64,000 nucleotides of DNA from the NCBI RefSeq assembly GCF_002259705.1, contig NZ_MWWT01000005.1:248001-312000 (forward strand). Direction: 5' to 3'. The stretch's first letter is position 1. Every line of letters begins with the position of its first letter. Positions 1 to 64,000 of the stretch are shown piece by piece. Below the pieces are notes generated by a model that was not told the origin of the DNA, made no database searches, and saw nothing but the letters and a program-made list of their open reading frames with translations. The stretch is from Alloscardovia macacae (GTDB taxonomy: Bacteria; Actinomycetota; Actinomycetes; Actinomycetales; Bifidobacteriaceae). Both the position numbers and the translations under genes were made by a program.

Positions 1-67
1 GGGCACCCTCGCAGCTGATGATCAGCTCGCCGCTCTGCGCGAACAGCTGCTCAGCGAAAACAACTAA
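1..67 (+). CDS. rpsA: C-terminal end of 30S ribosomal protein S1 (partial)
   Basis: Only the last 21 codons are present, ending in TAA at 65-67; the visible tail reads GTLAADDQLAALREQLLSENN-stop (given here in two parts: GTLAADDQLAA then LREQLLSENN). An acidic, helical tail of this type closes S1 in bifidobacteria, and rpsA followed by coaE and uvrB is a known order in this family. S1 binds mRNA on the 30S subunit with repeated S1/OB domains, none of which lies in the window. The name therefore rests on the tail and the gene order, not on a domain. The gene is followed by a strong hairpin. Confidence 0.55.
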   Translation, partial: GTLAADDQLAALREQLLSENN

Positions 68-125
68 GCGCCTTCACACGTTTAGTCAGGTTTTAAAACT
101 GTAAAAAAGTTTTATTGCTTAAGCG

Positions 126-173
126 AAAAAGGGGACATGCACGGTATTCCGGTACCGTGTGTGTCCTCTTTTT
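126..173 (+). terminator. Rho-independent terminator after rpsA
   Basis: A long stem is formed by GGGGACATGCACGGTA (131-146) and TACCGTGTGTGTCCTC (152-167), flanked by an A-run before and a T-run after (TTTTT near 169-173). The A/T flanks suggest it can work in both directions. It ends the rpsA transcript just before coaE. Confidence 0.7.
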
Positions 174-202
174 ATAGTCTTTTCTCTAGAATGAGAGATA
201 TC

Positions 203-868
203 ATGACTCATTTTCTTCGCATAGGCATCACGGGCGGCATAGCCGCGGGAAAGTCCACGGTCAGTGCGCATCTGCACGCACAAGGATATCCTGTCATCGA
301 CTATGACGTGCTGGCCCGCGAGGTTATAGAACCGGGCAGTGCACTTCTTACCCAGATAGAGCAGGAATTCGGTCCAGAGTCCATCGCTCCAGACGGCACG
401 CTGAACCGTGAGTGGATGGCAGAGCACGTCTTCACAGACTCTCACCAGCGCGACACGCTGAATGCGCTCGTGCATCCGGCAGTCTATGCGCTCGCAGCTC
501 AGAAAGAAAAAGCTGTGCGAAAAGAGGGGCAGAACGTCGTTATTCATGACATTCCTCTTCTCGTCGAAACGCGAGAGACGGCACTGCGTATCCTCGGTCC
601 AGCATGGTCACGGACGAAAAACGACACGCCGTATGACCTCATTCTCACCGTAGAAGCAGATGATGCCACGCGCATCCAGCGCATGGTAGACGCGCGGGGG
701 ATGACCGCTCAGCAGGCTGCATCACGCATCGCCGCGCAGCTACCCAGCGAAGAGCGAAAAGCAGCAGCGGACATATGCATCGACTCGACACGCCCGATGA
801 AACAGATGCTCCTCGACGTCGATGCGGCTGTCGATGCGGCTCTGAAAGATACCCTCGACAAAACGTGA
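203..868 (+). CDS. coaE: Dephospho-CoA kinase
   Basis: Catalyses the last step of coenzyme A synthesis, ATP-dependent phosphorylation of the 3'-hydroxyl of dephospho-CoA in the cytoplasm. The N-terminus has the P-loop [12 protein letters not shown] (about residues 7-18), followed by the CoaE pattern around [10 protein letters not shown] and HDIPLLVE. The protein of 221 residues fits the family. I chose ATG 203 because GAGAG lies five bases upstream; longer starts at 137 and 191 would add residues before the conserved core. Its partner role here is plain: CoA feeds the acetyl-CoA made by Pta in the same window. uvrB begins 88 nt downstream. Confidence 0.93.
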
Positions 869-956
869 AAATGACACGCCGCAGGAAGCGGACGAATTGA
901 CCTCGCGCCACGCGCACGAACACACGCGCATAAACACACTCAGCAGAAAGACAGAC

Positions 957-3137
957 ATGAGCACCCAGAGCCTTACAGACACCTTCGGCATCGAACGCAT
1001 AGATAAGCCCTTCGAGGTGAAGTCTCCGTATACGCCGTCCGGCGACCAGCCGAAAGCTATACGCGAGCTGGCAGACCGCATAGAAAACGGCGAGACGGAC
1101 GTGGTACTCATGGGCGCCACAGGCACGGGTAAGACGGCTACGACAGCCTGGATGATCGAGCGTCTGCAGCGCCCCACGCTCATCCTCGAACCGAATAAAA
1201 CTCTCGCCGCACAGCTCGCCGCAGAATTTCGCGAACTCATGCCGGATAACGCGGTGAACTACTTCGTCTCCTACTATGACTACTACCAGCCGGAAGCGTA
1301 CATCCCGCAGACGGATACTTTCATCGAAAAGGATTCGAGCATTAACGATGACGTGGAACGCCTGCGTCACGCCACGACGGCGAGCCTGCTGACACGCCGA
1401 GACTGCGTGGTCGTGGCCACGGTCTCCTGCATCTACGGCCTCGGCACGCCAGAAGAATATGCGCGGCAGATGCTCTTCCTGAATCGCGGGCAGATCATCG
1501 AGCGCGACGACCTGCTGCGCACTTTCGTGAACATGCAGTATAAGCGTAACGACATCGAGTTCGCGCGCGGTACCTTCCGCGTGCGCGGCGACACCGTGGA
1601 GATCATCCCCGTGTATGAGGAGCTCGCCATCCGCATCGAGTTCTTCGGAGACGAGATAGACCGCATCTCCACGCTCCACCCTATTACCGGAGATGAGATA
1701 GCGGAGGAGGACTCCATTCACATCTTCCCGGCGACGCATTACTCAGCGGGGCCGGAGCGTCTCGCGCACGCCATCGGCACTATCGAAGAGGAGCTGGACT
1801 GGCGTCTGGGGCAGCTGAAGAAGGAGAATAAGCTACTCGAAGCGCAGCGCCTCGAGCAGCGCACGCGTTATGACATCGAGTCACTGGAGCAGATAGGCAC
1901 GTGCTCGGGCGTGGAGAACTACTCGCGGCATTTCGATAACCGCGCGGCCGGCACGCCGCCGCACACACTGCTGGACTTCTTCCCGGATGATTTCCTGCTC
2001 GTCGTGGATGAATCCCACGTGACTATCCCGCAGATAGGTGCCATGTATGAAGGCGACGCGAGCCGCAAGCGCACGCTCGTGGAGCATGGATTCCGTCTGC
2101 CGTCGGCCATGGATAACAGGCCGCTCAAGTTCCCGGAGTTTCTCGAGCATATCGGGCAGACGGTGTATCTGTCCGCTACGCCGGGGGACTACGAGATGAA
2201 CCTCTCGAACGGCGTCGTCGAGCAGATTATCCGCCCGACGGGCCTGCTCGACCCTGAAGTGCAGGTGCGTCCAGTGGACGGTCAGATCGATGACCTGCTG
2301 GCTGAGATTAAGGACCGCATCGCGCGCGACGAGCGTGTGCTCGTGACCACGCTGACGAAGAAAATGGCCGAAGACCTGACCGATTACCTTCTCGAACGCT
2401 CCATTAAAGTGGAGTATCTGCACTCAGATGTGGATACGCTGCGTCGTGTGGAGCTGCTGCGTGAGCTGCGCGAAGGGAAGATAGACGTCATCGTGGGTAT
2501 TAACTTGCTGCGTGAGGGCCTCGATCTTCCAGAAGTGTCCCTCGTGGCCATCCTCGATGCGGATAAGGAAGGCTTCCTGCGCTCCTACCGCTCGCTCATC
2601 CAGACCATCGGCCGCGCGGCGCGAAATGTGGCCGGCACCGTTATCATGTATGCGGATAAGGTCACGGATGCCATGGATAAGGCCATCGAGGAGACGAACC
2701 GTCGCCGCGAGATTCAGATGGCATATAACCAGGAGCATGGCATCGACCCGCAGCCGCTGCGTAAGAAGATCAGCGATGTGAACGACATGCTGGCGAAGGA
2801 AGATGTGGATACGGCTGAGCTGCTGGATAGTGGCTACCGCTCCGAGCCGTCTGCTGATGGTCGTGGCCGTGCTGGCAAGGCAGGGAAGGCCGGGGCTGCC
2901 AGCTCTACGAAGACTGGTGCTGGCCGCATAGCGCTTCTCGACGACGCTGCAGCTCAGGAGCTTCAGCAGCAGATAGCCGACGGCTCTCTGCCAGCTCAGG
3001 ACCTGGCGAACCTCATTCGCGAGCTGTCCGAACAGATGCATACGGCTGCTGAGCAGCTGCAGTTCGAACTGGCTGCGCGTCTTCGCGACGAGATCCGAGA
3101 CTTGAAGAAGGAACTTCGTCAGATGACTCAGGCATAA
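957..3137 (+). CDS. uvrB: UvrABC excision nuclease subunit B
   Basis: UvrB is the damage-verifying, helicase-like subunit of nucleotide excision repair; it is loaded by UvrA and then recruits UvrC. Visible features are the Walker A GATGTGKT (about residues 52-59), the beta-hairpin stretch [16 protein letters not shown], the helicase block [10 protein letters not shown], the motif QTIGRAARN, and a C-terminal UVR motif that binds UvrC (about 680-715). The 726 residues exceed the usual length of about 670-700 because a Gly/Ala/Lys-rich linker ([18 protein letters not shown]) precedes the UVR domain. ATG 957 is preferred over the upstream start at 897, since homology begins just after it and AGAAAG lies upstream. 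Confidence 0.96.
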
Positions 3138-3171
3138 TAGGGTGCAACCGAGAAGAAAGAGAATGTAGAGT

Positions 3172-4158
3172 ATGAGTGAAACTCCCGTCTGGTTTATGGC
3201 TATTACGCTCGTGGTCCTGGCTGTATTTTTCGTCGTGGACCTCGTGCTCATAGGCCGCCGTCCGCACATCCCGAGTACGAAAGAATGCGTGCAGCACATC
3301 GCCTTTTTCGTGTGTGCAGCGCTCGTTTTCGGCGCTCTCATCTGGGCTGTGTCCGGCGCGCGTCCGGCTGTCGAGTTTTATTCCGGCTGGCTGACTGAGT
3401 ATTCGCTGAGTGTGGATAATCTGTTCGTCTTCGTTATCATTATGGCCAATTTTTCTGTTCCGAAGACGATTCAGAAGTACGTGCTCTCGGTGGGTATAGC
3501 TTTGGCTCTCATCCTGCGCGGTATCTTCATCCTCGCAGGCGCAGCCATCCTGGAGCGCTTTACGTGGGTGTTCTACATCTTCGGAGTCTTCCTCATCTAT
3601 ACAGCAGTTAAGCTGGCTCTGGGGGAGGATGATGACGACGAGTATAAAGAGAATGCTCTCATCACTCTCATGCGCAAAGTAGTGAAGATGGTGGATTACT
3701 ATGACGGAGAAAAGCTACGCACTTCTGTGGATGGAGTGAAGTACTTCACACCTATGCTTGTGCTCTTCGTGGCTATCGGTACCACGGATGTCATGTTCGC
3801 CTTTGACTCTATTCCAGCTATCTTTGGCTTAACAAAGGATCCCTTCATCGTCTTCACCTCGAACGTCTTCGCGCTTCTGGGTCTTCAGCAGCTTTACTTC
3901 TTGCTCGGAGCTCTCCTCGATAAGCTCGTGTACCTGCCGCTGGGCCTGTCTGTCGTGCTTGGATTCATAGGTATCAAGCTCGTCCTCGAAGCCATGCATG
4001 CGAACACGCTTCCGTTTATTAATGGAGGACAGGACATTCATGTGGTTCCAGAGATTCCTACGTGGCTGTCTCTCGTGGTCATCATCGTGTCTTTGGGGAC
4101 GGCCTCGGCGGCCAGTATCTGGAAGATGAAAAAGCTCGAAAAGAGCTCGAAACGCTGA
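3172..4158 (+). CDS. TerC/Alx-family integral membrane protein
   Basis: A polytopic membrane protein of 328 residues with about nine hydrophobic segments. It carries the two TerC signatures with acidic residues inside the membrane: SLSVDNLFVF (about residues 80-89) and GTTDVMFAFDSIPAI (about 203-217). Family members (TerC, Alx, YkoY) are linked to tellurite resistance and to metal-ion, mainly manganese, homeostasis, often coupled to protein secretion. A cytosolic acidic loop GEDDDDEY lies near residue 150. It starts 34 nt after uvrB and probably shares its transcript; pyk follows with its own promoter. The substrate cannot be read from sequence. Confidence 0.87.
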   Translation: MSETPVWFMAITLVVLAVFFVVDLVLIGRRPHIPSTKECVQHIAFFVCAALVFGALIWAVSGARPAVEFYSGWLTEYSLSVDNLFVFVIIMANFSVPKTIQKYVLSVGIALALILRGIFILAGAAILERFTWVFYIFGVFLIYTAVKLALGEDDDDEYKENALITLMRKVVKMVDYYDGEKLRTSVDGVKYFTPMLVLFVAIGTTDVMFAFDSIPAIFGLTKDPFIVFTSNVFALLGLQQLYFLLGALLDKLVYLPLGLSVVLGFIGIKLVLEAMHANTLPFINGGQDIHVVPEIPTWLSLVVIIVSLGTASAASIWKMKKLEKSSKR

Positions 4159-4260
4159 GGAAAGTGGACTCGTGTCTAAAAGTACGCTCGCCCCAGTAAA
4201 CTGTATTATGTGAAATATGGGCATAGCCCATTCCGTCTAGAAAGAAACAGGTAGGCATTC

Positions 4261-5703
4261 ATGCGCAAGGCAAAGATTGTCGATACTATCGGTCCAGCTT
4301 CCTCCGCTCTTGAGACTCTCAAGGAGATGGTCGGCGCTGGTATGAACGTGGCTCGCATTAACCGTTCCCACGGTACTTTCGAAGAGCATATGAACGTTTA
4401 TAATAACGTTCGCCAGGCTGCTAAGGAAACTGGTAAGAACGTCGCAGTACTCGTTGATCTGCAGGGTCCTAAGATTCGTTGTGGCTGGGTCGAAGAAGAT
4501 GCTAATGGTGATGATAAGGTATGGCTCGAGCAGGGCCAGGACTTCGTCATTACGACTGATGAAGTAGTGGGTAATAAGGAACGCGTGTCCACCACCTTCA
4601 AGGGTCTGCCAGGAGACTGCCACCCAGGAGATCCTATCCTCATCGATGATGGTAAGGTACAGCTCGAGGTCGTTAAGGTCGAGGGTAACGAGGTACACAC
4701 GAAGGTCGTCGTAGCTGGCCCAGTATCCTCCCATAAGGGTCTGAACCTGCCAGGCGTAGCAGTATCCGTACCAGCTCTGTCTGAGAAGGACGAAGAGGAT
4801 CTGCGCTGGGGTATCCGCACCGGTGCTGACATCATCGCTATGTCCTTCGTGCGTTACGGATCGGACATCGAGCGCGCTCACGAGATCATGGACGAAGAAG
4901 GCCGCCGCATCCCAGTGGTCGCTAAGATCGAAAAGCCACAGGCTGTAGAGAACCTCGTAGACATCGTGAAGGCCTTCGATGGCATCATGGTGGCTCGTGG
5001 CGACATGGCTGTAGAAATGCCATTCGAGCAGGTTCCACTGATCACGAAGCGCTGCATCGAGCTCGCTCGTGCATATGGTAAGCCAGTCATCGTGGCTACC
5101 GAAGTACTCGGCTCTATGGTGAAGGTACCAGTACCATCCCGTGCAGAAGCATCTGACTGCGCAAACGCAGTACTCGACGGTGCAGATGCTACCATGACCT
5201 CGAACGAAACTGCTGTAGGCGACTACCCAGTTATCGTCGTGAACACCATGGCTCGCCTGTCTAACTACGCTACTGAGCACGGTTACGACCGCATCCCAGC
5301 TATTAAGGATGAAGAGTTCTCCACCACCGCAGCAGTGGCTCACGCAGCAGTACAGCTCGCTGATAAGGCACAGGCTAAGGCTATCGTGGCCTTCACCAAG
5401 TCCGGCGAAACCGTACACCGCGTATCCGCAGAGCGTCCACAGGCTCCTATCTTCGGTCTGACCACCGACGAGCACACCAAGTGCTGGCTCGGCCTGTCCT
5501 GGGGTACTGAAGGTGTAAAGGTAGACACCGAGTACCATGGTCTGTCCCGTAACGAGCTCATGGCTCTGGCAGACAGCACGCTGAAGGCGAACGGTAGCGT
5601 AGAAGATGGCGACACCATCGTTCTCATCGCTTCTGCTCCATCTGCTAGCGAAGCTGGCTCCACCGACTCTGTGTACGTTCACACCGTCGGCGCACGCGAC
5701 TAG
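4261..5703 (+). CDS. pyk: Pyruvate kinase
   Basis: Converts phosphoenolpyruvate and ADP to pyruvate and ATP, the last ATP-forming step of the lower glycolytic branch used by the bifid shunt. The start MRKAKIVDTIGPAS is typical, and the active-site signature (EK region AKIEKPQAVEN, then MVARGDMAVEMPFEQVP near residue 242) is intact. Length 480 matches the family. Codons are strongly biased (AAG, GGT, CGT, CCA), as expected for a highly expressed gene. A candidate promoter TATTAT (4204-4209) lies 51 nt upstream of the ATG, and AGAAAGAAACAGG serves as ribosome-binding region. A 17-bp inverted repeat follows the stop codon. Confidence 0.97.
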   Translation: MRKAKIVDTIGPASSALETLKEMVGAGMNVARINRSHGTFEEHMNVYNNVRQAAKETGKNVAVLVDLQGPKIRCGWVEEDANGDDKVWLEQGQDFVITTDEVVGNKERVSTTFKGLPGDCHPGDPILIDDGKVQLEVVKVEGNEVHTKVVVAGPVSSHKGLNLPGVAVSVPALSEKDEEDLRWGIRTGADIIAMSFVRYGSDIERAHEIMDEEGRRIPVVAKIEKPQAVENLVDIVKAFDGIMVARGDMAVEMPFEQVPLITKRCIELARAYGKPVIVATEVLGSMVKVPVPSRAEASDCANAVLDGADATMTSNETAVGDYPVIVVNTMARLSNYATEHGYDRIPAIKDEEFSTTAAVAHAAVQLADKAQAKAIVAFTKSGETVHRVSAERPQAPIFGLTTDEHTKCWLGLSWGTEGVKVDTEYHGLSRNELMALADSTLKANGSVEDGDTIVLIASAPSASEAGSTDSVYVHTVGARD

Positions 5704-5728
5704 TATTCAGACATACTGAAGCGTTCTG

Positions 5729-5777
5729 CTGGGGTGTAGTTCTGTAGATGCTATGCATGAACAGAACTACACCCCAG
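5729..5777 (+). terminator. Strong hairpin downstream of pyk
   Basis: CTGGGGTGTAGTTCTGT (5729-5745) is repeated exactly in inverted orientation as ACAGAACTACACCCCAG (5761-5777), giving a perfect 17-bp stem with a 15-nt loop. No T-run follows, so it may be a 3'-end stabiliser or processing signal rather than a classical terminator. It isolates pyk from the tRNA gene that follows. Confidence 0.6.
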
Positions 5778-5847
5778 TGGTGTGCCTGAAAGCGAACACG
5801 CGCTACTTGCTCAGAAGCAAATATCTGTGTAAGCTAATTCAGGTACT

Positions 5848-5921
5848 GCCCCGGTATCCCAATTGGTAGAGGAAACAGCCTCAAAATCTGTGCAGTGTGG
5901 GTTCGAGTCCCACCCGGGGCA
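5848..5921 (+). tRNA. tRNA with anticodon CAA (Leu by codon), short variable loop
   Basis: A full cloverleaf of 74 nt: acceptor GCCCCGG/CCGGGGC (5848-5854 with 5914-5920), D-arm with AATTGGTAGA loop, anticodon stem ACAGC/TCTGT around loop CTCAAAA (anticodon CAA at 5882-5884), five-base variable loop GCAGT, T-arm GTGGG-TTCGAGT-CCCAC, discriminator A5921. CCA is not encoded. By anticodon it reads UUG (Leu), yet bacterial tRNA-Leu normally has a long variable arm, which is missing here. The top closing pair of the anticodon loop is a C-T mismatch. Confidence 0.85.
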
Positions 5922-6049
5922 CTGAATGAGGTCTCAAAGGGGAGTTCTCAGAAGACTCCTCCATGAGATCACGTTTATAACTACTGAATAAACTGAATAA
6001 AGACAAACTGGTGCAGTCATGGACATGTGACTAGGAGGGTGTAACTATC

Positions 6050-6712
6050 ATGGCAACTACACAAAACACCAAGCGTACCGTAGTCGTAGCGGAAGATGAA
6101 GCGCTTAACCGCCTGGACATCATCGAGTCTCTGAACGATGGTGGATATGAGGTTGTCGGCGAAGCAGCAAATGGTCAGGAAGCAGTGGACATCGTCCGCG
6201 AGAAGCATCCAGACATCGTCGTCATGGACGTAAAGATGCCAGTGAAGGATGGCATCACGGCTGCTCGCGAGATTAATGAAGAGTTCCTCGCTCCTGTGGT
6301 CATGCTCACTGCATTCTCGCAGAAGGATCTCGTGGCTGAAGCTATCGACGCCGGTGTGATGGCATACGTGGTCAAGCCATTCGTTCCAGACCGTCTCTTC
6401 CCAGCTCTCGAAGTCGCCTTTGGTCGCTTCGAGCAGATGGAGAAGCTGCGCGAACGTATGGGCGAAGGCTCTGCTGAGGGGACGTCCGCAGCTGCAGAAG
6501 ATGAGATAGCAGCACTACGTGAGCAGGTGGAAGACCTGAAGAATCGTCTCGAGTCCCGTAAGCATGTGGACCGTGCGAAGGGTCTGCTTATGGAGAACAT
6601 GGGCCTGTCTGAGCAGGAAGCATTCCGCTGGATTCAGAAGACATCCATGGATCGCCGTCTGACCATGCTCGAAGTGGCAGACGCTGTCATCGCCCAGATA
6701 GAAGGCGAGTAA
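6050..6712 (+). CDS. Response regulator with receiver and ANTAR domains (PdtaR-like)
   Basis: A 220-residue two-domain protein. The receiver domain (about residues 10-130) has the acidic pair ED near residue 16, phospho-acceptor Asp in IVVMDVKMP (about 61), Thr in MLTAFS and Lys in VVKPF. A short coiled coil (about 146-170) leads to the C-terminal ANTAR domain (about 165-218: HVDRAKGLLMENMGLSE...), which binds paired RNA hairpins to prevent termination. This is the layout of mycobacterial PdtaR. No histidine kinase gene adjoins it. ATG 6050 has an excellent AGGAGGG 11 nt upstream. It stands alone between a tRNA and polA, ending in a good hairpin. Confidence 0.9.
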   Translation: MATTQNTKRTVVVAEDEALNRLDIIESLNDGGYEVVGEAANGQEAVDIVREKHPDIVVMDVKMPVKDGITAAREINEEFLAPVVMLTAFSQKDLVAEAIDAGVMAYVVKPFVPDRLFPALEVAFGRFEQMEKLRERMGEGSAEGTSAAAEDEIAALREQVEDLKNRLESRKHVDRAKGLLMENMGLSEQEAFRWIQKTSMDRRLTMLEVADAVIAQIEGE

Positions 6713-6746
6713 GCGACACGCTGAGGGGGCGCTACAGCTGTGTACA

Positions 6747-6781
6747 GAATGGGGCAGGAGAGTAGATTTCCTGCCCCATTC
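6747..6781 (+). terminator. Terminator after the ANTAR regulator
   Basis: GAATGGGGCAGGA (6747-6759) pairs perfectly with TCCTGCCCCATTC (6769-6781), a 13-bp stem with a 9-nt loop. No pronounced T-run follows. Confidence 0.6.
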
Positions 6782-6822
6782 ACGTATCTGAAGAGACCGG
6801 TCGCGTCGTACCGCCCGACCCG

Positions 6823-6828
6823 TACCAT
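6823..6828 (+). promoter_or_regulatory. -10 box of polA, leaderless arrangement
   Basis: TACCAT ends 6 nt before the polA ATG at 6835 and no Shine-Dalgarno sequence lies between. The spacing puts the transcription start on or next to the initiation codon. Confidence 0.5.
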
Positions 6829-6834
6829 AGAAGC

Positions 6835-9603
6835 ATGGTTTCACGTCTTTTAGTTATCGATGGTCACTCGCTCGCGTTCCGCGCGTATTTCGCTCTGCCA
6901 GCGGACGGCTTTTCCACGTCTGCAGGCCAGGCCACGAATGCGCTGTATGGTTTTACTACCATGCTCACACAGGTGATTACAGATATTCAGCCTACGCACA
7001 TCGCTGTGGCCTTCGACGTGAAGGGCGGTACCTTCCGTAACGAGATGCTGCCTGAGTATAAGGGTACGCGCAGCGCCGTTCCAGAAGACCTCCTCAGCCA
7101 GATTCCGCTGCTCCATGACCTGCTGGACTCGCTGAACATCTCGTACGTGGAAAAGCAGGGGTATGAAGGCGATGACGTCATCGCTACGCTCGCCACGCGC
7201 GGGCGCGATGAGGGATTCGACAGTGTCTACGTGGTTTCGGGAGACCGCGATGCCTTCCAGCTTATCGATGAGACGATTACAGTGCTGTATCCAGGTCAGC
7301 ACTTTAAAGACTTGAAGCACATGACTCCGGATGCTGTGTTTGCAAAGTATAAGGTCTGGCCATCTCAGTATCCAGACCTCGCAGCGCTGCGTGGGGAGAC
7401 CGCGGATAATATTCCGGGTGTTCCCGGCGTGGGGGATGGTTTTGCTGCGAAGTGGATAGACCAGTATGGTGGTCTCGACGGCATCCTCGCACACGCGGAC
7501 GAGATTAAGGGGAAGAAGGGGGATGCTCTGCGCGAGAACCTCGATCAGGTGAAGCTGAACCGCCGCGTGAATGCTCTCGTGCGAGATGTGGAGCTGGATG
7601 TCCAGCTGAGTGATTTCACCATTCTGCAGCCAGATTCTGCGAAGGTAGATGCTGCTTTGGCTGCTTTCGAGTTTGGTGCGAACTTAAAGCGCCGCGTGTA
7701 TACGGCACTCTCGCTGTGCGCGGGGGCGTCTGAAGAGGATGTGCAGAAGGCGCAGTTCAGCTCGGCGAAGCGCGGATCGACCTCGAGTGGCGCGGCTGAA
7801 GATGCGGAGGATATGACCGAAAGCCTGGATTTCGACGCTGAGGCGCTGCTGCAGAACGTGCAGCTCGCGCCGAGCTTTGCTGAGTGGGCTGCGAGCGTGG
7901 GCGAGAGCATGTGGACCGTCTACGCGCATGGCGGCCGCGTGACGTTTGCCGCGCGCAGTGGACTGGCTGTGTGTGTGAGTGCGGATGCACTGGATGCGTC
8001 GGTTCAGGATTTTGTGCGTTCTCACGACGGTCAATTCACCGTTCACGGGCTGAAGTCTCTCCTGCATAGCGTAACCTCGAGCGGCGTAGAGCTTCCTGAC
8101 CCAGTCATGGACACGCAGCTGGCAGCGTATCTGCTCAAACCAGATAAGGATGAGTATATTCTCGAGGATCTTCTCGCTGAAGATGCACATGTGCAGATGG
8201 AGGAGCAGGATTCAGCGGAGACGAGCGTCCAGGGGGAACTGGACTTCGATTTCGATGCTGATGCAGCGGACTTAGATGCTGACCTCGAGGATGCGAAGAG
8301 AGCCATGGCAGTGCTCATCCTCTCGGATGTGTATATGGCCACGCTGAAAGACCGTGGCGAGCTCAGACTTCTCCATGATGTCGAAATCCCTATGTCGAGG
8401 GTTCTGTACGAGACGGAAAAATTGGGAGCAGCGGTCGATACTCAGCGTCTGAGCCAGATGCTCGCTACGTTCAGCGCGGATGCCGAGCAGGCGCAGACTA
8501 TAGCGTGGCAGCAGGCGGGGCAGGAGATTAATCTCCAGAGTCCGAAGCAGCTGCAGACGGTGCTGTTCGACGACATGGGTCTGCCACCGACGAAGAAAAC
8601 GAAGTCCGGCGGCTACACGACGAACGCGGCCGCTCTACAGGAGCTCTACCTGCGGTCTGCGGGAAACGAGCGGGCGAATACCTTCCTCGGCGCGCTGCTC
8701 AGACACCGTGAGATAAACAAACTCAAGCAGATCGTGCAAACGCTTTCGGATGCTGTCCGCGCGGACGGGCGCATTCACACGACTTTCGAGCAGACAGTGG
8801 CTGCGACGGGACGCTTGAGCTCGACCGAACCGAATTTGCAGAATATCCCGAACCGTAATGCGCTCGGACGCGAGATACGCAGCGCTTTCGTCCCATCCGA
8901 AGGGAACGTGGCGCTGCTCTCGGCAGATTATTCTCAGGTGGAGCTGCGTCTCATGGCGCATCTGTCCGGAGATGAGGCGCTTATCGAGGCCTTTAAGTCG
9001 GGTACGGATCTGCATCGCTACGTAGCATCGCTCGTCTACGGGGTGCCGGTGGAGGATATTACGCCAGATCAGCGTTCGCACATTAAGGCGATGAGCTATG
9101 GTCTCGCGTACGGGCTGAGCACGTATGGGCTCTCGCAGCAGTTGAAGATCTCACCGGCCGAAAGCGATATTTTGAAGAATAAATACTTCGACACCTTCGG
9201 AAAGGTGCATGACTACCTCGAGTCTCTCGTGGCGGAGGCGAAGCGTAAGGGGTATACCGAGACCATGTTCGGTCGTCGGCGCTACTTCCCAGGGTTGCGC
9301 TCGTCGAATCGTCAAGTGCGTGATGCTGCAGAGCGTGGTGCGCTGAACGCGCCTATACAGGGGTCGGCGGCAGACATTATGAAGATAGCCATGCTGAAGG
9401 CGGATGCTGCGCTGCGCGCAGAAGGCGTGCGTTCGCGCATTATCCTGCAGATTCATGATGAACTTGTGGTGGATGTGGCAGCTGGTGAAGAGGATGTCGT
9501 GTCTGCACTCGTGAAGAATGCCATGGAGCATGCTGTGGAGCTGGCTGTTCCTCTGGACGTGTCCACAGGGCTCGGAGCAGACTGGCAGCAGGCCGCACAC
9601 TAA
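6835..9603 (+). CDS. polA: DNA polymerase I
   Basis: Repairs gaps and removes RNA primers. Three regions are seen in 922 residues: the 5'-nuclease domain (about 1-300, starting LLVIDGHSLAFRAYFALP, with GDRDAFQL), a middle region corresponding to the 3'-5' exonuclease (about 345-500), and the family A polymerase domain (about 540-922) with motif A LSADYSQVELRLMAHLSGD (Asp near 697), motif B KAMSYGLAYGLSTYGL and motif C QIHDELVVDV (about 873). The first exonuclease motif, DTE in E. coli, is not present (the segment reads MWTVYAHGGRVTF), so proofreading is probably absent, as in several actinobacterial PolI proteins. The gene appears leaderless and is followed by a Nif3-family gene 43 nt on. Confidence 0.96.
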   Translation: MVSRLLVIDGHSLAFRAYFALPADGFSTSAGQATNALYGFTTMLTQVITDIQPTHIAVAFDVKGGTFRNEMLPEYKGTRSAVPEDLLSQIPLLHDLLDSLNISYVEKQGYEGDDVIATLATRGRDEGFDSVYVVSGDRDAFQLIDETITVLYPGQHFKDLKHMTPDAVFAKYKVWPSQYPDLAALRGETADNIPGVPGVGDGFAAKWIDQYGGLDGILAHADEIKGKKGDALRENLDQVKLNRRVNALVRDVELDVQLSDFTILQPDSAKVDAALAAFEFGANLKRRVYTALSLCAGASEEDVQKAQFSSAKRGSTSSGAAEDAEDMTESLDFDAEALLQNVQLAPSFAEWAASVGESMWTVYAHGGRVTFAARSGLAVCVSADALDASVQDFVRSHDGQFTVHGLKSLLHSVTSSGVELPDPVMDTQLAAYLLKPDKDEYILEDLLAEDAHVQMEEQDSAETSVQGELDFDFDADAADLDADLEDAKRAMAVLILSDVYMATLKDRGELRLLHDVEIPMSRVLYETEKLGAAVDTQRLSQMLATFSADAEQAQTIAWQQAGQEINLQSPKQLQTVLFDDMGLPPTKKTKSGGYTTNAAALQELYLRSAGNERANTFLGALLRHREINKLKQIVQTLSDAVRADGRIHTTFEQTVAATGRLSSTEPNLQNIPNRNALGREIRSAFVPSEGNVALLSADYSQVELRLMAHLSGDEALIEAFKSGTDLHRYVASLVYGVPVEDITPDQRSHIKAMSYGLAYGLSTYGLSQQLKISPAESDILKNKYFDTFGKVHDYLESLVAEAKRKGYTETMFGRRRYFPGLRSSNRQVRDAAERGALNAPIQGSAADIMKIAMLKADAALRAEGVRSRIILQIHDELVVDVAAGEEDVVSALVKNAMEHAVELAVPLDVSTGLGADWQQAAH

Positions 9604-9646
9604 AGCGTGCGTGCTCAGATGAGGTGTATGGGAAGGAGAATGTGGT

Positions 9647-10507
9647 ATGGCAGTGACTCTCGGTGAGATGGTGGAGGTGCTCGAGACGCTCTATCCGCTC
9701 GAACTCGCAGAAAGCTGGGATGAGCCGGGACTCATCGTGGGAGACCCGAGCTGGCCGGTACGGAAGGTGTACTGTGCCGTGGATCCTACGGAGGAGACTG
9801 TGCAGGCTGCTGTGGATGCTGGGGCGGACCTGCTCATCACACACCATCCGCTCTACTTTCGTGCTACGCACACGGTAGCAGGATCGACCTTCCGTGGAGC
9901 CATGGTGACGACCCTTATAGAGAATCACTGCGCGCTGTGGGTGGGGCATACGAATGTGGATTCGGCCGTGCGTGGCCAGGGGTTTGCCTTCGTCCATGCA
10001 CTGCGCCAGTGGGGGCTGGACGTGGTGGACGAAGGGCCGCTGGTGCCGAGCTCTACTCTTGAGGGATGTGGCCTGGGGCGTATGCTATCGCTCGTTTCGG
10101 CTGCAGAAAACGACGACGAGGTGACTCTGAAAGACTTCGCGCGCGCTGTCTCCTGCATTCTTCCTGCCACCGTATCCGGAGTGCTCGTCAGCGGTGAGCC
10201 GGAGCGCGTAGTGCATCGTGTGGCAGTGCTCCCGGGCTCAGGGGATTCGGAGATAGCTACTGCACACGCTGCTGGAGCGGATGTGTATGTGACCAGTGAT
10301 TTGCGTCATCATCCTGTGCTGGACGCACGCCAGGAGACGGGGATGGCATTCATCCAGACTCCGCATGCGGCCATAGAAAAGCTCGTTTTCCCGATCCTTG
10401 TGGAGGATGTCTCTGCTGCGCTGACTGAGCGCTTCGGGCAGGAGGGGAGTGCTGTGCGCTTCGAGATAACTGAGCTGAACACGGATCCGTGGGATATGCG
10501 ACTGTAG
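9647..10507 (+). CDS. Nif3-like dinuclear metal-centre protein
   Basis: A 286-residue member of the NIF3/YbgI/DUF34 family, which often carries the name 'GTP cyclohydrolase I type 2'. Metal-binding histidines are seen in LLITHHPLYF (about residues 63-72), in VGHTNVD (about 99-105) and in the C-terminal pair YVTSDLRHHPVLDA (about 206-219). SWDEPGLIVGDP near residue 24 is the family N-terminal signature. ATG 9647 follows GGAAGGAG with 8 nt spacing, so the start is secure. It follows polA by 43 nt and is probably cotranscribed with it. The physiological substrate of the family is uncertain; the enzyme name should not be taken literally. Confidence 0.9.
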   Translation: MAVTLGEMVEVLETLYPLELAESWDEPGLIVGDPSWPVRKVYCAVDPTEETVQAAVDAGADLLITHHPLYFRATHTVAGSTFRGAMVTTLIENHCALWVGHTNVDSAVRGQGFAFVHALRQWGLDVVDEGPLVPSSTLEGCGLGRMLSLVSAAENDDEVTLKDFARAVSCILPATVSGVLVSGEPERVVHRVAVLPGSGDSEIATAHAAGADVYVTSDLRHHPVLDARQETGMAFIQTPHAAIEKLVFPILVEDVSAALTERFGQEGSAVRFEITELNTDPWDMRL

Positions 10508-10542
10508 GTGATGTGGTCTGGTTTTGGTTCCGCGTTTCGTGA

Positions 10543-10689
10543 CACGTTCCTTCCTCAAGGATCACACGCACATACTCTCCATTCCAGATTGATTACAATA
10601 AACTAGGTAAATATATTTACGAAAAAGCTTGGAATAAGGTGGCAGATTTGCTAAAGAAATACGCCGAGAAAGAGGTTAAGGATAATTGA
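10543..10689 (+). pseudogene. Short gene remnant without a normal start codon
   Basis: The frame is open from just after a stop at 10540-10542 to TGA at 10687-10689 and contains no ATG, GTG or TTG. The last 34 codons read like a real amphipathic protein end: IDYNKLGKYIYEKAWNKV followed by a Lys/Glu-rich helix ADLLKKYAEKEVKDN. It could start at ATT 10588, a rare start codon, or be the 3' end of a lost gene. Its stop overlaps the start of the next ORF. I do not recognise the family. Confidence 0.35.
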
Positions 10690-10865
10690 ACAAGCTCATT
10701 CGTTTTTGCTGTGAAGTGGCGACATTCGGCTTGACGGTTGCCTTAATCGCGATACTGGTTGCCTTAATGTGGGATGGCACACTTGCTATTAGAGTTGGTT
10801 TTACCTCTTTTGTTATTGGTGTCACAGTGATATCGTTTAAGGCCGTCCGACGAAGGAGTGATTGA
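10686..10865 (+). CDS. Small two-helix membrane protein, unknown
   Basis: A 59-residue ORF beginning at TTG 10686, which overlaps the TGA of the preceding frame (ATTGA), with AAGGA a few bases upstream. The protein shows two hydrophobic segments, VATFGLTVALIAILVALMW (about 11-29) and IRVGFTSFVIGVTVISF (about 35-51), and ends in the basic tail KAVRRRSD. Size, membrane topology and position behind another small helical peptide recall two-component small peptide operons (holin-like, bacteriocin or toxin/immunity types), but no family can be named. A strong terminator lies 42 nt downstream, which supports it as the last gene of a transcription unit. The AT-rich codons suggest transfer. Confidence 0.4.
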   Translation: MNKLIRFCCEVATFGLTVALIAILVALMWDGTLAIRVGFTSFVIGVTVISFKAVRRRSD

Positions 10866-10907
10866 ATTTTGTTTGGTTCAAGTCATTAGTCGAATATCTC
10901 ACGTTGG

Positions 10908-10952
10908 GTGACTATTACTGATCTCGGTCAGTAATAGTCACTTCTTTTTTAT
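10908..10952 (+). terminator. Rho-independent terminator of the AT-rich islet
   Basis: GTGACTATTACTGA (10908-10921) and TCAGTAATAGTCAC (10928-10941) form a perfect 14-bp stem with a 6-nt loop, followed by TTCTTTTTTA. This is among the most canonical terminators in the window. Confidence 0.85.
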
Positions 10953-11093
10953 GAAGGAAGATTTCCATACCAGTCGCTACACATAAACACCACGACGTGA
11001 TGAGCATAAACCTCTAAAAACAGGGGCCCCGCAAACACACACAATATGTCCTATAAGCCGCCGCGGGGGAAGGCGAGAGAAAAAGAAGAAGAT

Positions 11094-11129
11094 AACATAA
11101 AACCTCACATTTCTGTGAGGTTTTATGTT
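11094..11129 (-). terminator. Terminator of the tRNA-Pro gene
   Basis: AACATAAAACCTCACA (11094-11109) is perfectly inverted as TGTGAGGTTTTATGTT (11114-11129). Read on the minus strand it starts 6 nt after the tRNA 3' end and has a T-rich descending arm. The sequence from 10953 to 11093 shows no coding or structural signal. Confidence 0.75.
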
Positions 11130-11135
11130 CATTTG

Positions 11136-11209
11136 TCGGGCTGGCGGGATTTGAACCCACGACATCTTGTACCCAAAACAAGCGCGCTACCAAGCTGCGC
11201 TACAGCCCG
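11136..11209 (-). tRNA. tRNA-Pro (anticodon UGG)
   Basis: On the minus strand the acceptor CGGGCTG (11209-11203) pairs with CAGCCCG (11143-11137). The anticodon stem CTTGT/ACAAG encloses the loop TTTGGGT, giving anticodon TGG. The T-arm carries GTGGG-TTCAAAT-CCCGC. CCA is not encoded. The T-run terminator lies directly downstream. A plausible -10 TATAGT lies upstream, near 11,240 on the minus strand. Confidence 0.93.
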
Positions 11210-11278
11210 AGTGTTTGCTAAGCTTTGCTCAACGAGAGATAACTATAGCGCGAATCGTCGTCGAGCGCCACTCGGCGT

Positions 11279-11330
11279 GTCGCACTCGACGCTACCGGGC
11301 GAGTGCGACGGTGAGCACGACGGTGAGCAC
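11279..11330. repeat. Hairpin plus 12-bp tandem duplication
   Basis: GTCGCACTCG (11279-11288) is inverted at CGAGTGCGAC (11300-11309). Immediately after, GACGGTGAGCAC occurs twice in tandem (11307-11318 and 11319-11330). The structure lies between the tRNA-Pro promoter and the membrane protein gene and could be an operator or a terminator. Confidence 0.5.
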
Positions 11331-11398
11331 GACGACGCGGTCAGTGTCGTAAGGGCGCGGAATAATTGAACTTCCAGATATATAGGGGGAGAGCGAAA

Positions 11399-12598
11399 AT
11401 GCACCATATGGGCCGCTACCAGCGGGCAGAAAACGTCGGAATCTTTACGTCTCTCGGCACGGTCCTCGCCGTCGCCTACGCGACGTACGCGTATACGACG
11501 AGCGCGCCGGCCATCTGGCTCGTCACCGCGCGGCGCATTATCATCACCTCGAGCTTCCTGGCCGGTAGCGCAGCCGTCGTCTTTATCCTCGGCTACACGC
11601 GCAGCGGGTTCGGCGCAGAAAAGAAGACGGTGAGCCGTCTGGTACGGCGCACAGCGGAAACCATCGCTCTCGCCGTCGTGTACTTCGTCTCCATCGGCCT
11701 CATATCCGGCGCTATCCAGATGTTTATCGCGCAGATTTTCGGGCGCTCGTTCACGCAGTATCAGCTCGCGGTGGTCATGTGCCTCGGCGGTGTCATCGGA
11801 TACATCGTGTACGTGCAGGCGGCACTGATAAACTCGCGTACCATAGCCACGCTGCTGCCTGTCTTCGTCATCTCCGGTGTGACACTGGCTGGCATGATGA
11901 GCGACGACCCGAACTGGTGGAAGAATAACTTCTCGCAGCTGGGGGACCGCACGACCTTCGGCGCGAATGTCTTTAACTTTACCGTCGTTCTCGCCGGTGT
12001 GACCATGCTCATCATCAGCTACTTCGCACTCTCTGAGCTCACGACCCAGGAGCGTCTGTTCGACAGCGATGGGAACGGCGTGGATGACAGCGAGGAGGAC
12101 GGCGCGACAGAGCACGACCCTGTTCCATCACGTGCCGCATCGCACACCCCATCACGCGCCCTTTCCCGCGCTTTCCAGATCCGCCGCGCCATTCTCGCGC
12201 TTCTCCTCGCGTCGGCTTCGGTCATGTTCGCGTGCATAGGCATCTTCCGCTATACACCGCATCCATTCCTCCATAATCTGTTCGCGCGCGGCATCGCGGG
12301 ACCTATGATTCTGCTCATGCTCGGCATGCCATGGCTCGTGAGGCGTTTGTCCGTGGCCTTTTACTTCGTGTCGGACTTTATCCTCGTTATCATCGCCATC
12401 TCGTATATCTACTGGTTCCAGGGGAATACGTCGCTGACGAACGTGGAGGCTTTGGCTGTCATCCTCTTTATGAGCTGGTTCATTCTCTTTTCGCGGCATA
12501 TAGCAGCGCTCGAGGCGGATCGATTCGTGGCGCTCAGTGAGCTTCCGCGTGACGTAGTTCAGAAAGTGGGACATTCGCGCCTCGACCAGGACCGGTAG
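11399..12598 (+). CDS. Polytopic membrane protein, unknown function
   Basis: About 399 residues with roughly ten transmembrane segments in two blocks (residues about 15-215 and 265-385), split by a hydrophilic, acidic/Ser-rich cytoplasmic linker (DGNGVDDSEEDGATEHD near 225-245). No catalytic or transporter signature stands out; distant similarity in layout to DUF998-type proteins is only an impression. ATG 11399 has GGGGGAGAG five bases upstream, which is far better than the in-frame TTG at 11366. It sits alone between tRNA-Pro and the leaderless aroA gene, 24 nt from the latter. High GC and codon use match the chromosome, so it looks native. Confidence 0.75.
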   Translation: MHHMGRYQRAENVGIFTSLGTVLAVAYATYAYTTSAPAIWLVTARRIIITSSFLAGSAAVVFILGYTRSGFGAEKKTVSRLVRRTAETIALAVVYFVSIGLISGAIQMFIAQIFGRSFTQYQLAVVMCLGGVIGYIVYVQAALINSRTIATLLPVFVISGVTLAGMMSDDPNWWKNNFSQLGDRTTFGANVFNFTVVLAGVTMLIISYFALSELTTQERLFDSDGNGVDDSEEDGATEHDPVPSRAASHTPSRALSRAFQIRRAILALLLASASVMFACIGIFRYTPHPFLHNLFARGIAGPMILLMLGMPWLVRRLSVAFYFVSDFILVIIAISYIYWFQGNTSLTNVEALAVILFMSWFILFSRHIAALEADRFVALSELPRDVVQKVGHSRLDQDR

Positions 12599-12610
12599 GC
12601 GTCTATACGC

Positions 12611-12616
12611 TAGGAT
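12611..12616 (+). promoter_or_regulatory. -10 box of aroA, leaderless arrangement
   Basis: TAGGAT ends 6 nt before the aroA ATG, with GGTGCT between. There is no usable Shine-Dalgarno sequence. Confidence 0.5.
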
Positions 12617-12622
12617 GGTGCT

Positions 12623-13993
12623 ATGACTACAGCACTTTCCGATCCTTGGCCAGCTCCTCTGGCCTCCACTTCTCGTGGCCCGCTCGATGCTCTCGTGAGT
12701 ATTCCGGGCAGTAAGTCGCTTTCGAACCGCTACCTTATCCTCGCCGCGCTCGGCTCTCAGAGCGTCGTGCTTGAGGGGCTTCTGCGTTCGCGTGACACGG
12801 AACTGATGATGGCTGCTTTGCGTACGCTGGGCGTGCGCTGTGAGGTAGACGCGCGCGAGGAGACGACGGTGACGGTGACGCCTCCTGAATCGGGGCGCTT
12901 TACGGGGAACGTGCGCGTGGACTGCGGGCTTGCGGGGACGGTGATGCGTTTCGTCCCGGCACTCGCCCTGTATGCGGATGGTCCGGTGACGTTCGACGGG
13001 GACGCGCAGGCGTACCATCGTCCCATGGCGCCGCTGCTGGACGGCCTCGTGCAGCTCGGCGCGCGGGTGGACTGGCTCGGCGAGGAGGGTTTTCTTCCGT
13101 TTGTGCTTACGCCGCCTGAGCCTGATGAGCTGAGCGGAGAGCGGCACGTGCGCGTGGATGCGTCCTCCTCTTCCCAATTCATCTCAGGCTTATTACTCGC
13201 AGCATCGAGATGGTCTCACCTCCTGCGGCTGACTCATACGGGCGAGACTCTGCCGAGTATGCCGCACATTCGCATGACCATGGCGGATATCCAGAGTGCT
13301 GGCGGGCAGGTGGATCTGGACATGACAGGGGATACAGGTCAGCCGGCCACGTGGAGTGTGCCGAGCTCATTCGTTCAGCTTCCGAGCCATGTGCTCGTGG
13401 AACCAGACCTCTCGAATGCGGCTCCGTTCGCCTGCGCAGCACTCATCGCCGGAGGAACGGTACGCATTCCACTCTGGCCGAGTACGTCCACACAGCCGGG
13501 AGCGCTCCTTCCAGACTACCTGCGTGCTTTCGGTGCTGAGGTATCTCTCGACGAGGACACGCATATCCTCACAGTGCAGGGGACAGGTCATATTCGTGGA
13601 GTGGGACAGCTGGATCTCGGCCCTGCAGGAGAGATAGCGCCCACTCTCGCAGCCCTGGCCACACTGGCAGACTCAGACAGTACATTTACTGGCATAGCGC
13701 ACCTTCGCGGCCATGAAACGGACCGCCTCGCTGCCCTGAGCACCGAGATTCGGCGCATCGGCGGGTCGGTGGAGGAGACAGCTGACGGTCTTCACTTCCA
13801 TGCTGTGTCGCGCGATCAGCTCCACGGTGCAGTCATGGAGACGTATGCTGACCACCGTATGGCCACCTTCGCGGCCCTTCTCGGCCTCGTCATTCCCGGC
13901 ATCGACGTGGTGAACGTAGCCACGACGAAAAAAACCATTCCAGACTTTGTGGGCATGTGGACAGCCATGCTCGGACAGGAGAACGAAGCATGA
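12623..13993 (+). CDS. aroA: 3-phosphoshikimate 1-carboxyvinyltransferase (EPSP synthase)
   Basis: Joins shikimate-3-phosphate and phosphoenolpyruvate in the chorismate pathway. The signature PGSKSLSNRYLILAAL (about residues 29-44), LAGTVMRFVPALALY (about 102-116), RPMAPLLDGL and the C-terminal ADHRMATFAA (about 411-420) are all present; the active-site Lys and Arg residues in these motifs are intact. Length 456 is slightly above the usual 430-450 owing to the Pro/Ser-rich N-terminal extension. The ATG lies 6 nt after a -10 hexamer. Its TGA overlaps the hisN ATG (ATGA), so the two are translationally coupled. Confidence 0.96.
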   Translation: MTTALSDPWPAPLASTSRGPLDALVSIPGSKSLSNRYLILAALGSQSVVLEGLLRSRDTELMMAALRTLGVRCEVDAREETTVTVTPPESGRFTGNVRVDCGLAGTVMRFVPALALYADGPVTFDGDAQAYHRPMAPLLDGLVQLGARVDWLGEEGFLPFVLTPPEPDELSGERHVRVDASSSSQFISGLLLAASRWSHLLRLTHTGETLPSMPHIRMTMADIQSAGGQVDLDMTGDTGQPATWSVPSSFVQLPSHVLVEPDLSNAAPFACAALIAGGTVRIPLWPSTSTQPGALLPDYLRAFGAEVSLDEDTHILTVQGTGHIRGVGQLDLGPAGEIAPTLAALATLADSDSTFTGIAHLRGHETDRLAALSTEIRRIGGSVEETADGLHFHAVSRDQLHGAVMETYADHRMATFAALLGLVIPGIDVVNVATTKKTIPDFVGMWTAMLGQENEA

Positions 13994-14784
13994 GCATAGA
14001 TACTCACGCCCCGTATTATGAGGAACTGGAGTGTCTGCTGCGCTGCGCCGAGCAGGCAGATGCCATCAGCATGGCACGCTTCGGAGCCCTCGACCTCCAC
14101 GTGGATACGAAGCCTGACCATACTCCCGTCACTGATGCAGATAAAGCCGTAGAGCGTGCCATTCGCGACGAAGTGGCAGTGGCATACCCGAGGGACACTG
14201 TCTACGGGGAAGAGCTGGGACGGGACGAGAGCAGCGGACGTCGCTGGATTATCGACCCTATAGACGGGACGAAAAACTTCGTGCGAGGAGTGCCCGTCTG
14301 GGCCACACTCATCGGCCTGCAAGTGGGCGAGGATATCGTCGCTTCCGTGGTCTCAGCGCCAGCTCTCGGATTCCGCTGGTTTGCTCTGACCGGCCAGGGA
14401 GCCTGGATGGGAAAGAGTGTGGAGGATGCCCAGCGCATCCATGTCTCGAATGTGAGCGCGCTCGCGGACGCGTCCCTGTCTTTATCGTCTCTGTCTGGCT
14501 GGAAAGAGCGAGGAAACCGGGATGCTGTCATCGCCCTGACAGACGACGTATGGCGTCTTCGTGGCTATGGAGACTTCTGGCAGTACATGCTCGTGGCACA
14601 AGGGGCAGTGGACATCGCTGCCGAACCAGAACTCGACCTCTATGACATGGCAGCCCTCGTGCCCATCATTACTGAAGCAGGAGGACGCTTTACTGATCTC
14701 GACGGGCATGCTGGGCCGTGGGGTGGATGTGGCCTAGCCACGAATGGTCTGCTCCACGACGAGGTTCTCCAGCGCCTCCACTAG
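13990..14784 (+). CDS. hisN: Inositol-monophosphatase-family histidinol-phosphatase
   Basis: A 264-residue Mg-dependent phosphatase of the IMPase fold. The metal-site motifs are seen as VTDADKAVER (about residue 45), GEELG (about 75), WIIDPIDGTKNFVRGVP (about 86-102) and ELDLYDMAAL near the C-terminus. The actinobacterial HisN group, which dephosphorylates histidinol-phosphate, shares the FVRGVP stretch after the DGTKN motif, and I favour that role over inositol phosphatase. ATG 13990 overlaps the aroA stop and has ACAGGAG upstream, so an upstream in-frame start at 13957 is rejected. The 3' end overlaps the convergent pseudo-helicase gene by 4 nt. Confidence 0.88.
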   Translation: MSIDTHAPYYEELECLLRCAEQADAISMARFGALDLHVDTKPDHTPVTDADKAVERAIRDEVAVAYPRDTVYGEELGRDESSGRRWIIDPIDGTKNFVRGVPVWATLIGLQVGEDIVASVVSAPALGFRWFALTGQGAWMGKSVEDAQRIHVSNVSALADASLSLSSLSGWKERGNRDAVIALTDDVWRLRGYGDFWQYMLVAQGAVDIAAEPELDLYDMAALVPIITEAGGRFTDLDGHAGPWGGCGLATNGLLHDEVLQRLH

Positions 14785-17700
14785 AGCAGCATATCTCCGA
14801 GAGAGTCCGCTATATCCTCTATACTCACGCCAGCTGAATGCTGTCCTTCGTGGCGGGCAGATGTGCGTGGCTCAAGTATTTGTGTGACGCGCGCACGGAT
14901 GCTCGTGGAGAGGGCTGATGGGGAGGCGGAAGAATTGGCAGAAAGCATGCGGAATAACGGCACGCGCACGTCATCGAAAGCGAGGTCACGGCGCGGGTCG
15001 AACGCATGAACCACCCAGAGCTGCTCGGTGGCGCTGCACGTGGCCGTGGCGAGCTCACGCAGCGCGAGCGAACTACGCACACTGCGCCGGCGAACCGCGC
15101 GCGCATCCTGACCACAGCTGAGAATGAGAACGTCGCGCGTCTGGCTCTGGAACATGTGGGCAGGGCCGCATAGAAGCTGCTGATCGGTATACGTGGCCGG
15201 GTCGAAATGCGCGCGCAGAGTCTCACGCAGACGCGCGGTGTACGCGCCATCGCCCAAACTCACGATGCCGAACGTCTTTCCGTCATACGCGCCGCTCTCC
15301 ATGCAGGCGTGAATGAGTGCGGTCACAGCATTCTCCTCGCGCGCCGTATCCGGAACGCGGTAGGAGACCATGGAAGCGGACTTTTCCTGTGCTGAAGCGT
15401 CGCGTACAGAAGTCGCGCGCGCAGAAGCCGCCCGCGCAGCGTGAATCTGACCGTGATATGCCTGCGTATTCGCATAGGTGAGCAGCTCAGCAGGGCGTGT
15501 GCTGAGCGTCAAACGGGTGTGTGCACCTGTGCCGAGCGCGCTCGCTACTATATCATAGAGCGAACAGCGCGATGCACACGACGCGCTGAACGCGACCTTC
15601 CCCTCGAGATGCTCAGTACGGAAACGCTCGACGGCATCGCTGAGCACATCCGAGCGTGCGAGCAGACCATCGCGCACGCCGACCAGATGCGGGTCTCCGA
15701 AAAGGACCACCGTCTGTGCCTGCGCGAGAAGGCCGAGTGCAGAAACGTCGAGCAGATGCGCGTCCGCGATAATGAGGACGTCGAACGGACTAGTAGCCGC
15801 GTCTGTATGACGCGCGCCGTATGCATAGACCGCATTTTCCGGCATAATCCACGCAGGGATGGCGCTCTTAACCTGAGCGCGCGAGGCATCCGGCCCGAGC
15901 TGCTGAAAACGCTGAAGAGTACGATAATGCGTCGCTGCTACGGCGAGCGCGTAGCGCGTGGACAGCAGCTCGCGGCGTAGCGAGGCGGCGTGCTGGTCAG
16001 ACGGTGGATGTGTGGATGCGCTCGTACTCGCGCTGGTGCGTGCGCGTGCGGGTGGAGTGCTGTCGAGTGCTGCGAGCGCGCTTTCGTACTGCGCGTACGT
16101 CCACGCTTGCTGAAGATGCTCCGGAACGCTGTGCGCGCCGTGGACGCCCGCGCGCTGCTCGAGTGCATCTGCCCAGCTCGGGCAGACAGCTCGGATACGC
16201 GCGAGATAGGCATCGCGCCGCTGCATGAGGTCCATTCTCCTATATGCGCTGTCCAGCTGAGCGTATGCGCGCGCGTAAAGCTGTGGGTCTGCGCTCTGAC
16301 ATGCCTCGACGAGCTGAGCGCATGTCGGAGAGCCGTTTTCGGCTGCGTTCTGAAACAGCTGGGCGTTCTGTGCGAGGGCTGCTGTCTCCTTGTCAATTCT
16401 TCCTCGAATCTCACTAATGTCGCAGAGCGTAGGCAGAACTTCATCGAGGGCATTCTGAACGTCATCGCTGAGGAGGGCGAGGATGTCTTCAGTCAGCTGA
16501 AGCTGGGTGAGTAGTGGCTGGAAGCTCTCCTGGCGCCAGTGGAGCAGCGTGCGGATATGCTGAGTGGTCAGGTCGTGTGTGCTGTCTTCGTCGTCGTTTT
16601 CTGTGGTGACGTCGATGTGGAGCTGATCAGTGAGGGTACGGATACGCTGGGCGCGCTGAATGTCCTCGAGAGTGTGCCTCAGGTGCGCACAGGCTGCGCG
16701 TGTGAGCGGTGTGTGCAGTGTGTATGCAGACAAGGTATGATATGCTGCGCGCAGTGCCGGATGCGTCAGAAGCGTGAGGCGCGTGATACTCCCATGTGTG
16801 GCGCAGTAGTTCTCCAGAGTGTCCAGAGCGGCGATATGAGCGTCCGTGACGGACGGGACATTCTCGTCAGGCGCGATGACAGCAGGGGTATCGTGGAGGA
16901 GTGTGGCGAGTTCCTCCCACAGGACGTGCTCGCGTGGATTCGTGGAGCTCTGAATGCAGAGGAAAGCCCATCTGGACGCGAAGAGTGTATCCGCATGGGT
17001 GAGGAAGTCTCGGATAGCATCGATCTGGTAGTCGCTGAAGGAGATGAGTGAGGTCTGGGAGGTCTGGTCCTCGAGGGCGGCTAACCACGCGTGTGTCTGG
17101 TACGTGTGGGTGAGGAGTGCCTGAGCGTGCTGGAGATGGGCACAGTGCTCGTTCATCTGCGCAGGGGAAGAGAGCGTACTCGGGGCAGGGATCTGTGCTC
17201 GTGCGTCGGCTATGTCTGTGGAACTGAGGTGCTCCTGCAGAGCATAGAGGTCGTGAAGCTCACGAGCAGACAGGGGGAGGCGTGCCTCAGGAGGTACGGG
17301 CCCACCGAAAAATCCGGCACGCTCGGGGTGACGGCGTAGAAAGTCCTGCGCATCGCTGACGCGCACACGCGTATTCTGTACGATGATGACCTGCTGTGCA
17401 GTGGCTGACGACGAGGATGAGCGTCCTTCAAGCTCGTCGAGGAGATGAGTCTGCTTCTCCTGGAGAGCCTGGACGGTGTCGGACAGTTCACTGAGCGTAT
17501 GCTCGCGCGCGTATTTCTGAAGGGCAGATATGCAGCTTCTCGCATCTGGCACAGTGGTGGAGGAGCCATGTGGCGATGCGTTCACATCCGGCAGGACATG
17601 CTCACAGGCCACGAGTGGCTGCAGAGGCTGGGGTATCTGTGCGGCCAGTGTGCGTAGAGTCTTCTGACGCGCAGACGTCACAAGTACTCTTTTTCCTTCA

Positions 17701-18884
17701 GCCATAAGCCGGACGAGCATCTGGCCGATAAGCTGGTCTCGTGTCGATCCTGGACAGGTCTCGACGAGGTGGACAGGAGAGTCCATAGCGCTGAGAAGAA
17801 CTTCTGCGGTAGGATTCATCAGAGGCGGGGGCGTGCTTTCACTCTGAGGAGTGTCGAGCATAGCGGGAGACGCCAGAAGGGCAGCGAGAGCGGGCTGTAT
17901 GCTCGCTGTCCTCTGGATGTTCTCGAGTGCTGTCTGCGCGTGCTTGCGGCGCATGTCCCACGTGTGCGTCGCTTTGCGCAGAAGAAGCTGAGGCTTTCTA
18001 TACACTGAGTAATCTCTCTGTGACGAATGAGCAGAATCCTCTGCAGACCGGAGGAACTGAACATTCTGCGGCATATGCCTGGTGAGAAGCTCGAAGAAAT
18101 CCGTCAGCGCAGCATCATTCCAGGAGCTCAGTTCAGGAGTGCGCAGAGTGGTCCTCGCCCACGCACATGTGTGCTCGGAGAAAAGAGACGGACTCTCACG
18201 GGGGGAGAGATGGGCAGAAGGCACGGATACGGGCGAGAACTGCAGGCCCTGGTGAGCATCCTCGAGGATAAAAGCATTAATACTCACGTCATGGCGAAGG
18301 CTAAGCCGATGTGTAACGAGTGGCCCATATACCATCTGCGGTGCAGACGTGAGCCGGACGAAACCATCAGCGAGAACGAGCTCGAGCTCATCTTCACTGC
18401 GACGAAGAGTAAGAAGCATAGTATACAGAGTGTCGAAGAGCTTCTGTACGCGCTTATAGCGCTCCGTCTCGAGATGCCATTTTCCATAAGCGCGTCGCCA
18501 CATGCGGTACGCGGTGACACGTTCAGGGTCATCCTGAAAGTCTTCGAACAGTGCTCGCTCGCCCGTCACGAGCGTAGGCTGAACCGACCCATCCCCATAC
18601 GGAGGGACAGGATCCACGAGCCACGGGACAAAGCGTGGGTCGGGGGCTGGAGGGCTGGAAAAATGTGTTTTACTGACACTGAGGCGAAATGGCTGTCCAG
18701 GAGCAGAACACTCGATGTGCTCGCAGTCTTCAGGCAGTGTGGACAGCACGTAAGAGTGCAGGACAGCAGTCTCGTCGAGGACTGAGGACACAGTCTGGCT
18801 CACGTCACGCACGAAAGAATACAGGCTCGAGGCCTGAGAGAGAATATGCCGCTGCTGCTCGCTCGCGGACTGTGCCGTGCTCAC
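14781..18884 (-). CDS. Giant degenerate superfamily I (Upf1/Dna2-like) helicase-type protein
   Basis: About 1367 residues. The layout follows Upf1/Dna2-like SF1 helicases, but every catalytic motif is changed. Where GPPGTGKT is expected (about residue 376-384) the protein has TCPGSTRDQ, followed by a normal-looking GKRVLVTSARQKT. The DEAS/GDxxQL block is IADAHLL...VVLFGDPHLVG (near 15,700-15,800). The YRS...N..FY block reads LSTRPAELLTYANTQAYHGQI, written here as LSTRPAELL then TYANTQAYHGQ. Motif V is MFQSQTRDVLILSCG and the last block LRELATATCSATEQLWVVHAF lacks the SRA arginine. A long helical middle region separates motifs I and II. GTG 18884 has AGAAGG seven bases upstream; an ATG at 18947 is possible. 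The intact 4.1-kb frame argues for selection as a non-ATPase scaffold or nucleic-acid binder. Confidence 0.7.
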   Translation of the reverse strand: MSTAQSASEQQRHILSQASSLYSFVRDVSQTVSSVLDETAVLHSYVLSTLPEDCEHIECSAPGQPFRLSVSKTHFSSPPAPDPRFVPWLVDPVPPYGDGSVQPTLVTGERALFEDFQDDPERVTAYRMWRRAYGKWHLETERYKRVQKLFDTLYTMLLTLRRSEDELELVLADGFVRLTSAPQMVYGPLVTHRLSLRHDVSINAFILEDAHQGLQFSPVSVPSAHLSPRESPSLFSEHTCAWARTTLRTPELSSWNDAALTDFFELLTRHMPQNVQFLRSAEDSAHSSQRDYSVYRKPQLLLRKATHTWDMRRKHAQTALENIQRTASIQPALAALLASPAMLDTPQSESTPPPLMNPTAEVLLSAMDSPVHLVETCPGSTRDQLIGQMLVRLMAEGKRVLVTSARQKTLRTLAAQIPQPLQPLVACEHVLPDVNASPHGSSTTVPDARSCISALQKYAREHTLSELSDTVQALQEKQTHLLDELEGRSSSSSATAQQVIIVQNTRVRVSDAQDFLRRHPERAGFFGGPVPPEARLPLSARELHDLYALQEHLSSTDIADARAQIPAPSTLSSPAQMNEHCAHLQHAQALLTHTYQTHAWLAALEDQTSQTSLISFSDYQIDAIRDFLTHADTLFASRWAFLCIQSSTNPREHVLWEELATLLHDTPAVIAPDENVPSVTDAHIAALDTLENYCATHGSITRLTLLTHPALRAAYHTLSAYTLHTPLTRAACAHLRHTLEDIQRAQRIRTLTDQLHIDVTTENDDEDSTHDLTTQHIRTLLHWRQESFQPLLTQLQLTEDILALLSDDVQNALDEVLPTLCDISEIRGRIDKETAALAQNAQLFQNAAENGSPTCAQLVEACQSADPQLYARAYAQLDSAYRRMDLMQRRDAYLARIRAVCPSWADALEQRAGVHGAHSVPEHLQQAWTYAQYESALAALDSTPPARARTSASTSASTHPPSDQHAASLRRELLSTRYALAVAATHYRTLQRFQQLGPDASRAQVKSAIPAWIMPENAVYAYGARHTDAATSPFDVLIIADAHLLDVSALGLLAQAQTVVLFGDPHLVGVRDGLLARSDVLSDAVERFRTEHLEGKVAFSASCASRCSLYDIVASALGTGAHTRLTLSTRPAELLTYANTQAYHGQIHAARAASARATSVRDASAQEKSASMVSYRVPDTAREENAVTALIHACMESGAYDGKTFGIVSLGDGAYTARLRETLRAHFDPATYTDQQLLCGPAHMFQSQTRDVLILSCGQDARAVRRRSVRSSLALRELATATCSATEQLWVVHAFDPRRDLAFDDVRVPLFRMLSANSSASPSALSTSIRARVTQILEPRTSARHEGQHSAGVSIEDIADSLGDMLL

Positions 18885-19039
18885 CGTGTCACCTTCTTCG
18901 CTTCTTCGCTCGGCATACCAGTGAGGAAGCGAAGTGCAGCCATGCACTGAGTCAGAATCCCCGCTGATATGTGATATATCTCTCAGTCTAGTACAGCGTG
19001 TCTACGAGGGGAATGTGAGCGTTTCGCACGAGATAAAAT

Positions 19040-19074
19040 CGGAGCTGACATCCTCAGTGAGGACATCAGCTCCG
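19040..19074 (-). terminator. Terminator after ackA
   Basis: GGAGCTGACATCCTCA (19041-19056) and TGAGGACATCAGCTCC (19058-19073 approximately) pair with two central mismatches. Reading on the minus strand it follows the ackA stop and is trailed by GATTTTATC. The rest of the 220-nt gap to 18884 shows nothing else clear. Confidence 0.65.
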
Positions 19075-19104
19075 GTTCGTGAAAGGGCTTTCGCTTATGC
19101 GTAC

Positions 19105-20334
19105 TTATGCAGCAAACGTGTTCCCATACGCATCGCCTTCAGCAGCTATCTTCGCTACCTTCTGTGCGATGGCCAGCTCTTCATTCGTAGGAATGACGCA
19201 GACGGTCACCGAGCTGTCTGGAGTGGAGATGATGCGTGGCTCGGAGGAACGGGTCGCATTCTTTTCTGCATCGATCTTCACGCCGAATGGTGCGAGCTTC
19301 TCGCAGACCAGAGCGCGGATAGGATCAGAGTTCTCACCCACACCAGCGGTGAAGGTGATGACATCCAAGCCACCCATCTGAGCAGTGTAGTTCCCGATGT
19401 AGCCCACGATGCGGTGCACGTACACGTCGATGGCGAGCTTCGCATTCTCATCTCCAGCGTCGCGTAGGCCGAGCACTTCGCGCATGTCACCGTGACCAGT
19501 CATGCCCATGAGACCAGACTTCTTATTAAAGAGAGCGTCCAGCTCGTCCACGTTCATGCCAGCGTTACGGATGAGGTGGAAGACCACTGCTGGGTCGATG
19601 TCACCGGTACGCGAGCCCATCATGAGACCTTCGAGTGGGGTCAGGCCCATGGAGGTCTCTACTGGCTTACCAGAAATCTGTGCAGAGACGGATGCACCGT
19701 TACCGATGTGCAGGACGATCTGCTTGAGGCCTTCAGGATCCTTACCAGCCACTTCTGGAGCGACCTGGCCGATGAACTCGTGAGACGTACCATGAGCACC
19801 ATAGCGGCGTACCTGATACTTATCTGCCACTTCCTTATTCAGAGCATAGGTAGCAGATGCTTCTGGAAGCTGGAAGAAGAAGGAGCTGTCGAAGACGAAG
19901 CCCTGTGGCACGTCTGGCAGCAGGCGAGTCATCACCTCTGCGCCCACAGCTTCTGGGCCGTTATGCAGTGGAGCGAGCACTGCCAGTTCCTTCACCTTAG
20001 CGATGTTCTCTGGAGTGACCAGAGCTGGGGTAGGGAAGACCGAGCCGCCCTGCACCACGCGGTGACCTACGGCTACGAGGTCATATTCCTTCAGGTTAGG
20101 ACCGTATTCGTCGAAGAATGCGAGAACGCGCTTGAGACCCTGCTCGTGGTCCTTAATGATTTCATCTTCGAACTGGTGCTTTTCACCGTTATACTTATGG
20201 GTGTAGATGCCCTTTACTGGCTCACCGATCTTCTCGACGAGACCAGAGGCGAGGCCTTCGCCACTTTCCAAGTCCACCAGCTGGTACTTAATGGAGCTGG
20301 AACCAGAATTAATAACGAGTACAGTCTTAGCCAC
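19105..20334 (-). CDS. ackA: Acetate kinase
   Basis: Converts acetyl-phosphate and ADP to acetate and ATP, the main ATP-yielding reaction of the bifid shunt. The ASKHA-fold motifs are present: NSGSSSIKYQL (about 7-17), GHRVVQGGS, FDSSFF, YGAHGTSHEFI (about 175-185), HIGNGASVSA and FTAGVGENS. Length 409 is typical. The start is GTG (20334-20332), with a perfect AGGAGG seven bases upstream. It lies 118 nt after pta on the same strand and is probably cotranscribed. Codon bias is strong, indicating high expression. Confidence 0.97.
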   Translation of the reverse strand: MAKTVLVINSGSSSIKYQLVDLESGEGLASGLVEKIGEPVKGIYTHKYNGEKHQFEDEIIKDHEQGLKRVLAFFDEYGPNLKEYDLVAVGHRVVQGGSVFPTPALVTPENIAKVKELAVLAPLHNGPEAVGAEVMTRLLPDVPQGFVFDSSFFFQLPEASATYALNKEVADKYQVRRYGAHGTSHEFIGQVAPEVAGKDPEGLKQIVLHIGNGASVSAQISGKPVETSMGLTPLEGLMMGSRTGDIDPAVVFHLIRNAGMNVDELDALFNKKSGLMGMTGHGDMREVLGLRDAGDENAKLAIDVYVHRIVGYIGNYTAQMGGLDVITFTAGVGENSDPIRALVCEKLAPFGVKIDAEKNATRSSEPRIISTPDSSVTVCVIPTNEELAIAQKVAKIAAEGDAYGNTFAA

Positions 20335-20452
20335 TGCTCGTCCTCCTATCGCGATAGATATATATCCACTAGTGAGATTACTCCGTGCCGGCTACTTTTC
20401 GCCGGTGAGGCGGGTAGGCGGCACGGAAAAATTGACAGAAAAAAGCGCGAAA

Positions 20453-22135
20453 CTACTCTTCCTGCGCGTACACAGCCGTCAGCGCGATGGTATTAATGAT
20501 GTCCTCCACGAGAGCACCGCGCGACAGATCATTCACCGGCTTATTCAGGCCCTGCAGCACAGGTCCGATGGCGAGGGCTCCAGACGAACGCTGCACGGCC
20601 TTATACGCGATGTTCCCCGCGGACAGGCTCGGGAAGACGAAGACGTTCACATGACCGGCCACGTCGCTGCCCTTCGCCTTCGTGCGCGCCACATCCTCAG
20701 ACCATGCTGCGTCGAACTGAATAGGCCCCACGACCTTCAGATCTGGGTCGAGCTCCTGAACCTTCGCCGTCGCCTCCGTAACGAGGTCCACGTCTGGGCC
20801 AGAACCCGAGCCGAGCGTCGAGTACGAGAGCATACCCACGCGTGGCTCGAGACCGAAGGAACGCGCCGTCTCAGCCGACTGCAGAGCGATCTGCGCGAGC
20901 TGCTCGGCATTCGGATTCAAGTTAATAGCGCAGTCCGCGAAGACGGCCACGTGATCCTCAAAGCACATGAGGAATGCGCCCGAAACGAGCGACTGGCCAG
21001 GCTTCGTCTTAATGGCCTGCAGAGCTGGACGTACGGTATTCGCCGTGGAATTTACCGAACCAGAGACGAGACCGTCTGCCTGGCCGAGGACCACGAGCAT
21101 GGTGCCGAAGTAGGATGCATCCGTGAGCGTCTTACGAGCCTTTTCCTCGGTCATGCCCTTGTGTCCGCGTAGCTCGACGAGCTTGGCGACCATAGGCGCG
21201 AGGATGGCCTCGTCCGTCATGGACTGGAAGCGCGCTTTACTCAGGTGCTCGAGGTTCAGCTCGGCTGCACGCGCGAGGATGGCGTCTTTTTCGCCCACGA
21301 TGATGAGGTCCACGATGTCACGGGCGAGCAGGTAGTCTGCCGCGCGGATGATGCGGTCTTCCTCGCCTTCAGGCAGCACGATGGTCTGCTTTTTCGCGGC
21401 TGCCTTCGTGAGTAGCTGCGCCTGGAATGCGTAAGGCGTCACTGGCTTAGCGAAGTCTGCGCGCTCGAGTGCGGCGAGAACTTCAGACGTCGGCGCGGCC
21501 TGCTCGAAGAGTGCGACGGATGGCGCGATGTCGTCTGCTTCACGGCAGTCGTGCGCTGGAATGACCCAGTGAGGGTAGGCGAGAGTGGCAATTTCTTCCC
21601 GAATCTGCTCGGCCTTCTCCACGTTCTCGGTGTCGAGGCCCGTGACGAAGACTCCGGCTACGGAGCAGCCCGTCTTCAGCGTCTTTTCTATGCAGGCGTC
21701 GATGGTGCGGCGAAGCTCGACGGCATTACGCGGGATACAGCAGATGGCCAGGAAAACAGGAGCCTGAAGGTCCGCCGCTATCTGCAGATCCTGGACGAAG
21801 AACTCAGGGTCGAAGACTGGACGACCATCCTTACCCGTGATGACCACGGCTTCTGGCTCGTGCTGAGGAACGAAGCTTTCCCACGCGCGGGAGATATCTC
21901 CGCGGACGCCTTCGTGGTCGCGTACTGCATGGTTCGGGCATACGACGCGCGATTCCTCGAAGGTCTGCGCTGTGGAACCGAGGTCGATGAGGTGCTGCGA
22001 GAAGGTGTCTTTATGGCAGACGATAGGGCGGAAGGTGGCTGTCTTATATGCGGTGGCGAGGGCAGCGGTGACTCCTGCTGTCACGACGTTACGTCCGTTC
22101 TGGCCTTCTGGGCTCGCGATGAATACTTTTTTCAC
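20453..22135 (-). CDS. pta: Phosphate acetyltransferase
   Basis: Interconverts acetyl-CoA and acetyl-phosphate. Two parts are visible in 560 residues: an N-terminal BioD/P-loop-like domain (about 1-225, beginning VFIASPEGQNGRNVVTAGV) and the C-terminal catalytic PTA_PTB domain (about 235-556, with IVLPEGEEDRIIRAADYLL and GMLSYSTLGSGSGPDVD). The regulatory DRTGG domain found between them in the 700-residue E. coli enzyme is missing, which matches the shorter bifidobacterial form. The start is GTG with AAGGAG nine bases upstream; a -10 TAGAAT lies about 94 nt upstream. It is placed between xfp and ackA, matching pathway order. Confidence 0.96.
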   Translation of the reverse strand: MKKVFIASPEGQNGRNVVTAGVTAALATAYKTATFRPIVCHKDTFSQHLIDLGSTAQTFEESRVVCPNHAVRDHEGVRGDISRAWESFVPQHEPEAVVITGKDGRPVFDPEFFVQDLQIAADLQAPVFLAICCIPRNAVELRRTIDACIEKTLKTGCSVAGVFVTGLDTENVEKAEQIREEIATLAYPHWVIPAHDCREADDIAPSVALFEQAAPTSEVLAALERADFAKPVTPYAFQAQLLTKAAAKKQTIVLPEGEEDRIIRAADYLLARDIVDLIIVGEKDAILARAAELNLEHLSKARFQSMTDEAILAPMVAKLVELRGHKGMTEEKARKTLTDASYFGTMLVVLGQADGLVSGSVNSTANTVRPALQAIKTKPGQSLVSGAFLMCFEDHVAVFADCAINLNPNAEQLAQIALQSAETARSFGLEPRVGMLSYSTLGSGSGPDVDLVTEATAKVQELDPDLKVVGPIQFDAAWSEDVARTKAKGSDVAGHVNVFVFPSLSAGNIAYKAVQRSSGALAIGPVLQGLNKPVNDLSRGALVEDIINTIALTAVYAQEE

Positions 22136-22228
22136 TGTGCGGTACTCCTTAGTCTTTACAGTCTGTTCTTGTCTTCATTTTTCCAGCTTTCGGCGGCTTT
22201 GCGTCGAGCTTCCACACAAACAGTATTT

Positions 22229-22234
22229 ATTCTA
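22229..22234 (-). promoter_or_regulatory. Candidate -10 box of pta
   Basis: On the minus strand TAGAAT lies about 94 nt upstream of the pta start. It falls between the xfp terminator and pta, so pta-ackA can be transcribed separately from xfp. Confidence 0.4.
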
Positions 22235-22300
22235 AGCGAGGTGCTAGAAGAAGCGACACGGGGAGGGGTGGGGATGATGCGTAGGGCCATGCAGAAACGC

Positions 22301-22336
22301 AGGAGGCTCTCCCACCTTACGGCAGGAGAGCCTCCT
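22301..22336 (-). terminator. Terminator after xfp
   Basis: AGGAGGCTCTCC (22301-22312) pairs perfectly with GGAGAGCCTCCT (22325-22336). It lies about 50 nt after the xfp stop on the minus strand, followed by GCGTTTCTGC. Confidence 0.7.
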
Positions 22337-22389
22337 TAAGAGCGTTACAGCTCTACGCTACGAGAGCGAGTGAAGAACGAGAGTCACGA

Positions 22390-24864
22390 CTACTCGTTAT
22401 CACCAGCGGTAGCAGCGGTAGCAGACACAGCACCTGGCTTCTCAGTCTGGACACCGGACCATACCCAGTCAGTGTAGTCTGGGTGATCGTAACCGTTATC
22501 CACAGCGAACTGGAAGGCTTCGGTACGGAATGCTTCGAGCTTTTCGATCTCAGCTGCGAACTTGTCTGCATCTACTGCACGGAGTGCTTCAGCAGTCAGC
22601 TCGTAACGGTCGATGTTATTCACACGCACCATGTCGAATGGCGTGGTGGTGGAACCCTGCTCTTCGTAGCCATGAACGTTGAAGTTGTCATGGTTTGGAC
22701 GATCCCAGATGAGGGAGCGTACCTCGCGAGCGTATGCATGGTAAGCCATGAGGACTGGCTTATCTGCAGTGAAGAGCTCGGTGAACTCTTCGTCAGACAG
22801 AGCTTCGTCGTTCTCAGACGCGTTCTGGATGGCGAGGAGATCCACGACGTTCACGAACTTGTACTTGATGCCGTAGCCCTTGAGCTTATCAGCAGCAGCC
22901 ATGAGTTCCTGGGTAGGAACGTCACCGATGGATGCGAGGACGATCTGTACGTCGTCACCCTCAGCATTCGATGCCCACTTCCACTCAGCAGCACCCTTTT
23001 CGAGTTCAGCCTTAGCTTCGTCGAGGGTGAGCCAGGTAGCAGCTGGCTGCTTACCAGCGATGATGGCGTTAATCTTGTTCGTGGACTTGTATGCCTTCTC
23101 GGATACTGCCAGGAGCATGTTCGAATCCACTGGGAAGTAGATGCCGACCACGTGATCGTTGTTGAAGTTCTTGTTCAGCAGGATGTCGATCACACCTGGA
23201 TCCTGGTGGCTGAAGCCGTTATGATCCTGACGCCATACGTGCGAGGAGACGAGCAGGTTCATGGAGGAGATAGGCTTACGCCATGGGATCTCACGAACCG
23301 TAGCCTCCAGCCACTTAGCGTGCTGGTTCAGCATGGAGTCGATCACGTGAACGAAGGACTCGTAAGAGCTCCAGATACCGTGGCGACCGGTGAGCAGGTA
23401 AGCCTCGAGGAAGCCTTCCATCTGGTGCTCGGAGAGCTGCTCGGTGACCTGACCGGTCACAGCCATGTTCTCGTCCACGAGCTCAGAGAGGTAGCCGTTA
23501 TCCCACTGCTTCTTCGTTACTTCGTAAGCAGCCTGGAGACGGTTCGAAGCGGTCTCATCTGGTCCGAAGATGCGGAAGCTATCTGGGTTACGCTTGATGA
23601 TGTCACGGGTGTACTCACCGAGCTTACGGGTAGCTTCGAGCTGGCCCCAACCGTGACCGAACTCCTTAACTTCCTTAACCTCGTAGTCCTCGATAGCTGG
23701 CAGATCCAGCTCTTCGCGGATGCGGCCACCGTTTGCGTTAGGGTTCTCACCGATACGCAGGTCACCTTCAGGCATGAAAGCGGTAACTTCTGGACGTACT
23801 GCGCCATCCTCAGTGAAGAGCTCTTCTGGCTTGTAGGACTCGAGCCAGTTCTTCAGAACTTCGAAGTGCTCTTCGGTGTCGCGTGCAGATGCCAGTGGCA
23901 CCTGGTGGGAACGCCAGGAACCCTCGGTCTTCTTACCGTCGATGAACTTAGGGCAGGTCCAGCCCTTAGGAGTGCGGAAGATGATCATAGGGTAGAATGG
24001 ACGGTCTACGTCATTCGTCTGAGCGGTAGCCTTGATGTCGCAAATCTCGTCGAAGACAGTCTCGAAGAGGTCAGCGAAGCGACGGTGGATGCTCATAGCA
24101 TCTTCGTCATCGAAGCCAGCGACGAACTCGTATGGTTCGTAACCCATACCGTGGAAGAACTCGTGGAGCTCTTCGTCGGAGATGCGAGCCAGGATGGTAG
24201 GGTTAGCGATCTTGTATCCGTTCAGGTGAAGGATAGGAAGAACGATACCATCGGTGCGTGGGTTCACGAGCTTGTTCGACTGCCAACCGGTCGCCAGAGG
24301 ACCAGTCTCAGCTTCACCGTCACCGACGATGGCTGGAACGAACAGGCTAGGGTTATTCATCACAGCGCCGTATGCGTGGGACAGAGCGTAACCGAGCTCA
24401 CCACCCTCGTGGATGGAACCTGGGGTCTCTGGTGCATAGTGCGATGGGATACCACCTGGGTAAGAGAACTGACGGAAGAACTTCTGCAGACCTGCTTCGT
24501 CCTTCGTGATCTCTGGGAAGTACTCGGTGTAGGTGCCGTCGAGGTAAGACTGTGCAGTACCTGCTGGGCCACCGTGACCAGGTCCCATGATGATAACGGT
24601 GTTCTGACCGTGATCTGCGATGAGACGGTTAATGTGACCGATGAGGAAGTTCAGGCCTGGAGTGGTACCCCAGTGACCCACGAGACGATGCTTCACGTCT
24701 TCACGGGTGAATGGTTCCTTCATCAAAGGGTTGCTGCGAAGGTAGATCTGACCGATGGAAAGGTAGTTAGAAGCACGCCAGTACTTATCTACGCCTTCCA
24801 GAGCCTCCTCGGAAACTGGAGCGTCCAGCTTCTTCCATGGAGTACCGATTACAGGACTAGTCAT
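22390..24864 (-). CDS. xfp: Xylulose-5-phosphate/fructose-6-phosphate phosphoketolase
   Basis: The key thiamine-diphosphate enzyme of the bifid shunt: splits xylulose-5-P or fructose-6-P with phosphate into acetyl-phosphate and glyceraldehyde-3-P or erythrose-4-P. The 824 residues match the bifidobacterial enzyme. Motifs include [10 protein letters not shown] (about 64), [11 protein letters not shown] (about 94), the TPP-binding stretch [18 protein letters not shown] (about 183-200) with [11 protein letters not shown], and [17 protein letters not shown] further on. The start [13 protein letters not shown] at 24864 follows AGGAGG; a longer frame from 24933 lacks such support. Extreme codon bias (no CTA/TTA Leu and few TCA Ser) marks it as one of the most expressed genes. 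Divergent from guaA. Confidence 0.98.
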
Positions 24865-24897
24865 ATGTCCTTGCCTCCTACAATTAGGTGCATATTT

Positions 24898-24911
24898 ACT
24901 ATAGTGAGTCG
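24898..24911 (-). promoter_or_regulatory. Promoter of xfp
   Basis: TATAGT on the minus strand (24903-24898) gives a start about 28 nt upstream of the xfp ATG, leaving room for AGGAGG. The overlapping minus-strand bases CGACTCACTATAG (24911-24899) are identical to the core of the phage T7 promoter. Confidence 0.5.
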
Positions 24912-25289
24912 GGCATGTGCCGTTCTCGAACACCTATAATTTTATGCGAGGGGCATGACTAAAACAAGACTGCCTGTGTGGACGTGGTAGGTTTTGGCTG
25001 TAAATGTTACGTATTTACCCGTTAAATGTTCATTAATGTTTCAGTAAGTCACGTCGAGTTTCTGTAATATTTCCGCTTTTCCTCGGAATAGCAGCGTTTG
25101 TGTCGATGTTAGGTTTCTGTGACTCATGTGAGGATTTTCGTTCATATTTTTTCTGTCAATTTTTTCTTTGAGCGTGTCGCGCTTTTCCGTACAGAAAACT
25201 CATTCAGAGAAATCCCAGAAAATGTCTTAAACGACAGGCATAATAGGGGGACTTATATGGTATATAAACCTCGATTTTCTGGAGGCATA
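24912..25289. other. Divergent regulatory region xfp-guaA
   Basis: An AT-rich 378-nt stretch between two highly expressed divergent genes. Three near-identical heptads occur: TAAATGTT (25001-25008), TTAAATGTT (25022-25030) and TTAATGTTT (25034-25042). A candidate guaA -10 is CATAAT (25239-25244), about 45 nt upstream of its ATG. A frame in phase with guaA stays open from 25119, but its N-terminal part is unlike GuaA. No riboswitch fold was recognised. Confidence 0.5.
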
Positions 25290-26852
25290 ATGGCCACAGG
25301 TCCTGTACTTGTTATCGACTTTGGCGCTCAGTATGCTCAGCTGATAGCACGCCGTGTGCGCGAAGCTCATGTATATTCTGAGATCGTTCCTCATTCCATC
25401 ACTGCTGAGCAGATCCTCGAAAAGGATCCGAAGGCCATCATTCTCTCGGGTGGTCCAGCGTCTGTCTACGTCGAGGGTGCTCCGCTTCTCGACCCGAAGA
25501 TTTTCGAGCTGGATGTGCCTATTCTCGGCATCTGCTATGGCTTCCAGGTCATGGCACATCAGCTGGGCGGAGTCGTGGATAAGGCAGCTCTCGGTGAGTA
25601 TGGTAAGACTGAAGCCATTATCGATGAGACTGAGGGGATTCTCAGCGGTTCTCCAGCAGAGCAGTCCACGTGGATGAGCCACGGTGTGGCTGTAAAGGAA
25701 GCTCCAGAAGGCTTCTCTGTACTTGCTCATACCGAGGGTGCTCCTGTGGCTGCTATGGCAGATGAGAAGCGAGGTCTGTTCGGTGTGCAGTGGCACCCAG
25801 AAGTGAAGCACACGCCACTGGGTCAGGATGTCATCGAGAACTTCCTCCATAAGGAAGCAGGACTTGGAAACGAGTGGGATTCGTCCTCCATCATCGAAGA
25901 CCAGGTAGAAAAGATTCGTCAGCAGGTAGGAGATGCCCGTGTTATCTGTGGACTGTCTGGCGGCGTGGATTCTGCTGTAGCTGCAGCTCTCGTCCATAAG
26001 GCAGTGGGAGACCAGCTCACCTGCGTCTTCGTGGATCACGGTCTGCTGCGTAAGGGCGAGGTCGAGCAGGTGAAGCATGACTTCGTCGAGGCTACTGGCA
26101 TTAAGCTCGTGACGGTAGATGCTTCGGAGGAGTTCCTCACAGCTCTCGAAGGCGTTTCGGAGCCAGAGCGTAAGCGTAAGATTATCGGCGAAAAGTTCAT
26201 TCGCACCTTCGAAAAGGCTACACGCCAGATCGTGGCAGACGCTGCTGAAGAAGGCGGAGAGATTAAGTTCCTCGTGCAGGGCACGCTCTACCCAGATGTG
26301 GTCGAGTCTGGCGGCGGTGACGGCGCTGCGAATATTAAAAGCCACCATAATGTGGGCGGTCTGCCAGATGACCTCCAGTTCGAGCTCGTGGAGCCACTGC
26401 GCACTCTCTTTAAGGATGAGGTACGCGCTGTAGGAACCGAGCTCGGTCTTCCAGAAGAGATGGTGTGGCGTCAGCCATTCCCGGGCCCAGGCCTTGGTAT
26501 CCGCATCGTGGGTGAGATTACCCGCGAGCGCCTCGCAGTACTGCGTGAAGCAGACGCCATCGCTCGTGAAGAGCTATCGAAGGCAGGTCTGGACCGTGAT
26601 ATCTGGCAGTGCCCAGTTGTCCTGCTGGCAGACGTGCATTCGGTAGGTGTCCAGGGTGATGAACGTACCTACGGTTCGCCTATCGTTCTGCGTCCAGTCA
26701 GCTCGGAGGATGCTATGACGGCAGACTGGTCTCGCGTCCCGTATGACGTGCTCGCGAAGATCTCCACGCGCATTACAAACGAATGCCGTGAGATAAACCG
26801 AGTCGTTCTGGATGTGACTTCGAAGCCACCTGCGACCATCGAATGGGAGTAA
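25290..26852 (+). CDS. guaA: GMP synthase (glutamine-hydrolysing)
   Basis: Aminates XMP to GMP with ammonia channelled from glutamine. The class I amidotransferase domain (about 1-195) has the nucleophile region GICYGFQVM (Cys near 83) and the His-Glu pair in WHPEVKHT (about 169-176). The ATP pyrophosphatase domain carries the P-loop [12 protein letters not shown] (about 222-233), and the C-terminal dimerisation domain ends [10 protein letters not shown], the classic GuaA end. Length 520 is usual. ATG 25290 follows GGAGG (25281-25285). The pairing with divergent xfp is the arrangement seen in bifidobacteria. A strong terminator follows. Confidence 0.97.
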
Positions 26853-26881
26853 GGCGGCAGTAAGCGTCTTATAGGTCGAGC

Positions 26882-26916
26882 GGGGCTCAGGATGGCAGGC
26901 ATCCTGAGCCCCTTCG
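26882..26916 (+). terminator. Terminator after guaA
   Basis: GGGGCTCAGGATG (26882-26894) and CATCCTGAGCCCC (26900-26912) form a perfect 13-bp stem with a 5-nt loop followed by TTCG. The remaining sequence to 27143 shows only a weak CTGCACA/TGTGCAG hairpin near 27,057-27,080. Confidence 0.75.
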
Positions 26917-27143
26917 CGTAAGAAGGCGACAGCTGAGAAGAGAAGCAGAAATTGACATTCCGTATGCTTCGACACGACACGCGCTCCGCACGCCGTCGCG
27001 AAGGTATCGAGAGCATGATCGCGCACGAATAGGGTATCAGCGAGCCCGGGGGAGGCTCTGCACACGGCTGGAGATGTGCAGAAGTCGGAACATGTGCTTC
27101 TCCGCATGTCAGAGAATTCAGAGACTGAGGTAGCATAGAGGCC

Positions 27144-27407
27144 ATGTCTAAAGAAGCAGATGAGCGTATACTAGCGCTCGTAAAACCAGAATATATGAAG
27201 AAGATTCCCGCTTTTATCCGCGGCCACGCCACGGGGAACAGCTGCCGGCTGATAGAAAAGGAGCACCCAGACCTGTATGCGGCCTTTGAGGCTGACGGTA
27301 GTGCTTCGGGTGTCGAGGCGGGACTTCCGTCGGATGTGGTGGAGCAGATGAGAGTGCTGATTAACGGAATCTTCGAGCAGCGCATGAGGAAGCATCATAT
27401 GCTGTAA
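27144..27407 (+). CDS. Small hypothetical protein
   Basis: An 87-residue soluble protein, MSKEADERILALVKPEYM..., with mixed charge and predicted helices; it ends in a basic, methionine/histidine-rich tail RMRKHHML. I do not recognise a family. Support for it being a gene: a -10-like TAGCAT (27131-27136) lies 7 nt before the ATG, the leaderless arrangement seen for other genes in this window, and AGAGG immediately precedes the start. It is isolated between the guaA terminator and a short tandem repeat. Confidence 0.55.
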   Translation: MSKEADERILALVKPEYMKKIPAFIRGHATGNSCRLIEKEHPDLYAAFEADGSASGVEAGLPSDVVEQMRVLINGIFEQRMRKHHML

Positions 27408-27420
27408 GGCAGGCTGTGTG

Positions 27421-27456
27421 CTCGGCTAGGCGCTCGGCTGGGCGCTCAGCTGGGTG
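27421..27456. repeat. Three tandem 12-bp repeats
   Basis: CTCGGCTAGGCG, CTCGGCTGGGCG and CTCAGCTGGGTG follow each other directly (27421-27432, 27433-27444, 27445-27456), with a partial fourth unit after. They lie just downstream of the small hypothetical gene. Confidence 0.7.
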
Positions 27457-27594
27457 CTGTGCACTCGGCCGTGTCGGTCGCACGCGAAGCTGAAACTTTA
27501 CCCCGAAGAGTAACCATTCTTTTCTTCATCATCAAGTGCGTCGTTCACGTATGAGAAGGAGAAGACCTGTCCTACTGGAGACTCTCTCGACGTG

Positions 27595-27626
27595 CCCGTA
27601 TACTGAAGGCCCCGTATACTGAAGGC
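27595..27626 (+). promoter_or_regulatory. Perfectly duplicated -10 element directly at a start codon
   Basis: CCCGTATACTGAAGGC occurs twice in exact tandem (27595-27610 and 27611-27626), and ATG follows immediately at 27627. Each copy contains TATACT, a good -10 hexamer; the second ends 6 nt before the ATG, so transcription from it would be leaderless, while the first would give a short leader containing GAAGG. Confidence 0.6.
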
Positions 27627-28262
27627 ATGAGCATCGACTTCTCGAACTGGCAGTGGACGCGTGAACCACGTTCCTATGAGATAAAAAATAATATGGAGCT
27701 GACCATCACCACAGCCCCGCATACTGACTTGTGGCAGCGGACGTATTATCATTTCCGGAATGACAGTGCGCCTGTCTTCCAGATGAGCACGGCAGAAAAG
27801 TTCTTTTCCTTTACTGTCCGCACGGATTTTGCTGGACAGCCAGGAGAGATAAAGCACCGCTTTGATCAGTGCGGCATCGTTCTCTACCTCGACAGCGAAA
27901 ACTGGCTCAAAGGCTCCATCGAGTATGAGAATGACTCCTTCCAGCATCTCGGCAGTGTCGTAACGAATCGGGGATACTCGGACTGGGCCACGACGGAAGT
28001 GAGTGCCACGACGTCCTCCATGTGGTACCGCCTCAGCCGTCGCGAGGATGATTTCTGCATCGAATGCTCGGATGATGGCCAGAGGTTCGATCAGATGCGC
28101 ATCTGCCATCTTACGGCCGTCCAGCAGAATCCAGACGCTCCCGTGACTTTCGGCGTGTATGCCTGCAGTCCCGAGGAGTCGAGTTTTACTGCCACCTTTA
28201 CGGACTTCGAGCTTGGCCCGTGCCAGTGGGCAGCTCATGACGGCCAGGCTGCGCAGTACTAA
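27627..28262 (+). CDS. DUF1349 (concanavalin-like) protein
   Basis: A 211-residue cytosolic protein with the jelly-roll DUF1349 pattern: TDLWQRTYYHF (about 31-41), DQCGIVLYLDSENWLKGSIEYEND, written in parts as FDQCGIVLYLD and NWLKGSIEY (about 87-107), SDWATTEV and MWYRLSRREDDF, ending with YACSPEESSFTATFTDFELG. Family members such as YesU are carbohydrate-linked and often neighbour glycan utilisation genes, though the biochemical role is unknown. No signal peptide is present. It is alone between the 12-bp repeat and brnQ and appears to be transcribed from a duplicated promoter element abutting the ATG. Confidence 0.82.
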   Translation: MSIDFSNWQWTREPRSYEIKNNMELTITTAPHTDLWQRTYYHFRNDSAPVFQMSTAEKFFSFTVRTDFAGQPGEIKHRFDQCGIVLYLDSENWLKGSIEYENDSFQHLGSVVTNRGYSDWATTEVSATTSSMWYRLSRREDDFCIECSDDGQRFDQMRICHLTAVQQNPDAPVTFGVYACSPEESSFTATFTDFELGPCQWAAHDGQAAQY

Positions 28263-28349
28263 AGAGGCACACGCAGGAGTGCTATACGCAGGAGTGCGAA
28301 AATTGGCCTCGCTATTTGGCCTAAAGCTACAAACGAGAGAAGAGAGAAT

Positions 28350-29753
28350 ATGACACATCCAGAACGCACAGAAGTCTCACGTCTGAGCGCGCGGCAGACG
28401 CTCGTCGTCGCGTCCATGCTGTTCGGGCTGTTCTTCGGCGCGGGAAATCTTATCTTCCCGGTCAGTATGGGGCAGAATGCCGGCGCGCTCAGCTGGCAGG
28501 CGGCGCTCGGATTCTGTATTACGGGCGTGGGTCTGCCACTGCTCGGCATCGTAGCCTTCGCCATCTCGGAAAGTGCGAGCTTGTTCGACATGTGCCTGCG
28601 CGTAGGAAAAGGCTTCGCGTACTTCTTCACGGTGGCGCTGTATCTGACCATCGGGCCGCTGTTTGCCGTGCCGCGTACGGCCACCGTCTCCTTTCAGGTA
28701 GGTGTCGTGCCCCTGCTCAGGCAGGCCGGCATAGCGGACGGTACTGCGCAGACGGTCGCGCTCGCGGTGTTCTCTCTCGCCTTCTTCGCGCTCGTTCTGT
28801 TCTTTAGCTTGAGGCCGAGTCGCATTCTCGACTGGGTGGGACGTATCCTTAACCCGCTCTTCCTCAGCGTTCTCGCCATTCTCCTGATCACGGCGCTCGT
28901 GCGACCTATGGGCTCGCTCGCTGCCGTGGCTCCGCAGACTCCTGCTTACGCGAGCGGTACGCAGTCCTTCTTTACAGGCTTCCTCGAAGGATATAATACG
29001 ATGGACGCGCTCGCGTCGCTGGCCTTCGGCGTTATCCTCGTGGACGCCATCCGCGGACTTGGCGTGAAAAAGGCCGAGCATACCGCGAGTTCTGCCATGC
29101 GTTCGGGATTTTTCGCTTCAGCTGCCATGGTTATCATTTACGTTCTGCTCACCGTCGTGGGCGCGCAGTCTGCGGCGCTGCTCGGCGTGAGTGCGGATGG
29201 CGGTACGGCGCTTTTCGCCATCGCCGAGCACTATTATGGAACGGCTGGCGGCGTGCTGCTGGGCGTGATTATTACGGTGGCGTGCTTGAAGACATCTGTG
29301 GGGCTTATTACCTCGCTGGGCAGTACGTTTAGTGAGCTTTTCCCTCGGATGGGGCGTGGCGAGAATGCGCGGCCGCTGAGCTACCGTTTTTACGCGCTCA
29401 CGTTTACGGCGGTCTCGTTCGTCATCGCGAACGCGGGCTTGGATGCCATTATCGCGTTCTCCATTCCGGTGCTCCTGTTCCTCTATCCGCTGACCATCGT
29501 TCTCATGGTGCTGTGCGCGGCCGGCCGTACGTTCGCGTATCGTCCTAGCGTTTTCGCGTGGGGGATGGGCTTTACCGTTCTGGCTGCTGGGGTTCAGCTT
29601 CTGTCTTCTGTCCTGAGTCCAATTCCTCCTCTAGCCTTCCCGTTCACCATCGTCGCTACCCATCTTCCCCTCGCGGATCTCGGCATGGGGTGGGTCGCTC
29701 CTGCGATCGTGGGTATAGTGATAGGAGTATGTGTGAGAAAGGACCGCGTATGA
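28350..29753 (+). CDS. brnQ: Branched-chain amino acid:cation symporter
   Basis: A 467-residue LIVCS-family transporter with about 12 membrane helices. The family N-terminus LFGLFFGAGNLIFPVSMGQNAG (shown here in parts: LFGLFFGAGNLIFPV, then MGQNAG; about 24-45) and LYLTIGPLFAVPRTATVSF (about 95-113) are diagnostic, as is FLEGYNTMDALASLAFG near residue 210. It imports leucine, isoleucine and valine with Na+ or H+. ATG 28350 is preceded by GAGAAGAGAGA. The stop overlaps the ATG of the acetyltransferase gene, so the pair is one operon. A GCGAAAATTGGCC motif lies about 45 nt upstream. Confidence 0.94.
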   Translation: MTHPERTEVSRLSARQTLVVASMLFGLFFGAGNLIFPVSMGQNAGALSWQAALGFCITGVGLPLLGIVAFAISESASLFDMCLRVGKGFAYFFTVALYLTIGPLFAVPRTATVSFQVGVVPLLRQAGIADGTAQTVALAVFSLAFFALVLFFSLRPSRILDWVGRILNPLFLSVLAILLITALVRPMGSLAAVAPQTPAYASGTQSFFTGFLEGYNTMDALASLAFGVILVDAIRGLGVKKAEHTASSAMRSGFFASAAMVIIYVLLTVVGAQSAALLGVSADGGTALFAIAEHYYGTAGGVLLGVIITVACLKTSVGLITSLGSTFSELFPRMGRGENARPLSYRFYALTFTAVSFVIANAGLDAIIAFSIPVLLFLYPLTIVLMVLCAAGRTFAYRPSVFAWGMGFTVLAAGVQLLSSVLSPIPPLAFPFTIVATHLPLADLGMGWVAPAIVGIVIGVCVRKDRV

Positions 29754-30376
29754 ACCGGCATGATCAGAACCAGAAAGAGCGTATGCTCGCAGCGCTGCCG
29801 TATGTGGCAGACATGGATGGGCTGGATGAAGAACGTCTGGAATGTAAGAAAAAGCTGTATGAGTTTAATCATCTTCATCCTGACCACATGGACCGCATTC
29901 CAGAGCTGCTGGATGCTATCCTCGGTGAGGGTGGGAAGACTGCGTGGATAGAAGCCCCGTTCCACTGTGACTACGGTACGAATATTAAGGTAGGGAAGGG
30001 GTTCTTCGCGAACTATAACCTCACCATTCTCGACCCTGGCGAGGTGGTCATAGGCGATAATGTGCTGTGTGCTCCGAATGTGTCCATCTATACCGCCGGG
30101 CACCCACTACACCCGGACAGCCGTAACTCTGGCTATGAGTATGGCATTCCAGTAACCATAGGGAATAACGTGTGGATAGGTGGAAGCGTGAGCATCATGC
30201 CCGGCGTGACCATAGGAGATAACGTGGTCATCGGCGGTGGATCTGTGGTGACGAAGGATATTCCGGCGTGGAGCGTGGCCGTGGGTAATCCGGCTCGCGT
30301 GATTCGGAAGATTACGGAGGAAGACCGGGATTATTACTTTAAAGACCGGAAGTTTGACGTGGAGGATTATAAGTAA
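29750..30376 (+). CDS. Maltose/galactoside O-acetyltransferase family protein
   Basis: A 208-residue acetyl-CoA-dependent acetyltransferase with a left-handed beta-helix made of hexapeptide repeats. An N-terminal Mac domain (about 12-62) precedes the repeats. The catalytic His lies in YTAGHPLHPDSRN (about 113-125), and the C-terminal repeats read VWIGGSVSIMPGVTIGDN, then VVIGGGSVVTKDIPAWSVA and VGNPARVIRKI. This is the Maa/LacA/NodL group; the sugar acceptor is not predictable. ATG 29750 overlaps the brnQ stop (ATGA), with GAAAGGA upstream. A perfect palindromic terminator follows at once. Confidence 0.92.
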   Translation: MNRHDQNQKERMLAALPYVADMDGLDEERLECKKKLYEFNHLHPDHMDRIPELLDAILGEGGKTAWIEAPFHCDYGTNIKVGKGFFANYNLTILDPGEVVIGDNVLCAPNVSIYTAGHPLHPDSRNSGYEYGIPVTIGNNVWIGGSVSIMPGVTIGDNVVIGGGSVVTKDIPAWSVAVGNPARVIRKITEEDRDYYFKDRKFDVEDYK

Positions 30377-30379
30377 AAG

Positions 30380-30407
30380 ACAAGGGGCTGCATATGCAGC
30401 CCCTTGT
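30380..30407 (+). terminator. Perfect palindromic terminator after the acetyltransferase
   Basis: ACAAGGGGCTGCAT (30380-30393) is followed directly by its inverse ATGCAGCCCCTTGT (30394-30407). The palindrome should work on either strand. Between it and the MarR operator (30408-30633) I see no credible gene; a short minus-strand frame here runs through the terminator. Confidence 0.65.
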
Positions 30408-30633
30408 GCGTCTACTAGATCCCCGGCATCCGCGACGAAGAGGATGTGCCTGCGCCGTAGAAGTCCACGGCGAGTCGAGGGCCTTAAGCTCGGCATTCCC
30501 CGTACGACACAGTTCAGCCTCGCAAGCAGTCAGGTCGCTCATAGATAGATTTTTGAATAAAGGGATACTTCTGAAGGATACGTGGATCTATCTCGGGCAT
30601 TCTCCCCAGAGCACTCGTCTACGCACGGGAATA

Positions 30634-30651
30634 TAGTTCTAATTAGAACTA
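30634..30651 (+). promoter_or_regulatory. Operator upstream of the MarR/osmoprotectant operon
   Basis: TAGTTCTAATTAGAACTA is a perfect 18-bp palindrome, 20 nt upstream of the MarR start. Size and AT-rich symmetrical layout fit a MarR-family site, most simply autoregulation of the operon that begins with this regulator. Confidence 0.6.
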
Positions 30652-30671
30652 ACTGAGAAGGTGAGGGAAAA

Positions 30672-31130
30672 TTGGCCCAGAAAGACTACGCACACGCGGG
30701 TAGCCTGCTCGCTAAAGCGCGGGCGCTGAACGGACAGCTCTTCGCGCGGCTGTTCGCGCGGCAGGACGGTGTGCGCATCACGAGCGAACAGAGCAAAGTC
30801 ATCTGGCAGCTCGCCAGACATGACGAAATGACGACCACCGATCTATCGCTTGCCACAGGAAACGCGAAAAACACGCTCTCCGTCATGCTGAAAAAGCTCG
30901 AAGTGGCCGGATTTATCGAGCAGCGCACCTGCCCGAACGACGGGAGAAAAAAGTACTACATTCTCACGGATGCGGGTCGCGAGCAAAGCCGTCTCTCGGA
31001 CACAGCCAGCGAGCAGCTCGGCGAGATTTTCTATCGCGGCATGAGCGCGGACGAGCAGAAAACGTTCGAAAACATGCTCGAACGGATAGTGCAGAACTTA
31101 ACAGATCACCTGAACGAGGGAGAGAAATGA
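30672..31130 (+). CDS. MarR-family transcriptional regulator
   Basis: A 152-residue winged-helix dimer. The recognition helix region TDLSLATGNAKNTLSVMLKKLEVAG (about 57-81; key residues T57, N65, K77), wing EQRTCPNDGRKKYYILTDAG (about 84-103) and flanking dimerisation helices fit MarR. TTG 30672 is the start, with GAGGG upstream within the recurrent motif GGGAAAATTGGCCC. The stop overlaps the ATPase ATG (ATGA), tying it to the compatible-solute ABC transporter, as seen for MarR/GbsR-like osmoregulators elsewhere. An 18-bp palindrome just upstream is the likely target. Confidence 0.88.
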   Translation: MAQKDYAHAGSLLAKARALNGQLFARLFARQDGVRITSEQSKVIWQLARHDEMTTTDLSLATGNAKNTLSVMLKKLEVAGFIEQRTCPNDGRKKYYILTDAGREQSRLSDTASEQLGEIFYRGMSADEQKTFENMLERIVQNLTDHLNEGEK

Positions 31131-31846
31131 TAGAATTCCAGAACGTCGGGAAAAGCTACGACGGAAAGAATGTCCTCAGTGGTGCGAATTTTACTATCGA
31201 GGACGGCGAGTTTTTCGTGCTCGTGGGACCGTCCGGTTCGGGAAAGACCACCATGCTGCGCATGATTAACGGTCTCGAAGCGCCGACGGACGGGGACGTG
31301 CGCATAAACGGACGGCGCGTGGCGGATACGGATCTGCGCGAGCTGCGATTGAACACAGGATACGTGCTGCAGACGGGCAGTCTGTTCCCGAATCTGACGG
31401 TACTACAGAACATCGCTCTCATCGCGAAGATGAAAAAGTGGGACGAGTCGCGCATCGAGGAGCAGGCGCGTGAGCTCTTAGACCGCGTGGGACTGCCATA
31501 TGATCAGTATGCCCAGCGTATGCCGGCAGATCTGTCTGGCGGTGAGGCGCAGCGCGTGGGCATTCTGCGTGCGCTCATCACGCGTCCAGATGTCATCCTC
31601 ATGGATGAGCCGTTCTCTGCACTCGACCCGCTGAGCCGCACGCAGCTCCAGGATCTCGTGAAGATGCTGCATGAGGATTTTCACGTGACGGTGGTCTTCG
31701 TCACACATGACATGAGTGAGGCGCTGAAGCTCGCCGACCGCGTGTGCGTGGTGCATAATGGCGTCATCGAGCAGATAGGAACGCCGGATGAGGTGAAGAA
31801 TCACGCGGCGACGGGCTTCGTGAGCGAGCTTTTCGAGGGGGAGTAA
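31127..31846 (+). CDS. ATP-binding subunit of glycine betaine/choline-type ABC transporter
   Basis: A 239-residue ABC ATPase: Walker A GPSGSGKTT (about 33-41), Q-loop LQTGSLFPNLTV, signature LSGGEAQRV (about 138-146), Walker B VILMDEPFSALDP (about 157-169) and H-loop FVTHD. It belongs to the OpuA/ProV-type family but lacks the C-terminal CBS domains that sense ionic strength in many homologues. It energises the fused permease-binding protein encoded 3 nt downstream. Start is coupled to the MarR stop. Substrate class (quaternary amine osmoprotectant) is inferred from the partner protein. Confidence 0.9.
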   Translation: MIEFQNVGKSYDGKNVLSGANFTIEDGEFFVLVGPSGSGKTTMLRMINGLEAPTDGDVRINGRRVADTDLRELRLNTGYVLQTGSLFPNLTVLQNIALIAKMKKWDESRIEEQARELLDRVGLPYDQYAQRMPADLSGGEAQRVGILRALITRPDVILMDEPFSALDPLSRTQLQDLVKMLHEDFHVTVVFVTHDMSEALKLADRVCVVHNGVIEQIGTPDEVKNHAATGFVSELFEGE

Positions 31847-31849
31847 AGA

Positions 31850-33385
31850 ATGCAGGATATCATCACTACTTTTATGGACAGGCGTGGCGACTGGCTCGTG
31901 GCGCTCGGCCAGCACGTGCAGATCTCGCTGCTGGCGCTCATGCTGTCCATCATTATCGCTCTGCCTCTGGCTCTGCTCATTCAGCGCTGGTCGCGCGTTT
32001 CGGATGCGTTCGTGCAGGTAGCGGCCATCTTCCAGACTATTCCGTCCATGGCTTTGCTGGGGCTGTTTATTCCGTTTATGGGTATCGGCACAGTTCCGGC
32101 GGTGACGGCTCTGGTTATTTATGCCATTTTTCCAATTCTTCAGAATACACTCACTGGTCTTCGTCAGATCGATCCGCAGCTCGAAGAGGCGGGAGAGGCA
32201 TTCGGTATGACGGAATGGGAAAAGCTGCGCACCTACCGCGTGGCGCTGGCTATGCCGGTGATTATGGCGGGTGTGCGCCTGTCTGCAGTGATGATCATCG
32301 GTACAGCCACACTCGCAGCGCTCATCGGTGCGGGTGGTCTCGGTTCCTTCATTCTGCTGGGCATAGACCGGAATGATACGGCGCTCATCCTCATCGGTGC
32401 ACTGTCCTCTGCTGTACTGGCCGTGCTCGCGCATTACGGCATCGCGTGGATGAGCCGGCTTTCCGCGCGGCGTGTGGCTGCTACCTTCGTGGCTCTCGCT
32501 GTGGCGCTCGGAGCATCCTATGCTGTTCCTGCTGCGGCGCGCATGATGCCGTCGTCTGGTGCCGGCGCGAGCGGGCATCTCGTGGTGGCGGGAAAGCTCG
32601 GCTCGGAGCCGGAGATTCTCATGAACATGTATAAGCAGCTCATCGAGAAGAATAGCTCCATCACTGTAGAAGTAAAGCCGAACTTCGGAAAAACCACCTT
32701 CGTGTATAACGCACTGAAGGCAGGAAAGATAGACATTTATCCAGAATTTACAGGAACGGTCACCTCGTCGCTGCTGAAAAAGGTGCCGAATGCGGGCACG
32801 GACTCGGAAGCTGTGTATAAGGCTGCGCGTGACGGCATCCTCGCTCAGGATAATCTCGCCCTGCTTAAGCCTATGCAGTATCAGAACACGTATGCTCTCG
32901 CAGTAAAGACTGACTATGCCCAGGCGAATGGCCTCACGAGCATCTCCGACCTCGCGAAGGTCCAGGATTCGGCGCGTGCTGGATTCTCGCTGGAGTTTAA
33001 CGACCGCGAGGACGGTGGAAAGGGACTGGCGAGCGTGTACGGCCTGAATCTGAACGTGGCCACCATGGAGCCAGCCTTGCGCTACCAGGCCATAGAGAAT
33101 GGGGACGTCCAGGTGGTGGATGCGTACTCCACAGACAGCCAGATAGCACAGTATAACCTCACTATCCTCAAGGATGATAAACATCTCTTCCCACCGTACC
33201 AGGGCGCTCCTCTTATGCGCGAAGAGACTCTGAAGAAGTATCCTCAGCTCGAAGGCATCCTCGATAAGCTCGCCGGGAAGATCACCGAAGAACAAATGAG
33301 CCATATGAACTACGAGGTGAATGTTCAGGGGAAGAAACCAGCAGATGTGGCGAAGACCTTCCTGACGGAACAGGGGATTTTGTAA
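31850..33385 (+). CDS. Fused permease and substrate-binding protein of osmoprotectant ABC transporter
   Basis: 511 residues joining two parts usually encoded apart. Residues about 1-215 form the permease with five to six helices and the coupling-loop pattern [27 protein letters not shown] (key EAFGMT, about 104-109); a further helix (about 216-236) leads to the external OpuAC-type binding domain (about 245-511: [20 protein letters not shown], and [13 protein letters not shown], then [19 protein letters not shown]). This is the BusAB/OpuCB-CC fusion type that takes up glycine betaine, carnitine or choline. GGGGAG precedes ATG 31850. No separate binding-protein gene is present nearby. Confidence 0.92.
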
Positions 33386-33388
33386 ACT
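33383..33388 (+). promoter_or_regulatory. -10 box of the lipoprotein gene, leaderless arrangement
   Basis: TAAACT ends 7 nt before ATG 33396 and overlaps the end of the transporter gene (stop at 33383-33385). No Shine-Dalgarno sequence is present in the short gap. Confidence 0.45.
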
Positions 33389-33395
33389 AGTATCC

Positions 33396-34025
33396 ATGAG
33401 GTGGATGGATACACGACTGATGACGAGCGCACTGCTAGTGGGCACCCTTCTCGTGGGGCTTTCTGGCTGTGCGCTCGCGTCGCATACGGCAGTGGGGCAT
33501 AGCTATACCCCTCAGACGGCAGGCCAGTACGTACCGCGTGATGATGATGGAGACCCTCAGGATATCCGCGTGGATATGATAGCTCCCCTGACCAGTGAGA
33601 CGGAGGCTGTGCGCGCTGCGCGCCGCGCGGCAGAGCTCATCCAGAATGGTGTGGGGAATGCCTCCGTGGGCTTAAGCGTTCAGTACTGGACGTCCGCCAC
33701 GCGCGCTGAGCAGCTCGCACATGCTCGAAGCGCACTGGATACTTTCTCGCGCGTGCTCCTGCTCCCATGCTCAGCACTGGCGGATGGTGGCGCAGACAGC
33801 TGGATGTCCATCCTGAAAAATGCGCGCAGTCGCGTCATTCCCGTCATCATTTACTGCGAGAATGCGAGCGCTGAAAGAAGCGGGGGAATTGACAGCCTGT
33901 ATGAAGCCGCATACTGGAACCTGAACGCAGACGGCAGGACGAGCGCGTACGAGGCCATCATGAGCGTGGTGGAAGACCGGCCGCACGCGGACGTCATCTC
34001 CACGCGGATAGAAGAAGAGGAGTAA
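33396..34025 (+). CDS. Putative lipoprotein, unknown function
   Basis: 209 residues with a lipoprotein signal peptide: positively charged start MRWMDTRL, hydrophobic core SALLVGTLLVGLSG and lipobox LSGC with Cys25. The mature part has an alpha/beta pattern (DIRVDMIAPLTSETEAVR, RVLLLPCSALADGG, RVIPVIIYCENA) that resembles a piece of a periplasmic-binding-protein fold, but it is too short for a complete one. It lies between the osmoprotectant transporter (10 nt upstream) and a P-type ATPase (4 nt downstream, GAGGAG as its ribosome-binding site). Its promoter is inside the end of the transporter gene. I do not recognise the family. Confidence 0.6.
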   Translation: MRWMDTRLMTSALLVGTLLVGLSGCALASHTAVGHSYTPQTAGQYVPRDDDGDPQDIRVDMIAPLTSETEAVRAARRAAELIQNGVGNASVGLSVQYWTSATRAEQLAHARSALDTFSRVLLLPCSALADGGADSWMSILKNARSRVIPVIIYCENASAERSGGIDSLYEAAYWNLNADGRTSAYEAIMSVVEDRPHADVISTRIEEEE

Positions 34026-34029
34026 TACT

Positions 34030-36552
34030 ATGAGCGATATCTCTGGACTCACACGCGCTGAAGTGGAGGCACGCGTCGCGCGCGGGCAGGCAAACCGCGT
34101 CTCGTCGAAAACCTCGCGCTCCATCGGCGAGATCATCCGCGCGAACATTTTTACTCTTTTTAACGGCATTATCTTCGCTGCCATGCTGCTCGTGCTCATC
34201 ACGGGAGACTGGAAAGATGCGGTCTTCGGCGTGGTCATCATCATTAATACCGCCATAGGCGTGGCCACAGAAGTGAAGTCGAAACTGGCGCTCGACAAGC
34301 TCTCCATTCTCATCGCAGCGCAGCATACCGTACGGCGCGACGGTGCCGATGTGCAGGTCAGCCATGACGAGATAGTCCTCGACGACGTGCTGTGGGTGAA
34401 GTCCGGCGAGCAAGTGCCAGCGGATGGTATCGTTCTCGAAGACTATGGCGTAGAGCTCGACGAATCCATGCTCACTGGCGAGTCACGCACAGTGACGAAA
34501 AAGCCGGGAGACACGGTGTACTCGGGGGCGACTGTGGTCTCCGGCTCGGCGCTCGTGCGCGTTTCGGCTGTGGGAGAGGACTCTTATGCGGCGAAACTGA
34601 CCGCCGAGGCGAAAGTCTTTACGAAGACGCGCTCGGATATTAACGAGGGGATAAATAAGATCCTGCGCTTCATGATCGTCATCGTGGTGCCGCTGTGCGC
34701 GCTGCTCATCTGGTCGCAGATGCGGCTGGCGGGCGGATTTTCGGTGGCGCTGGCCTCGGGCGCGTGGAGGCAGGCCGTAGTGCAGGCTGTGGCCGGCATC
34801 GTGGGGCTCATTCCGGAAGGTCTCGTGCTGCTCACCTCGCTGAACTTCGCACTCGCGGCCTTACGCTTATCTCGGAAGAACACTCTCGTCCAGGAGCTCG
34901 ATGCTGTGGAGACGCTGGCTCGCGTGGATGCGCTGAACCTCGATAAGACGGGGACACTCACCGATGGCGGCATCGCGCTGGATGATGTGGTGGTGCTGGG
35001 TGACGGTCGCGCGGGCGGTCGAGCAGACGCTGAGGTGAAGCGCGCACTCTGGCATGTGACGAACGAAGAAACCCCGAATCCTACGGCCACAGCTGTGCAG
35101 GAAGGTCTCGCGCAGGAAGGTCTTGCGCGTGAAGGTCTTGCGCGTGAAGGCGTCTCGGCGAGTACGACTTTCGCTGGTGTGCAGGTACTCACCCGCGTTC
35201 CGTTCTCGTCTGCTCGCAAATGGAGCTCGGTGGTGCTGCGCGCCGAGCAGTCCGACAGCGGTGAGGCGCGTGTGACACGCTGGTACTTCGGCGCTCCGGA
35301 GATAGTTACCTCGGCACTGGATGAGGACTCGACTCGTGTACTGGAGCTGGTTCAGGAGCGAGCTGCCACGGGCGCGCGCGTACTCGTGCTGGCGTCTGTA
35401 GATATGTCTGTGGACGTGACGGACGCTGGCAGCGTGTCTGAGGAGGAGACACCACACATCGATCCACGTGCTCGCGTTCGCGCACTCATCGTCTGTTCTG
35501 AATCCGTCCGTGAGGATGCCGAAAAGACTCTCGCATGGTTCCGTGAGCAGGGCGTGCGCGCTCGCGTCATTTCAGGAGATAATCCACGCACTGTAGCCGC
35601 CATCGCACACAAGGTGAAGCTGACAGGGGATAGCGCGCCGCGCTTCCTGGATGCGCGTGAGCTCCCGGACACTCCTGAAGAGGTGGCGAAGGTGCTCGAG
35701 AATGTGGATGTGGTAGGACGTGTCCTGCCGAACCAGAAGAAGCTCATCGTTCAGGCGCTGCACACGCAGGGACATACCGTGGCTATGACCGGTGATGGTG
35801 TGAATGACGCTTTGGCTTTGAAGGAAGCTGACCTCGGCATCGCTATGGGTAATGCTGCTCCGGCTACGAAGGCTGTGGCGCAGGTGGTTCTCGTGGATTC
35901 GCTCTTCTCGCACTTGCCGGACGTGGTGGCCCGCGGTCGCCAGGTCATGGCGAATATGGAGCGTGTGGCGAGCCTCTTCCTCGTGAAGACTACGTATTCT
36001 GTGGTCATTTCGCTCGGTGTGGTTCTGCTCGGTCTGAACTTCCCGTATCTGCCGCGCCACATGACCTACATCGGCTGGTTTACCATCGGTACGCCGGCCT
36101 TCCTGCTGGCTCTCGCTCCGAATACGCGCCGCTATATTCCGGGTTTCTTACGACGCGTCATCCATGTGGCTGTTCCGGCGGGTCTCGCTACTGGTCTGAG
36201 CGTGCTGGCATCCACGCTTGCGGTTCCTGCTCTGATGGGCTGGGGCGACGTGAGTGCGCATCTGACTGAGCTGCGGACCATAAACGTGACTGTCCTGTTC
36301 GTTCTCGGCATCGTTATGCTGGCGTCCATCGCCCGTCCGCTGCGTTCGTGGCGCGGCTGGCTCGTGGCGTTCTTCGCCTGCGCGGGCGTGGCTGGAGCGT
36401 TCATACCGTTCGTAGCCCAATTCTTCCAGCTGCACATTCCGTCAGGCTCGAGTGCGTGGGTCACGCTCGGCGTGAGTGTGGTGTCGGTGCTCGTGTGGCT
36501 CGTCATCCGCATGGTCGTGGACAGGTTCTGGCCGCAGGAGGAAGCGCGCTAG
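34030..36552 (+). CDS. P-type cation-transporting ATPase, CtpE-like
   Basis: 840 residues with the P-type layout: actuator domain with TGES (about 153-156), helix 4 motif IPEGLVLLTSLNFA (about 260), phosphorylation motif DKTGTLT (Asp near 305), nucleotide-binding domain, and the hinge GDGVNDALALKEADLGIAMG (about 590-609), followed by C-terminal helices. The N-terminal SRSIGEIIRANIFTLFN and the IPEGLVLL helix resemble mycobacterial CtpE, a calcium importer of the plasma membrane, so Ca2+ is the best guess. The N-domain carries a 15-bp in-frame repeat (EGLAR units). It starts 4 nt after the lipoprotein gene. Confidence 0.88.
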   Translation: MSDISGLTRAEVEARVARGQANRVSSKTSRSIGEIIRANIFTLFNGIIFAAMLLVLITGDWKDAVFGVVIIINTAIGVATEVKSKLALDKLSILIAAQHTVRRDGADVQVSHDEIVLDDVLWVKSGEQVPADGIVLEDYGVELDESMLTGESRTVTKKPGDTVYSGATVVSGSALVRVSAVGEDSYAAKLTAEAKVFTKTRSDINEGINKILRFMIVIVVPLCALLIWSQMRLAGGFSVALASGAWRQAVVQAVAGIVGLIPEGLVLLTSLNFALAALRLSRKNTLVQELDAVETLARVDALNLDKTGTLTDGGIALDDVVVLGDGRAGGRADAEVKRALWHVTNEETPNPTATAVQEGLAQEGLAREGLAREGVSASTTFAGVQVLTRVPFSSARKWSSVVLRAEQSDSGEARVTRWYFGAPEIVTSALDEDSTRVLELVQERAATGARVLVLASVDMSVDVTDAGSVSEEETPHIDPRARVRALIVCSESVREDAEKTLAWFREQGVRARVISGDNPRTVAAIAHKVKLTGDSAPRFLDARELPDTPEEVAKVLENVDVVGRVLPNQKKLIVQALHTQGHTVAMTGDGVNDALALKEADLGIAMGNAAPATKAVAQVVLVDSLFSHLPDVVARGRQVMANMERVASLFLVKTTYSVVISLGVVLLGLNFPYLPRHMTYIGWFTIGTPAFLLALAPNTRRYIPGFLRRVIHVAVPAGLATGLSVLASTLAVPALMGWGDVSAHLTELRTINVTVLFVLGIVMLASIARPLRSWRGWLVAFFACAGVAGAFIPFVAQFFQLHIPSGSSAWVTLGVSVVSVLVWLVIRMVVDRFWPQEEAR
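35101..35154 (+). repeat. In-frame 15-bp tandem repeat in the P-type ATPase gene
   Basis: GAAGGTCTCGCGCAG, then GAAGGTCTTGCGCGT twice, then a partial GAAGGCGTC. The units encode EGLAQ-EGLAR-EGLAR-EGV in the nucleotide-binding domain. Confidence 0.85.
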
Positions 36553-36565
36553 GTACTCTCGCGGC

Positions 36566-36658
36566 CACGTTGTGTGTAAATCGTCTCACTTTCTACGAAA
36601 ATCACGCTGAAAAAGAGCTAAAAAGACGGCTTGAGTGAGACGATTTACACACAACGTG
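36566..36658. repeat. Long perfect inverted repeat between convergent genes
   Basis: A 24-bp arm (36566-36589, containing GTTGTGTGTAAATCGTCTCA) is inverted without mismatch at 36635-36658. The 45-nt spacer is A-rich. It begins 14 nt after the P-type ATPase stop. A GGGAAAATTGACAT motif follows at 36687. The layout matches the inverted repeats at 53082 and 63661, though the arm sequence is different. Confidence 0.8.
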
Positions 36659-36699
36659 CTCGAGAAGTGAGGAGTCGAAGGGACCCGGGAAAATTGACA

Positions 36700-36737
36700 T
36701 AAAAAAAGGGCACACCCGCACGCGCAGGCACGCCCCC
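36700..36737 (-). terminator. Terminator after the YccA-like gene
   Basis: On the minus strand a GC-rich stem (GGGCGTGCC near 36735-36727 with GGTGTGCCC near 36716-36708, imperfect) is followed by TTTTTTTAT. Confidence 0.65.
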
Positions 36738-36749
36738 GAAAAACGAATC

Positions 36750-37502
36750 CTAGTCGCGGCTCGACATAATGTTCAGCAGCGAGAGGAAGAAGTTAATGAA
36801 GTCGAGGTACAGGCTCAGTGCGCACAGAATGGATACGCGCTTCATCATAACGGTGTCCTGCGCATACTGGGAGAAGAGCGCGCGAGCCACCTGAGCGTCA
36901 TACGCGGTGAAGCCGGCGAAGATGATGAGCGTGATAGCCGACAGCAGCATGGTGCTCGTGCTCATGCCCATGAACAGCATGATGACTTCAGCCACGATGA
37001 GCACGATGAGAGCCACAGTGAGGATAGGTCCCATTTTTAAGAGGTTCATCTTCGTAGTCAGTGCGAACATAGTCAGCGCCAGGAAGAAGAGAGCAGTAAA
37101 GACGAGCGCGGTCACGATGTTCCCGAAGGAATACACAGCGAAGATGTTACTCAGCGTGAAGCCCATGAGCGCTGCATAGAGATAGAAGCACAGGCGTGCG
37201 GTGGTAGGATTCATCTTCAGTGCGCGCGCGGACAGGGCGATGACCACTGCTATCTGACCCACCACCAGAGCGATGAGGCCGAAGCGACCCGTGGACGCGA
37301 GGAAGGAGTAGTACAGACCCGAGGCGAAAGAGCCATATGCGGCTACTGCTGTGACGAGCAGGCCGAGAGTCATTTCTCCATAAATGCGGGCTATGGAGGA
37401 GCGTTCAGCGCGCTCGTACTCCACGGTGGACGTGGCGTCTATGTACGGCTGCTGGTACTGAGTCTGATCCATAGGCTGTGGCGTCGAAGTGTAATCTGCC
37501 AT
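36750..37502 (-). CDS. Bax inhibitor-1/YccA-family membrane protein
   Basis: About 250 residues with seven hydrophobic helices and a hydrophilic, Gln-rich N-terminus (STPQPMDQTQYQQPYID). The family signature is seen in the last helices: IIFAGFTAYDAQVARALF and SLYLDFINFFLSLLNIM. Bacterial members are membrane proteins tied to calcium leak or to FtsH protease control; the role here is unproven. The second ATG (37502) is favoured because AAAGGATGG is then at proper distance; ATG 37511 would overlap it. A T-rich terminator follows. The gene converges with the P-type ATPase gene across the long inverted repeat. Confidence 0.88.
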   Translation of the reverse strand: MADYTSTPQPMDQTQYQQPYIDATSTVEYERAERSSIARIYGEMTLGLLVTAVAAYGSFASGLYYSFLASTGRFGLIALVVGQIAVVIALSARALKMNPTTARLCFYLYAALMGFTLSNIFAVYSFGNIVTALVFTALFFLALTMFALTTKMNLLKMGPILTVALIVLIVAEVIMLFMGMSTSTMLLSAITLIIFAGFTAYDAQVARALFSQYAQDTVMMKRVSILCALSLYLDFINFFLSLLNIMSSRD

Positions 37503-37564
37503 AATATCCATCCTTTGTCGTTTGTGTGCTCCATCATACTGGATGAGTCTGAGAAAAGGTACCC

Positions 37565-38308
37565 CTACTCCAGCTCAGCTGCGCGCGGCGCCGACACGAG
37601 GTCGCGGTGCACATTCTGCAGCTTCACATCGATGTCGTAGAGGTCGCGCGCAGCATCCTGCAACGTCTGCGCGTGACGTGCCACACGCTCAGGGTCAGAG
37701 GAGCTTTTATAGCGCAAACGGTGTTCGAGGCTCGCCCAGTAATCCATAGAAATAGTGCGGAACTGCACTTCCACAGGAATATCCTTCGCTCCCGTGGTCA
37801 GGAAGACGGGCACGCTGTAGATGACGTGGAGACTGCGATATCCCGACTCCTTCGGATGCTTGATATAATCCTTCACTTCGAGAATGCGGATATCGCTCTG
37901 ACGGCTGAGCATGCTGGCTATGGCATAGACGTCATCGATGTAATTACACATGACGCGGATACCGGCCACGTCGAAGACATTCGCCTCGATGTCCGCTATA
38001 GTCAGCGCGTGATGATGTGCGGCGAGTTTCCCAGCGATGGACTTCACCGACTTCATACGCCTTTCCATATGGTGGATAGGATTATGGCTATAGCGCGTCT
38101 GGTATTCGTCGTCGAGGATCTCGAGTTTCGTGCTGATCTCGTGCATGGCCCCACGGTATCCCTGCATGAGGTTCTCGAAGTCGCGGCTAAACTGCACCAC
38201 GTCTTCTTCGCTGCGCGGAGTGTCTATCTGAGGTACGGAGTCGCGCAGCATGAGCAGAGCCTGCGTGATGTCCGCGAGGCTCAGCGGAGTCTGCCTGTCG
38301 AGTATCAT
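37565..38308 (-). CDS. Small alarmone synthetase (RelQ/YjbM type)
   Basis: A 247-residue stand-alone (p)ppGpp synthetase. The RelA/SpoT synthetase domain (about 75-205) shows VAGIRVMCNYIDDVY (about 111-125), the DYIKHPKESGYRSLHVIY stretch (about 146-163) with the conserved Lys, Gly-Tyr-Arg-Ser and His, and EVQFRTISMDYWASLEHRLRYK (key E177, E193 region). There is no HD hydrolase, TGS or ACT domain, so it can only synthesise. Such enzymes make pppGpp during stress independently of the ribosome. GAAGGTGG precedes the ATG. It is divergent from miaB, with GCTTAAG repeats between. Confidence 0.9.
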   Translation of the reverse strand: MILDRQTPLSLADITQALLMLRDSVPQIDTPRSEEDVVQFSRDFENLMQGYRGAMHEISTKLEILDDEYQTRYSHNPIHHMERRMKSVKSIAGKLAAHHHALTIADIEANVFDVAGIRVMCNYIDDVYAIASMLSRQSDIRILEVKDYIKHPKESGYRSLHVIYSVPVFLTTGAKDIPVEVQFRTISMDYWASLEHRLRYKSSSDPERVARHAQTLQDAARDLYDIDVKLQNVHRDLVSAPRAAELE

Positions 38309-38325
38309 AGTCCACCTTCTATAAT

Positions 38326-38352
38326 GCTTAAGTGCTTAAGCGTATGTTTAAG
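38326..38352. repeat. Repeated CTTAAG heptads between relQ-like gene and miaB
   Basis: GCTTAAG at 38326-38332 and 38334-38340, and GTTTAAG at 38346-38352, in direct orientation. They lie 18-44 nt upstream of the alarmone synthetase ATG, in its promoter position. Confidence 0.45.
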
Positions 38353-38436
38353 TCTTTTTAAACCTCACCTAGTATAGCGCATGCATACCGCGGAGCACCC
38401 GCAGACACTCGGAGCATGCGACTGGCGAAATTTCGC

Positions 38437-38442
38437 TAATAT
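38437..38442 (+). promoter_or_regulatory. -10 box of miaB, leaderless arrangement
   Basis: TAATAT ends 7 nt before ATG 38450 (CGTCTGT between). It decides the start: the longer frame from 38381 would begin upstream of the promoter. Confidence 0.55.
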
Positions 38443-38449
38443 CGTCTGT

Positions 38450-39886
38450 ATGAATGAAGACATGATGACGGCCAGTGAGCGCGAGGGAGAATTGGCCGAA
38501 AAAGCAGACGCACGGCCCGCATACTACGTGCATACGCTCGGCTGTCAGATGAACGCGCACGACTCCGAGCGCATAGCCGGCGTGCTCGAAGCGGACGGAT
38601 ACCGCAAGGCTACGCCGAGCGAGGTGGACGCACAGAATGTGGACCTCATCGTGCTGAACACGTGTGCCGTGCGCGAGAACGCGACGTCGCGCATGTACGG
38701 AACGCTCGGCCAGTACGCCCAGCTCAAGCGCAACCGTCCGGGCATGCAGATAGCGGTGGGCGGCTGCATGGCGCAGAAGGACCGTCAGCGCATTACCGAG
38801 CAGGCGCCGTGGGTGGACGCGGTCTTCGGAACGAAGAACATCGGCGACCTGACCGCGCTCCTCCACGAAGCGCGCCGCACGAGCGAGCCGCAAGTTCAGG
38901 TGGCCACGGAGCTGACGAGCTTTCCGAGCGAGCTGCCGACGGTTCGCGGATCGCGCGTCAGCGGCTGGGTGTCCATCTCGGTGGGCTGTAATAATACGTG
39001 CACCTTCTGCATCGTGCCGGCCGTGCGCGGTAAAGAGCGTGACCGCCGTCCGGGAGATATCCTCGCTGAGATAGAGCGCTGCGTGGCGCGCGGGATGAAA
39101 GAGATTACGCTGCTCGGCCAGAATGTCAATTCTTTCGGCTATTCCACCGGTGACCGCTACGCCTTCAGTAAACTTCTGCGCGCGTGCGGTCAGATAGAGG
39201 GTCTCGAGCGGGTGCGTTTTACCTCGCCACATCCGGCCGCATTCACGCCAGACGTCATCGAGGCGATGGCCAGCACGCCGAACGTCATGCCACAGCTGCA
39301 CATGCCACTGCAGTCCGGCTCGGATAAAGTGCTGCGTGCTATGCGCCGCAGCTACCGCATGAGTAAATTCATGGGCATCCTCGACTCCGTGCGCGCTGCC
39401 ATGCCGGATGCGCACATCACCACCGACATCATCGTGGGATTCCCGGGTGAGACTGAGGAAGACTTCCAGGCCACGATGGATGCCGTGCGTCGTGCGCGCT
39501 TTACCTCCGCCTTTATCTTCGAGTACTCGCCACGTCCTGGCACTCCTGCAGCCACTATGGAGCAAGTGCCACCGCATGTGGCACACGAGCGCTTCGAGAG
39601 GCTGCACGCCCTGCAGGAGAGTATCTCGGAGGAGATTATGGCCTCCATGGTGGGTCGCGACGTGGAGGTGATGATTACCGAAGCGCGTGGATTTAAGGAC
39701 GCGGCTACGCATCGCATCTCTGGGCGAGACCGCGGAGGGAATCTCGTGCACGTGCGTGTGCCGGAAGGATGTGAGACGCCGGGAGTGGGAGATTTCGTGA
39801 CCTGTACGGTCACCGAGAGTCACGGACACTACCTTATCAGTGATGCGAATGTACAGGCGGGGGACACGTATGCCGTCCGACACTAA
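38450..39886 (+). CDS. miaB: tRNA-2-methylthio-N6-dimethylallyladenosine synthase
   Basis: Radical-SAM methylthiotransferase that converts i6A37 of tRNA to ms2i6A. The N-terminal domain has its three cluster cysteines in [24 protein letters not shown] and VGGCMAQKD. The radical SAM motif is [23 protein letters not shown] (key CxxxCxxC; around residue 180). A C-terminal TRAM domain follows (about 400-470), with REIG-like [17 protein letters not shown] 38450 is chosen because TAATAT sits 7 nt before it; 478 residues result. miaA overlaps its 3' end by 17 nt, so both steps of the A37 modification are in one operon. Confidence 0.94.
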
Positions 39887-40907
39887 AGTCATCTCCATCA
39901 TCGGTCCCACGGCTTCGGGAAAGACGGCTCTGGCCATCGCGCTCGCAGAGGCACTGGGGTCGTCGAGAGCAGCTGGGGCAGCAGGGGAAGCCGGGGTAGC
40001 TGGGGCAGCGGGAAGCCAGCCCTGCGAGATAGTGAACGCCGACGCCTACCAGATGTACCGCCACATGGACATCGGTACAGCAAAAGCGAGCGCCGAAGAG
40101 CAGGCGCGTGTACCACACCATCTTCTGGACATCATCGAGCCGAGCGAGGATATGTCTGTGGCGCGCTTCCAGCAGCTGGCACGTGACTGCATAGGACGGC
40201 TGCAGGAAAGGGGAGTGCGGCCCATCCTCGTGGGAGGGTCGGGACTCTACGCCCGAGCGGCCATCGATGCCATCGAGTTCCCAGGCACGGATCCGGACGT
40301 GCGTGCTCGGGTGGAAGAACGCGCTGAGCGCATCGGTGAGCAGGCGCTTTTCGCAGAGCTCGCGGAGAAAGACCCGGAGGCAGCAGCGCGTATGGATGCT
40401 CGTAATGTCCGCCGTACTATCCGAGCTCTCGAAGTCATCGAGCTCACAGGCCGGCCATTCTCCGCGAGCCTGCCGCGCTATTCTTACGTGATTCCCACCG
40501 TGCAGATAGGTCTGGACCTACCGCGTGATGTGCTCGACGAGAAGATAGACCTACGTACGGAGCTCATGCGTAAGGCGGGATTCGAGGATGAAGTGCGTGC
40601 GCTACGAGGGCACCTGTCCACGACAGCCAGTCGCGCGCTCGGCTATCCGCAAATCATGGCTCTGCTCGACGGCCAGATGAGTGCTGACGAGGCGTATGCA
40701 GACATCGCGCAGAAGACCAAGCGCCTAGCGCGTAAGCAAATGGGCTGGTTCGGGCGCGACCCGCGCGTGCACTGGCTGAATGCGACGGCCGACGACCTCG
40801 TCTCGCAAGCGCTCGAGGTGGTGGCCGCGGCGGACCGCGGTGACTATGATGCTTTCGACGCGGCTGCGGACGAGTATGTGCAGCATCACCTGGGGAATGT
40901 GGAGTAG
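39870..40907 (+). CDS. miaA: tRNA dimethylallyltransferase
   Basis: Transfers the dimethylallyl group from DMAPP to A37 of tRNAs reading UNN codons, the substrate of MiaB. The P-loop [19 protein letters not shown] (about 12-30), the Asp in [17 protein letters not shown], the PHHLLDI motif and [12 protein letters not shown] are present. A Gly/Ala-rich insertion ([15 protein letters not shown], about 35-49) interrupts the normal spacing between the P-loop helix and the NADAYQMY strand, which raises the length to 345. ATG 39870 has GGGGGA six bases upstream and overlaps miaB. Confidence 0.94.
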
Positions 40908-40955
40908 TTTCGCGGTTTTCTCGAGCGTGCCGCGAGGTCAGCGTTTTTCGCTAAG

Positions 40956-40961
40956 CTAGAT
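40956..40961 (+). promoter_or_regulatory. Possible -10 box of ftsK, leaderless arrangement
   Basis: CTAGAT ends 6 nt before ATG 40968; TAAGCT (40952-40957) is an alternative that would leave a leader of about 4 nt. The surrounding GCTAGATGGTGTTATG closely resembles the aroA start region CTAGGATGGTGCTATG. Confidence 0.4.
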
Positions 40962-40967
40962 GGTGTT

Positions 40968-43900
40968 ATGGCACGTACTACTTCATCTTCACGCAGTCCT
41001 CGAGATGAGGACACGGAACGCTCCTCAGAGCGCTCATCTGCTCGTTCTTCGGCGCGCGGCTCGCAGTCTGCGCGCTCGTCGTCACGTTCAAGTTCTTCCG
41101 GGTCCTCGGGCTCCGGTTCAGGCAGGCGAAAGGCGCCGACGACGGCGAATGTATCTGAGCGCGAGCCGGAAGTATGGTGGGTGAAGGTACTGCTCTTTAT
41201 CCCACGCGTCTTCGCACGTCTCGTGCGTGACATTTCGGGTGTGGACAGCGAGGACGCGGATACGCGGCTCGATGCGTGGTGCTTCGTGCTCATCATCCTC
41301 AGTGTCCTGCTCATAGCTTCTGAGTGGTTCCGCGTAAATGGCTTCATAGGACAGTTCCTGCATATGCTGGCAGGTGGAGCTTTCGGCATGATGAGCGTGC
41401 TGCTTCCGGTCGTTCTGCTGTTCGTCGCGTTCCGTTTGATTCGCAATTCTAACTTTGAGGCGGAGAACACGCGCGTCGTCTCGGGATGGGTGCTGCTGCT
41501 CTGGTCAGTGAGCTCTATCATGGATGTTCTCCTCGCTTCGGGAAAGCCGAAGTTCGACTGGGCTACGATTCGTGCGGCGGGTGGTCTCTTCGGCCATGCC
41601 TTAGGCTCGCCACTGGCATGGGGACTGTCTGCGCCGTTTGCGGTGGTCATCTTCGTGTTCATCGCTATCTTCGCTCTGCTCATGATTACGCAGGTACATA
41701 TAGCGGAGATTCCTCGCATTCTGGGCTTGAGTCGTAAGGATGATGGTGAGTCTGACGTTGAGCAGGAGGCAGAGTTCGACGGAGACGTGACAGGCGGTGA
41801 ACTGCGCTTCGCAGCAGGCGTACCACATCATGATGGTACGGATGAAGACGAGGAACCAGTCCGTCTACCGTGGTGGAAAAAGCTCTTTAACCGTGTGCGT
41901 CACGAGGATACGGACACGAGCCTCGAGGAATACGAGGGCGATAACGCGTTCGCGAATGGTGTACGCGTCCAGGATGATTCCCACGCGAACCGTCAGTCCA
42001 CTGCGCGTCCACGCTTTGAAGACGAGATAGGGGATACGCGCGTCATGGGCGCCGGCAGTTCGCCGGCTGGTCGCCAGATAGTCAGCGATGCTGCAGGTGT
42101 GGCGAGCCATGCTCTGGACGCTGCTGGAGCCGTGGGGGCTGCCGGAGCGCAGGCAGCCAGTGAGGCGGCTACCATGGCTGTACCATCGCTCCCTACAGCA
42201 GCACTGTCTGTCAGCCCTACAGTGGCTGTGGGGAAGAACGGTGCAGCTGAAGGGGGAGCATCAGTACCCCCAGTACCTCCGGCACAGGCACAGGCCGCTC
42301 CTGCAGATGCGACCCCTGAGGTAGAGGGAGAATTGACCTCCAGTACAGATGCCTACCAGATGCCGAGCCTCGACGTTCTCGTGAAGGGAAAGCCGCACGC
42401 GGTCCGTACAGAAGCAAACGAACGTGTTATCCAGGCACTGCGCGCGACGTTCCAGGAATTCGGTGTGGATGCAGACGTGGTGGGCTTCCTGCGAGGGCCG
42501 TCGGTCACGCAGTACGAGGTGGAGCTCGGGCCGGGCGTGAAGGTGGAGAAAGTCACAAACTTGCAGAAGAACATCGCCTACGCGGTGGCGAGCTCGGACG
42601 TACGCATACTCTCGCCTATTCCAGGAAAGAGCGCCATCGGTATAGAAATCCCGAACATCGACCGTGAAATCGTGCATCTGGGCGACGTACTGCGTTCCGA
42701 CGAAGCGCGAAACGATACGAACCCGATGACCGTGGGCCTCGGAAAAGACGTGGAGGGGAACTTCGTCACGGCGAATCTCACCGCCATGCCACACCTTCTC
42801 GTGGCAGGCGCGACGGGCTCCGGTAAGTCCAGCTTTATAAACTCCATGCTCACGTCCATAGTCATGCGCGCCACCCCAGAGCAAGTCCGCATGATTATGG
42901 TGGACCCGAAGCGCGTGGAACTGACCGCATACGCCGGAATTCCGCATCTTCTCACGCCTATCATCACCGACCCGAAGCGCGCCGCACAGGCTCTCGAATG
43001 GGTCGTGAAGGAGATGGACGCGCGCTACGATGACCTCCAGTACTTCGGCTTCCGTCATGTGAAAGACTTTAACGAGGCCGTACGCGCCGGAAAGGTGCAT
43101 GCTCCTGCCGGGTCGAACCGAAAAGTGGCTCCATATCCTTATCTGCTCGTGGTCGTGGACGAGATGGCTGACCTCATGATGGTGGCGAAGAATGATGTGG
43201 AGAGCTCTATCCAGCGCATTACGCAGCTGGCACGAGCTGCAGGTATACACCTCGTGCTGGCCACGCAGAGACCATCCGTGGACGTGGTCACGGGTCTGAT
43301 TAAGTCGAACGTGCCGTCGCGCCTGGCTTTCGCTACGTCCTCGGCTACAGACTCCCGCGTTATTCTCGACTCGGTGGGTGCTGAAGCGCTCATCGGTCAG
43401 GGTGATGCACTCTTCCTGCCTATGGGTAAGCCGAAGCCTATCCGCGTCCAGGGAGCGTGGGTCTCGGAATCCGAGATTCGTGCGGCTGTGGACTTCGTGA
43501 AGACCCAGCGCAAGCCACAGTACCGCCAGGACATCGAGCAGATGGCAGCGCAGCAGGATACGAAGCAAGCCATCGATGAGGAGATAGGTGACGACATGGA
43601 TGAGCTGCTCCAGGCGGCAGAACTCGTCGTGGGAGCACAGTTCGGATCCACATCCATGCTTCAGCGCAAGCTGCGCATAGGCTTCGCGAAGGCTGGACGT
43701 CTCATGGACCTGCTCGAGTCGCGTGGAGTCGTAGGACCATCGGAAGGCTCGAAGGCGCGTGAAGTGCTCGTACAGCCAGAGCAGCTGGCGGATGTGCTCG
43801 CCTTTATCCGCGGAGATGTGGCGAGTATGGAGAGTGCTGCTGGTGGTGGCGCGGGTGGTGCTGGTGCGGGTGCTGCTGGTGGTGCGGGCACAGTCCCGGG

Positions 43901-43988
43901 CGCGGTCTCGGGCGCGAGTGAGAGCTTCGGTACGGGGCCGGGTGCTGACGTGAATCCGCGGGGAGCGGATACTGAGGTGGCTGGCTAA
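40968..43988 (+). CDS. ftsK: DNA translocase FtsK/SpoIIIE family
   Basis: 1006 residues. An Arg/Ser-rich cytosolic N-terminus (about 1-60) precedes four membrane helices (about 68-245). A long acidic, then Ala/Gly-rich linker follows (about 250-455). The motor domain has Walker [15 protein letters not shown] (about 611-624), Walker [13 protein letters not shown] and the [22 protein letters not shown] stretch (in parts QRITQLARA and [11 protein letters not shown]). The C-terminal gamma winged helix (about 880-945, [22 protein letters not shown]) reads the polar sequences guiding translocation to dif. After it comes an unusual Gly/Ala-rich tail (about 950-1000, GGGAGGAGAGAAGGAG). The protein pumps chromosome ends through the closing septum. 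Confidence 0.94.
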
Positions 43989-44037
43989 TCCTGCTCGCTC
44001 GCTTAGGGAAGTGCGAGCACGTGGGGGCGCGTGGGGG

Positions 44038-44051
44038 GGGCACGCGTGCCC
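44038..44051. other. GC-rich palindrome downstream of ftsK
   Basis: GGGCACGCGTGCCC, a perfect 14-bp palindrome preceded by a run of eight G. It may end the ftsK transcript. A -10-like TATACT at 44102-44107 follows, which could start transcription towards pgsA. Confidence 0.4.
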
Positions 44052-44270
44052 ACCGTGTGGCGCGAGCCGTCTTCAGCGGCTCTTCAGTATGCCCAGCACG
44101 GTATACTAGAGGCACGAGAAGAGTTATATAGGCGCTTGGGCCGTGTCTCTACAGCGCTGTTAGGGTTAGATTACGACGAAATGACGAGCTGCATTCTCAG
44201 TGAACGCCGTGAAGCGAAAATCGCGCAAACGTGCACACACCGAGAAAGCTGCATACGAAAGAAGACTATA

Positions 44271-44972
44271 ATGAACGACTCACGAAAACCATCTCTCCTA
44301 GACGGCTGGAACAGCGCGCCGAACATCGTGACGTACGTGCGCATAGTCATGATGTTCGCCTTCCTCTACTTCACTGTGGATGGGGGATACTTCGGCATCC
44401 AGAACGTGACGAGCCGCTGGATAGCAGCAGTACTCTTCATCGTGGCTGCCTCCACAGATAAGCTCGATGGCTACCTCGCTCGTACATATAACCAGGTGAC
44501 AGAACTGGGAAAGCTTATGGACCCTATAGCCGATAAGCTCCTCATCTGCGGTGGGCTCGTAGTTCTGTCCCTGAATGGTGAAGTGTGGTGGCTGGTGACT
44601 ATTCTTTTCCTCATTCGTGAGGTGGGCATTACCATTATGCGTTTCTTCGTTATCGATGCTGGCGGAAAGGTCATCGCTGCCTCGAATGCGGGAAAGCTGA
44701 AGACTCTCACTCAGTGCATAGGTCTGGGGATGATTCTTCTGCCTCTCTGGACGGTTATGGGGGGCGTGAACTCTCAGGCATGGGGGATATACGTGGCAGT
44801 CAGCACGGTCGTTATCCTCCTCGCACTCTTCTTCTGCCTGTATTCGGGTGGGGAGTATCTCGTGAATACGTTCGGTCGTCCGCAGGAAGAGGCGGAGCAT
44901 GTCGAGACGCTGGCTGAGGCTGCACATTCTGTCGAGGCTTCTGATGGCGCTGTCGAGGCTGGTGAGAGATGA
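44271..44972 (+). CDS. pgsA: CDP-diacylglycerol-glycerol-3-phosphate 3-phosphatidyltransferase
   Basis: Makes phosphatidylglycerophosphate, the committed step to phosphatidylglycerol and cardiolipin, in the plasma membrane. The CDP-alcohol phosphotransferase signature DKLDGYLARTYNQVTELGKLMDPIADK (key residues D-G-AR-G-D-D; about 64-90) is intact and five to six membrane helices follow. The C-terminal tail is acidic (QEEAEHVETLAEAAHSVE). ATG 44271 gives 233 residues with the expected SAPNIVTYVRI start. An alternative ATG at 44181, 8 nt after TAGATT, could give a leaderless, longer form with an Arg/Lys-rich extension. The stop overlaps the cinA-like ATG. Confidence 0.92.
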   Translation: MNDSRKPSLLDGWNSAPNIVTYVRIVMMFAFLYFTVDGGYFGIQNVTSRWIAAVLFIVAASTDKLDGYLARTYNQVTELGKLMDPIADKLLICGGLVVLSLNGEVWWLVTILFLIREVGITIMRFFVIDAGGKVIAASNAGKLKTLTQCIGLGMILLPLWTVMGGVNSQAWGIYVAVSTVVILLALFFCLYSGGEYLVNTFGRPQEEAEHVETLAEAAHSVEASDGAVEAGER

Positions 44973-45478
44973 GTGCGGCGGAAGACCTGCTCGACCTGTG
45001 TAGAGCGCGCGCGATGAAGATATGCTGTGCAGAGTCGCTCACGGGCGGTTTACTTGCTGATGCGTTCGTGAGTGTGCCGGGAGCGTCAGACACGTACCGC
45101 GGTAGCGTGAACACGTATGCCGTAGATTCGAAAGTATCTATCCTCGGCGTGTCTTCAGAATGGCTGGCTGCTCATGGTCCGGTCAATTCTTTCACTGCCG
45201 AATCTATGGCTCTCGGAGCGCTCCGTCTTTTCGGATGTGACGGTGAGGGGCTGAATGAAGAGCAGTCTGGCATAGCCCTCTCCACGACCGGAGTGGCAGG
45301 CCCTGGGCCAGATGGGGACATCCCAGCAGGAACGGTATTCCTCGGATGTGCGCTCAGTGATGGTAGTGTTCAGACGCGGGAGTGTCACTTTTCAGGAGGT
45401 CGTGCTGAGGTAAGGAGGAAGGCCGTAGAAGCGGCGCTCGATCTGGGTCTATCAGCACTTCGAGAAGCACGCTCGTGA
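44969..45478 (+). CDS. CinA C-terminal-domain protein (nicotinamide-nucleotide amidohydrolase)
   Basis: 169 residues corresponding only to the C-terminal CinA domain (PncC type): [28 protein letters not shown] (key AESLTGG, about 14-20), [15 protein letters not shown], then [24 protein letters not shown] (key STTGVAGP, about 104-111). PncC deamidates NMN to nicotinate mononucleotide in NAD recycling. The N-terminal molybdopterin-like domain of full CinA is absent. ATGA overlap with pgsA shows translational coupling; the pgsA-cinA-clgR-recA order is usual in actinobacteria, where cinA was first tied to competence. Confidence 0.9.
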
Positions 45479-45494
45479 TGTGAGCTGTATCACA
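45479..45494 (+). promoter_or_regulatory. CRP/GlxR-type palindrome upstream of clgR
   Basis: TGTGAGCTGTATCACA has the TGTGA-N6-TCACA symmetry of CRP-family sites, overlapping the end of the cinA-like gene (stop 45476-45478) and 70 nt upstream of the clgR ATG. Confidence 0.45.
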
Positions 45495-45563
45495 AAAGAA
45501 AAAATCGGGAATAAAGAACGGAAAGGCACAGTTATCCCTAGTACGACACGGAAAAGAGGCACT

Positions 45564-46097
45564 ATGATTTCTACGGCTGTACAGATGACTCAGCAGACCA
45601 CCCCTACAGTGGAAGAAATGAAGCGCGCTGCGAGTAAGAATGCCATGGTGCGAAACCTTACTTCTGCTCAGCTTCGTGCTGTAGCCATAGCACAGCAGCA
45701 GGTGCTGCGTGCGCAGCAGGCACGCGCTGCGAAGAATGAACGTGAAGCAGCTCGCTCGCGCATGTGGGCGAACTCGGAACTCGATGAGACTGTTCAGAAG
45801 CCTGCTCCATCAGCATCACATCAGCGTGAGGCGACAGATGTGGATACCTTCTCTCTACGCAAGGTACAGGGAAGCGTACTGCGTGGACTGCGTACGCGTG
45901 ACCATAAGACACTGCGTGAGGTGAGCCAGCGTGCAGGTGTATCCCTCGGATATCTTTCTGAAGTAGAGCGTGGACAGAAGGAGGCAAGTTCCGAGCTTCT
46001 CGCATCCATTACGGAAGCACTGGATGTAAAGCTTTCGGACATGCTCGTCCTCGTGGCTGACCGTGTTCGCGAGTATGAAGAAGCTGGAGCTCGCTAA
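45564..46097 (+). CDS. clgR: ClgR-type XRE transcriptional activator
   Basis: 177 residues with a C-terminal helix-turn-helix (about 105-165): [41 protein letters not shown], of which [21 protein letters not shown] is the HTH (shown in parts: [11 protein letters not shown] and [10 protein letters not shown]). This [18 protein letters not shown] pattern and the place between cinA and recA identify the actinobacterial ClgR/PspC-type regulator that activates clp protease and chaperone genes. It carries an extra N-terminal region of about 100 residues, rich in Ala/Gln/Arg, which is longer than in mycobacterial ClgR. ATG 45564 has AAAGAGG upstream; the in-frame GTG at 45480 overlaps the CRP-like palindrome. 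A good terminator follows. Confidence 0.85.
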
Positions 46098-46124
46098 GCT
46101 ATTAGTTTATAGAGATTTCCGATA

Positions 46125-46167
46125 CCTCACTTATAGACGTTATGGCGTGTATAAGTGAGGTTTTTAT
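46125..46167 (+). terminator. Terminator after clgR
   Basis: CCTCACTTATA (46125-46135) pairs with TATAAGTGAGG (46150-46160), followed by TTTTTAT. Confidence 0.85.
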
Positions 46168-46215
46168 GTCTGTATGATGGTGAGTTAAGTTTACGGTAAA
46201 CAAGGCGGGATGGGT

Positions 46216-46449
46216 ATGAGAGAACGCGAATTCTGGCAGCTTCTCGAAGAGGTCTTCGGGCGCACATATGGGCGCTCGCTCGCGCACGACCAAGCGTTAG
46301 ATAAGCTCGGTGGACGCACTGTGGAGGAAGCGCTCACGGATGGTGAAGAACCGCGCGTGGTGTGGAATGTCCTCTGTGATCATATGGAGATACCGGATCC
46401 TCAGCGCTGGGGTCATGATCATAATGCACCGCCTATGCCAGCGCAGTAA
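46216..46449 (+). CDS. DUF3046 protein
   Basis: 77 residues beginning MREREFWQLLEEVFGRTYGRSLAHDQALDKLGGRT (key EFWxLLEEVFG and the TVEEALTDGEEPRVVW block). DUF3046 proteins occur directly before recA in actinobacteria (Rv2738c in M. tuberculosis), and both sequence and position fit. Function is unknown. ATG 46216 is preferred over ATG 46210, because GGATGGG then spaces correctly and family members start at MR. The recA promoter with its LexA box lies downstream, so recA is separately controlled. Confidence 0.85.
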   Translation: MREREFWQLLEEVFGRTYGRSLAHDQALDKLGGRTVEEALTDGEEPRVVWNVLCDHMEIPDPQRWGHDHNAPPMPAQ

Positions 46450-46570
46450 GATTTCAGATAACTCTGTAGATAACTCTGTAGAGGGTGCTGGATGTGCTGG
46501 TCGTGCTGACATGTGGAGAAAGACACGCGGGTGATGCACTGAAAAATGGCGAAAATGTGGTGAATAACTC

Positions 46571-46609
46571 CATAGAAGTCGAACATATGTTCGACTTCTA
46601 TGGTAGACT
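46571..46609 (+). promoter_or_regulatory. LexA (SOS) box and promoter of recA
   Basis: TCGAACATATGTTCGA (46579-46594) is a perfect actinobacterial SOS box. It is the centre of a longer perfect palindrome of 32 bases (46571-46602, outer arms CATAGAAG/CTTCTATG). A -10 TAGACT follows at 46604-46609, so LexA bound here would block RNA polymerase. The recA ATG is about 90 nt downstream. Confidence 0.9.
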
Positions 46610-46699
46610 TATGCACATCTGATAACAGTGAACGCTACAGCTTGAAAGCCAGGGCGAGAGTTCATAAAGTGGAGTTATCTTCACGACGAAGGAGAAGTT

Positions 46700-47806
46700 A
46701 TGGCGACAGCTAAAAAAGACGCAGCCGCGACTAAGGATAAGCGTCAGGAAGCCTTAGATACCGCGCTGGCTCAGGTAGAGAAGAACTTTGGTAAGGGTTC
46801 AGCTATGAGGCTCGGGGATAAGCCTATACAGAATGTGGAGGTTATTCCTACGGGATCTCTCGCGCTCGACCTTGCTCTCGGCATAGGTGGACTGCCGCGT
46901 GGCCGTATAGTAGAGATATATGGTCCAGAATCCTCTGGTAAGACCACTATCGCCCTGCAGGCAGTAGCGAGCGCCCAGAGGAGGGGTGGTGTAGCGGCAT
47001 TTATCGATGCAGAGCATGCACTCGACCCTGAGTATGCGCGTCACCTCGGGGTAGATACGGATTCGCTCATCGTTTCCCAGCCGGATAATGGTGAGCAGGC
47101 TCTCGAGATAGCAGATATGCTTATTCGTTCTGGCGCTCTGGACATCATCGTTATCGACTCCGTGGCAGCACTTGTACCTAAGGCTGAGATAGAAGGAGAC
47201 ATGGGGGATAGCCATGTGGGCCTTCAGGCGCGCCTTATGAGTCAGGCTCTCCGTAAGATGACCGGCGCGCTGAACCAGGCGAATACCACAGCCATCTTCA
47301 TTAACCAGCTACGTGAGAAGATAGGTGTCTTCTTCGGTAGTCCGGAGACGACCACTGGTGGTAAAGCACTGAAGTTCTACGCATCCGTACGTATGGATAT
47401 CCGCCGCATTCAGACACTGAAGAACGGGGAAGAAGCAGTAGGTAACCGTACGAAGGTTAAGGTGGTAAAGAATAAGATGGCGCCGCCTTTTAAGTCTGCT
47501 GAGTTCGACATCCTCTACGGCCAGGGCGTCTCTCGCGAAGGCTCCGTCATCGACATGGGCCTGCAGGTAGGAGTCATTAAAAAGTCTGGCTCGTGGTTTA
47601 CCTATGAAGGGAACCAGCTGGGACAGGGGCGGGAGAAGGTTCGTCAGAATCTCATAGATGACCCTGCTTTGTGTGACGAGCTTGAGACGAAGATAAAGAT
47701 GGAGTTCGGTCTTATCCCGAAGCCTACGGGAGACGAAGCTCAGCAGAGTGAAGCATCAGCAGATACTGTGGATGCATCTGGCGCTGCTTCCCCTTCTGCG
47801 CAGTAA
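46700..47806 (+). CDS. recA: Recombinase A
   Basis: Forms ATP-bound filaments on single-stranded DNA for strand exchange and stimulates LexA self-cleavage. Walker [10 protein letters not shown] (about 75-83), the Walker B region [22 protein letters not shown] (in parts [17 protein letters not shown]; about 150), and the [18 protein letters not shown] and [22 protein letters not shown] blocks (key NQLREKIGV) are intact. Length 368 is typical; the acid C-terminal tail is extended by an Ala/Ser stretch. ATG 46700 follows GAAGGAGAAG. recX begins 20 nt after the stop. Confidence 0.98.
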
Positions 47807-47826
47807 TATAATGCGAAGGCGATAGT

Positions 47827-48501
47827 GTGATCTCAGCTGAAGAATTTTTACGGCGTCAGCCTCCTGTGCTCTCCGAAAGTCCTGCAGTATTCGAAGAATC
47901 TGCGAGTGAGGATAAGGATGTGATACAGGAGGAGGATTCCGTAGATAGAGATATCTCAGTTCTGAAGAATATAGCTCAAGCAGCTACGCAGAGCCATGAT
48001 ACTCCTTTAACAGACCTCTTCGAGAGAGATGCTCAGCGAGACAAGTGCCAGGAAGCAGCTCTGCGTCTGCTTGACGCTGCGCAGCGTCCATCTGGAGCGT
48101 TACATGATCGGCTCGTTCAGAAAGAGTTCTCGGAAGAAGTCATAGAGCAGGTCATCGCGCGTCTTATAGAACTAGGACTCGTGAACGATGAGGAGTATGC
48201 GCGCATGGCTGTGCGCTACTGTATCTCACGAAACATGGGTGAGATGGGTACTCTGCGAGAGCTTAAACGCAAAGGTGTGGATGCGTATACTGCCAGCCAT
48301 GCTGTAGCGGATGCACGCGAAGAAGGCGCTTTTGTCGAGTCTGCGTATGCTCTTGCCGAGTATGTCGCGAAGCGTACGCGTGGACTCGATAAGCAGGTAC
48401 GTTTACGCCGTCTCTGGTCCGCCGCAGGGAGAAAGGGACACTCTCCAGACCTTATTCGTCAAGCTGTCTATGATGTCTTCGACTCTGAAGAAGAAATGTG
48501 A
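47827..48501 (+). CDS. recX: RecA regulator RecX
   Basis: Modulates RecA filament growth and activity. Three-helix RecX repeats are recognisable from about residue 70 to 224: ALRLLDAAQRPSGALHDRLVQKEFSEEVIEQVIARLIELGLVNDEEYARMAV (key residues LxxRxRS-like SGALHDRL and LGLVNDEEYA), then MGEMGTLRELKRKGVDAYT. A poorly conserved, acidic N-terminal extension of about 65 residues (SESPAVFEESASEDKD) is added. The start is GTG 47827, with GAAGG seven bases upstream. It forms an operon with recA. Its stop codon overlaps the 3' end of rnpB on the opposite strand. Confidence 0.92.
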   Translation: MISAEEFLRRQPPVLSESPAVFEESASEDKDVIQEEDSVDRDISVLKNIAQAATQSHDTPLTDLFERDAQRDKCQEAALRLLDAAQRPSGALHDRLVQKEFSEEVIEQVIARLIELGLVNDEEYARMAVRYCISRNMGEMGTLRELKRKGVDAYTASHAVADAREEGAFVESAYALAEYVAKRTRGLDKQVRLRRLWSAAGRKGHSPDLIRQAVYDVFDSEEEM

Positions 48502-48904
48502 GACCTCATGTACCCCGGGTTCTGTTCCCCTCTCGAAAGAGTGGGGAGGTGACCATCCATCTCGACGCCATATTACTATGACGCTCTAGCAGCCTACCCG
48601 AATGCTTAAGCGAGCAGCTTCAGTGCATTCCTACTTGGCCTTGCTCCCGATGAGGCTTGCCATGCGGCATACTGTTACCAGCAGCCCGGTGGTCTCTTAC
48701 ACCGCCGTTTCACCCTTACCATTCCTATCCGTTCATACATTCCTCTATGAGGGAAGGAAGGCGGTTTACTTTCTGCTGCGCTATCTCTCAGGTTACCCTG
48801 GGCGGACGTTATCCGCCATCGTGCTCTATGGAGCCCGGAAGTTCCTCAGCTATCCTTTCCTGATGAGTAGAGAAAGTGTAGCCGCGGCCACCCAGAGGTC
48901 TCAC
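48498..48904 (-). ncRNA. rnpB: RNase P RNA (bacterial class A)
   Basis: About 407 nt, the catalytic RNA that removes 5' leaders of tRNA precursors. The ends form the P1 helix GTGAGACCTC/GAGGTCTCAC (48904-48895 with 48507-48498). Universally conserved pieces are seen on the minus strand: GAGGAACTTCCGGGCTCC (P4 and neighbours), AGAAAGTAAACCGCC, GGTAAGGGTGAAACGGC and ACAGAACCCGGGGTAC near the 3' end. A -10 TACTAT lies 8 nt upstream of the 5' end (48918-48913). The 3' end overlaps the last codon of recX. Confidence 0.93.
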
Positions 48905-48912
48905 AAACTTTG

Positions 48913-48918
48913 ATAGTA
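48913..48918 (-). promoter_or_regulatory. -10 box of rnpB
   Basis: TACTAT on the minus strand ends 8 nt before the first base of the RNase P RNA, as expected for a stable RNA with a defined 5' end. Confidence 0.55.
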
Positions 48919-49038
48919 CCACATTTTTTTCAGGAAATCTACAGCAAAATGCGGTGCATTTCCTCAGAAAATGAGTTATGATTAAACCACGTTAGCAGTG
49001 AAGTTAACGCCCGTTCGATTCATTTGAAGGAGGTCACC

Positions 49039-49695
49039 ATGGAGATCGTGGTAACTGGTCGTCATACACAGATTAAGCAAAAGTTCCGTGACGTAGTAGA
49101 AAGCAAAATGAATCGGGTTACTGCTATAGCGCCGGATGCACAGCGTGTACAGGTCGTAGTTTCCCATGAAGGGAACCCACGTCTCGCCGATACAGCCATG
49201 CGCGTGGAGCTTACAGCTATCGCTGGAAAGACAGTGGTGAGGGCAGAGGCATCGAGCATCGATGATCTGAGCGCGCTGGACTTGGCTCTAGATAAGCTCA
49301 CTTTGCGCCTGCGCCGCACGCGTGACCGCCGTAAGGATCACCGTCGTGGATATGAAGCTGTTCAGCCTGTAGACATGGGTGTGGTAGAGCCGCCGGTAGC
49401 AGAGCCAGAAGTAGAAGAAGAGTACTCTCCTCAGACGGCTGCGCAGGCAGTAGCAGGAGATCTCGGCCCTGGTGAATCTGTCGAAGTGCAGGTCGGTGAT
49501 TCGCCTATAGTTATTCGCCGTAAGCTTCACATAGCAGAGCCTATGACCATCGACGAAGCGCTTTATGAGATGGAGCTCATCGGTCATGACTTCTTCCTGT
49601 TCGTGAATAGCGAGACTCACCGCCCATCGGTGGTCTACCGCCGTCACGGCTGGAGCTATGGTGTCTTCGAGATAGACAGCGCGAAGAACCTGTAG
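49039..49695 (+). CDS. hpf: Ribosome hibernation-promoting factor, long form
   Basis: 218 residues in two domains. The N-terminal S30AE domain (about 1-100: MEIVVTGRHTQIKQKFRDVVESKM...) binds the decoding centre; the C-terminal dimerisation domain (about 160-215: VIRRKLHIAEPMTIDEALYEMELIGHDFFLFVN, key SVVYRRHGWSYGVFEI) pairs two ribosomes into 100S dimers. An acidic, proline-rich linker joins them. ATG 49039 has a perfect AAGGAGG ten bases upstream. In this family the gene precedes secA, as here. It complements the alarmone synthetase as a stress response. Confidence 0.95.
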   Translation: MEIVVTGRHTQIKQKFRDVVESKMNRVTAIAPDAQRVQVVVSHEGNPRLADTAMRVELTAIAGKTVVRAEASSIDDLSALDLALDKLTLRLRRTRDRRKDHRRGYEAVQPVDMGVVEPPVAEPEVEEEYSPQTAAQAVAGDLGPGESVEVQVGDSPIVIRRKLHIAEPMTIDEALYEMELIGHDFFLFVNSETHRPSVVYRRHGWSYGVFEIDSAKNL

Positions 49696-50017
49696 AACCT
49701 ATACGGAACCTATACGTAGGTAAAGAAAAGACGAGGAATCGTCGAGTGGGGACAGAGGAATAATACCTTTCTCTACACCTCCATAGGGAAAAAGGAGTGG
49801 GGACGCTTGTATACCAGGTGTATGCCAGCGTCCCCACATTTATGTGGCGGCCATGGCCATTCCTCCATACTCGGGCCGCCACGCGAGAGGTATGCGGCAC
49901 TGCACTAGGCATAGGAGAGTGCACGATTGGCGCGTTATCGGTGCATTGTCGTAATATGGGAAAAGTTTGTAACGTAACCATTCGGAAGCCCGGGTGGATA
50001 GTACGAGGAGAAACACG
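49696..50017. other. hpf-secA intergenic region with two large hairpins
   Basis: First hairpin: GTGGGGACGCT (49797-49807) with AGCGTCCCCAC (49827-49837), whose inner bases also pair imperfectly, so the stem approaches 19-20 bp. Second hairpin: GTGGCGGCC (49844-49852) with GGCCGCCAC (49874-49882). No T-run follows on the plus strand. A -10-like TAATAT lies near 49,952-49,957. The region could be a terminator pair for hpf or a structured RNA ahead of secA; no known RNA family was recognised. Confidence 0.55.
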
Positions 50018-52957
50018 GTGGCAATTCTTGAAAAAGCTCTGCGTATGGGTGAAGGCGCACAGCTGAGGAAGCTGAAGTCTGTGGCGGATAAGGTGAATGA
50101 TCTTGAAGGGGAGATCAGTGCACTGACCGACGCAGAACTCAAGCAGCAGACTGCGAAGTTTAAGGCTCGCCTCGCAGATGGAGAGAGCCTCGATGGCCTC
50201 ATGCCAGAAGCCTTCGCGACGGTTCGCGAAGCAGCGAAGCGCGTTCTGGGACAGCGTCACTTCGATGTCCAGCTTATGGGCGGTGCAGCACTGCACTGGG
50301 GAAACATCGCGGAAATGCGTACAGGTGAGGGTAAGACTCTGGTAGCGACCCTGCCGAGCTATCTGAATGCATTGACAGGAAAGGGCGTACACGTCGTCAC
50401 GGTGAATGACTACCTGGCGAACTACCAGTCCGAACTCATGGGCCGCGTCTTCCGCGCACTCGATATGAAGGTCGGCTGCATTCTGACAGACCAGAGCCCA
50501 GCAGAACGCCGCAAGCAGTATAACGCGGACATCACGTATGGCACGAATAACGAGTTCGGCTTCGACTATCTGCGCGATAATATGGCGTGGAATAAGGCGG
50601 ATCTCGTGCAGCGCGAACATAACTTCGCCATCGTCGATGAGGTGGACTCCATTCTCATCGATGAAGCGCGTACTCCTCTTATCATCTCCGGTCCAGCAGA
50701 AGGCGATGTTACTCGCTGGTATCGCGAGTTCGCGAAGCTCGTCCTGAAGCTGAACCGTGACGAGGATTACGATGTCAATGAAAAGAAGAAAGTCATCGGT
50801 ATCCTGGACTCGGGTATCGCGAAGATAGAAGACTTCCTCGGCATCGATAACCTGTACGAGCCAGCAAACACGGCTCTCATCGGTTACCTGAATAATGCTA
50901 TCCGCGCGAAGGAACTCTTCGTGCGTGATAAGGACTACGTGGTTCAGGGCGGCGAAGTTCTCATCGTAGATGAACACACAGGTCGTATGCTGCACGGACG
51001 TCGCTATAACGAAGGTCTGCACCAGGCCATCGAAGCGAAGGAAGGCGTGGAAGTTCAGGCAGAAAACCAGACTTTCGCTACCATCACCCTGCAGAACTAC
51101 TTCCGCATGTATGATAAGCTCGCGGGCATGACCGGTACTGCAGAGACCGAAGCAGCTGAGTTCATGAACACGTATAAGCTGGGCGTTATCCCTATTCCTA
51201 CGAATCGCCCTATGATTCGTAAGGACCAGGATGACCTCATCTTCCGCACGCAGAAGGAAAAGCTCGTCGCCATCGTGAAGGATGTGGCTGCGCGTCATGA
51301 GAAGGGCCAGCCAGTCCTGCTGGGTACCTCCTCCGTGGAATCTTCTGAGCTCGTCTCTACTCTGCTTGATCAGGTGAACATCCCTCACCGCGTGCTGAAT
51401 GCAAAGCATAATGAAGCGGAAGCTGCAGTGGTGGCTGTGGCAGGCCGTAAGGGTGCTGTGACCGTGGCTACGAACATGGCTGGTCGTGGTACGGATATCA
51501 TGCTCGGTGGTAACGTCGAGTTCCTCGCAGACCAAAAGCTGAAGGCTCAGGGGTACTCCCCAGAAGACACGCCTGAAGACTATGAGCGCCTCTGGCCAGC
51601 TGCTCTCGACGAGATGAAGCAGCAGGCGAAGGATGAGCATGAAGAGGTGAAGGAGCTCGGTGGCCTGTATGTGCTCGGCACGGAGCGTCACGAATCTCGC
51701 CGTATCGATAATCAGCTGCGCGGTCGTTCCGGCCGTCAGGGTGACCCAGGTGAGTCTCGCTTCTACCTGTCCCTCGAAGATAACCTCATGCGCCTGTTTA
51801 ACACGCAGCTCGTCGCTCGTGTTATGGCTACCGGTATGCCGGAAGGCGAGCCTATCGAGGCGAAGAGCGTCTCGAATGGCGTACGCACGGCTCAGAAGTC
51901 TGTCGAGTCCCGTAACTTCGAGACCCGTAAGAACGTTCTGAAGTATGATGACGTTATGAATAAGCAGCGTACTGTCGTGTATGCTGAGCGTCAGGCTGTG
52001 CTGAAGGGTGCGGACATCTCCGCCGACGTTCAGAAGTTCATTCATGATGTGGTGGACTCCTACGTGCAGGGTGCCACGAAGGGCGTGGATCATCCGTCTA
52101 AGTGGGATCTGAAGGATCTGTGGAAGGCTCTGGGCTCCATCGTGACCATCGACTTCGACGAGAAAGCGCTTCTCGAAGAGCTCGGAAAGCTGAAGGGGGA
52201 TAAGGCTCGCACGAAGCTCGTCGAGCAGATTACGAAGCAGCTGAGCGACCTTTATGCTGAGAATGAAGCCATCGTGGGCGCCGAGTCCATGCGTTCCATC
52301 GAGCGTCGTGTGGTTCTGGCTGTGATGGATCGTAAGTGGCGTGAGCACCTCTATGAGATGGACTACCTGAAGGACGGCATCGGCCTGCGCGGTATGGGTC
52401 AGCGTGACCCTCTGGTCGAGTACCAGCGTGAAGGCTACCAGATGTATAACTCGATGGTAGATTCCATTAAGGAAGAGGTCATCCAGCTACTCTTTAACAT
52501 CGACCTGCAGCAGGTGGCACGTGACGTCGAAGAGACACGTGCTGCTCAGGGCGAGGCTGAAGCTGAACCTGAGACTGCAGCGGTGACGTATTCCGCTCCG
52601 TCTGAGGATGAGGCTTCTGATGAGGCTTCTGAAGAGGACGCGGACGCGGATGAGACGTCTGATGATGCTGAAGTTTTGTCCGAATCTACAGAAACGTCCG
52701 AAGATGAGGCTGAAGATGCGCCTGAAGGTGCCTCTGAAGAACAGCCTGCTTCGCATTCGTATGAGGGCCATGTGACGGGTGCTGCGCCTATCAGCCATGC
52801 AGAGGGTAAGGTTCCTGTCAGCAAGCGTCCGAAGAGCGAAGAGCTGCATAGCCCGTGGTCGGATGGTCGTACCTTCCCTGGTACACCGAAGAATGCGCCG
52901 TGCCCATGCGGTTCAGGGCGTAAGTATAAGATGTGCCACGGAAAGAACGAAGAGTAA
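50018..52957 (+). CDS. secA: Preprotein translocase ATPase SecA
   Basis: Drives secretory proteins through SecYEG. 979 residues: Walker [10 protein letters not shown] (about 96-104), [19 protein letters not shown] (about 206-224), [13 protein letters not shown] (about 486), [18 protein letters not shown], the helical scaffold and wing, and a C-terminal linker rich in Glu/Asp/Ser (about 840-930) ending in the SecB/zinc motif [15 protein letters not shown]. It is the major, SecA1-type protein. The start is GTG 50018, with GAGGAG seven bases upstream; a GTG at 49994 is in frame but lacks one. The acidic linker is longer than usual. A hairpin follows the stop. Confidence 0.97.
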
Positions 52958-52977
52958 GTTTTCGCTCGGCTGAAGAC

Positions 52978-53027
52978 AGGCCGTCTGGCGTTTTCCGCGT
53001 TTTATGCGCGGGACGTCAGGCGGCCTT
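52978..53027 (+). terminator. Terminator after secA
   Basis: GGCCGTCTGGCGT (52979-52991) pairs with ACGTCAGGCGGCC (53013-53025) with one mismatch; the loop contains TTTTCCGCG/CGCGGG, which can pair further. Confidence 0.65.
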
Positions 53028-53081
53028 CTGCGTGAACGCGACGTTTCGAGCACTCTGCTTTTTCTGGCCAATTTTCGCATC

Positions 53082-53192
53082 TTGTAGTCACGAATGACCA
53101 GAGGATGCTGGGAGTAGAGGAAGGAAAACCCCAGAATTACGCCATTCTCTAATTCGAACGCGTTCGAGAAAAACGGTCATTTGTGACTACAA
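53082..53192. repeat. Inverted-repeat element, copy upstream of glucokinase
   Basis: TTGTAGTCACGAATGACC (53082-53099) is inverted with one mismatch at GGTCATTTGTGACTACAA (53175-53192). The 75-nt spacer holds the palindrome TCGAACGCGTTCGA. The same arm recurs at 63661-63748 beside the MFS gene. A CCAATTTTCGC motif precedes it (53068). Confidence 0.85.
53154..53167 (+). promoter_or_regulatory. LacI-type palindrome inside the inverted-repeat element
   Basis: TCGAACGCGTTCGA is a perfect 14-bp palindrome with a central CG, the usual form of LacI-family operators. Confidence 0.45.
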
Positions 53193-53286
53193 AAGCCTCC
53201 TTTTCGCATTTTTTACGAGAGTGTGAGAAACGAAAGGGCGCAAGCACTCTGAGCACACCCGACACGTCGCCCCTACGATATATCAT

Positions 53287-53300
53287 TGCATACGTTTGCA
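53287..53300 (+). promoter_or_regulatory. Candidate LacI-family operator upstream of glucokinase
   Basis: TGCATACGTTTGCA is a near-palindrome with central ACGT. Its reverse complement, TGCAAACGTATGCA, shares AACGTATGCA with the sequence just before the MFS transporter gene (63838-63846 region). The glucokinase ATG is 134 nt downstream. Confidence 0.45.
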
Positions 53301-53433
53301 TAAACCAGCGTGACTCCTCATGCAAGAACACGCACCACTGGTGAAAAATGAGTCGAAATGACGAGCGTTCTTGCCTAGTATTCATGCTAGAGTCGAAACT
53401 ATATGGTGGAGAGCCCATAATTTTGGAGGAATA

Positions 53434-54405
53434 ATGCATTCTTTAGCAGTAGACATCGGCGGAACGAAGATCGCTGTAGGCGTGTGCGACGATGATGACG
53501 TCATCGTACGCCAGTGGACTGTTCCTACGCCTGCGGAAGCCGAGCTCATCGACGAGCATATCGCGAACCTGTTTAAGGAAGCGTCGAAGTCGTTTGATGA
53601 TATCGTAGCCATCGGCATTTCCGCAGCGGGTAATGTGAAGGAAGACCGCCGTACTATCAGCTTTGCGGCGAATATCAGCGGCTGGGTGAACTATCCTCTG
53701 GCAGACCGCATCGAAGCGCTCATCGACCATAAGGCTCCTGTCGTCGTGGAGAATGACGCAAACTGCGCGGGCTGGGGCGAGTTTGTGCATGGTGCTGGTA
53801 AGGGTCATAAGAATATGGTGGCCCTGACCGTCGGGACAGGTCTAGGCGGCGCTATCGTTATCGATGGTGAGCTCTTCCGTGGCTCATATGGCATGGCCGC
53901 TGAGCTTGGTCACCTTCCTATGGTCTCGGATGGAGACACGTGTGGTTGCGGTCTGCGTGGTTGCGCTGAGCGTTATACCTCGGGTAATGCGCTGGAGCGT
54001 TTCGCGCGTTCTGCTATCCGCCGTCGTCCTCAGGATGCTGCGCGTCTGCTGGAGGCTTGCGGTGGAGATATCGACGAGCTGCGTGGAAAGATGGTCTCGA
54101 AGGCTGCTGAAGAAGGCGACGCTATCAGCCTGTATGCGTTTAATAAGATAGGCGAGTGGCTGGGGCGTACCATGGCGGCTATCTCGGCAGTGCTTGATCC
54201 AGACATTTACGTCATCGGTGGCGGTGTGGTAGCTGTAGGGGACATCCTCATCGACCCTGCTCGCTATAACTATTCGCGCTTCCTGCAGGCGAGCGCTTAC
54301 CGTCCTCATCCTCCTATCGTGGCAGCTACTGCTGGCCAGGATGCTGGTCTGATAGGCGCGGCGAACCTCGCTTTGCGTTTCTATAAGAACGAGTATACGA
54401 AGTAA
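53434..54405 (+). CDS. glk: ROK-family glucokinase
   Basis: Phosphorylates glucose with ATP (or polyphosphate in some actinobacteria). 323 residues: phosphate-binding loop AVDIGGTKIAVGV (about 5-17), catalytic Asp in VVVENDANCAGWGE (about 103-116), the second phosphate loop LTVGTGLGGAIVIDG (about 130), and the zinc site GHLPMVSDGDTCGCGLRGCAERY (key His and CxCGxxGCxE; about 155-177). No DNA-binding domain is present, so it is a kinase and not a ROK repressor. ATG 53434 follows GGAGGA. The 476-nt upstream region holds an inverted-repeat element and operator-like sites, suggesting carbohydrate control. Confidence 0.92.
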   Translation: MHSLAVDIGGTKIAVGVCDDDDVIVRQWTVPTPAEAELIDEHIANLFKEASKSFDDIVAIGISAAGNVKEDRRTISFAANISGWVNYPLADRIEALIDHKAPVVVENDANCAGWGEFVHGAGKGHKNMVALTVGTGLGGAIVIDGELFRGSYGMAAELGHLPMVSDGDTCGCGLRGCAERYTSGNALERFARSAIRRRPQDAARLLEACGGDIDELRGKMVSKAAEEGDAISLYAFNKIGEWLGRTMAAISAVLDPDIYVIGGGVVAVGDILIDPARYNYSRFLQASAYRPHPPIVAATAGQDAGLIGAANLALRFYKNEYTK

Positions 54406-54422
54406 GCGCGTGTATACTTTTC

Positions 54423-54461
54423 GGGCGGACACTCTTGTGTAGGGTGTCCGCCCGCTTTTTA
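54423..54461 (+). terminator. Terminator after glk (bidirectional)
   Basis: GGGCGGACAC (54423-54432) pairs with GTGTCCGCCC (54444-54453), followed by GCTTTTTAT. It lies between convergent genes, 7 nt from the stop of the minus-strand neighbour. Confidence 0.85.
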
Positions 54462-54467
54462 TCGAGG

Positions 54468-54941
54468 TTAATCTTTCTTATTCTTCGGCGATGCTACGAA
54501 GATGGCGAAGCCGAGAATGAGCAGAACTCCTCCTACAGATCCGAGCAGCGTGCGCCAGTCTGGTAGGGCGAGCGCAGCGAACACGCTGGCGAAGCCGAGG
54601 ACGAGGAGAACTGCGGCGGTTACTGCCGAACCATGAATGGAGGACCATGCAGGATTCGCAGGAGTGAAGTGGTTATCCGCATCATCAGCATCCAGCCATG
54701 AGGTCGAGTAACCACGAGGTGTGGCAGGAGCCGAGATGAAGACGTCGGAGTTAAAGTCTTTCATCTGCATTTTTACGCGAGCAGCTTTTTTCTCTTCGCG
54801 TGCTGCCTTCTTTTCGAACTTCTTCGCTGTACGAGAGTCTGCTACGTCACTCAGCTCCTCGCTGTGACCGTTCACAAACTCAGCCCATGCTGCATCGTTC
54901 GAGGTGTCTGTGCTAGGGTAGTCATTATCATCATGAGTCAT
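54468..54941 (-). CDS. Small membrane protein with charged N-terminal region, unknown
   Basis: 157 residues. The first 100 are hydrophilic: an acidic start (MTHDDNDYPSTDTSND), a Lys/Glu-rich helix (KKFEKKAAREEKKAARVKM, about 41-59) and a Pro/Ser stretch. Two membrane helices follow (about 106-127 SAVTAAVLLVLGFASVFAALA and 134-150 LGSVGGVLLILGFAIFV), and the C-terminus ends SPKNKKD. The family is not recognised. A -10 TAGAAT (54954-54949 on the minus strand) stands 7 nt before the ATG without a Shine-Dalgarno sequence. It is divergent from the acyltransferase gene, with only 49 nt between. Confidence 0.7.
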   Translation of the reverse strand: MTHDDNDYPSTDTSNDAAWAEFVNGHSEELSDVADSRTAKKFEKKAAREEKKAARVKMQMKDFNSDVFISAPATPRGYSTSWLDADDADNHFTPANPAWSSIHGSAVTAAVLLVLGFASVFAALALPDWRTLLGSVGGVLLILGFAIFVASPKNKKD

Positions 54942-54948
54942 ACGTACT

Positions 54949-54954
54949 ATTCTA
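54949..54954 (-). promoter_or_regulatory. -10 box of the small membrane protein gene, leaderless
   Basis: TAGAAT on the minus strand, 7 nt (AGTACGT) before the ATG. Confidence 0.5.
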
Positions 54955-54990
54955 CGCGACTCTGTCTATCCTAGTGGGAAGGAACGCGCG

Positions 54991-55680
54991 GTGTTATACT
55001 GGTTTTTCGTTAAGGGCTTAGGTGGTCTGGCTCGTCACAGGTTCCATCCCGTGGTTATCGGAACAGATAATATTCCGAAGCAGGGTGGAGCTATCATCGC
55101 AGCGAATCACCTCGCTGTCATCGATGATGCAGTGATTCCTATAACGTGCCCACGCATGGTCCACTTCATGGGAAAGTCGGATTACTTCACTGGAAAGGGC
55201 TTTAAAGGCTGGTTTAAAAAGTGGTGGTTTACCTCTGTGGGAGTATTCCCTGTAGACCGCGCTGGTGGAGATAAAGCAGCGGGAGCTATGGCTACTGCGC
55301 GGGAAATCCTCGAGTCTGGCGAGCTCTTCGGCATTCATCCCGAAGGTACTCGAAGCCCAGATGGTCGCCTCTACCGTGCGCATACGGGGTTCGCACGTTT
55401 AGCTCTCGAAACGGGCTGCCCTATTATTCCTACGGCTCTCATCGGCACGCGCGAAATCCAGAAGCCAGGTCAGGTCATGCCAGGTAAGGGCACTGTAACC
55501 GTGGTCTATGATGCTCCTATCCAGGTGGAAAAGAAGCCTGAAGAGGAGATAACGCGCGAGGATATCCGTGCGCTGGCAGATGAGCTGATGGAACGCATTC
55601 AGAAGCTCACCGGCCAGGAATACGTGGATATGTACGCTCAGGAAGCGAAGAAGCTACTGGCTGCACGCGCAGCTGAATAA
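54991..55680 (+). CDS. Lysophospholipid acyltransferase (PlsC family)
   Basis: 229 residues. Acyltransferase motifs appear in order: AANHLAVIDD with the H(X)4D catalytic pair (about 37-46), VFPVDRAGGD (about 83-92), FGIHPEGTRSPDG (about 111-123) and IIPTALIGT (about 146-154). Probably acylates 1-acyl-glycerol-3-phosphate to phosphatidic acid, the precursor of the CDP-diacylglycerol used by PgsA. One hydrophobic segment at the N-terminus anchors it to the membrane. The start is GTG 54991 with GGGAAGGA eight bases upstream. It converges tail to tail with the PASTA kinase gene, 2 nt apart. Confidence 0.92.
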   Translation: MLYWFFVKGLGGLARHRFHPVVIGTDNIPKQGGAIIAANHLAVIDDAVIPITCPRMVHFMGKSDYFTGKGFKGWFKKWWFTSVGVFPVDRAGGDKAAGAMATAREILESGELFGIHPEGTRSPDGRLYRAHTGFARLALETGCPIIPTALIGTREIQKPGQVMPGKGTVTVVYDAPIQVEKKPEEEITREDIRALADELMERIQKLTGQEYVDMYAQEAKKLLAARAAE

Positions 55681-55682
55681 TG

Positions 55683-57653
55683 CTACTTTTCTGTGGTCGT
55701 CAGGGTAATGCCCCGCGCATTACCCTTCCCGTCGGTCACAGAGACAGTGTCCCCTGGGGAAAGTGACTGGCGCGCTATACTGTCCCCACCCTGGGACTTT
55801 ACCGTTACTTTCAGCCCCAGGTCCTCTAATGTGGTTCGGGCTCGGGCAGTGCTCATCCCGCGCACATCTGGAATGGTCACTGTTTGTGCGCCCTTTGAGA
55901 CGGTTATGGTTACTTTATCATTCCACTTGAGCTTATCGCCCGCAGAGGCAGACTGGGAGATTACTTTTCCAGTTTCCACCTCCGACGAGTAGGTTTCCTT
56001 CACAGTCGTGGTTAGGCGTAGTTCATTCAGAGCAGCGAGGGCATCTCCACGCGACAGGCCAGTTACGTCTGGCATCGTGACGGTCTTGAGTCCTCGGGAC
56101 AGAACCACGGTGATCTCAGCATTATGATTTATCCGCGCTCCTGGCTTGGGCGTAATGTCCAGCGCTGCTCCGGAAGGAACAGTGAGAGAATACTGGTCCG
56201 CATCTGTGGAGTGCTGCACTTTCGTAAAACCTAAACTTTTAAGAGTTTTCAGCGGATCTTTTCCATTCGCGCTGGACGAGTCGAGGATGTCTGACGGGAT
56301 GGTCAGCTGCTGGATTCCTGTGGATACGGTGAGGGTGACGCTTCCGCCAGACTTTGCTATATGGTCTCCTATATGCTCTGGGGTAGAGGAGATGATCTTC
56401 CCTGACTCCACGCTATCACTCGCAGCGCGCTGTACTGTATAGGAGATGCTCTGGTCCTTCAGCAGCTTCTCATACGAGGAAGCGTTCGCTCCCTGCAGAG
56501 TGCAGGAGGAACTCGTGCATGTCACGTCTGTAGGTGCGGGAAGGAGCACGTAGCTTCCTGGTCCGAATGTGTTCCACCAGGAGACGAAGCCTGCGATAAG
56601 GAGAATTGACAGTAAAACGGCGCTCACAGCAGACGTCGTGGGATGCGCGCGAAGCCAGTGCAGACCCCGGGCGCGGACTCGTACCGCAGGCGGGCGCGGG
56701 ACAGCAGAAGCAGGTCCAGCAGGCGTCCCGCTCTTCGCCACGCGCGGTGCTGGAGAGGCGAGCGTCCCATCGCTCAGAACGCGCACGCGCAGCTGCTCAG
56801 ATGCCAGGTGGGCACGCACGCTGCGCAGTGCCTGCAGTGCGAGCTGAGCATTCTGAGGCCGCGCAGATGCTGAGCGCGCACACAGGGATGTTACGAACTC
56901 ACTCACCGAGCGCGGCACGGAGGGGGCGAGAGACGTCAGAGGCGGCACGTCCTCATTCACATGCTTATAGACCACCGTCACAGGGCTTGCGCCAGTGAAC
57001 GGAGGGCGCCCCAGAAGCATCTCCCACGCCATGAGGCCTACGGCATAGAGATCTGAAGCGGGCAGAGACTCATTCGCCGAGGCGGTCTCCGGAGCTACGT
57101 ATGTGGACGTTCCCACGAACATGCCGGTGGGGGCGACGGTGGCATTATCAGTCTGCTTCGCCAGACCGAAATCTGCTATCTGCACCTCGCCGCGAGCATT
57201 CAGCATAATGTTTTCCGGCTTCATATCGCGGTGAATGATGTCGAGCGAGTGAGCGGCAGCGAGCCCGTCGAGAATCTGGTCGAGGATGGTGAGCATCTGG
57301 CCTACACTGAAGGTGCTCTGTGCGCGCATAAGGTCGCGTAGAGTCTGCCCGTCCACGTATTCCATAACGATGTACCCCACATTTTCCACGCTTCCAGCGT
57401 CGAACACGTGGACGATGTGAGGATTATCTATAGCCGCGGCGGACAGTGCCTCGCGGTGAAAGCGCTCCACATACTGCTCGCTATGGTCTGAGTAGGCTAG
57501 GGCCGTGTGCATGATTTTTACCGCCACGCGTTTGTTCAGACGCTGGTCGGTCGCTTCGAAGACGCTGGCCATGCCACCTTCGGCTATCTTACGCACGATG
57601 AGGTAGCGGTTATCCAGAACCTGGTGGATATATCCGGTAAATGGTGTAGACAT
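55683..57653 (-). CDS. pknB: Membrane serine/threonine kinase with PASTA domains
   Basis: 656 residues. The Hanks-type kinase domain (about 15-285) has the glycine loop IAEGGMASVFEA, VAVKIM Lys, catalytic loop IIHRDMKPENIML and IADFGLAK, and an activation loop with Thr/Ser residues (MFVGTSTYVAPE). A Pro/Ala/Arg-rich juxtamembrane region leads to one transmembrane helix (about 338-361). Outside are three to four PASTA repeats, with the PDVTGLSRGDALAALNELRL and PDVRGMSTARARTTLEDLGL patterns, which bind muropeptides. The protein couples cell-wall state to growth and division. Start ATG 57653 has AAGGA eight bases upstream. It follows the prenyl synthase gene by 16 nt, linking it with cell-envelope lipid synthesis. 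Confidence 0.92.
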   Translation of the reverse strand: MSTPFTGYIHQVLDNRYLIVRKIAEGGMASVFEATDQRLNKRVAVKIMHTALAYSDHSEQYVERFHREALSAAAIDNPHIVHVFDAGSVENVGYIVMEYVDGQTLRDLMRAQSTFSVGQMLTILDQILDGLAAAHSLDIIHRDMKPENIMLNARGEVQIADFGLAKQTDNATVAPTGMFVGTSTYVAPETASANESLPASDLYAVGLMAWEMLLGRPPFTGASPVTVVYKHVNEDVPPLTSLAPSVPRSVSEFVTSLCARSASARPQNAQLALQALRSVRAHLASEQLRVRVLSDGTLASPAPRVAKSGTPAGPASAVPRPPAVRVRARGLHWLRAHPTTSAVSAVLLSILLIAGFVSWWNTFGPGSYVLLPAPTDVTCTSSSCTLQGANASSYEKLLKDQSISYTVQRAASDSVESGKIISSTPEHIGDHIAKSGGSVTLTVSTGIQQLTIPSDILDSSSANGKDPLKTLKSLGFTKVQHSTDADQYSLTVPSGAALDITPKPGARINHNAEITVVLSRGLKTVTMPDVTGLSRGDALAALNELRLTTTVKETYSSEVETGKVISQSASAGDKLKWNDKVTITVSKGAQTVTIPDVRGMSTARARTTLEDLGLKVTVKSQGGDSIARQSLSPGDTVSVTDGKGNARGITLTTTEK

Positions 57654-57669
57654 GCGGATTCCTTGCTCG

Positions 57670-58803
57670 TTATGCCACGAATCGCTGGCAGAAGCTGATG
57701 TACTGCTGGGCATCTTCTGGGTTCACGTCCTGGCTCATGCAGGCTGCGAGGACCTCGTGTGCTGCCTGAGTCCATAGTTCGTCGAGCTTTTCTACAGCCG
57801 CGTCTATGGCCCCGGTGCTGAGGAAGATCGCGCGAATCTGCTGTGTGGCCTGAGGTGTGCGCTCATCTCGCATAAACTGCTGGACGAGGAAGGCTCGGTC
57901 TGCGTCATTCGCGCGTTTCAGCGCTTGCGCGAGTATGTATGTGCGCTTTCCTTCCCGGATGTCCCCGTAGAGAGGTTTACCCGTTTTCTGCTGGGTGGAG
58001 ACGAGGTCGAGCAGGTCGTCGTGAATCTGGAAGGCGAGACCGAGCGTACTGCCGACGTCGTGCGCTAAACGTGACGTGAGGAGGCTTCCTGCTGCCAATC
58101 CTCCCATCAGCATAGGGGCCACCGTCGTATAGCTGGCCGTCTTATTCAGATATGTGGCAGTGATGGAGTCTTCGAATTTTTCAGTGTCTGCGTGCGAGCT
58201 CAGGTCGAGGGACTCCATGGATACGTCCATAATCTGGCCGAGCTCCACCTGGTCGTGCATGTCGAGGAAAGCCTGAAATATCGCGTCGCCGTGAGGTAGG
58301 TTCGCGCTTGCGCTGTGCGCTGTGCGGATGCTGAGTGTGGCCAGCAAGTCTCCGAGCATGAGAGCGAGTCCCTGCGCCTGCTGGGGATTCTTCGTCAGCG
58401 CTTCGAGTGCTTTATGGGCAGAGGGAGCGCCTCGGCGCGTATCAGCGGCATCCATAATGTCATCATGGATAAGAGCAGCTGTCTGGAATATCTCTATGGC
58501 ACATGCGAGGTCTCGTAGTGCTGCCGTATCGAGGTCTGCGCGCTGCTCTGGCTTTGTGAATGTGCGGGCAGTTTGGTCGAGCAGCAATGCACGAAGGCGC
58601 TTTCCCCCGTGGCTGGAGGCTACACCTTGCTCACCTACGTGTGAGATGAGAGAGAGGACATCACTAGCCTGAACATGGGGGAAATGCTGGGCATTCTTCT
58701 CCCACGCGCTTCGAATGATGTCTTCGAGGCGCGCGTTTACGGCAGAGGCTGTGAGAGCCTGCTCACTATGTGCATATGCTGCTGGCGACGTTAGGTTATC
58801 CAC
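57670..58803 (-). CDS. Polyprenyl diphosphate synthase (GGPP-synthase type)
   Basis: Condenses isopentenyl diphosphate with allylic diphosphates to form a C15-C20 or longer isoprenoid diphosphate. 377 residues with the first Asp-rich motif DDIMDAADTRRG (about 113-124), GGKRLRALL upstream of it, and the second Asp-rich motif IHDDLLD (about 275-281), ahead of GDIREGKRTYI. Chain length cannot be assigned with certainty, although actinobacterial neighbours with this N-terminal part are geranylgeranyl-type (IdsA). The chosen start is GTG 58803, 7 nt after TAAAAT; the ATG at 58848 would lie upstream of that promoter. Cotranscribed with pknB. Confidence 0.9.
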   Translation of the reverse strand: MDNLTSPAAYAHSEQALTASAVNARLEDIIRSAWEKNAQHFPHVQASDVLSLISHVGEQGVASSHGGKRLRALLLDQTARTFTKPEQRADLDTAALRDLACAIEIFQTAALIHDDIMDAADTRRGAPSAHKALEALTKNPQQAQGLALMLGDLLATLSIRTAHSASANLPHGDAIFQAFLDMHDQVELGQIMDVSMESLDLSSHADTEKFEDSITATYLNKTASYTTVAPMLMGGLAAGSLLTSRLAHDVGSTLGLAFQIHDDLLDLVSTQQKTGKPLYGDIREGKRTYILAQALKRANDADRAFLVQQFMRDERTPQATQQIRAIFLSTGAIDAAVEKLDELWTQAAHEVLAACMSQDVNPEDAQQYISFCQRFVA

Positions 58804-58810
58804 AGGAATA

Positions 58811-58816
58811 ATTTTA
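58811..58816 (-). promoter_or_regulatory. -10 box of the prenyl synthase gene, leaderless GTG
   Basis: TAAAAT on the minus strand, followed by TATTCCT and the GTG start codon. Confidence 0.45.
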
Positions 58817-58894
58817 GTAAACGAGATATACCGGGCGTGTTTCCACATCTGTCCACATGTACTCGATGAGCTAGTCTTTTCGAGGAACGTGGAG

Positions 58895-58900
58895 CACTAT
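58895..58900 (+). promoter_or_regulatory. -10 box of the DUF4192 gene, leaderless
   Basis: CACTAT ends 6 nt (AGAAGT) before ATG 58907. The promoter is divergent from that of the prenyl synthase, with about 100 nt between the start codons. Confidence 0.45.
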
Positions 58901-58906
58901 AGAAGT

Positions 58907-59566
58907 ATGGATACGATAACACAGTTTACGCGGCGAGATTCCTCCCATCTCGCCCGGATGACAGACCAGTTCAGGAGGGAGCGTGCGCTGGCGCGCGCAG
59001 ACGTAGACCACGTTTTCGAAAAGTGGTTCGGGGACTTGTGCTCGGGATGGCTCGAAGCACTGGATGCGCGTGATGATCCGCGCTGGACGGAAGACCAGTT
59101 CGACAGGTTTATCCTCGCGGTGGATGAGCACCTTCCTTTTCGAGATGCTCTCGTCTTATCTGCACTGGATACCATGTCTTTAGAGGATATGGAAGAAGCT
59201 GTGACTCATCCTTTCTCTGAGCGAGCAGCTGAGATAACAGTGACGCGCACATGGGAATACCTGAATAATCCATACTGTATGCCGGACTTAGACAGAACAG
59301 CCTTCGCAGTGAGCATTATTCGTACAGCATCTAGCGCTATATCCGAGAGTCCGAGCGTAGGATTCTACAGCATGGAAGCGTACTTGTGCTGGTGGATGGG
59401 AAGGCTTACCGAATCTGAAGCTGCGAATGAGAAAGCGATACAGCTGAGTGAGGACTACCCGCTCGCCCGCATTATGAGGAATACCTATACGAGAGGCCTC
59501 GTGCCAGCATGGCTGAGAAGGCAGATTATAGAACATGCAGGACAGGAGGGAGAAGAGGTGCGATAA
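58907..59566 (+). CDS. DUF4192 family protein
   Basis: 219 residues, helical. The C-terminal DUF4192 signature is clear: SMEAYLCWWMGRLTESEAANEKAIQLSEDYPLARIMRNTY (key LCWWMGR, AANEKA, DYPLARIM; about 160-200). The protein is shorter than the usual 330-400 residues of the family and appears to keep only the second half. Function of the family is unknown; it often lies close to the primary sigma-factor gene in actinobacteria, as here (154 nt upstream of sigA). The start follows a -10 hexamer directly, and the longer frame beginning at 58715 runs through the prenyl synthase promoter. Confidence 0.78.
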   Translation: MDTITQFTRRDSSHLARMTDQFRRERALARADVDHVFEKWFGDLCSGWLEALDARDDPRWTEDQFDRFILAVDEHLPFRDALVLSALDTMSLEDMEEAVTHPFSERAAEITVTRTWEYLNNPYCMPDLDRTAFAVSIIRTASSAISESPSVGFYSMEAYLCWWMGRLTESEAANEKAIQLSEDYPLARIMRNTYTRGLVPAWLRRQIIEHAGQEGEEVR

Positions 59567-59719
59567 AAGATTAAGTTTACAGCAAAAAGCGAGAGAAAGG
59601 AAGAGGATATGACGGAATAAATGTCTGCTTCGTGTGGTTAGCTTGTATACACGAATACTTGCACTTGCCATAAGTGCGCTCTTTTACGGGTAGTGCGTAA
59701 AAGGAGTTAAGGAGGAAAG

Positions 59720-61144
59720 TTGGCCACAGCGAAAAAGACTGCAGCAGTAACAGACGAGGATACCGCTACTGAGCAGAAGGAAGCGACGAAGGCTACACGA
59801 AAGACAGCAGCGAAGAAGACGAGCGCTGCGAAGAAGACAGCGAAAAAGACTACTGCACAGACGGATGATGGGAAGGATGATCTGCTCTTCGCACCAGATG
59901 AGAATGATGCAGATCAAGATGCTCCAGAAGATATGGGTACTCTCGACGCGGATGCTGATGAGCTGGATGGTGATGCAGATAAGACTCCAGAACTGGACGA
60001 CTCTGTAGAGCTGGATGAGAATGGCGACCCTATAGTCGAGGATGAGGATGATCTCGGCGAGGAAACCATGGATGATCCTGAGCCGGAGTCTGATGATGAC
60101 GATGCAGAGGAACAGGACGAAGAGCCTCAGAAGGAAGGTGCCTTCGTACTGAACAGCTCGAAGGATGATGATGAGAATCTCACTCCTTCGGGGAATCCGA
60201 AGCGTCGCGTCATAGCCACGGGTGCTACTGCAGACCCTGTGAAGGATTACCTCAAGCAGATAGGCCGCGTGAACCTGCTGACCGCAGACCAGGAAGTGGA
60301 TCTTTCTGAGCGCATCGAAGCAGGCCTGTATGCCCAGCATATTCTGGACACTGAGAACATCGATGACATGACCTTTAAGCAGAAGCGTGAGCTGAAGTGG
60401 GCTGCCAGCGACGGTAAGAAGGCGAAGGACCATCTGCTGGAAGCAAACCTGCGTCTGGTGGTCTCGCTGGCGAAGCGCTACACGGGACGCGGTATGCTCT
60501 TCCTCGACCTCATTCAGGAAGGTAACCTCGGCCTTATCCGCGCAGTGGAAAAGTTTGACTGGAAGAAGGGCTTTAAGTTCTCCACGTATGCTACGTGGTG
60601 GATTCGTCAGGCCATCACCCGCGCTATGGCAGACCAGGCGCGTACCATTCGCGTGCCAGTGCACATGGTGGAAGTGATTAATAAGCTCTCGCGCGTTCAG
60701 CGTCAGATGCTGCAGGACCTCGGCCGTGAGCCTACACTCGACGAGCTGGCCCGCGAGCTGGACATGCCTGTGGAGAAGGTGCAGGAAGTCCAGAAGTATG
60801 GCCGCGAGCCTATCTCCCTGCACACGCCACTGGGTGAAGATGGAGACTCGGAGTTTGGTGATCTCATCGAGGATTCGGATGCTATCGCGCCATCCGAGTC
60901 CGTGGCCTTCTCCCTGCTGCAGGATCAGTTCCGTCAGGTGCTGGAGACTCTCAGCCCACGAGAAGCAGGCGTTATTAAGATGCGCTACGGCCTCGAAGAC
61001 GGTCAGCCGAAGACTCTGGATGACATCGGCCACGTGTATGGCGTGACGCGTGAGCGCATCCGCCAGATAGAGTCGAAGACCATGGCGAAGCTGCGCCACC
61101 CATCGCGCTCGCAGACCTTGCGTGACTTCCTCGACCAGGAATAG
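59720..61144 (+). CDS. sigA: Primary sigma factor (sigma-70 family, SigA/RpoD)
   Basis: 474 residues. A Lys/Ala-rich then strongly acidic N-terminal extension (about 1-150) is followed by region 1.2 ([29 protein letters not shown], key DYLKQIGR), region 2 with [28 protein letters not shown] and [16 protein letters not shown] (-10 recognition), region 3 and region 4 with [23 protein letters not shown] (-35 recognition HTH). It is the housekeeping factor that reads the TANNNT boxes found throughout this window. The start is TTG 59720, with GGAGG five bases upstream. An inverted repeat lies between it and parE. Confidence 0.96.
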
Positions 61145-61177
61145 TCCAGGAGTAACGCAGGAGTAGTACGCATATCC

Positions 61178-61239
61178 TTTCGGTTCGTCTCCGAGTTTTT
61201 TCTGCTCGCCAGCAGGAAAGCAGTGGTGGCGAACCGAAA
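61178..61239. other. Inverted repeat between sigA and parE
   Basis: TTTCGGTTCG (61178-61187) is inverted at CGAACCGAAA (61230-61239), with TTTTTTC and GCTCGCCAGC inside the loop. It may end the sigA transcript or control parE, whose ATG is 27 nt further on. Confidence 0.5.
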
Positions 61240-61265
61240 TGCATAGAAAATGAGGCATACCTTTC

Positions 61266-63581
61266 ATGGCTGCGAAGAAAACAGCACAAGAAGACTATAA
61301 TGCAGACAGCCTGTCTGTCCTAGAAGGGCTGGATGCTGTCCGCAAGCGTCCGGGCATGTACATAGGAACCACGGACTCACAGGGCTTGATGCACTGCTTG
61401 TGGGAGATCATCGATAACTCTGTGGATGAGGCTCTGGCAGGAGCCTGCACGAAGATTACGGTGACTCTGCATACAGATGGCTCCATCACTGTGGAGGATA
61501 ATGGCCGCGGTATTCCTATCGATAAAGAGCCGAAGACAGGCCTGTCTGGCGTGGAAGTTGTTCTCACGAAGCTCCATGCGGGTGCGAAGTTCGGTAATGC
61601 ATCGTATAACGCTGTGGGTGGCCTGCACGGCGTGGGTTCCTCTGTGGTGAATGCTCTGAGTGAACGCCTTGATGTAGAAGTGGACCGTGATGGGCAGACG
61701 TACCGCATGGAGTTTCATCAGGGGCATCCTGGTGTTTATACGGATGCGGATGCGAGCGAGCCTTCGCCGAAGTCGCCTTTTAAGAAGACTCCGAAGCGTC
61801 GCGCTACCGAGCTGCGCGTGGTAGGCACGTATGATGACGGTCACACGGGTACGCGTATCCGCTACTGGCTAGACCCTGAGATCTTTAACGCGACGGCAGT
61901 GTTCAGCTATGAGCAGCTTGTCGAGCGTGTTCGTCAGACCTCCTTCCTCGTGCCAGGACTCGAGATTCACGTGGTCGATGAGAAGGTGAGCGACGAGCCT
62001 GAGGCTGAGATGCAGGCTGTAGCGCAGCCAGAGGCCGAGCTCGCCGAAGTGGCAGATGAGCCGGCGGAAGAATTGACCTCGGAAGACGACACTGAAGCAG
62101 CGGAAGACGAGGAAGAAAGCACGGCTGCAGAGGAAACGCAGCGCCGTATAGCCGCGCAGAACGCCGCTCAGGAGGCGAAGCGCCGGCAGAGCCATCCGCG
62201 CGAACAGGTCTTCCTGCACGAGGGCGGCATCGTGGACTACGTGGACTTCCTCTCGAAAGGCGAGGATATCTGCGATATCTGGCATATCACCGGCCAGGAC
62301 ACGTACGAGGAGGAAACGCAGGTCGTGACGGCCAGCGGCGACCTCGAAGCGCGTATGATAGAACGCACGTGTGACGTGGACATCGCGCTGCGCTGGGTGA
62401 ACGACTATGAGACGACCATCCGCAGTTTCGTGAACGTGGTGGAGACGCCGGGCGGCGGCATGCACGTGGACGGTTTCCTGAACTCCATTACGAAGCAGGT
62501 GCGCAAAAACGTGGAAGCTTCCGCGCGCAAGTATAAGATCAGCGCGAAAGACTCGTCCATGAAGGTGGAGCGCGACGACGTGACGTCGGGACTCGTGGCC
62601 GTAGTCACGGTACGCATCGCCGAGCCGCAGTTCCAGGGGCAGACGAAAGACGTGCTCGGAACTGCTCCGGTGAAGCCTATCGTCACGAAGATGAGTGACG
62701 CGCAGTTCGGGGAGATGATCTCCGGCTCGAAGCGTGGCTTTAAAGAGCAGTCCGCGCGCGTACTCGAAAAAATCGTGGGCGAGATGCATGCGCGCATCCA
62801 GTCACGCAAGGCGAAAGAAGTCACGCGCCGTAAGAACGCGCTCGAGTCGGCTTCTATGCCGTCGAAACTTTCAGACTGCCAGCCGGGTAATGATGATATC
62901 GCTGAGCTGTTCATCGTGGAGGGTGACTCCGCTCTCGGCACCGCGAAGGCTGCGCGTAACTCCATGTTCCAAGCTCTTCTGCCTATCCGCGGTAAGATCC
63001 TGAACGTGCAGAAGGCGTCCACGGCGCAGATTCTGGCGAATAAGGAATGCTCGTCCATCATCCAGGTGGTGGGAGCGGGTTCGGGGTCTACCTTCGACGT
63101 GAAGCAGGCGCGCTATAACAAGGTGGTCATGATGACCGATGCGGACGTGGATGGCGCGCACATCCGCACGCTGCTGCTGACGCTGTTCTACCGGTACATG
63201 CGTCCGCTCATCGCGGAAGGGCACGTGTATGCTGCGGTTCCGCCGCTGCATCGCATCGCACTGGTTGGGAAGCGCAAGGGGGAGTATATCTACACGTACT
63301 CGGAGGAGGAGCTCGGCGTGCGGCTGGCGAAGCTGCGCGACCAGGGCATCGCGTATAACGAGGACATTCAGCGCTATAAGGGTCTGGGCGAGATGGATGC
63401 GGATCAGCTGGCGGATACGACTATGGATCCGCGCACGCGTATGCTGCGTAGGATTCGACTCGAGGATGCGGCTGAGGCGTCGGAGATCTTCAGCCTGCTC
63501 ATGGGCGATGAGGTGCCGCCGCGTAAGCAGTTTATCATCGATAATGCGGATGATTTCGACCGCTCGAAGATAGACGCGTAA
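61266..63581 (+). CDS. parE: Type IIA topoisomerase subunit B (topoisomerase IV ParE)
   Basis: 771 residues. GHKL ATPase domain (about 1-225): GLDAVRKRPGMYIG, EIIDNSVDEALAG, VEDNGRGIPID, GLHGVGSSVVNAL. TOPRIM domain: IVEGDSALGTAKAARN (about 549-564), LPIRGKILNVQKAS and MTDADVDGAHIRTLL. Position next to sigA, as in other actinobacteria, favours ParE over GyrB, but the two are alike. A large acidic insertion (about 239-308, many Glu/Ala, EEESTAAEETQRR) interrupts the transducer region. The start ATG 61266 has only GAGG at some distance. ParC, its partner, is not in the window. Confidence 0.9.
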   Translation: MAAKKTAQEDYNADSLSVLEGLDAVRKRPGMYIGTTDSQGLMHCLWEIIDNSVDEALAGACTKITVTLHTDGSITVEDNGRGIPIDKEPKTGLSGVEVVLTKLHAGAKFGNASYNAVGGLHGVGSSVVNALSERLDVEVDRDGQTYRMEFHQGHPGVYTDADASEPSPKSPFKKTPKRRATELRVVGTYDDGHTGTRIRYWLDPEIFNATAVFSYEQLVERVRQTSFLVPGLEIHVVDEKVSDEPEAEMQAVAQPEAELAEVADEPAEELTSEDDTEAAEDEEESTAAEETQRRIAAQNAAQEAKRRQSHPREQVFLHEGGIVDYVDFLSKGEDICDIWHITGQDTYEEETQVVTASGDLEARMIERTCDVDIALRWVNDYETTIRSFVNVVETPGGGMHVDGFLNSITKQVRKNVEASARKYKISAKDSSMKVERDDVTSGLVAVVTVRIAEPQFQGQTKDVLGTAPVKPIVTKMSDAQFGEMISGSKRGFKEQSARVLEKIVGEMHARIQSRKAKEVTRRKNALESASMPSKLSDCQPGNDDIAELFIVEGDSALGTAKAARNSMFQALLPIRGKILNVQKASTAQILANKECSSIIQVVGAGSGSTFDVKQARYNKVVMMTDADVDGAHIRTLLLTLFYRYMRPLIAEGHVYAAVPPLHRIALVGKRKGEYIYTYSEEELGVRLAKLRDQGIAYNEDIQRYKGLGEMDADQLADTTMDPRTRMLRRIRLEDAAEASEIFSLLMGDEVPPRKQFIIDNADDFDRSKIDA

Positions 63582-63660
63582 GACGGCGTGTGCGCGGCTC
63601 GGGAGAGTACGCTCGGAGCGTCTTCTCGCGTAATAGGACAATTTTCCCGTTTTCGGGGTG

Positions 63661-63748
63661 TTTGTAGTCACGAATGACCGTTGAGTTTACGACATAAACT
63701 CATAAACGGCTTTATATCGTTAAAACGGCGGTCATTCGTGACTACAAA
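63661..63748. repeat. Inverted-repeat element, copy upstream of the MFS gene
   Basis: TTTGTAGTCACGAATGACCG (63661-63680) is perfectly inverted at 63729-63748. The 48-nt spacer contains GAGTTTA (63683-63689) inverted at TAAACTC (63695-63701). The arm equals that at 53082. An ACAATTTTCCCG motif precedes it (63639). Confidence 0.9.
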
Positions 63749-63777
63749 TCTCCATTCTTCACATTTCCATCACGCGT

Positions 63778-63791
63778 GTCGAAATTTCGAC
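63778..63791 (+). promoter_or_regulatory. Palindromic operator candidate upstream of the MFS gene
   Basis: GTCGAAATTTCGAC is a perfect 14-bp palindrome 69 nt upstream of the ATG. The half-site GTCGAAA also occurs twice before glucokinase (near 53,352 and 53,392). Confidence 0.45.
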
Positions 63792-63859
63792 TCTCGTCGG
63801 ATGAGTCCTGTACTCTGAGGTGCAGGAATGAAATGAAAACGTATGCAGGAGCATGAACG

Positions 63860-64000
63860 ATGGCGAACGTACTGCTGGCAGTCATATACTTGGCTTTTAT
63901 CTCTCTAGGGCTTCCAGACTCTCTCATGGGGTCAGCATGGCCGACCATGTATCCTCAGTATCATGTGCCTGTCTCGTATGCGGGACTGGTACAGATCATC
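63860..64000 (+). CDS. Major facilitator superfamily sugar-type transporter (partial, N-terminus)
   Basis: Only the first 47 codons are in the window and the frame runs off the end. It reads MANVLLAVIYLAFISLGLPD then SLMGSAWPTMYPQYHVPVSY, which matches the first helix and loop of FucP-like MFS permeases often found in bifidobacteria (pattern YLAFISLGLPDSLLGSAWP). It likely imports a sugar. AGGAG lies ten bases upstream of ATG 63860; a second ATG at 63853 is in another frame. The upstream region repeats elements from the glucokinase promoter, suggesting joint control. Confidence 0.75.
   Translation, partial: MANVLLAVIYLAFISLGLPDSLMGSAWPTMYPQYHVPVSYAGLVQII

Follow-up and report, generated by a model that had tools for sequence, protein, structure and literature searches.

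Intergenic inverted repeats of Alloscardovia macacae as probable members of a dispersed, REPIN/MITE-like family with stepped arm spacing

Two inverted repeats, each placed after the end of a gene in the 64,000-nucleotide stretch of Alloscardovia macacae DNA analysed here (the window), are probably copies of a species-restricted, non-coding and non-autonomous palindromic repeat that spread between genes in the manner of REPINs and MITEs. The A. macacae genome (G000; 1.89 Mb, 95% complete) contains 24 inverted pairs of this family, termed A, and one half-element. The distance between the two arms changes in steps of 10–12 bp, which suggests that the arms are paired on double-stranded DNA. This architecture recurs in a second family, B, and a further family, D, has a related one with four sites.

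The first-pass annotation had described an inverted pair at 53082–53192 framing 75 nt, and both arms were found there (element 16, Table 1). It had also placed an identical arm, again as an inverted pair, 10.5 kb away; an exact pair does lie at 63662–63747, with 50 nt between its arms (element 17), but the right-hand arm of element 16 carries one mismatch. At up to three mismatches, the arm has four matches in the window, as against a mean of 0.03 in 100 shuffled sequences. Flank conservation, taken over all copies, dies out about 37 bp outside the arm, and element 16 was therefore delimited at about 53045–53229; its strand is the orientation that places its palindrome beside the proximal arm. 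The right end of element 17 (about 63767) is an estimate, since type I copies conserve their distal flank less well. The palindrome, described as LacI-type, is present in element 16, and with as many as two mismatches allowed no other site of this kind occurs in the window (0.39 expected); the second copy lacks it. Rather than an operator of the glucokinase gene glk, it is the mark of a subfamily of A. Nor was the arrangement of a highly expressed gene followed by a carbohydrate gene supported by the other copies, whose neighbours are varied and share no theme. The putative parE gene has a paralogue, 49% identical, at C1:74962.

Table 1. Coordinates of repeat elements and neighbouring genes (window positions unless a locus is named)
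Feature	Position	Strand	Remarks
Family A element 16, type II, arm spacing 93, secA/ROK glucokinase gap	53045–53229	−	Flanks included
Element 16 arm, exact consensus TTGTAGTCACGAATGACC	53082–53099	+	
Element 16 palindrome TCGAACGCGTTCGA	53154–53167		Type II subfamily mark
Element 16 arm, one mismatch, CACAAATG	53175–53192	−	
Family A element 17, type I, arm spacing 68, parE/MFS gap	63625–63767	+	Flanks included; right end estimated
Element 17 arm, exact	63662–63679	+	
Element 17 arm, exact	63730–63747	−	
secA	49994–52957	+	Upstream neighbour of element 16
ROK-family glucokinase	53434–54405	+	Downstream neighbour of element 16; start by eye, listed ORF from 53371
Putative parE	61266–63581	+	Upstream neighbour of element 17
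Family B element, ACGTTGTGTGTAAATCGTCTCACT	36567–36657		Arms 36567–36590 and 36634–36657; A-like architecture, different arm
Family D loci	L125 1135–1352; L124 1114–1332; L132 1114–1333; L037 1721–1929; L066 14147 on		
Inverted repeat C loci	L037 1586–1709 and 6674–6797 (G000:C2)		

Across the genome, with as many as three mismatches allowed, the 18-mer arm is matched 24 times in forward and 24 times in reverse orientation; a reversed-pattern control has no match. Forty-six of these 48 matches form 23 pairs, each a forward match followed by a reverse one, and two are unpaired. That at C16:357382 (L049 2001–2018) belongs to a half-element just upstream of a gene start, with a conserved flank and a diverged arm; that at C20:162438 sits in apparently coding sequence and was taken for a chance match. 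A sequence model of arm and flank (65 positions, built from 44 arms) gave 49 matches in the genome, namely 48 in 24 close pairs and the half-element. The 24th pair (C1:418427–418537), found by the model, has the middle of the arm altered on both sides. The arm is thus not confined to the two window sites, and because 24 inverted pairs are present, a dispersed MITE/REPIN-like family is favoured among the roles first suggested (looping between paired operators, a MITE or a structured RNA). Nothing shows looping between the copies 10.5 kb apart, but within a single element the arms could be looped together, because their spacing is stepwise.

An A element consists of flank, arm, spacer, inverted arm and flank, with the arms better conserved than flanks or spacer. 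The conserved flank contains GAGCACTCTG (for example, 53047–53057), which may resemble half of a CIRCE/HrcA site. Type I spacers open with a GTTGACTT...AAGTCAAC-like sequence and type II spacers with a TCGAACGCGTTCGA-like one; the palindrome is found in eight of the nine type II copies (CGAAC-N2-GTTCG in seven, CGAACGTTCG in one), the types having been assigned by eye and partly by the palindrome itself. Type III comprises elements 9 and 10, near-identical and 4.9 kb apart, whose spacer starts with neither sequence. One of these two was excluded from model-building and from the flank-agreement, target-site and lineage-level spacing tests; both are counted in the list of 24 pairs. Within elements the arms show 28 mismatches, compared with 36.4 on permutation (p = 0.008; 22 elements, 9 and 10 excluded), a procedure that, here and below, leaves shared descent in place. 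Left and right flanks also agree (p = 0.01) over the stretch from −7 to −3 beyond the arms. At −20 to −8, same-element agreement falls below the permuted value (93 versus 115.6), and the flanks are thus not a simple inverted repeat.

The arm spacing of family A, measured start to start, falls at 58 (n = 2), 68 (n = 8), 80–82 (n = 5) and 91–94 bp (n = 9), the two longer classes being common to types I and II; family B occupies classes of 53–54 and 64–65 bp. When pooled, the length steps fit whole helical turns best at 10.65 bp, a fit that a fraction of 0.00075 of random sets reaches, although the pooled intervals were picked after inspection and such p-values are indicative only. Steps within elements alone fit best at 11.4 bp (0.00265 of random sets). 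The A steps of 10, 12 and 12 bp fit 11.6 bp better than 10.5 bp, and for A alone the lineage-level p at the 11.6 bp period is 0.057. Strongly conserved arms, drifting spacers and stepped lengths are the traces expected of two sites that are kept paired on double-stranded DNA. From the steps, which are directly measured, we infer helical phase as their source. A helical-phase constraint acts on short IS50 transposons. A transposase that pairs both ends explains the steps within an element. For Lac repressor looping in Escherichia coli, the part of PMC1762422 drawn on here gives a fitted in vivo helical repeat of 11.60 for spacings of 57.5–155.5 bp, and 11.08 for a second data set in the same table. 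The A elements resemble these short loops in having two sites about 58–94 bp apart with steps near 11–11.6 bp, and differ from them in that no known protein and no regulon is attached to them.

Family B repeats this architecture with another arm. The arm has 29 matches in the genome, and a 20-mer from it has 27 forward and 25 reverse matches there and none in 28 relatives. B pairs were sought as a forward followed by a reverse match, which left a few loose single matches. The loci examined hold 25 pairs, or 24 after one near-duplicate is dropped, spaced at 64 bp (18 of 24), 54 bp (3 of 24) and 53 bp (3 of 24); five further pairs, known from match positions alone, have spacings of 64, 65, 65, 53 and 53 bp. 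In the 64-bp class, a 49-nt stretch of the spacer has an identity between elements of 0.36, against 0.25 when shuffled. The arm occurs in the variants TTGTGTG, TTGTTTG, TTATGTG and TNGGCTG, and both arms of an element mostly carry the same one. Mismatches within elements number 38 of 504, compared with 86.2 on permutation (0 of 5,000 permutations as low), a contrast that is inflated by sublineage descent, although any one variant must still have arisen by changes in the left and the right arm alike. At a single position of the arm, either G or A, co-variation is not clear (8 mismatches versus 11.8 expected). Some B elements also form arrays of three with a period of 135–136 bp (L128 868–1224 and L129 937–1292, G000:C17), in which the units differ in arms and spacers despite the constant period.

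In family D a 21-bp site, CACTTTAGGGCTAATCCCGAC, occurs four times per element, twice forward and then twice reverse (F F R R). The layout F-42/43-F-113..115-R-42-R was found at five of the examined loci (396,558 bases, with overlaps) and at none in the control; 32 replaces 42 once, and the last site is undetected once (L066). In three of the five loci a B element adjoins D, at 46, 46 and 67 bp. Single D sites beyond the four-site pattern were seen at L125 958 and L037 6809. An inverted repeat, C (GAGGAGTGAGCTTTT..., with arms GAGGAGTGAGC...), is present at two near-identical loci and is possibly a further repeat family. An inner core, TTGGCTTAAATGCTGGGTTTT, has five matches (control, 0); four belong to A, C or D elements, the near-identical C pair accounting for two of them, and the fifth (C17:35108) is without such arms nearby. 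A de novo scan of the window for inverted pairs returned three, all A or B; the same kind of scan over 400 kb of one congener (G004) returned five, two of them overlapping, and no dispersed family.

The relatives point to a restricted distribution. No A pair was found with the 18-mer in 58 relatives (4 congeners and 54 more distant genomes, one genome per species). Single matches there were scattered, mostly with three and a few with two mismatches, and the reversed control was similar. The 65-position model gave no congener match with E < 0.4 among the 150 scored, out of 284–318 initial candidates, in each of the four congeners. A looser paired pattern found only two unrelated palindromes in the genome_contigs collection, from which records very near this genome are possibly excluded. 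IMG/VR held no exact 18-mer match, and element 16 gave no blastn match among plasmids.

The first-pass annotation had asked for target-site duplications and for empty sites in related strains, the latter as decisive for a mobile element. The secA–glk spacer, 476 bp here, measures 208, 155, 290 and 190 bp and is free of the element in the four congeners (G001–G004); the rho–chorismate mutase spacer, 354 bp here, measures 162, 75, 109 and 110 bp in the same genomes, again without the element. The parE–MFS spacer (278 bp) compares with element-free spacers of 124, 195 and 288 bp in G001, G002 and G004; the gene pair is not syntenic in G003, and the spacer of G004 is equally long without an element. 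These element-free and usually shorter spacers fit an insertion in this species, although they are not base-exact and the parE–MFS case is mixed. Target-site duplications did not stand out in A or B. One scan covered offsets 0–45 and lengths 2–5, 8 and 9; a second, over offsets 0–41 and lengths 2–10, gave a best z of about 3 in 1,863 tests. Such duplications could have eroded, or the ends of the elements could be misplaced.

Forty proteins, encoded by the open reading frames nearest 23 A pairs, were scanned with Pfam; the families hit are commonplace and diverse, and no gene theme emerged. They include rho/chorismate mutase, aminoacyl-tRNA synthetase/PIF1 helicase, Sir2/PLP enzyme and FTHFS/peptidase C69. 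None of the neighbours with a Pfam hit is a transposase; several have no Pfam or NCBIfam match. By a simple selection of open reading frames, the copies apparently lie in tandem, convergent and divergent spacers, and a terminator or promoter element was therefore rejected as the sole explanation. A truncation of a gene by element 7, suggested by an open reading frame apparently running into its arm, was also dismissed: congener matches in that frame hold stops, and an apparent opposite-strand start is shared, as judged by eye.

Bacterial MITEs and ERIC-type repeats are small, non-coding and intergenic, with terminal inverted repeats and no transposase of their own. The A elements have all of these features and are multi-copy; they differ in the lack of a detected target-site duplication, in having no parent element with the same ends among the sequences found, and in their stepped spacing. 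No autonomous element with family A ends was seen, as all 49 half-arm matches in the genome are accounted for by the 24 close pairs and the half-element. Elements 1 and 2 were considered as the ends of a larger transposon, since they frame a 403-amino-acid open reading frame (P0001, L031 2193–3404). It belongs to a paralogous family, with nine matches in this genome and seven in congener G003, and has no Pfam, NCBIfam or transposase match; with nothing marking it as a transposase, the candidate was set aside.

Both A and B have the inverted conserved arms at a preferred distance and the less conserved spacer that characterize REPINs. The REPINs of Pseudomonas fluorescens SBW25 are REP doublets forming hairpins. 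As described in the part of PMC3116915 drawn on here, they too are inverted pairs of short arms at a set distance (71 and 110 bp there) with a less conserved spacer, and they are extragenic, fall into several groups per genome and form tandem arrays. By contrast, no gene for a REP-associated tyrosine transposase (RAYT) was found here (0 matches to Y1_Tnp, PF01797, in the 95% complete genome; 5 of 14 control genomes positive), clear REP palindromes are not seen in the arms, one family can have several stepped distances, and D has four sites. The GTAG/CGTC REP superfamilies, according to the part of PMC3733652 consulted, are intergenic palindromes, some species-specific and often in opposed pairs, and the CGTC REPs are likewise without a known transposase. 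Of these tags, GTAG is present in the A arm and CGTC lies beside GGG-N5-CCC in the D site; a tag joined to a stem of at least 5 bp was not found, as the palindrome of the A arm (GTCA-CGAA-TGAC) has 3–4 bp, whereas the REP stems in that source have 5–13 or 8–9 bp. The coherent targets and conservation in relatives expected of a LacI regulon were not observed. At the Rfam gathering score, the window matches only RNase P and two tRNAs, with no match in either window copy. Literature listings (title and start of abstract) showed no bifidobacterial or other actinobacterial case among the matches listed, and the 18-mer was not found in the literature searched. Because the Y1 transposase, the REP stem, the target-site duplication and the parent element were not found, we file family A as working like REPINs and MITEs rather than as a proven member of either.

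In the explanation we prefer, a recombinase or transposase would have recognized both arms together, in trans, and set them side by side on double-stranded DNA, so that the spacer changes in length in steps of about one helical turn while drifting in sequence. As transcripts or single strands, the elements might also form long hairpins, whether incidentally or in a secondary role. The mobilizing enzyme was not found, either by the genome-wide Y1_Tnp search or among the Pfam hits of the A neighbours, and the phase-compatible B–B and B–D distances are not explained by transposase synapsis. A protein that loops DNA would explain steps between elements as well as within them. The principal rival is a host DNA-binding protein that binds both arms, draws the intervening DNA into a loop and acts as regulator, insulator or nucleoid organizer at dozens of intergenic places. 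The conserved arms, the helical-turn steps over drifting spacers and the four ordered sites of D speak for it, as do the B-to-D distances, which lie two turns apart, and the A period of 11.6 bp, which is close to one of the two Lac repressor values in the portion of PMC1762422 cited above (11.60 and 11.08). We nevertheless consider it unlikely, given neighbours without a theme, apparent use of all three spacer orientations and absence from the congeners searched; the last of these argues against an old regulon. A broader version, to which we assign a similarly low likelihood, would join A, B and D in a single system of phase-locked paired sites across the genome. Proteins would bind the inverted arms, two in A and B and four in D, on the same helix face and form tight loops in single elements, arrays and B + D composites, with spacers changing by whole turns only.

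We regard the other two rivals as improbable. A structured RNA (terminator, mRNA stabilizer or small RNA) could arise from neighbouring transcripts running through the hairpin. Both window copies have strong predicted hairpins (z = −4.4 and −11.2), they follow gene ends, and arms change together within an element. The folding evidence overall is mixed. With the distal spacer shuffled, the predicted fold is weaker by a mean of 2.0 kcal/mol for the 68-bp class and 2.5–3.2 kcal/mol for type II; exchanging spacers between 68-class elements weakens it by 1.25 (71% of 56 exchanges weaker), but among type II elements such exchanges have no clear effect (53–54% of 72 weaker). RNAalifold placed 15 pairs in the consensus stem, of which only two show two-sided change (element 24 excluded); the stem is conserved by sequence. 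The inner palindromes were not upheld as conserved RNA helices: compensatory change was not consistent by eye, and the exchange and shuffle results are mixed. Copies apparently also occupy divergent promoter regions, the window copies lack an Rfam match, and helical steps in spacing are left unexplained by a hairpin. On the accepted view, RAYTs move REPINs by way of single-stranded DNA, and true REPINs could be present whose RAYT was lost later or is encoded in the 5% that the assembly lacks. The SBW25-like organization (doublets, preferred distances, several groups, tandem arrays) and the GTAG in the A arm favour this proposal; the genome without a Y1_Tnp match and the short arm palindrome oppose it, and helical steps have no reason under a single-strand mechanism.

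Taken with the lack of a detectable Y1 transposase, the helical-turn steps in a genome with at least three multi-copy families point to arm pairing on double-stranded DNA. Stepped distances over drifting spacers make spacer length a test of double-stranded synapsis or looping against hairpin models, and this test is applicable to other repeat families. If the phase-locked system were real, the arm-spacing steps would preserve, as a fossil in the genome, the twist that DNA has in vivo.

Two further observations concern the surroundings of A elements. A region of about 4.9 kb that includes a LacI-type regulator gene is bordered by clusters, each made up of C, one or more D sites and an A element. 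DnaA-box-like sequences (TTWTCCACA) occur at seven sites in the examined loci, six of them inside or next to A elements 1, 9 and 10, the last two being near-identical (L031 2098; L037 1971, 2033, 6881, 6943 and 6998).
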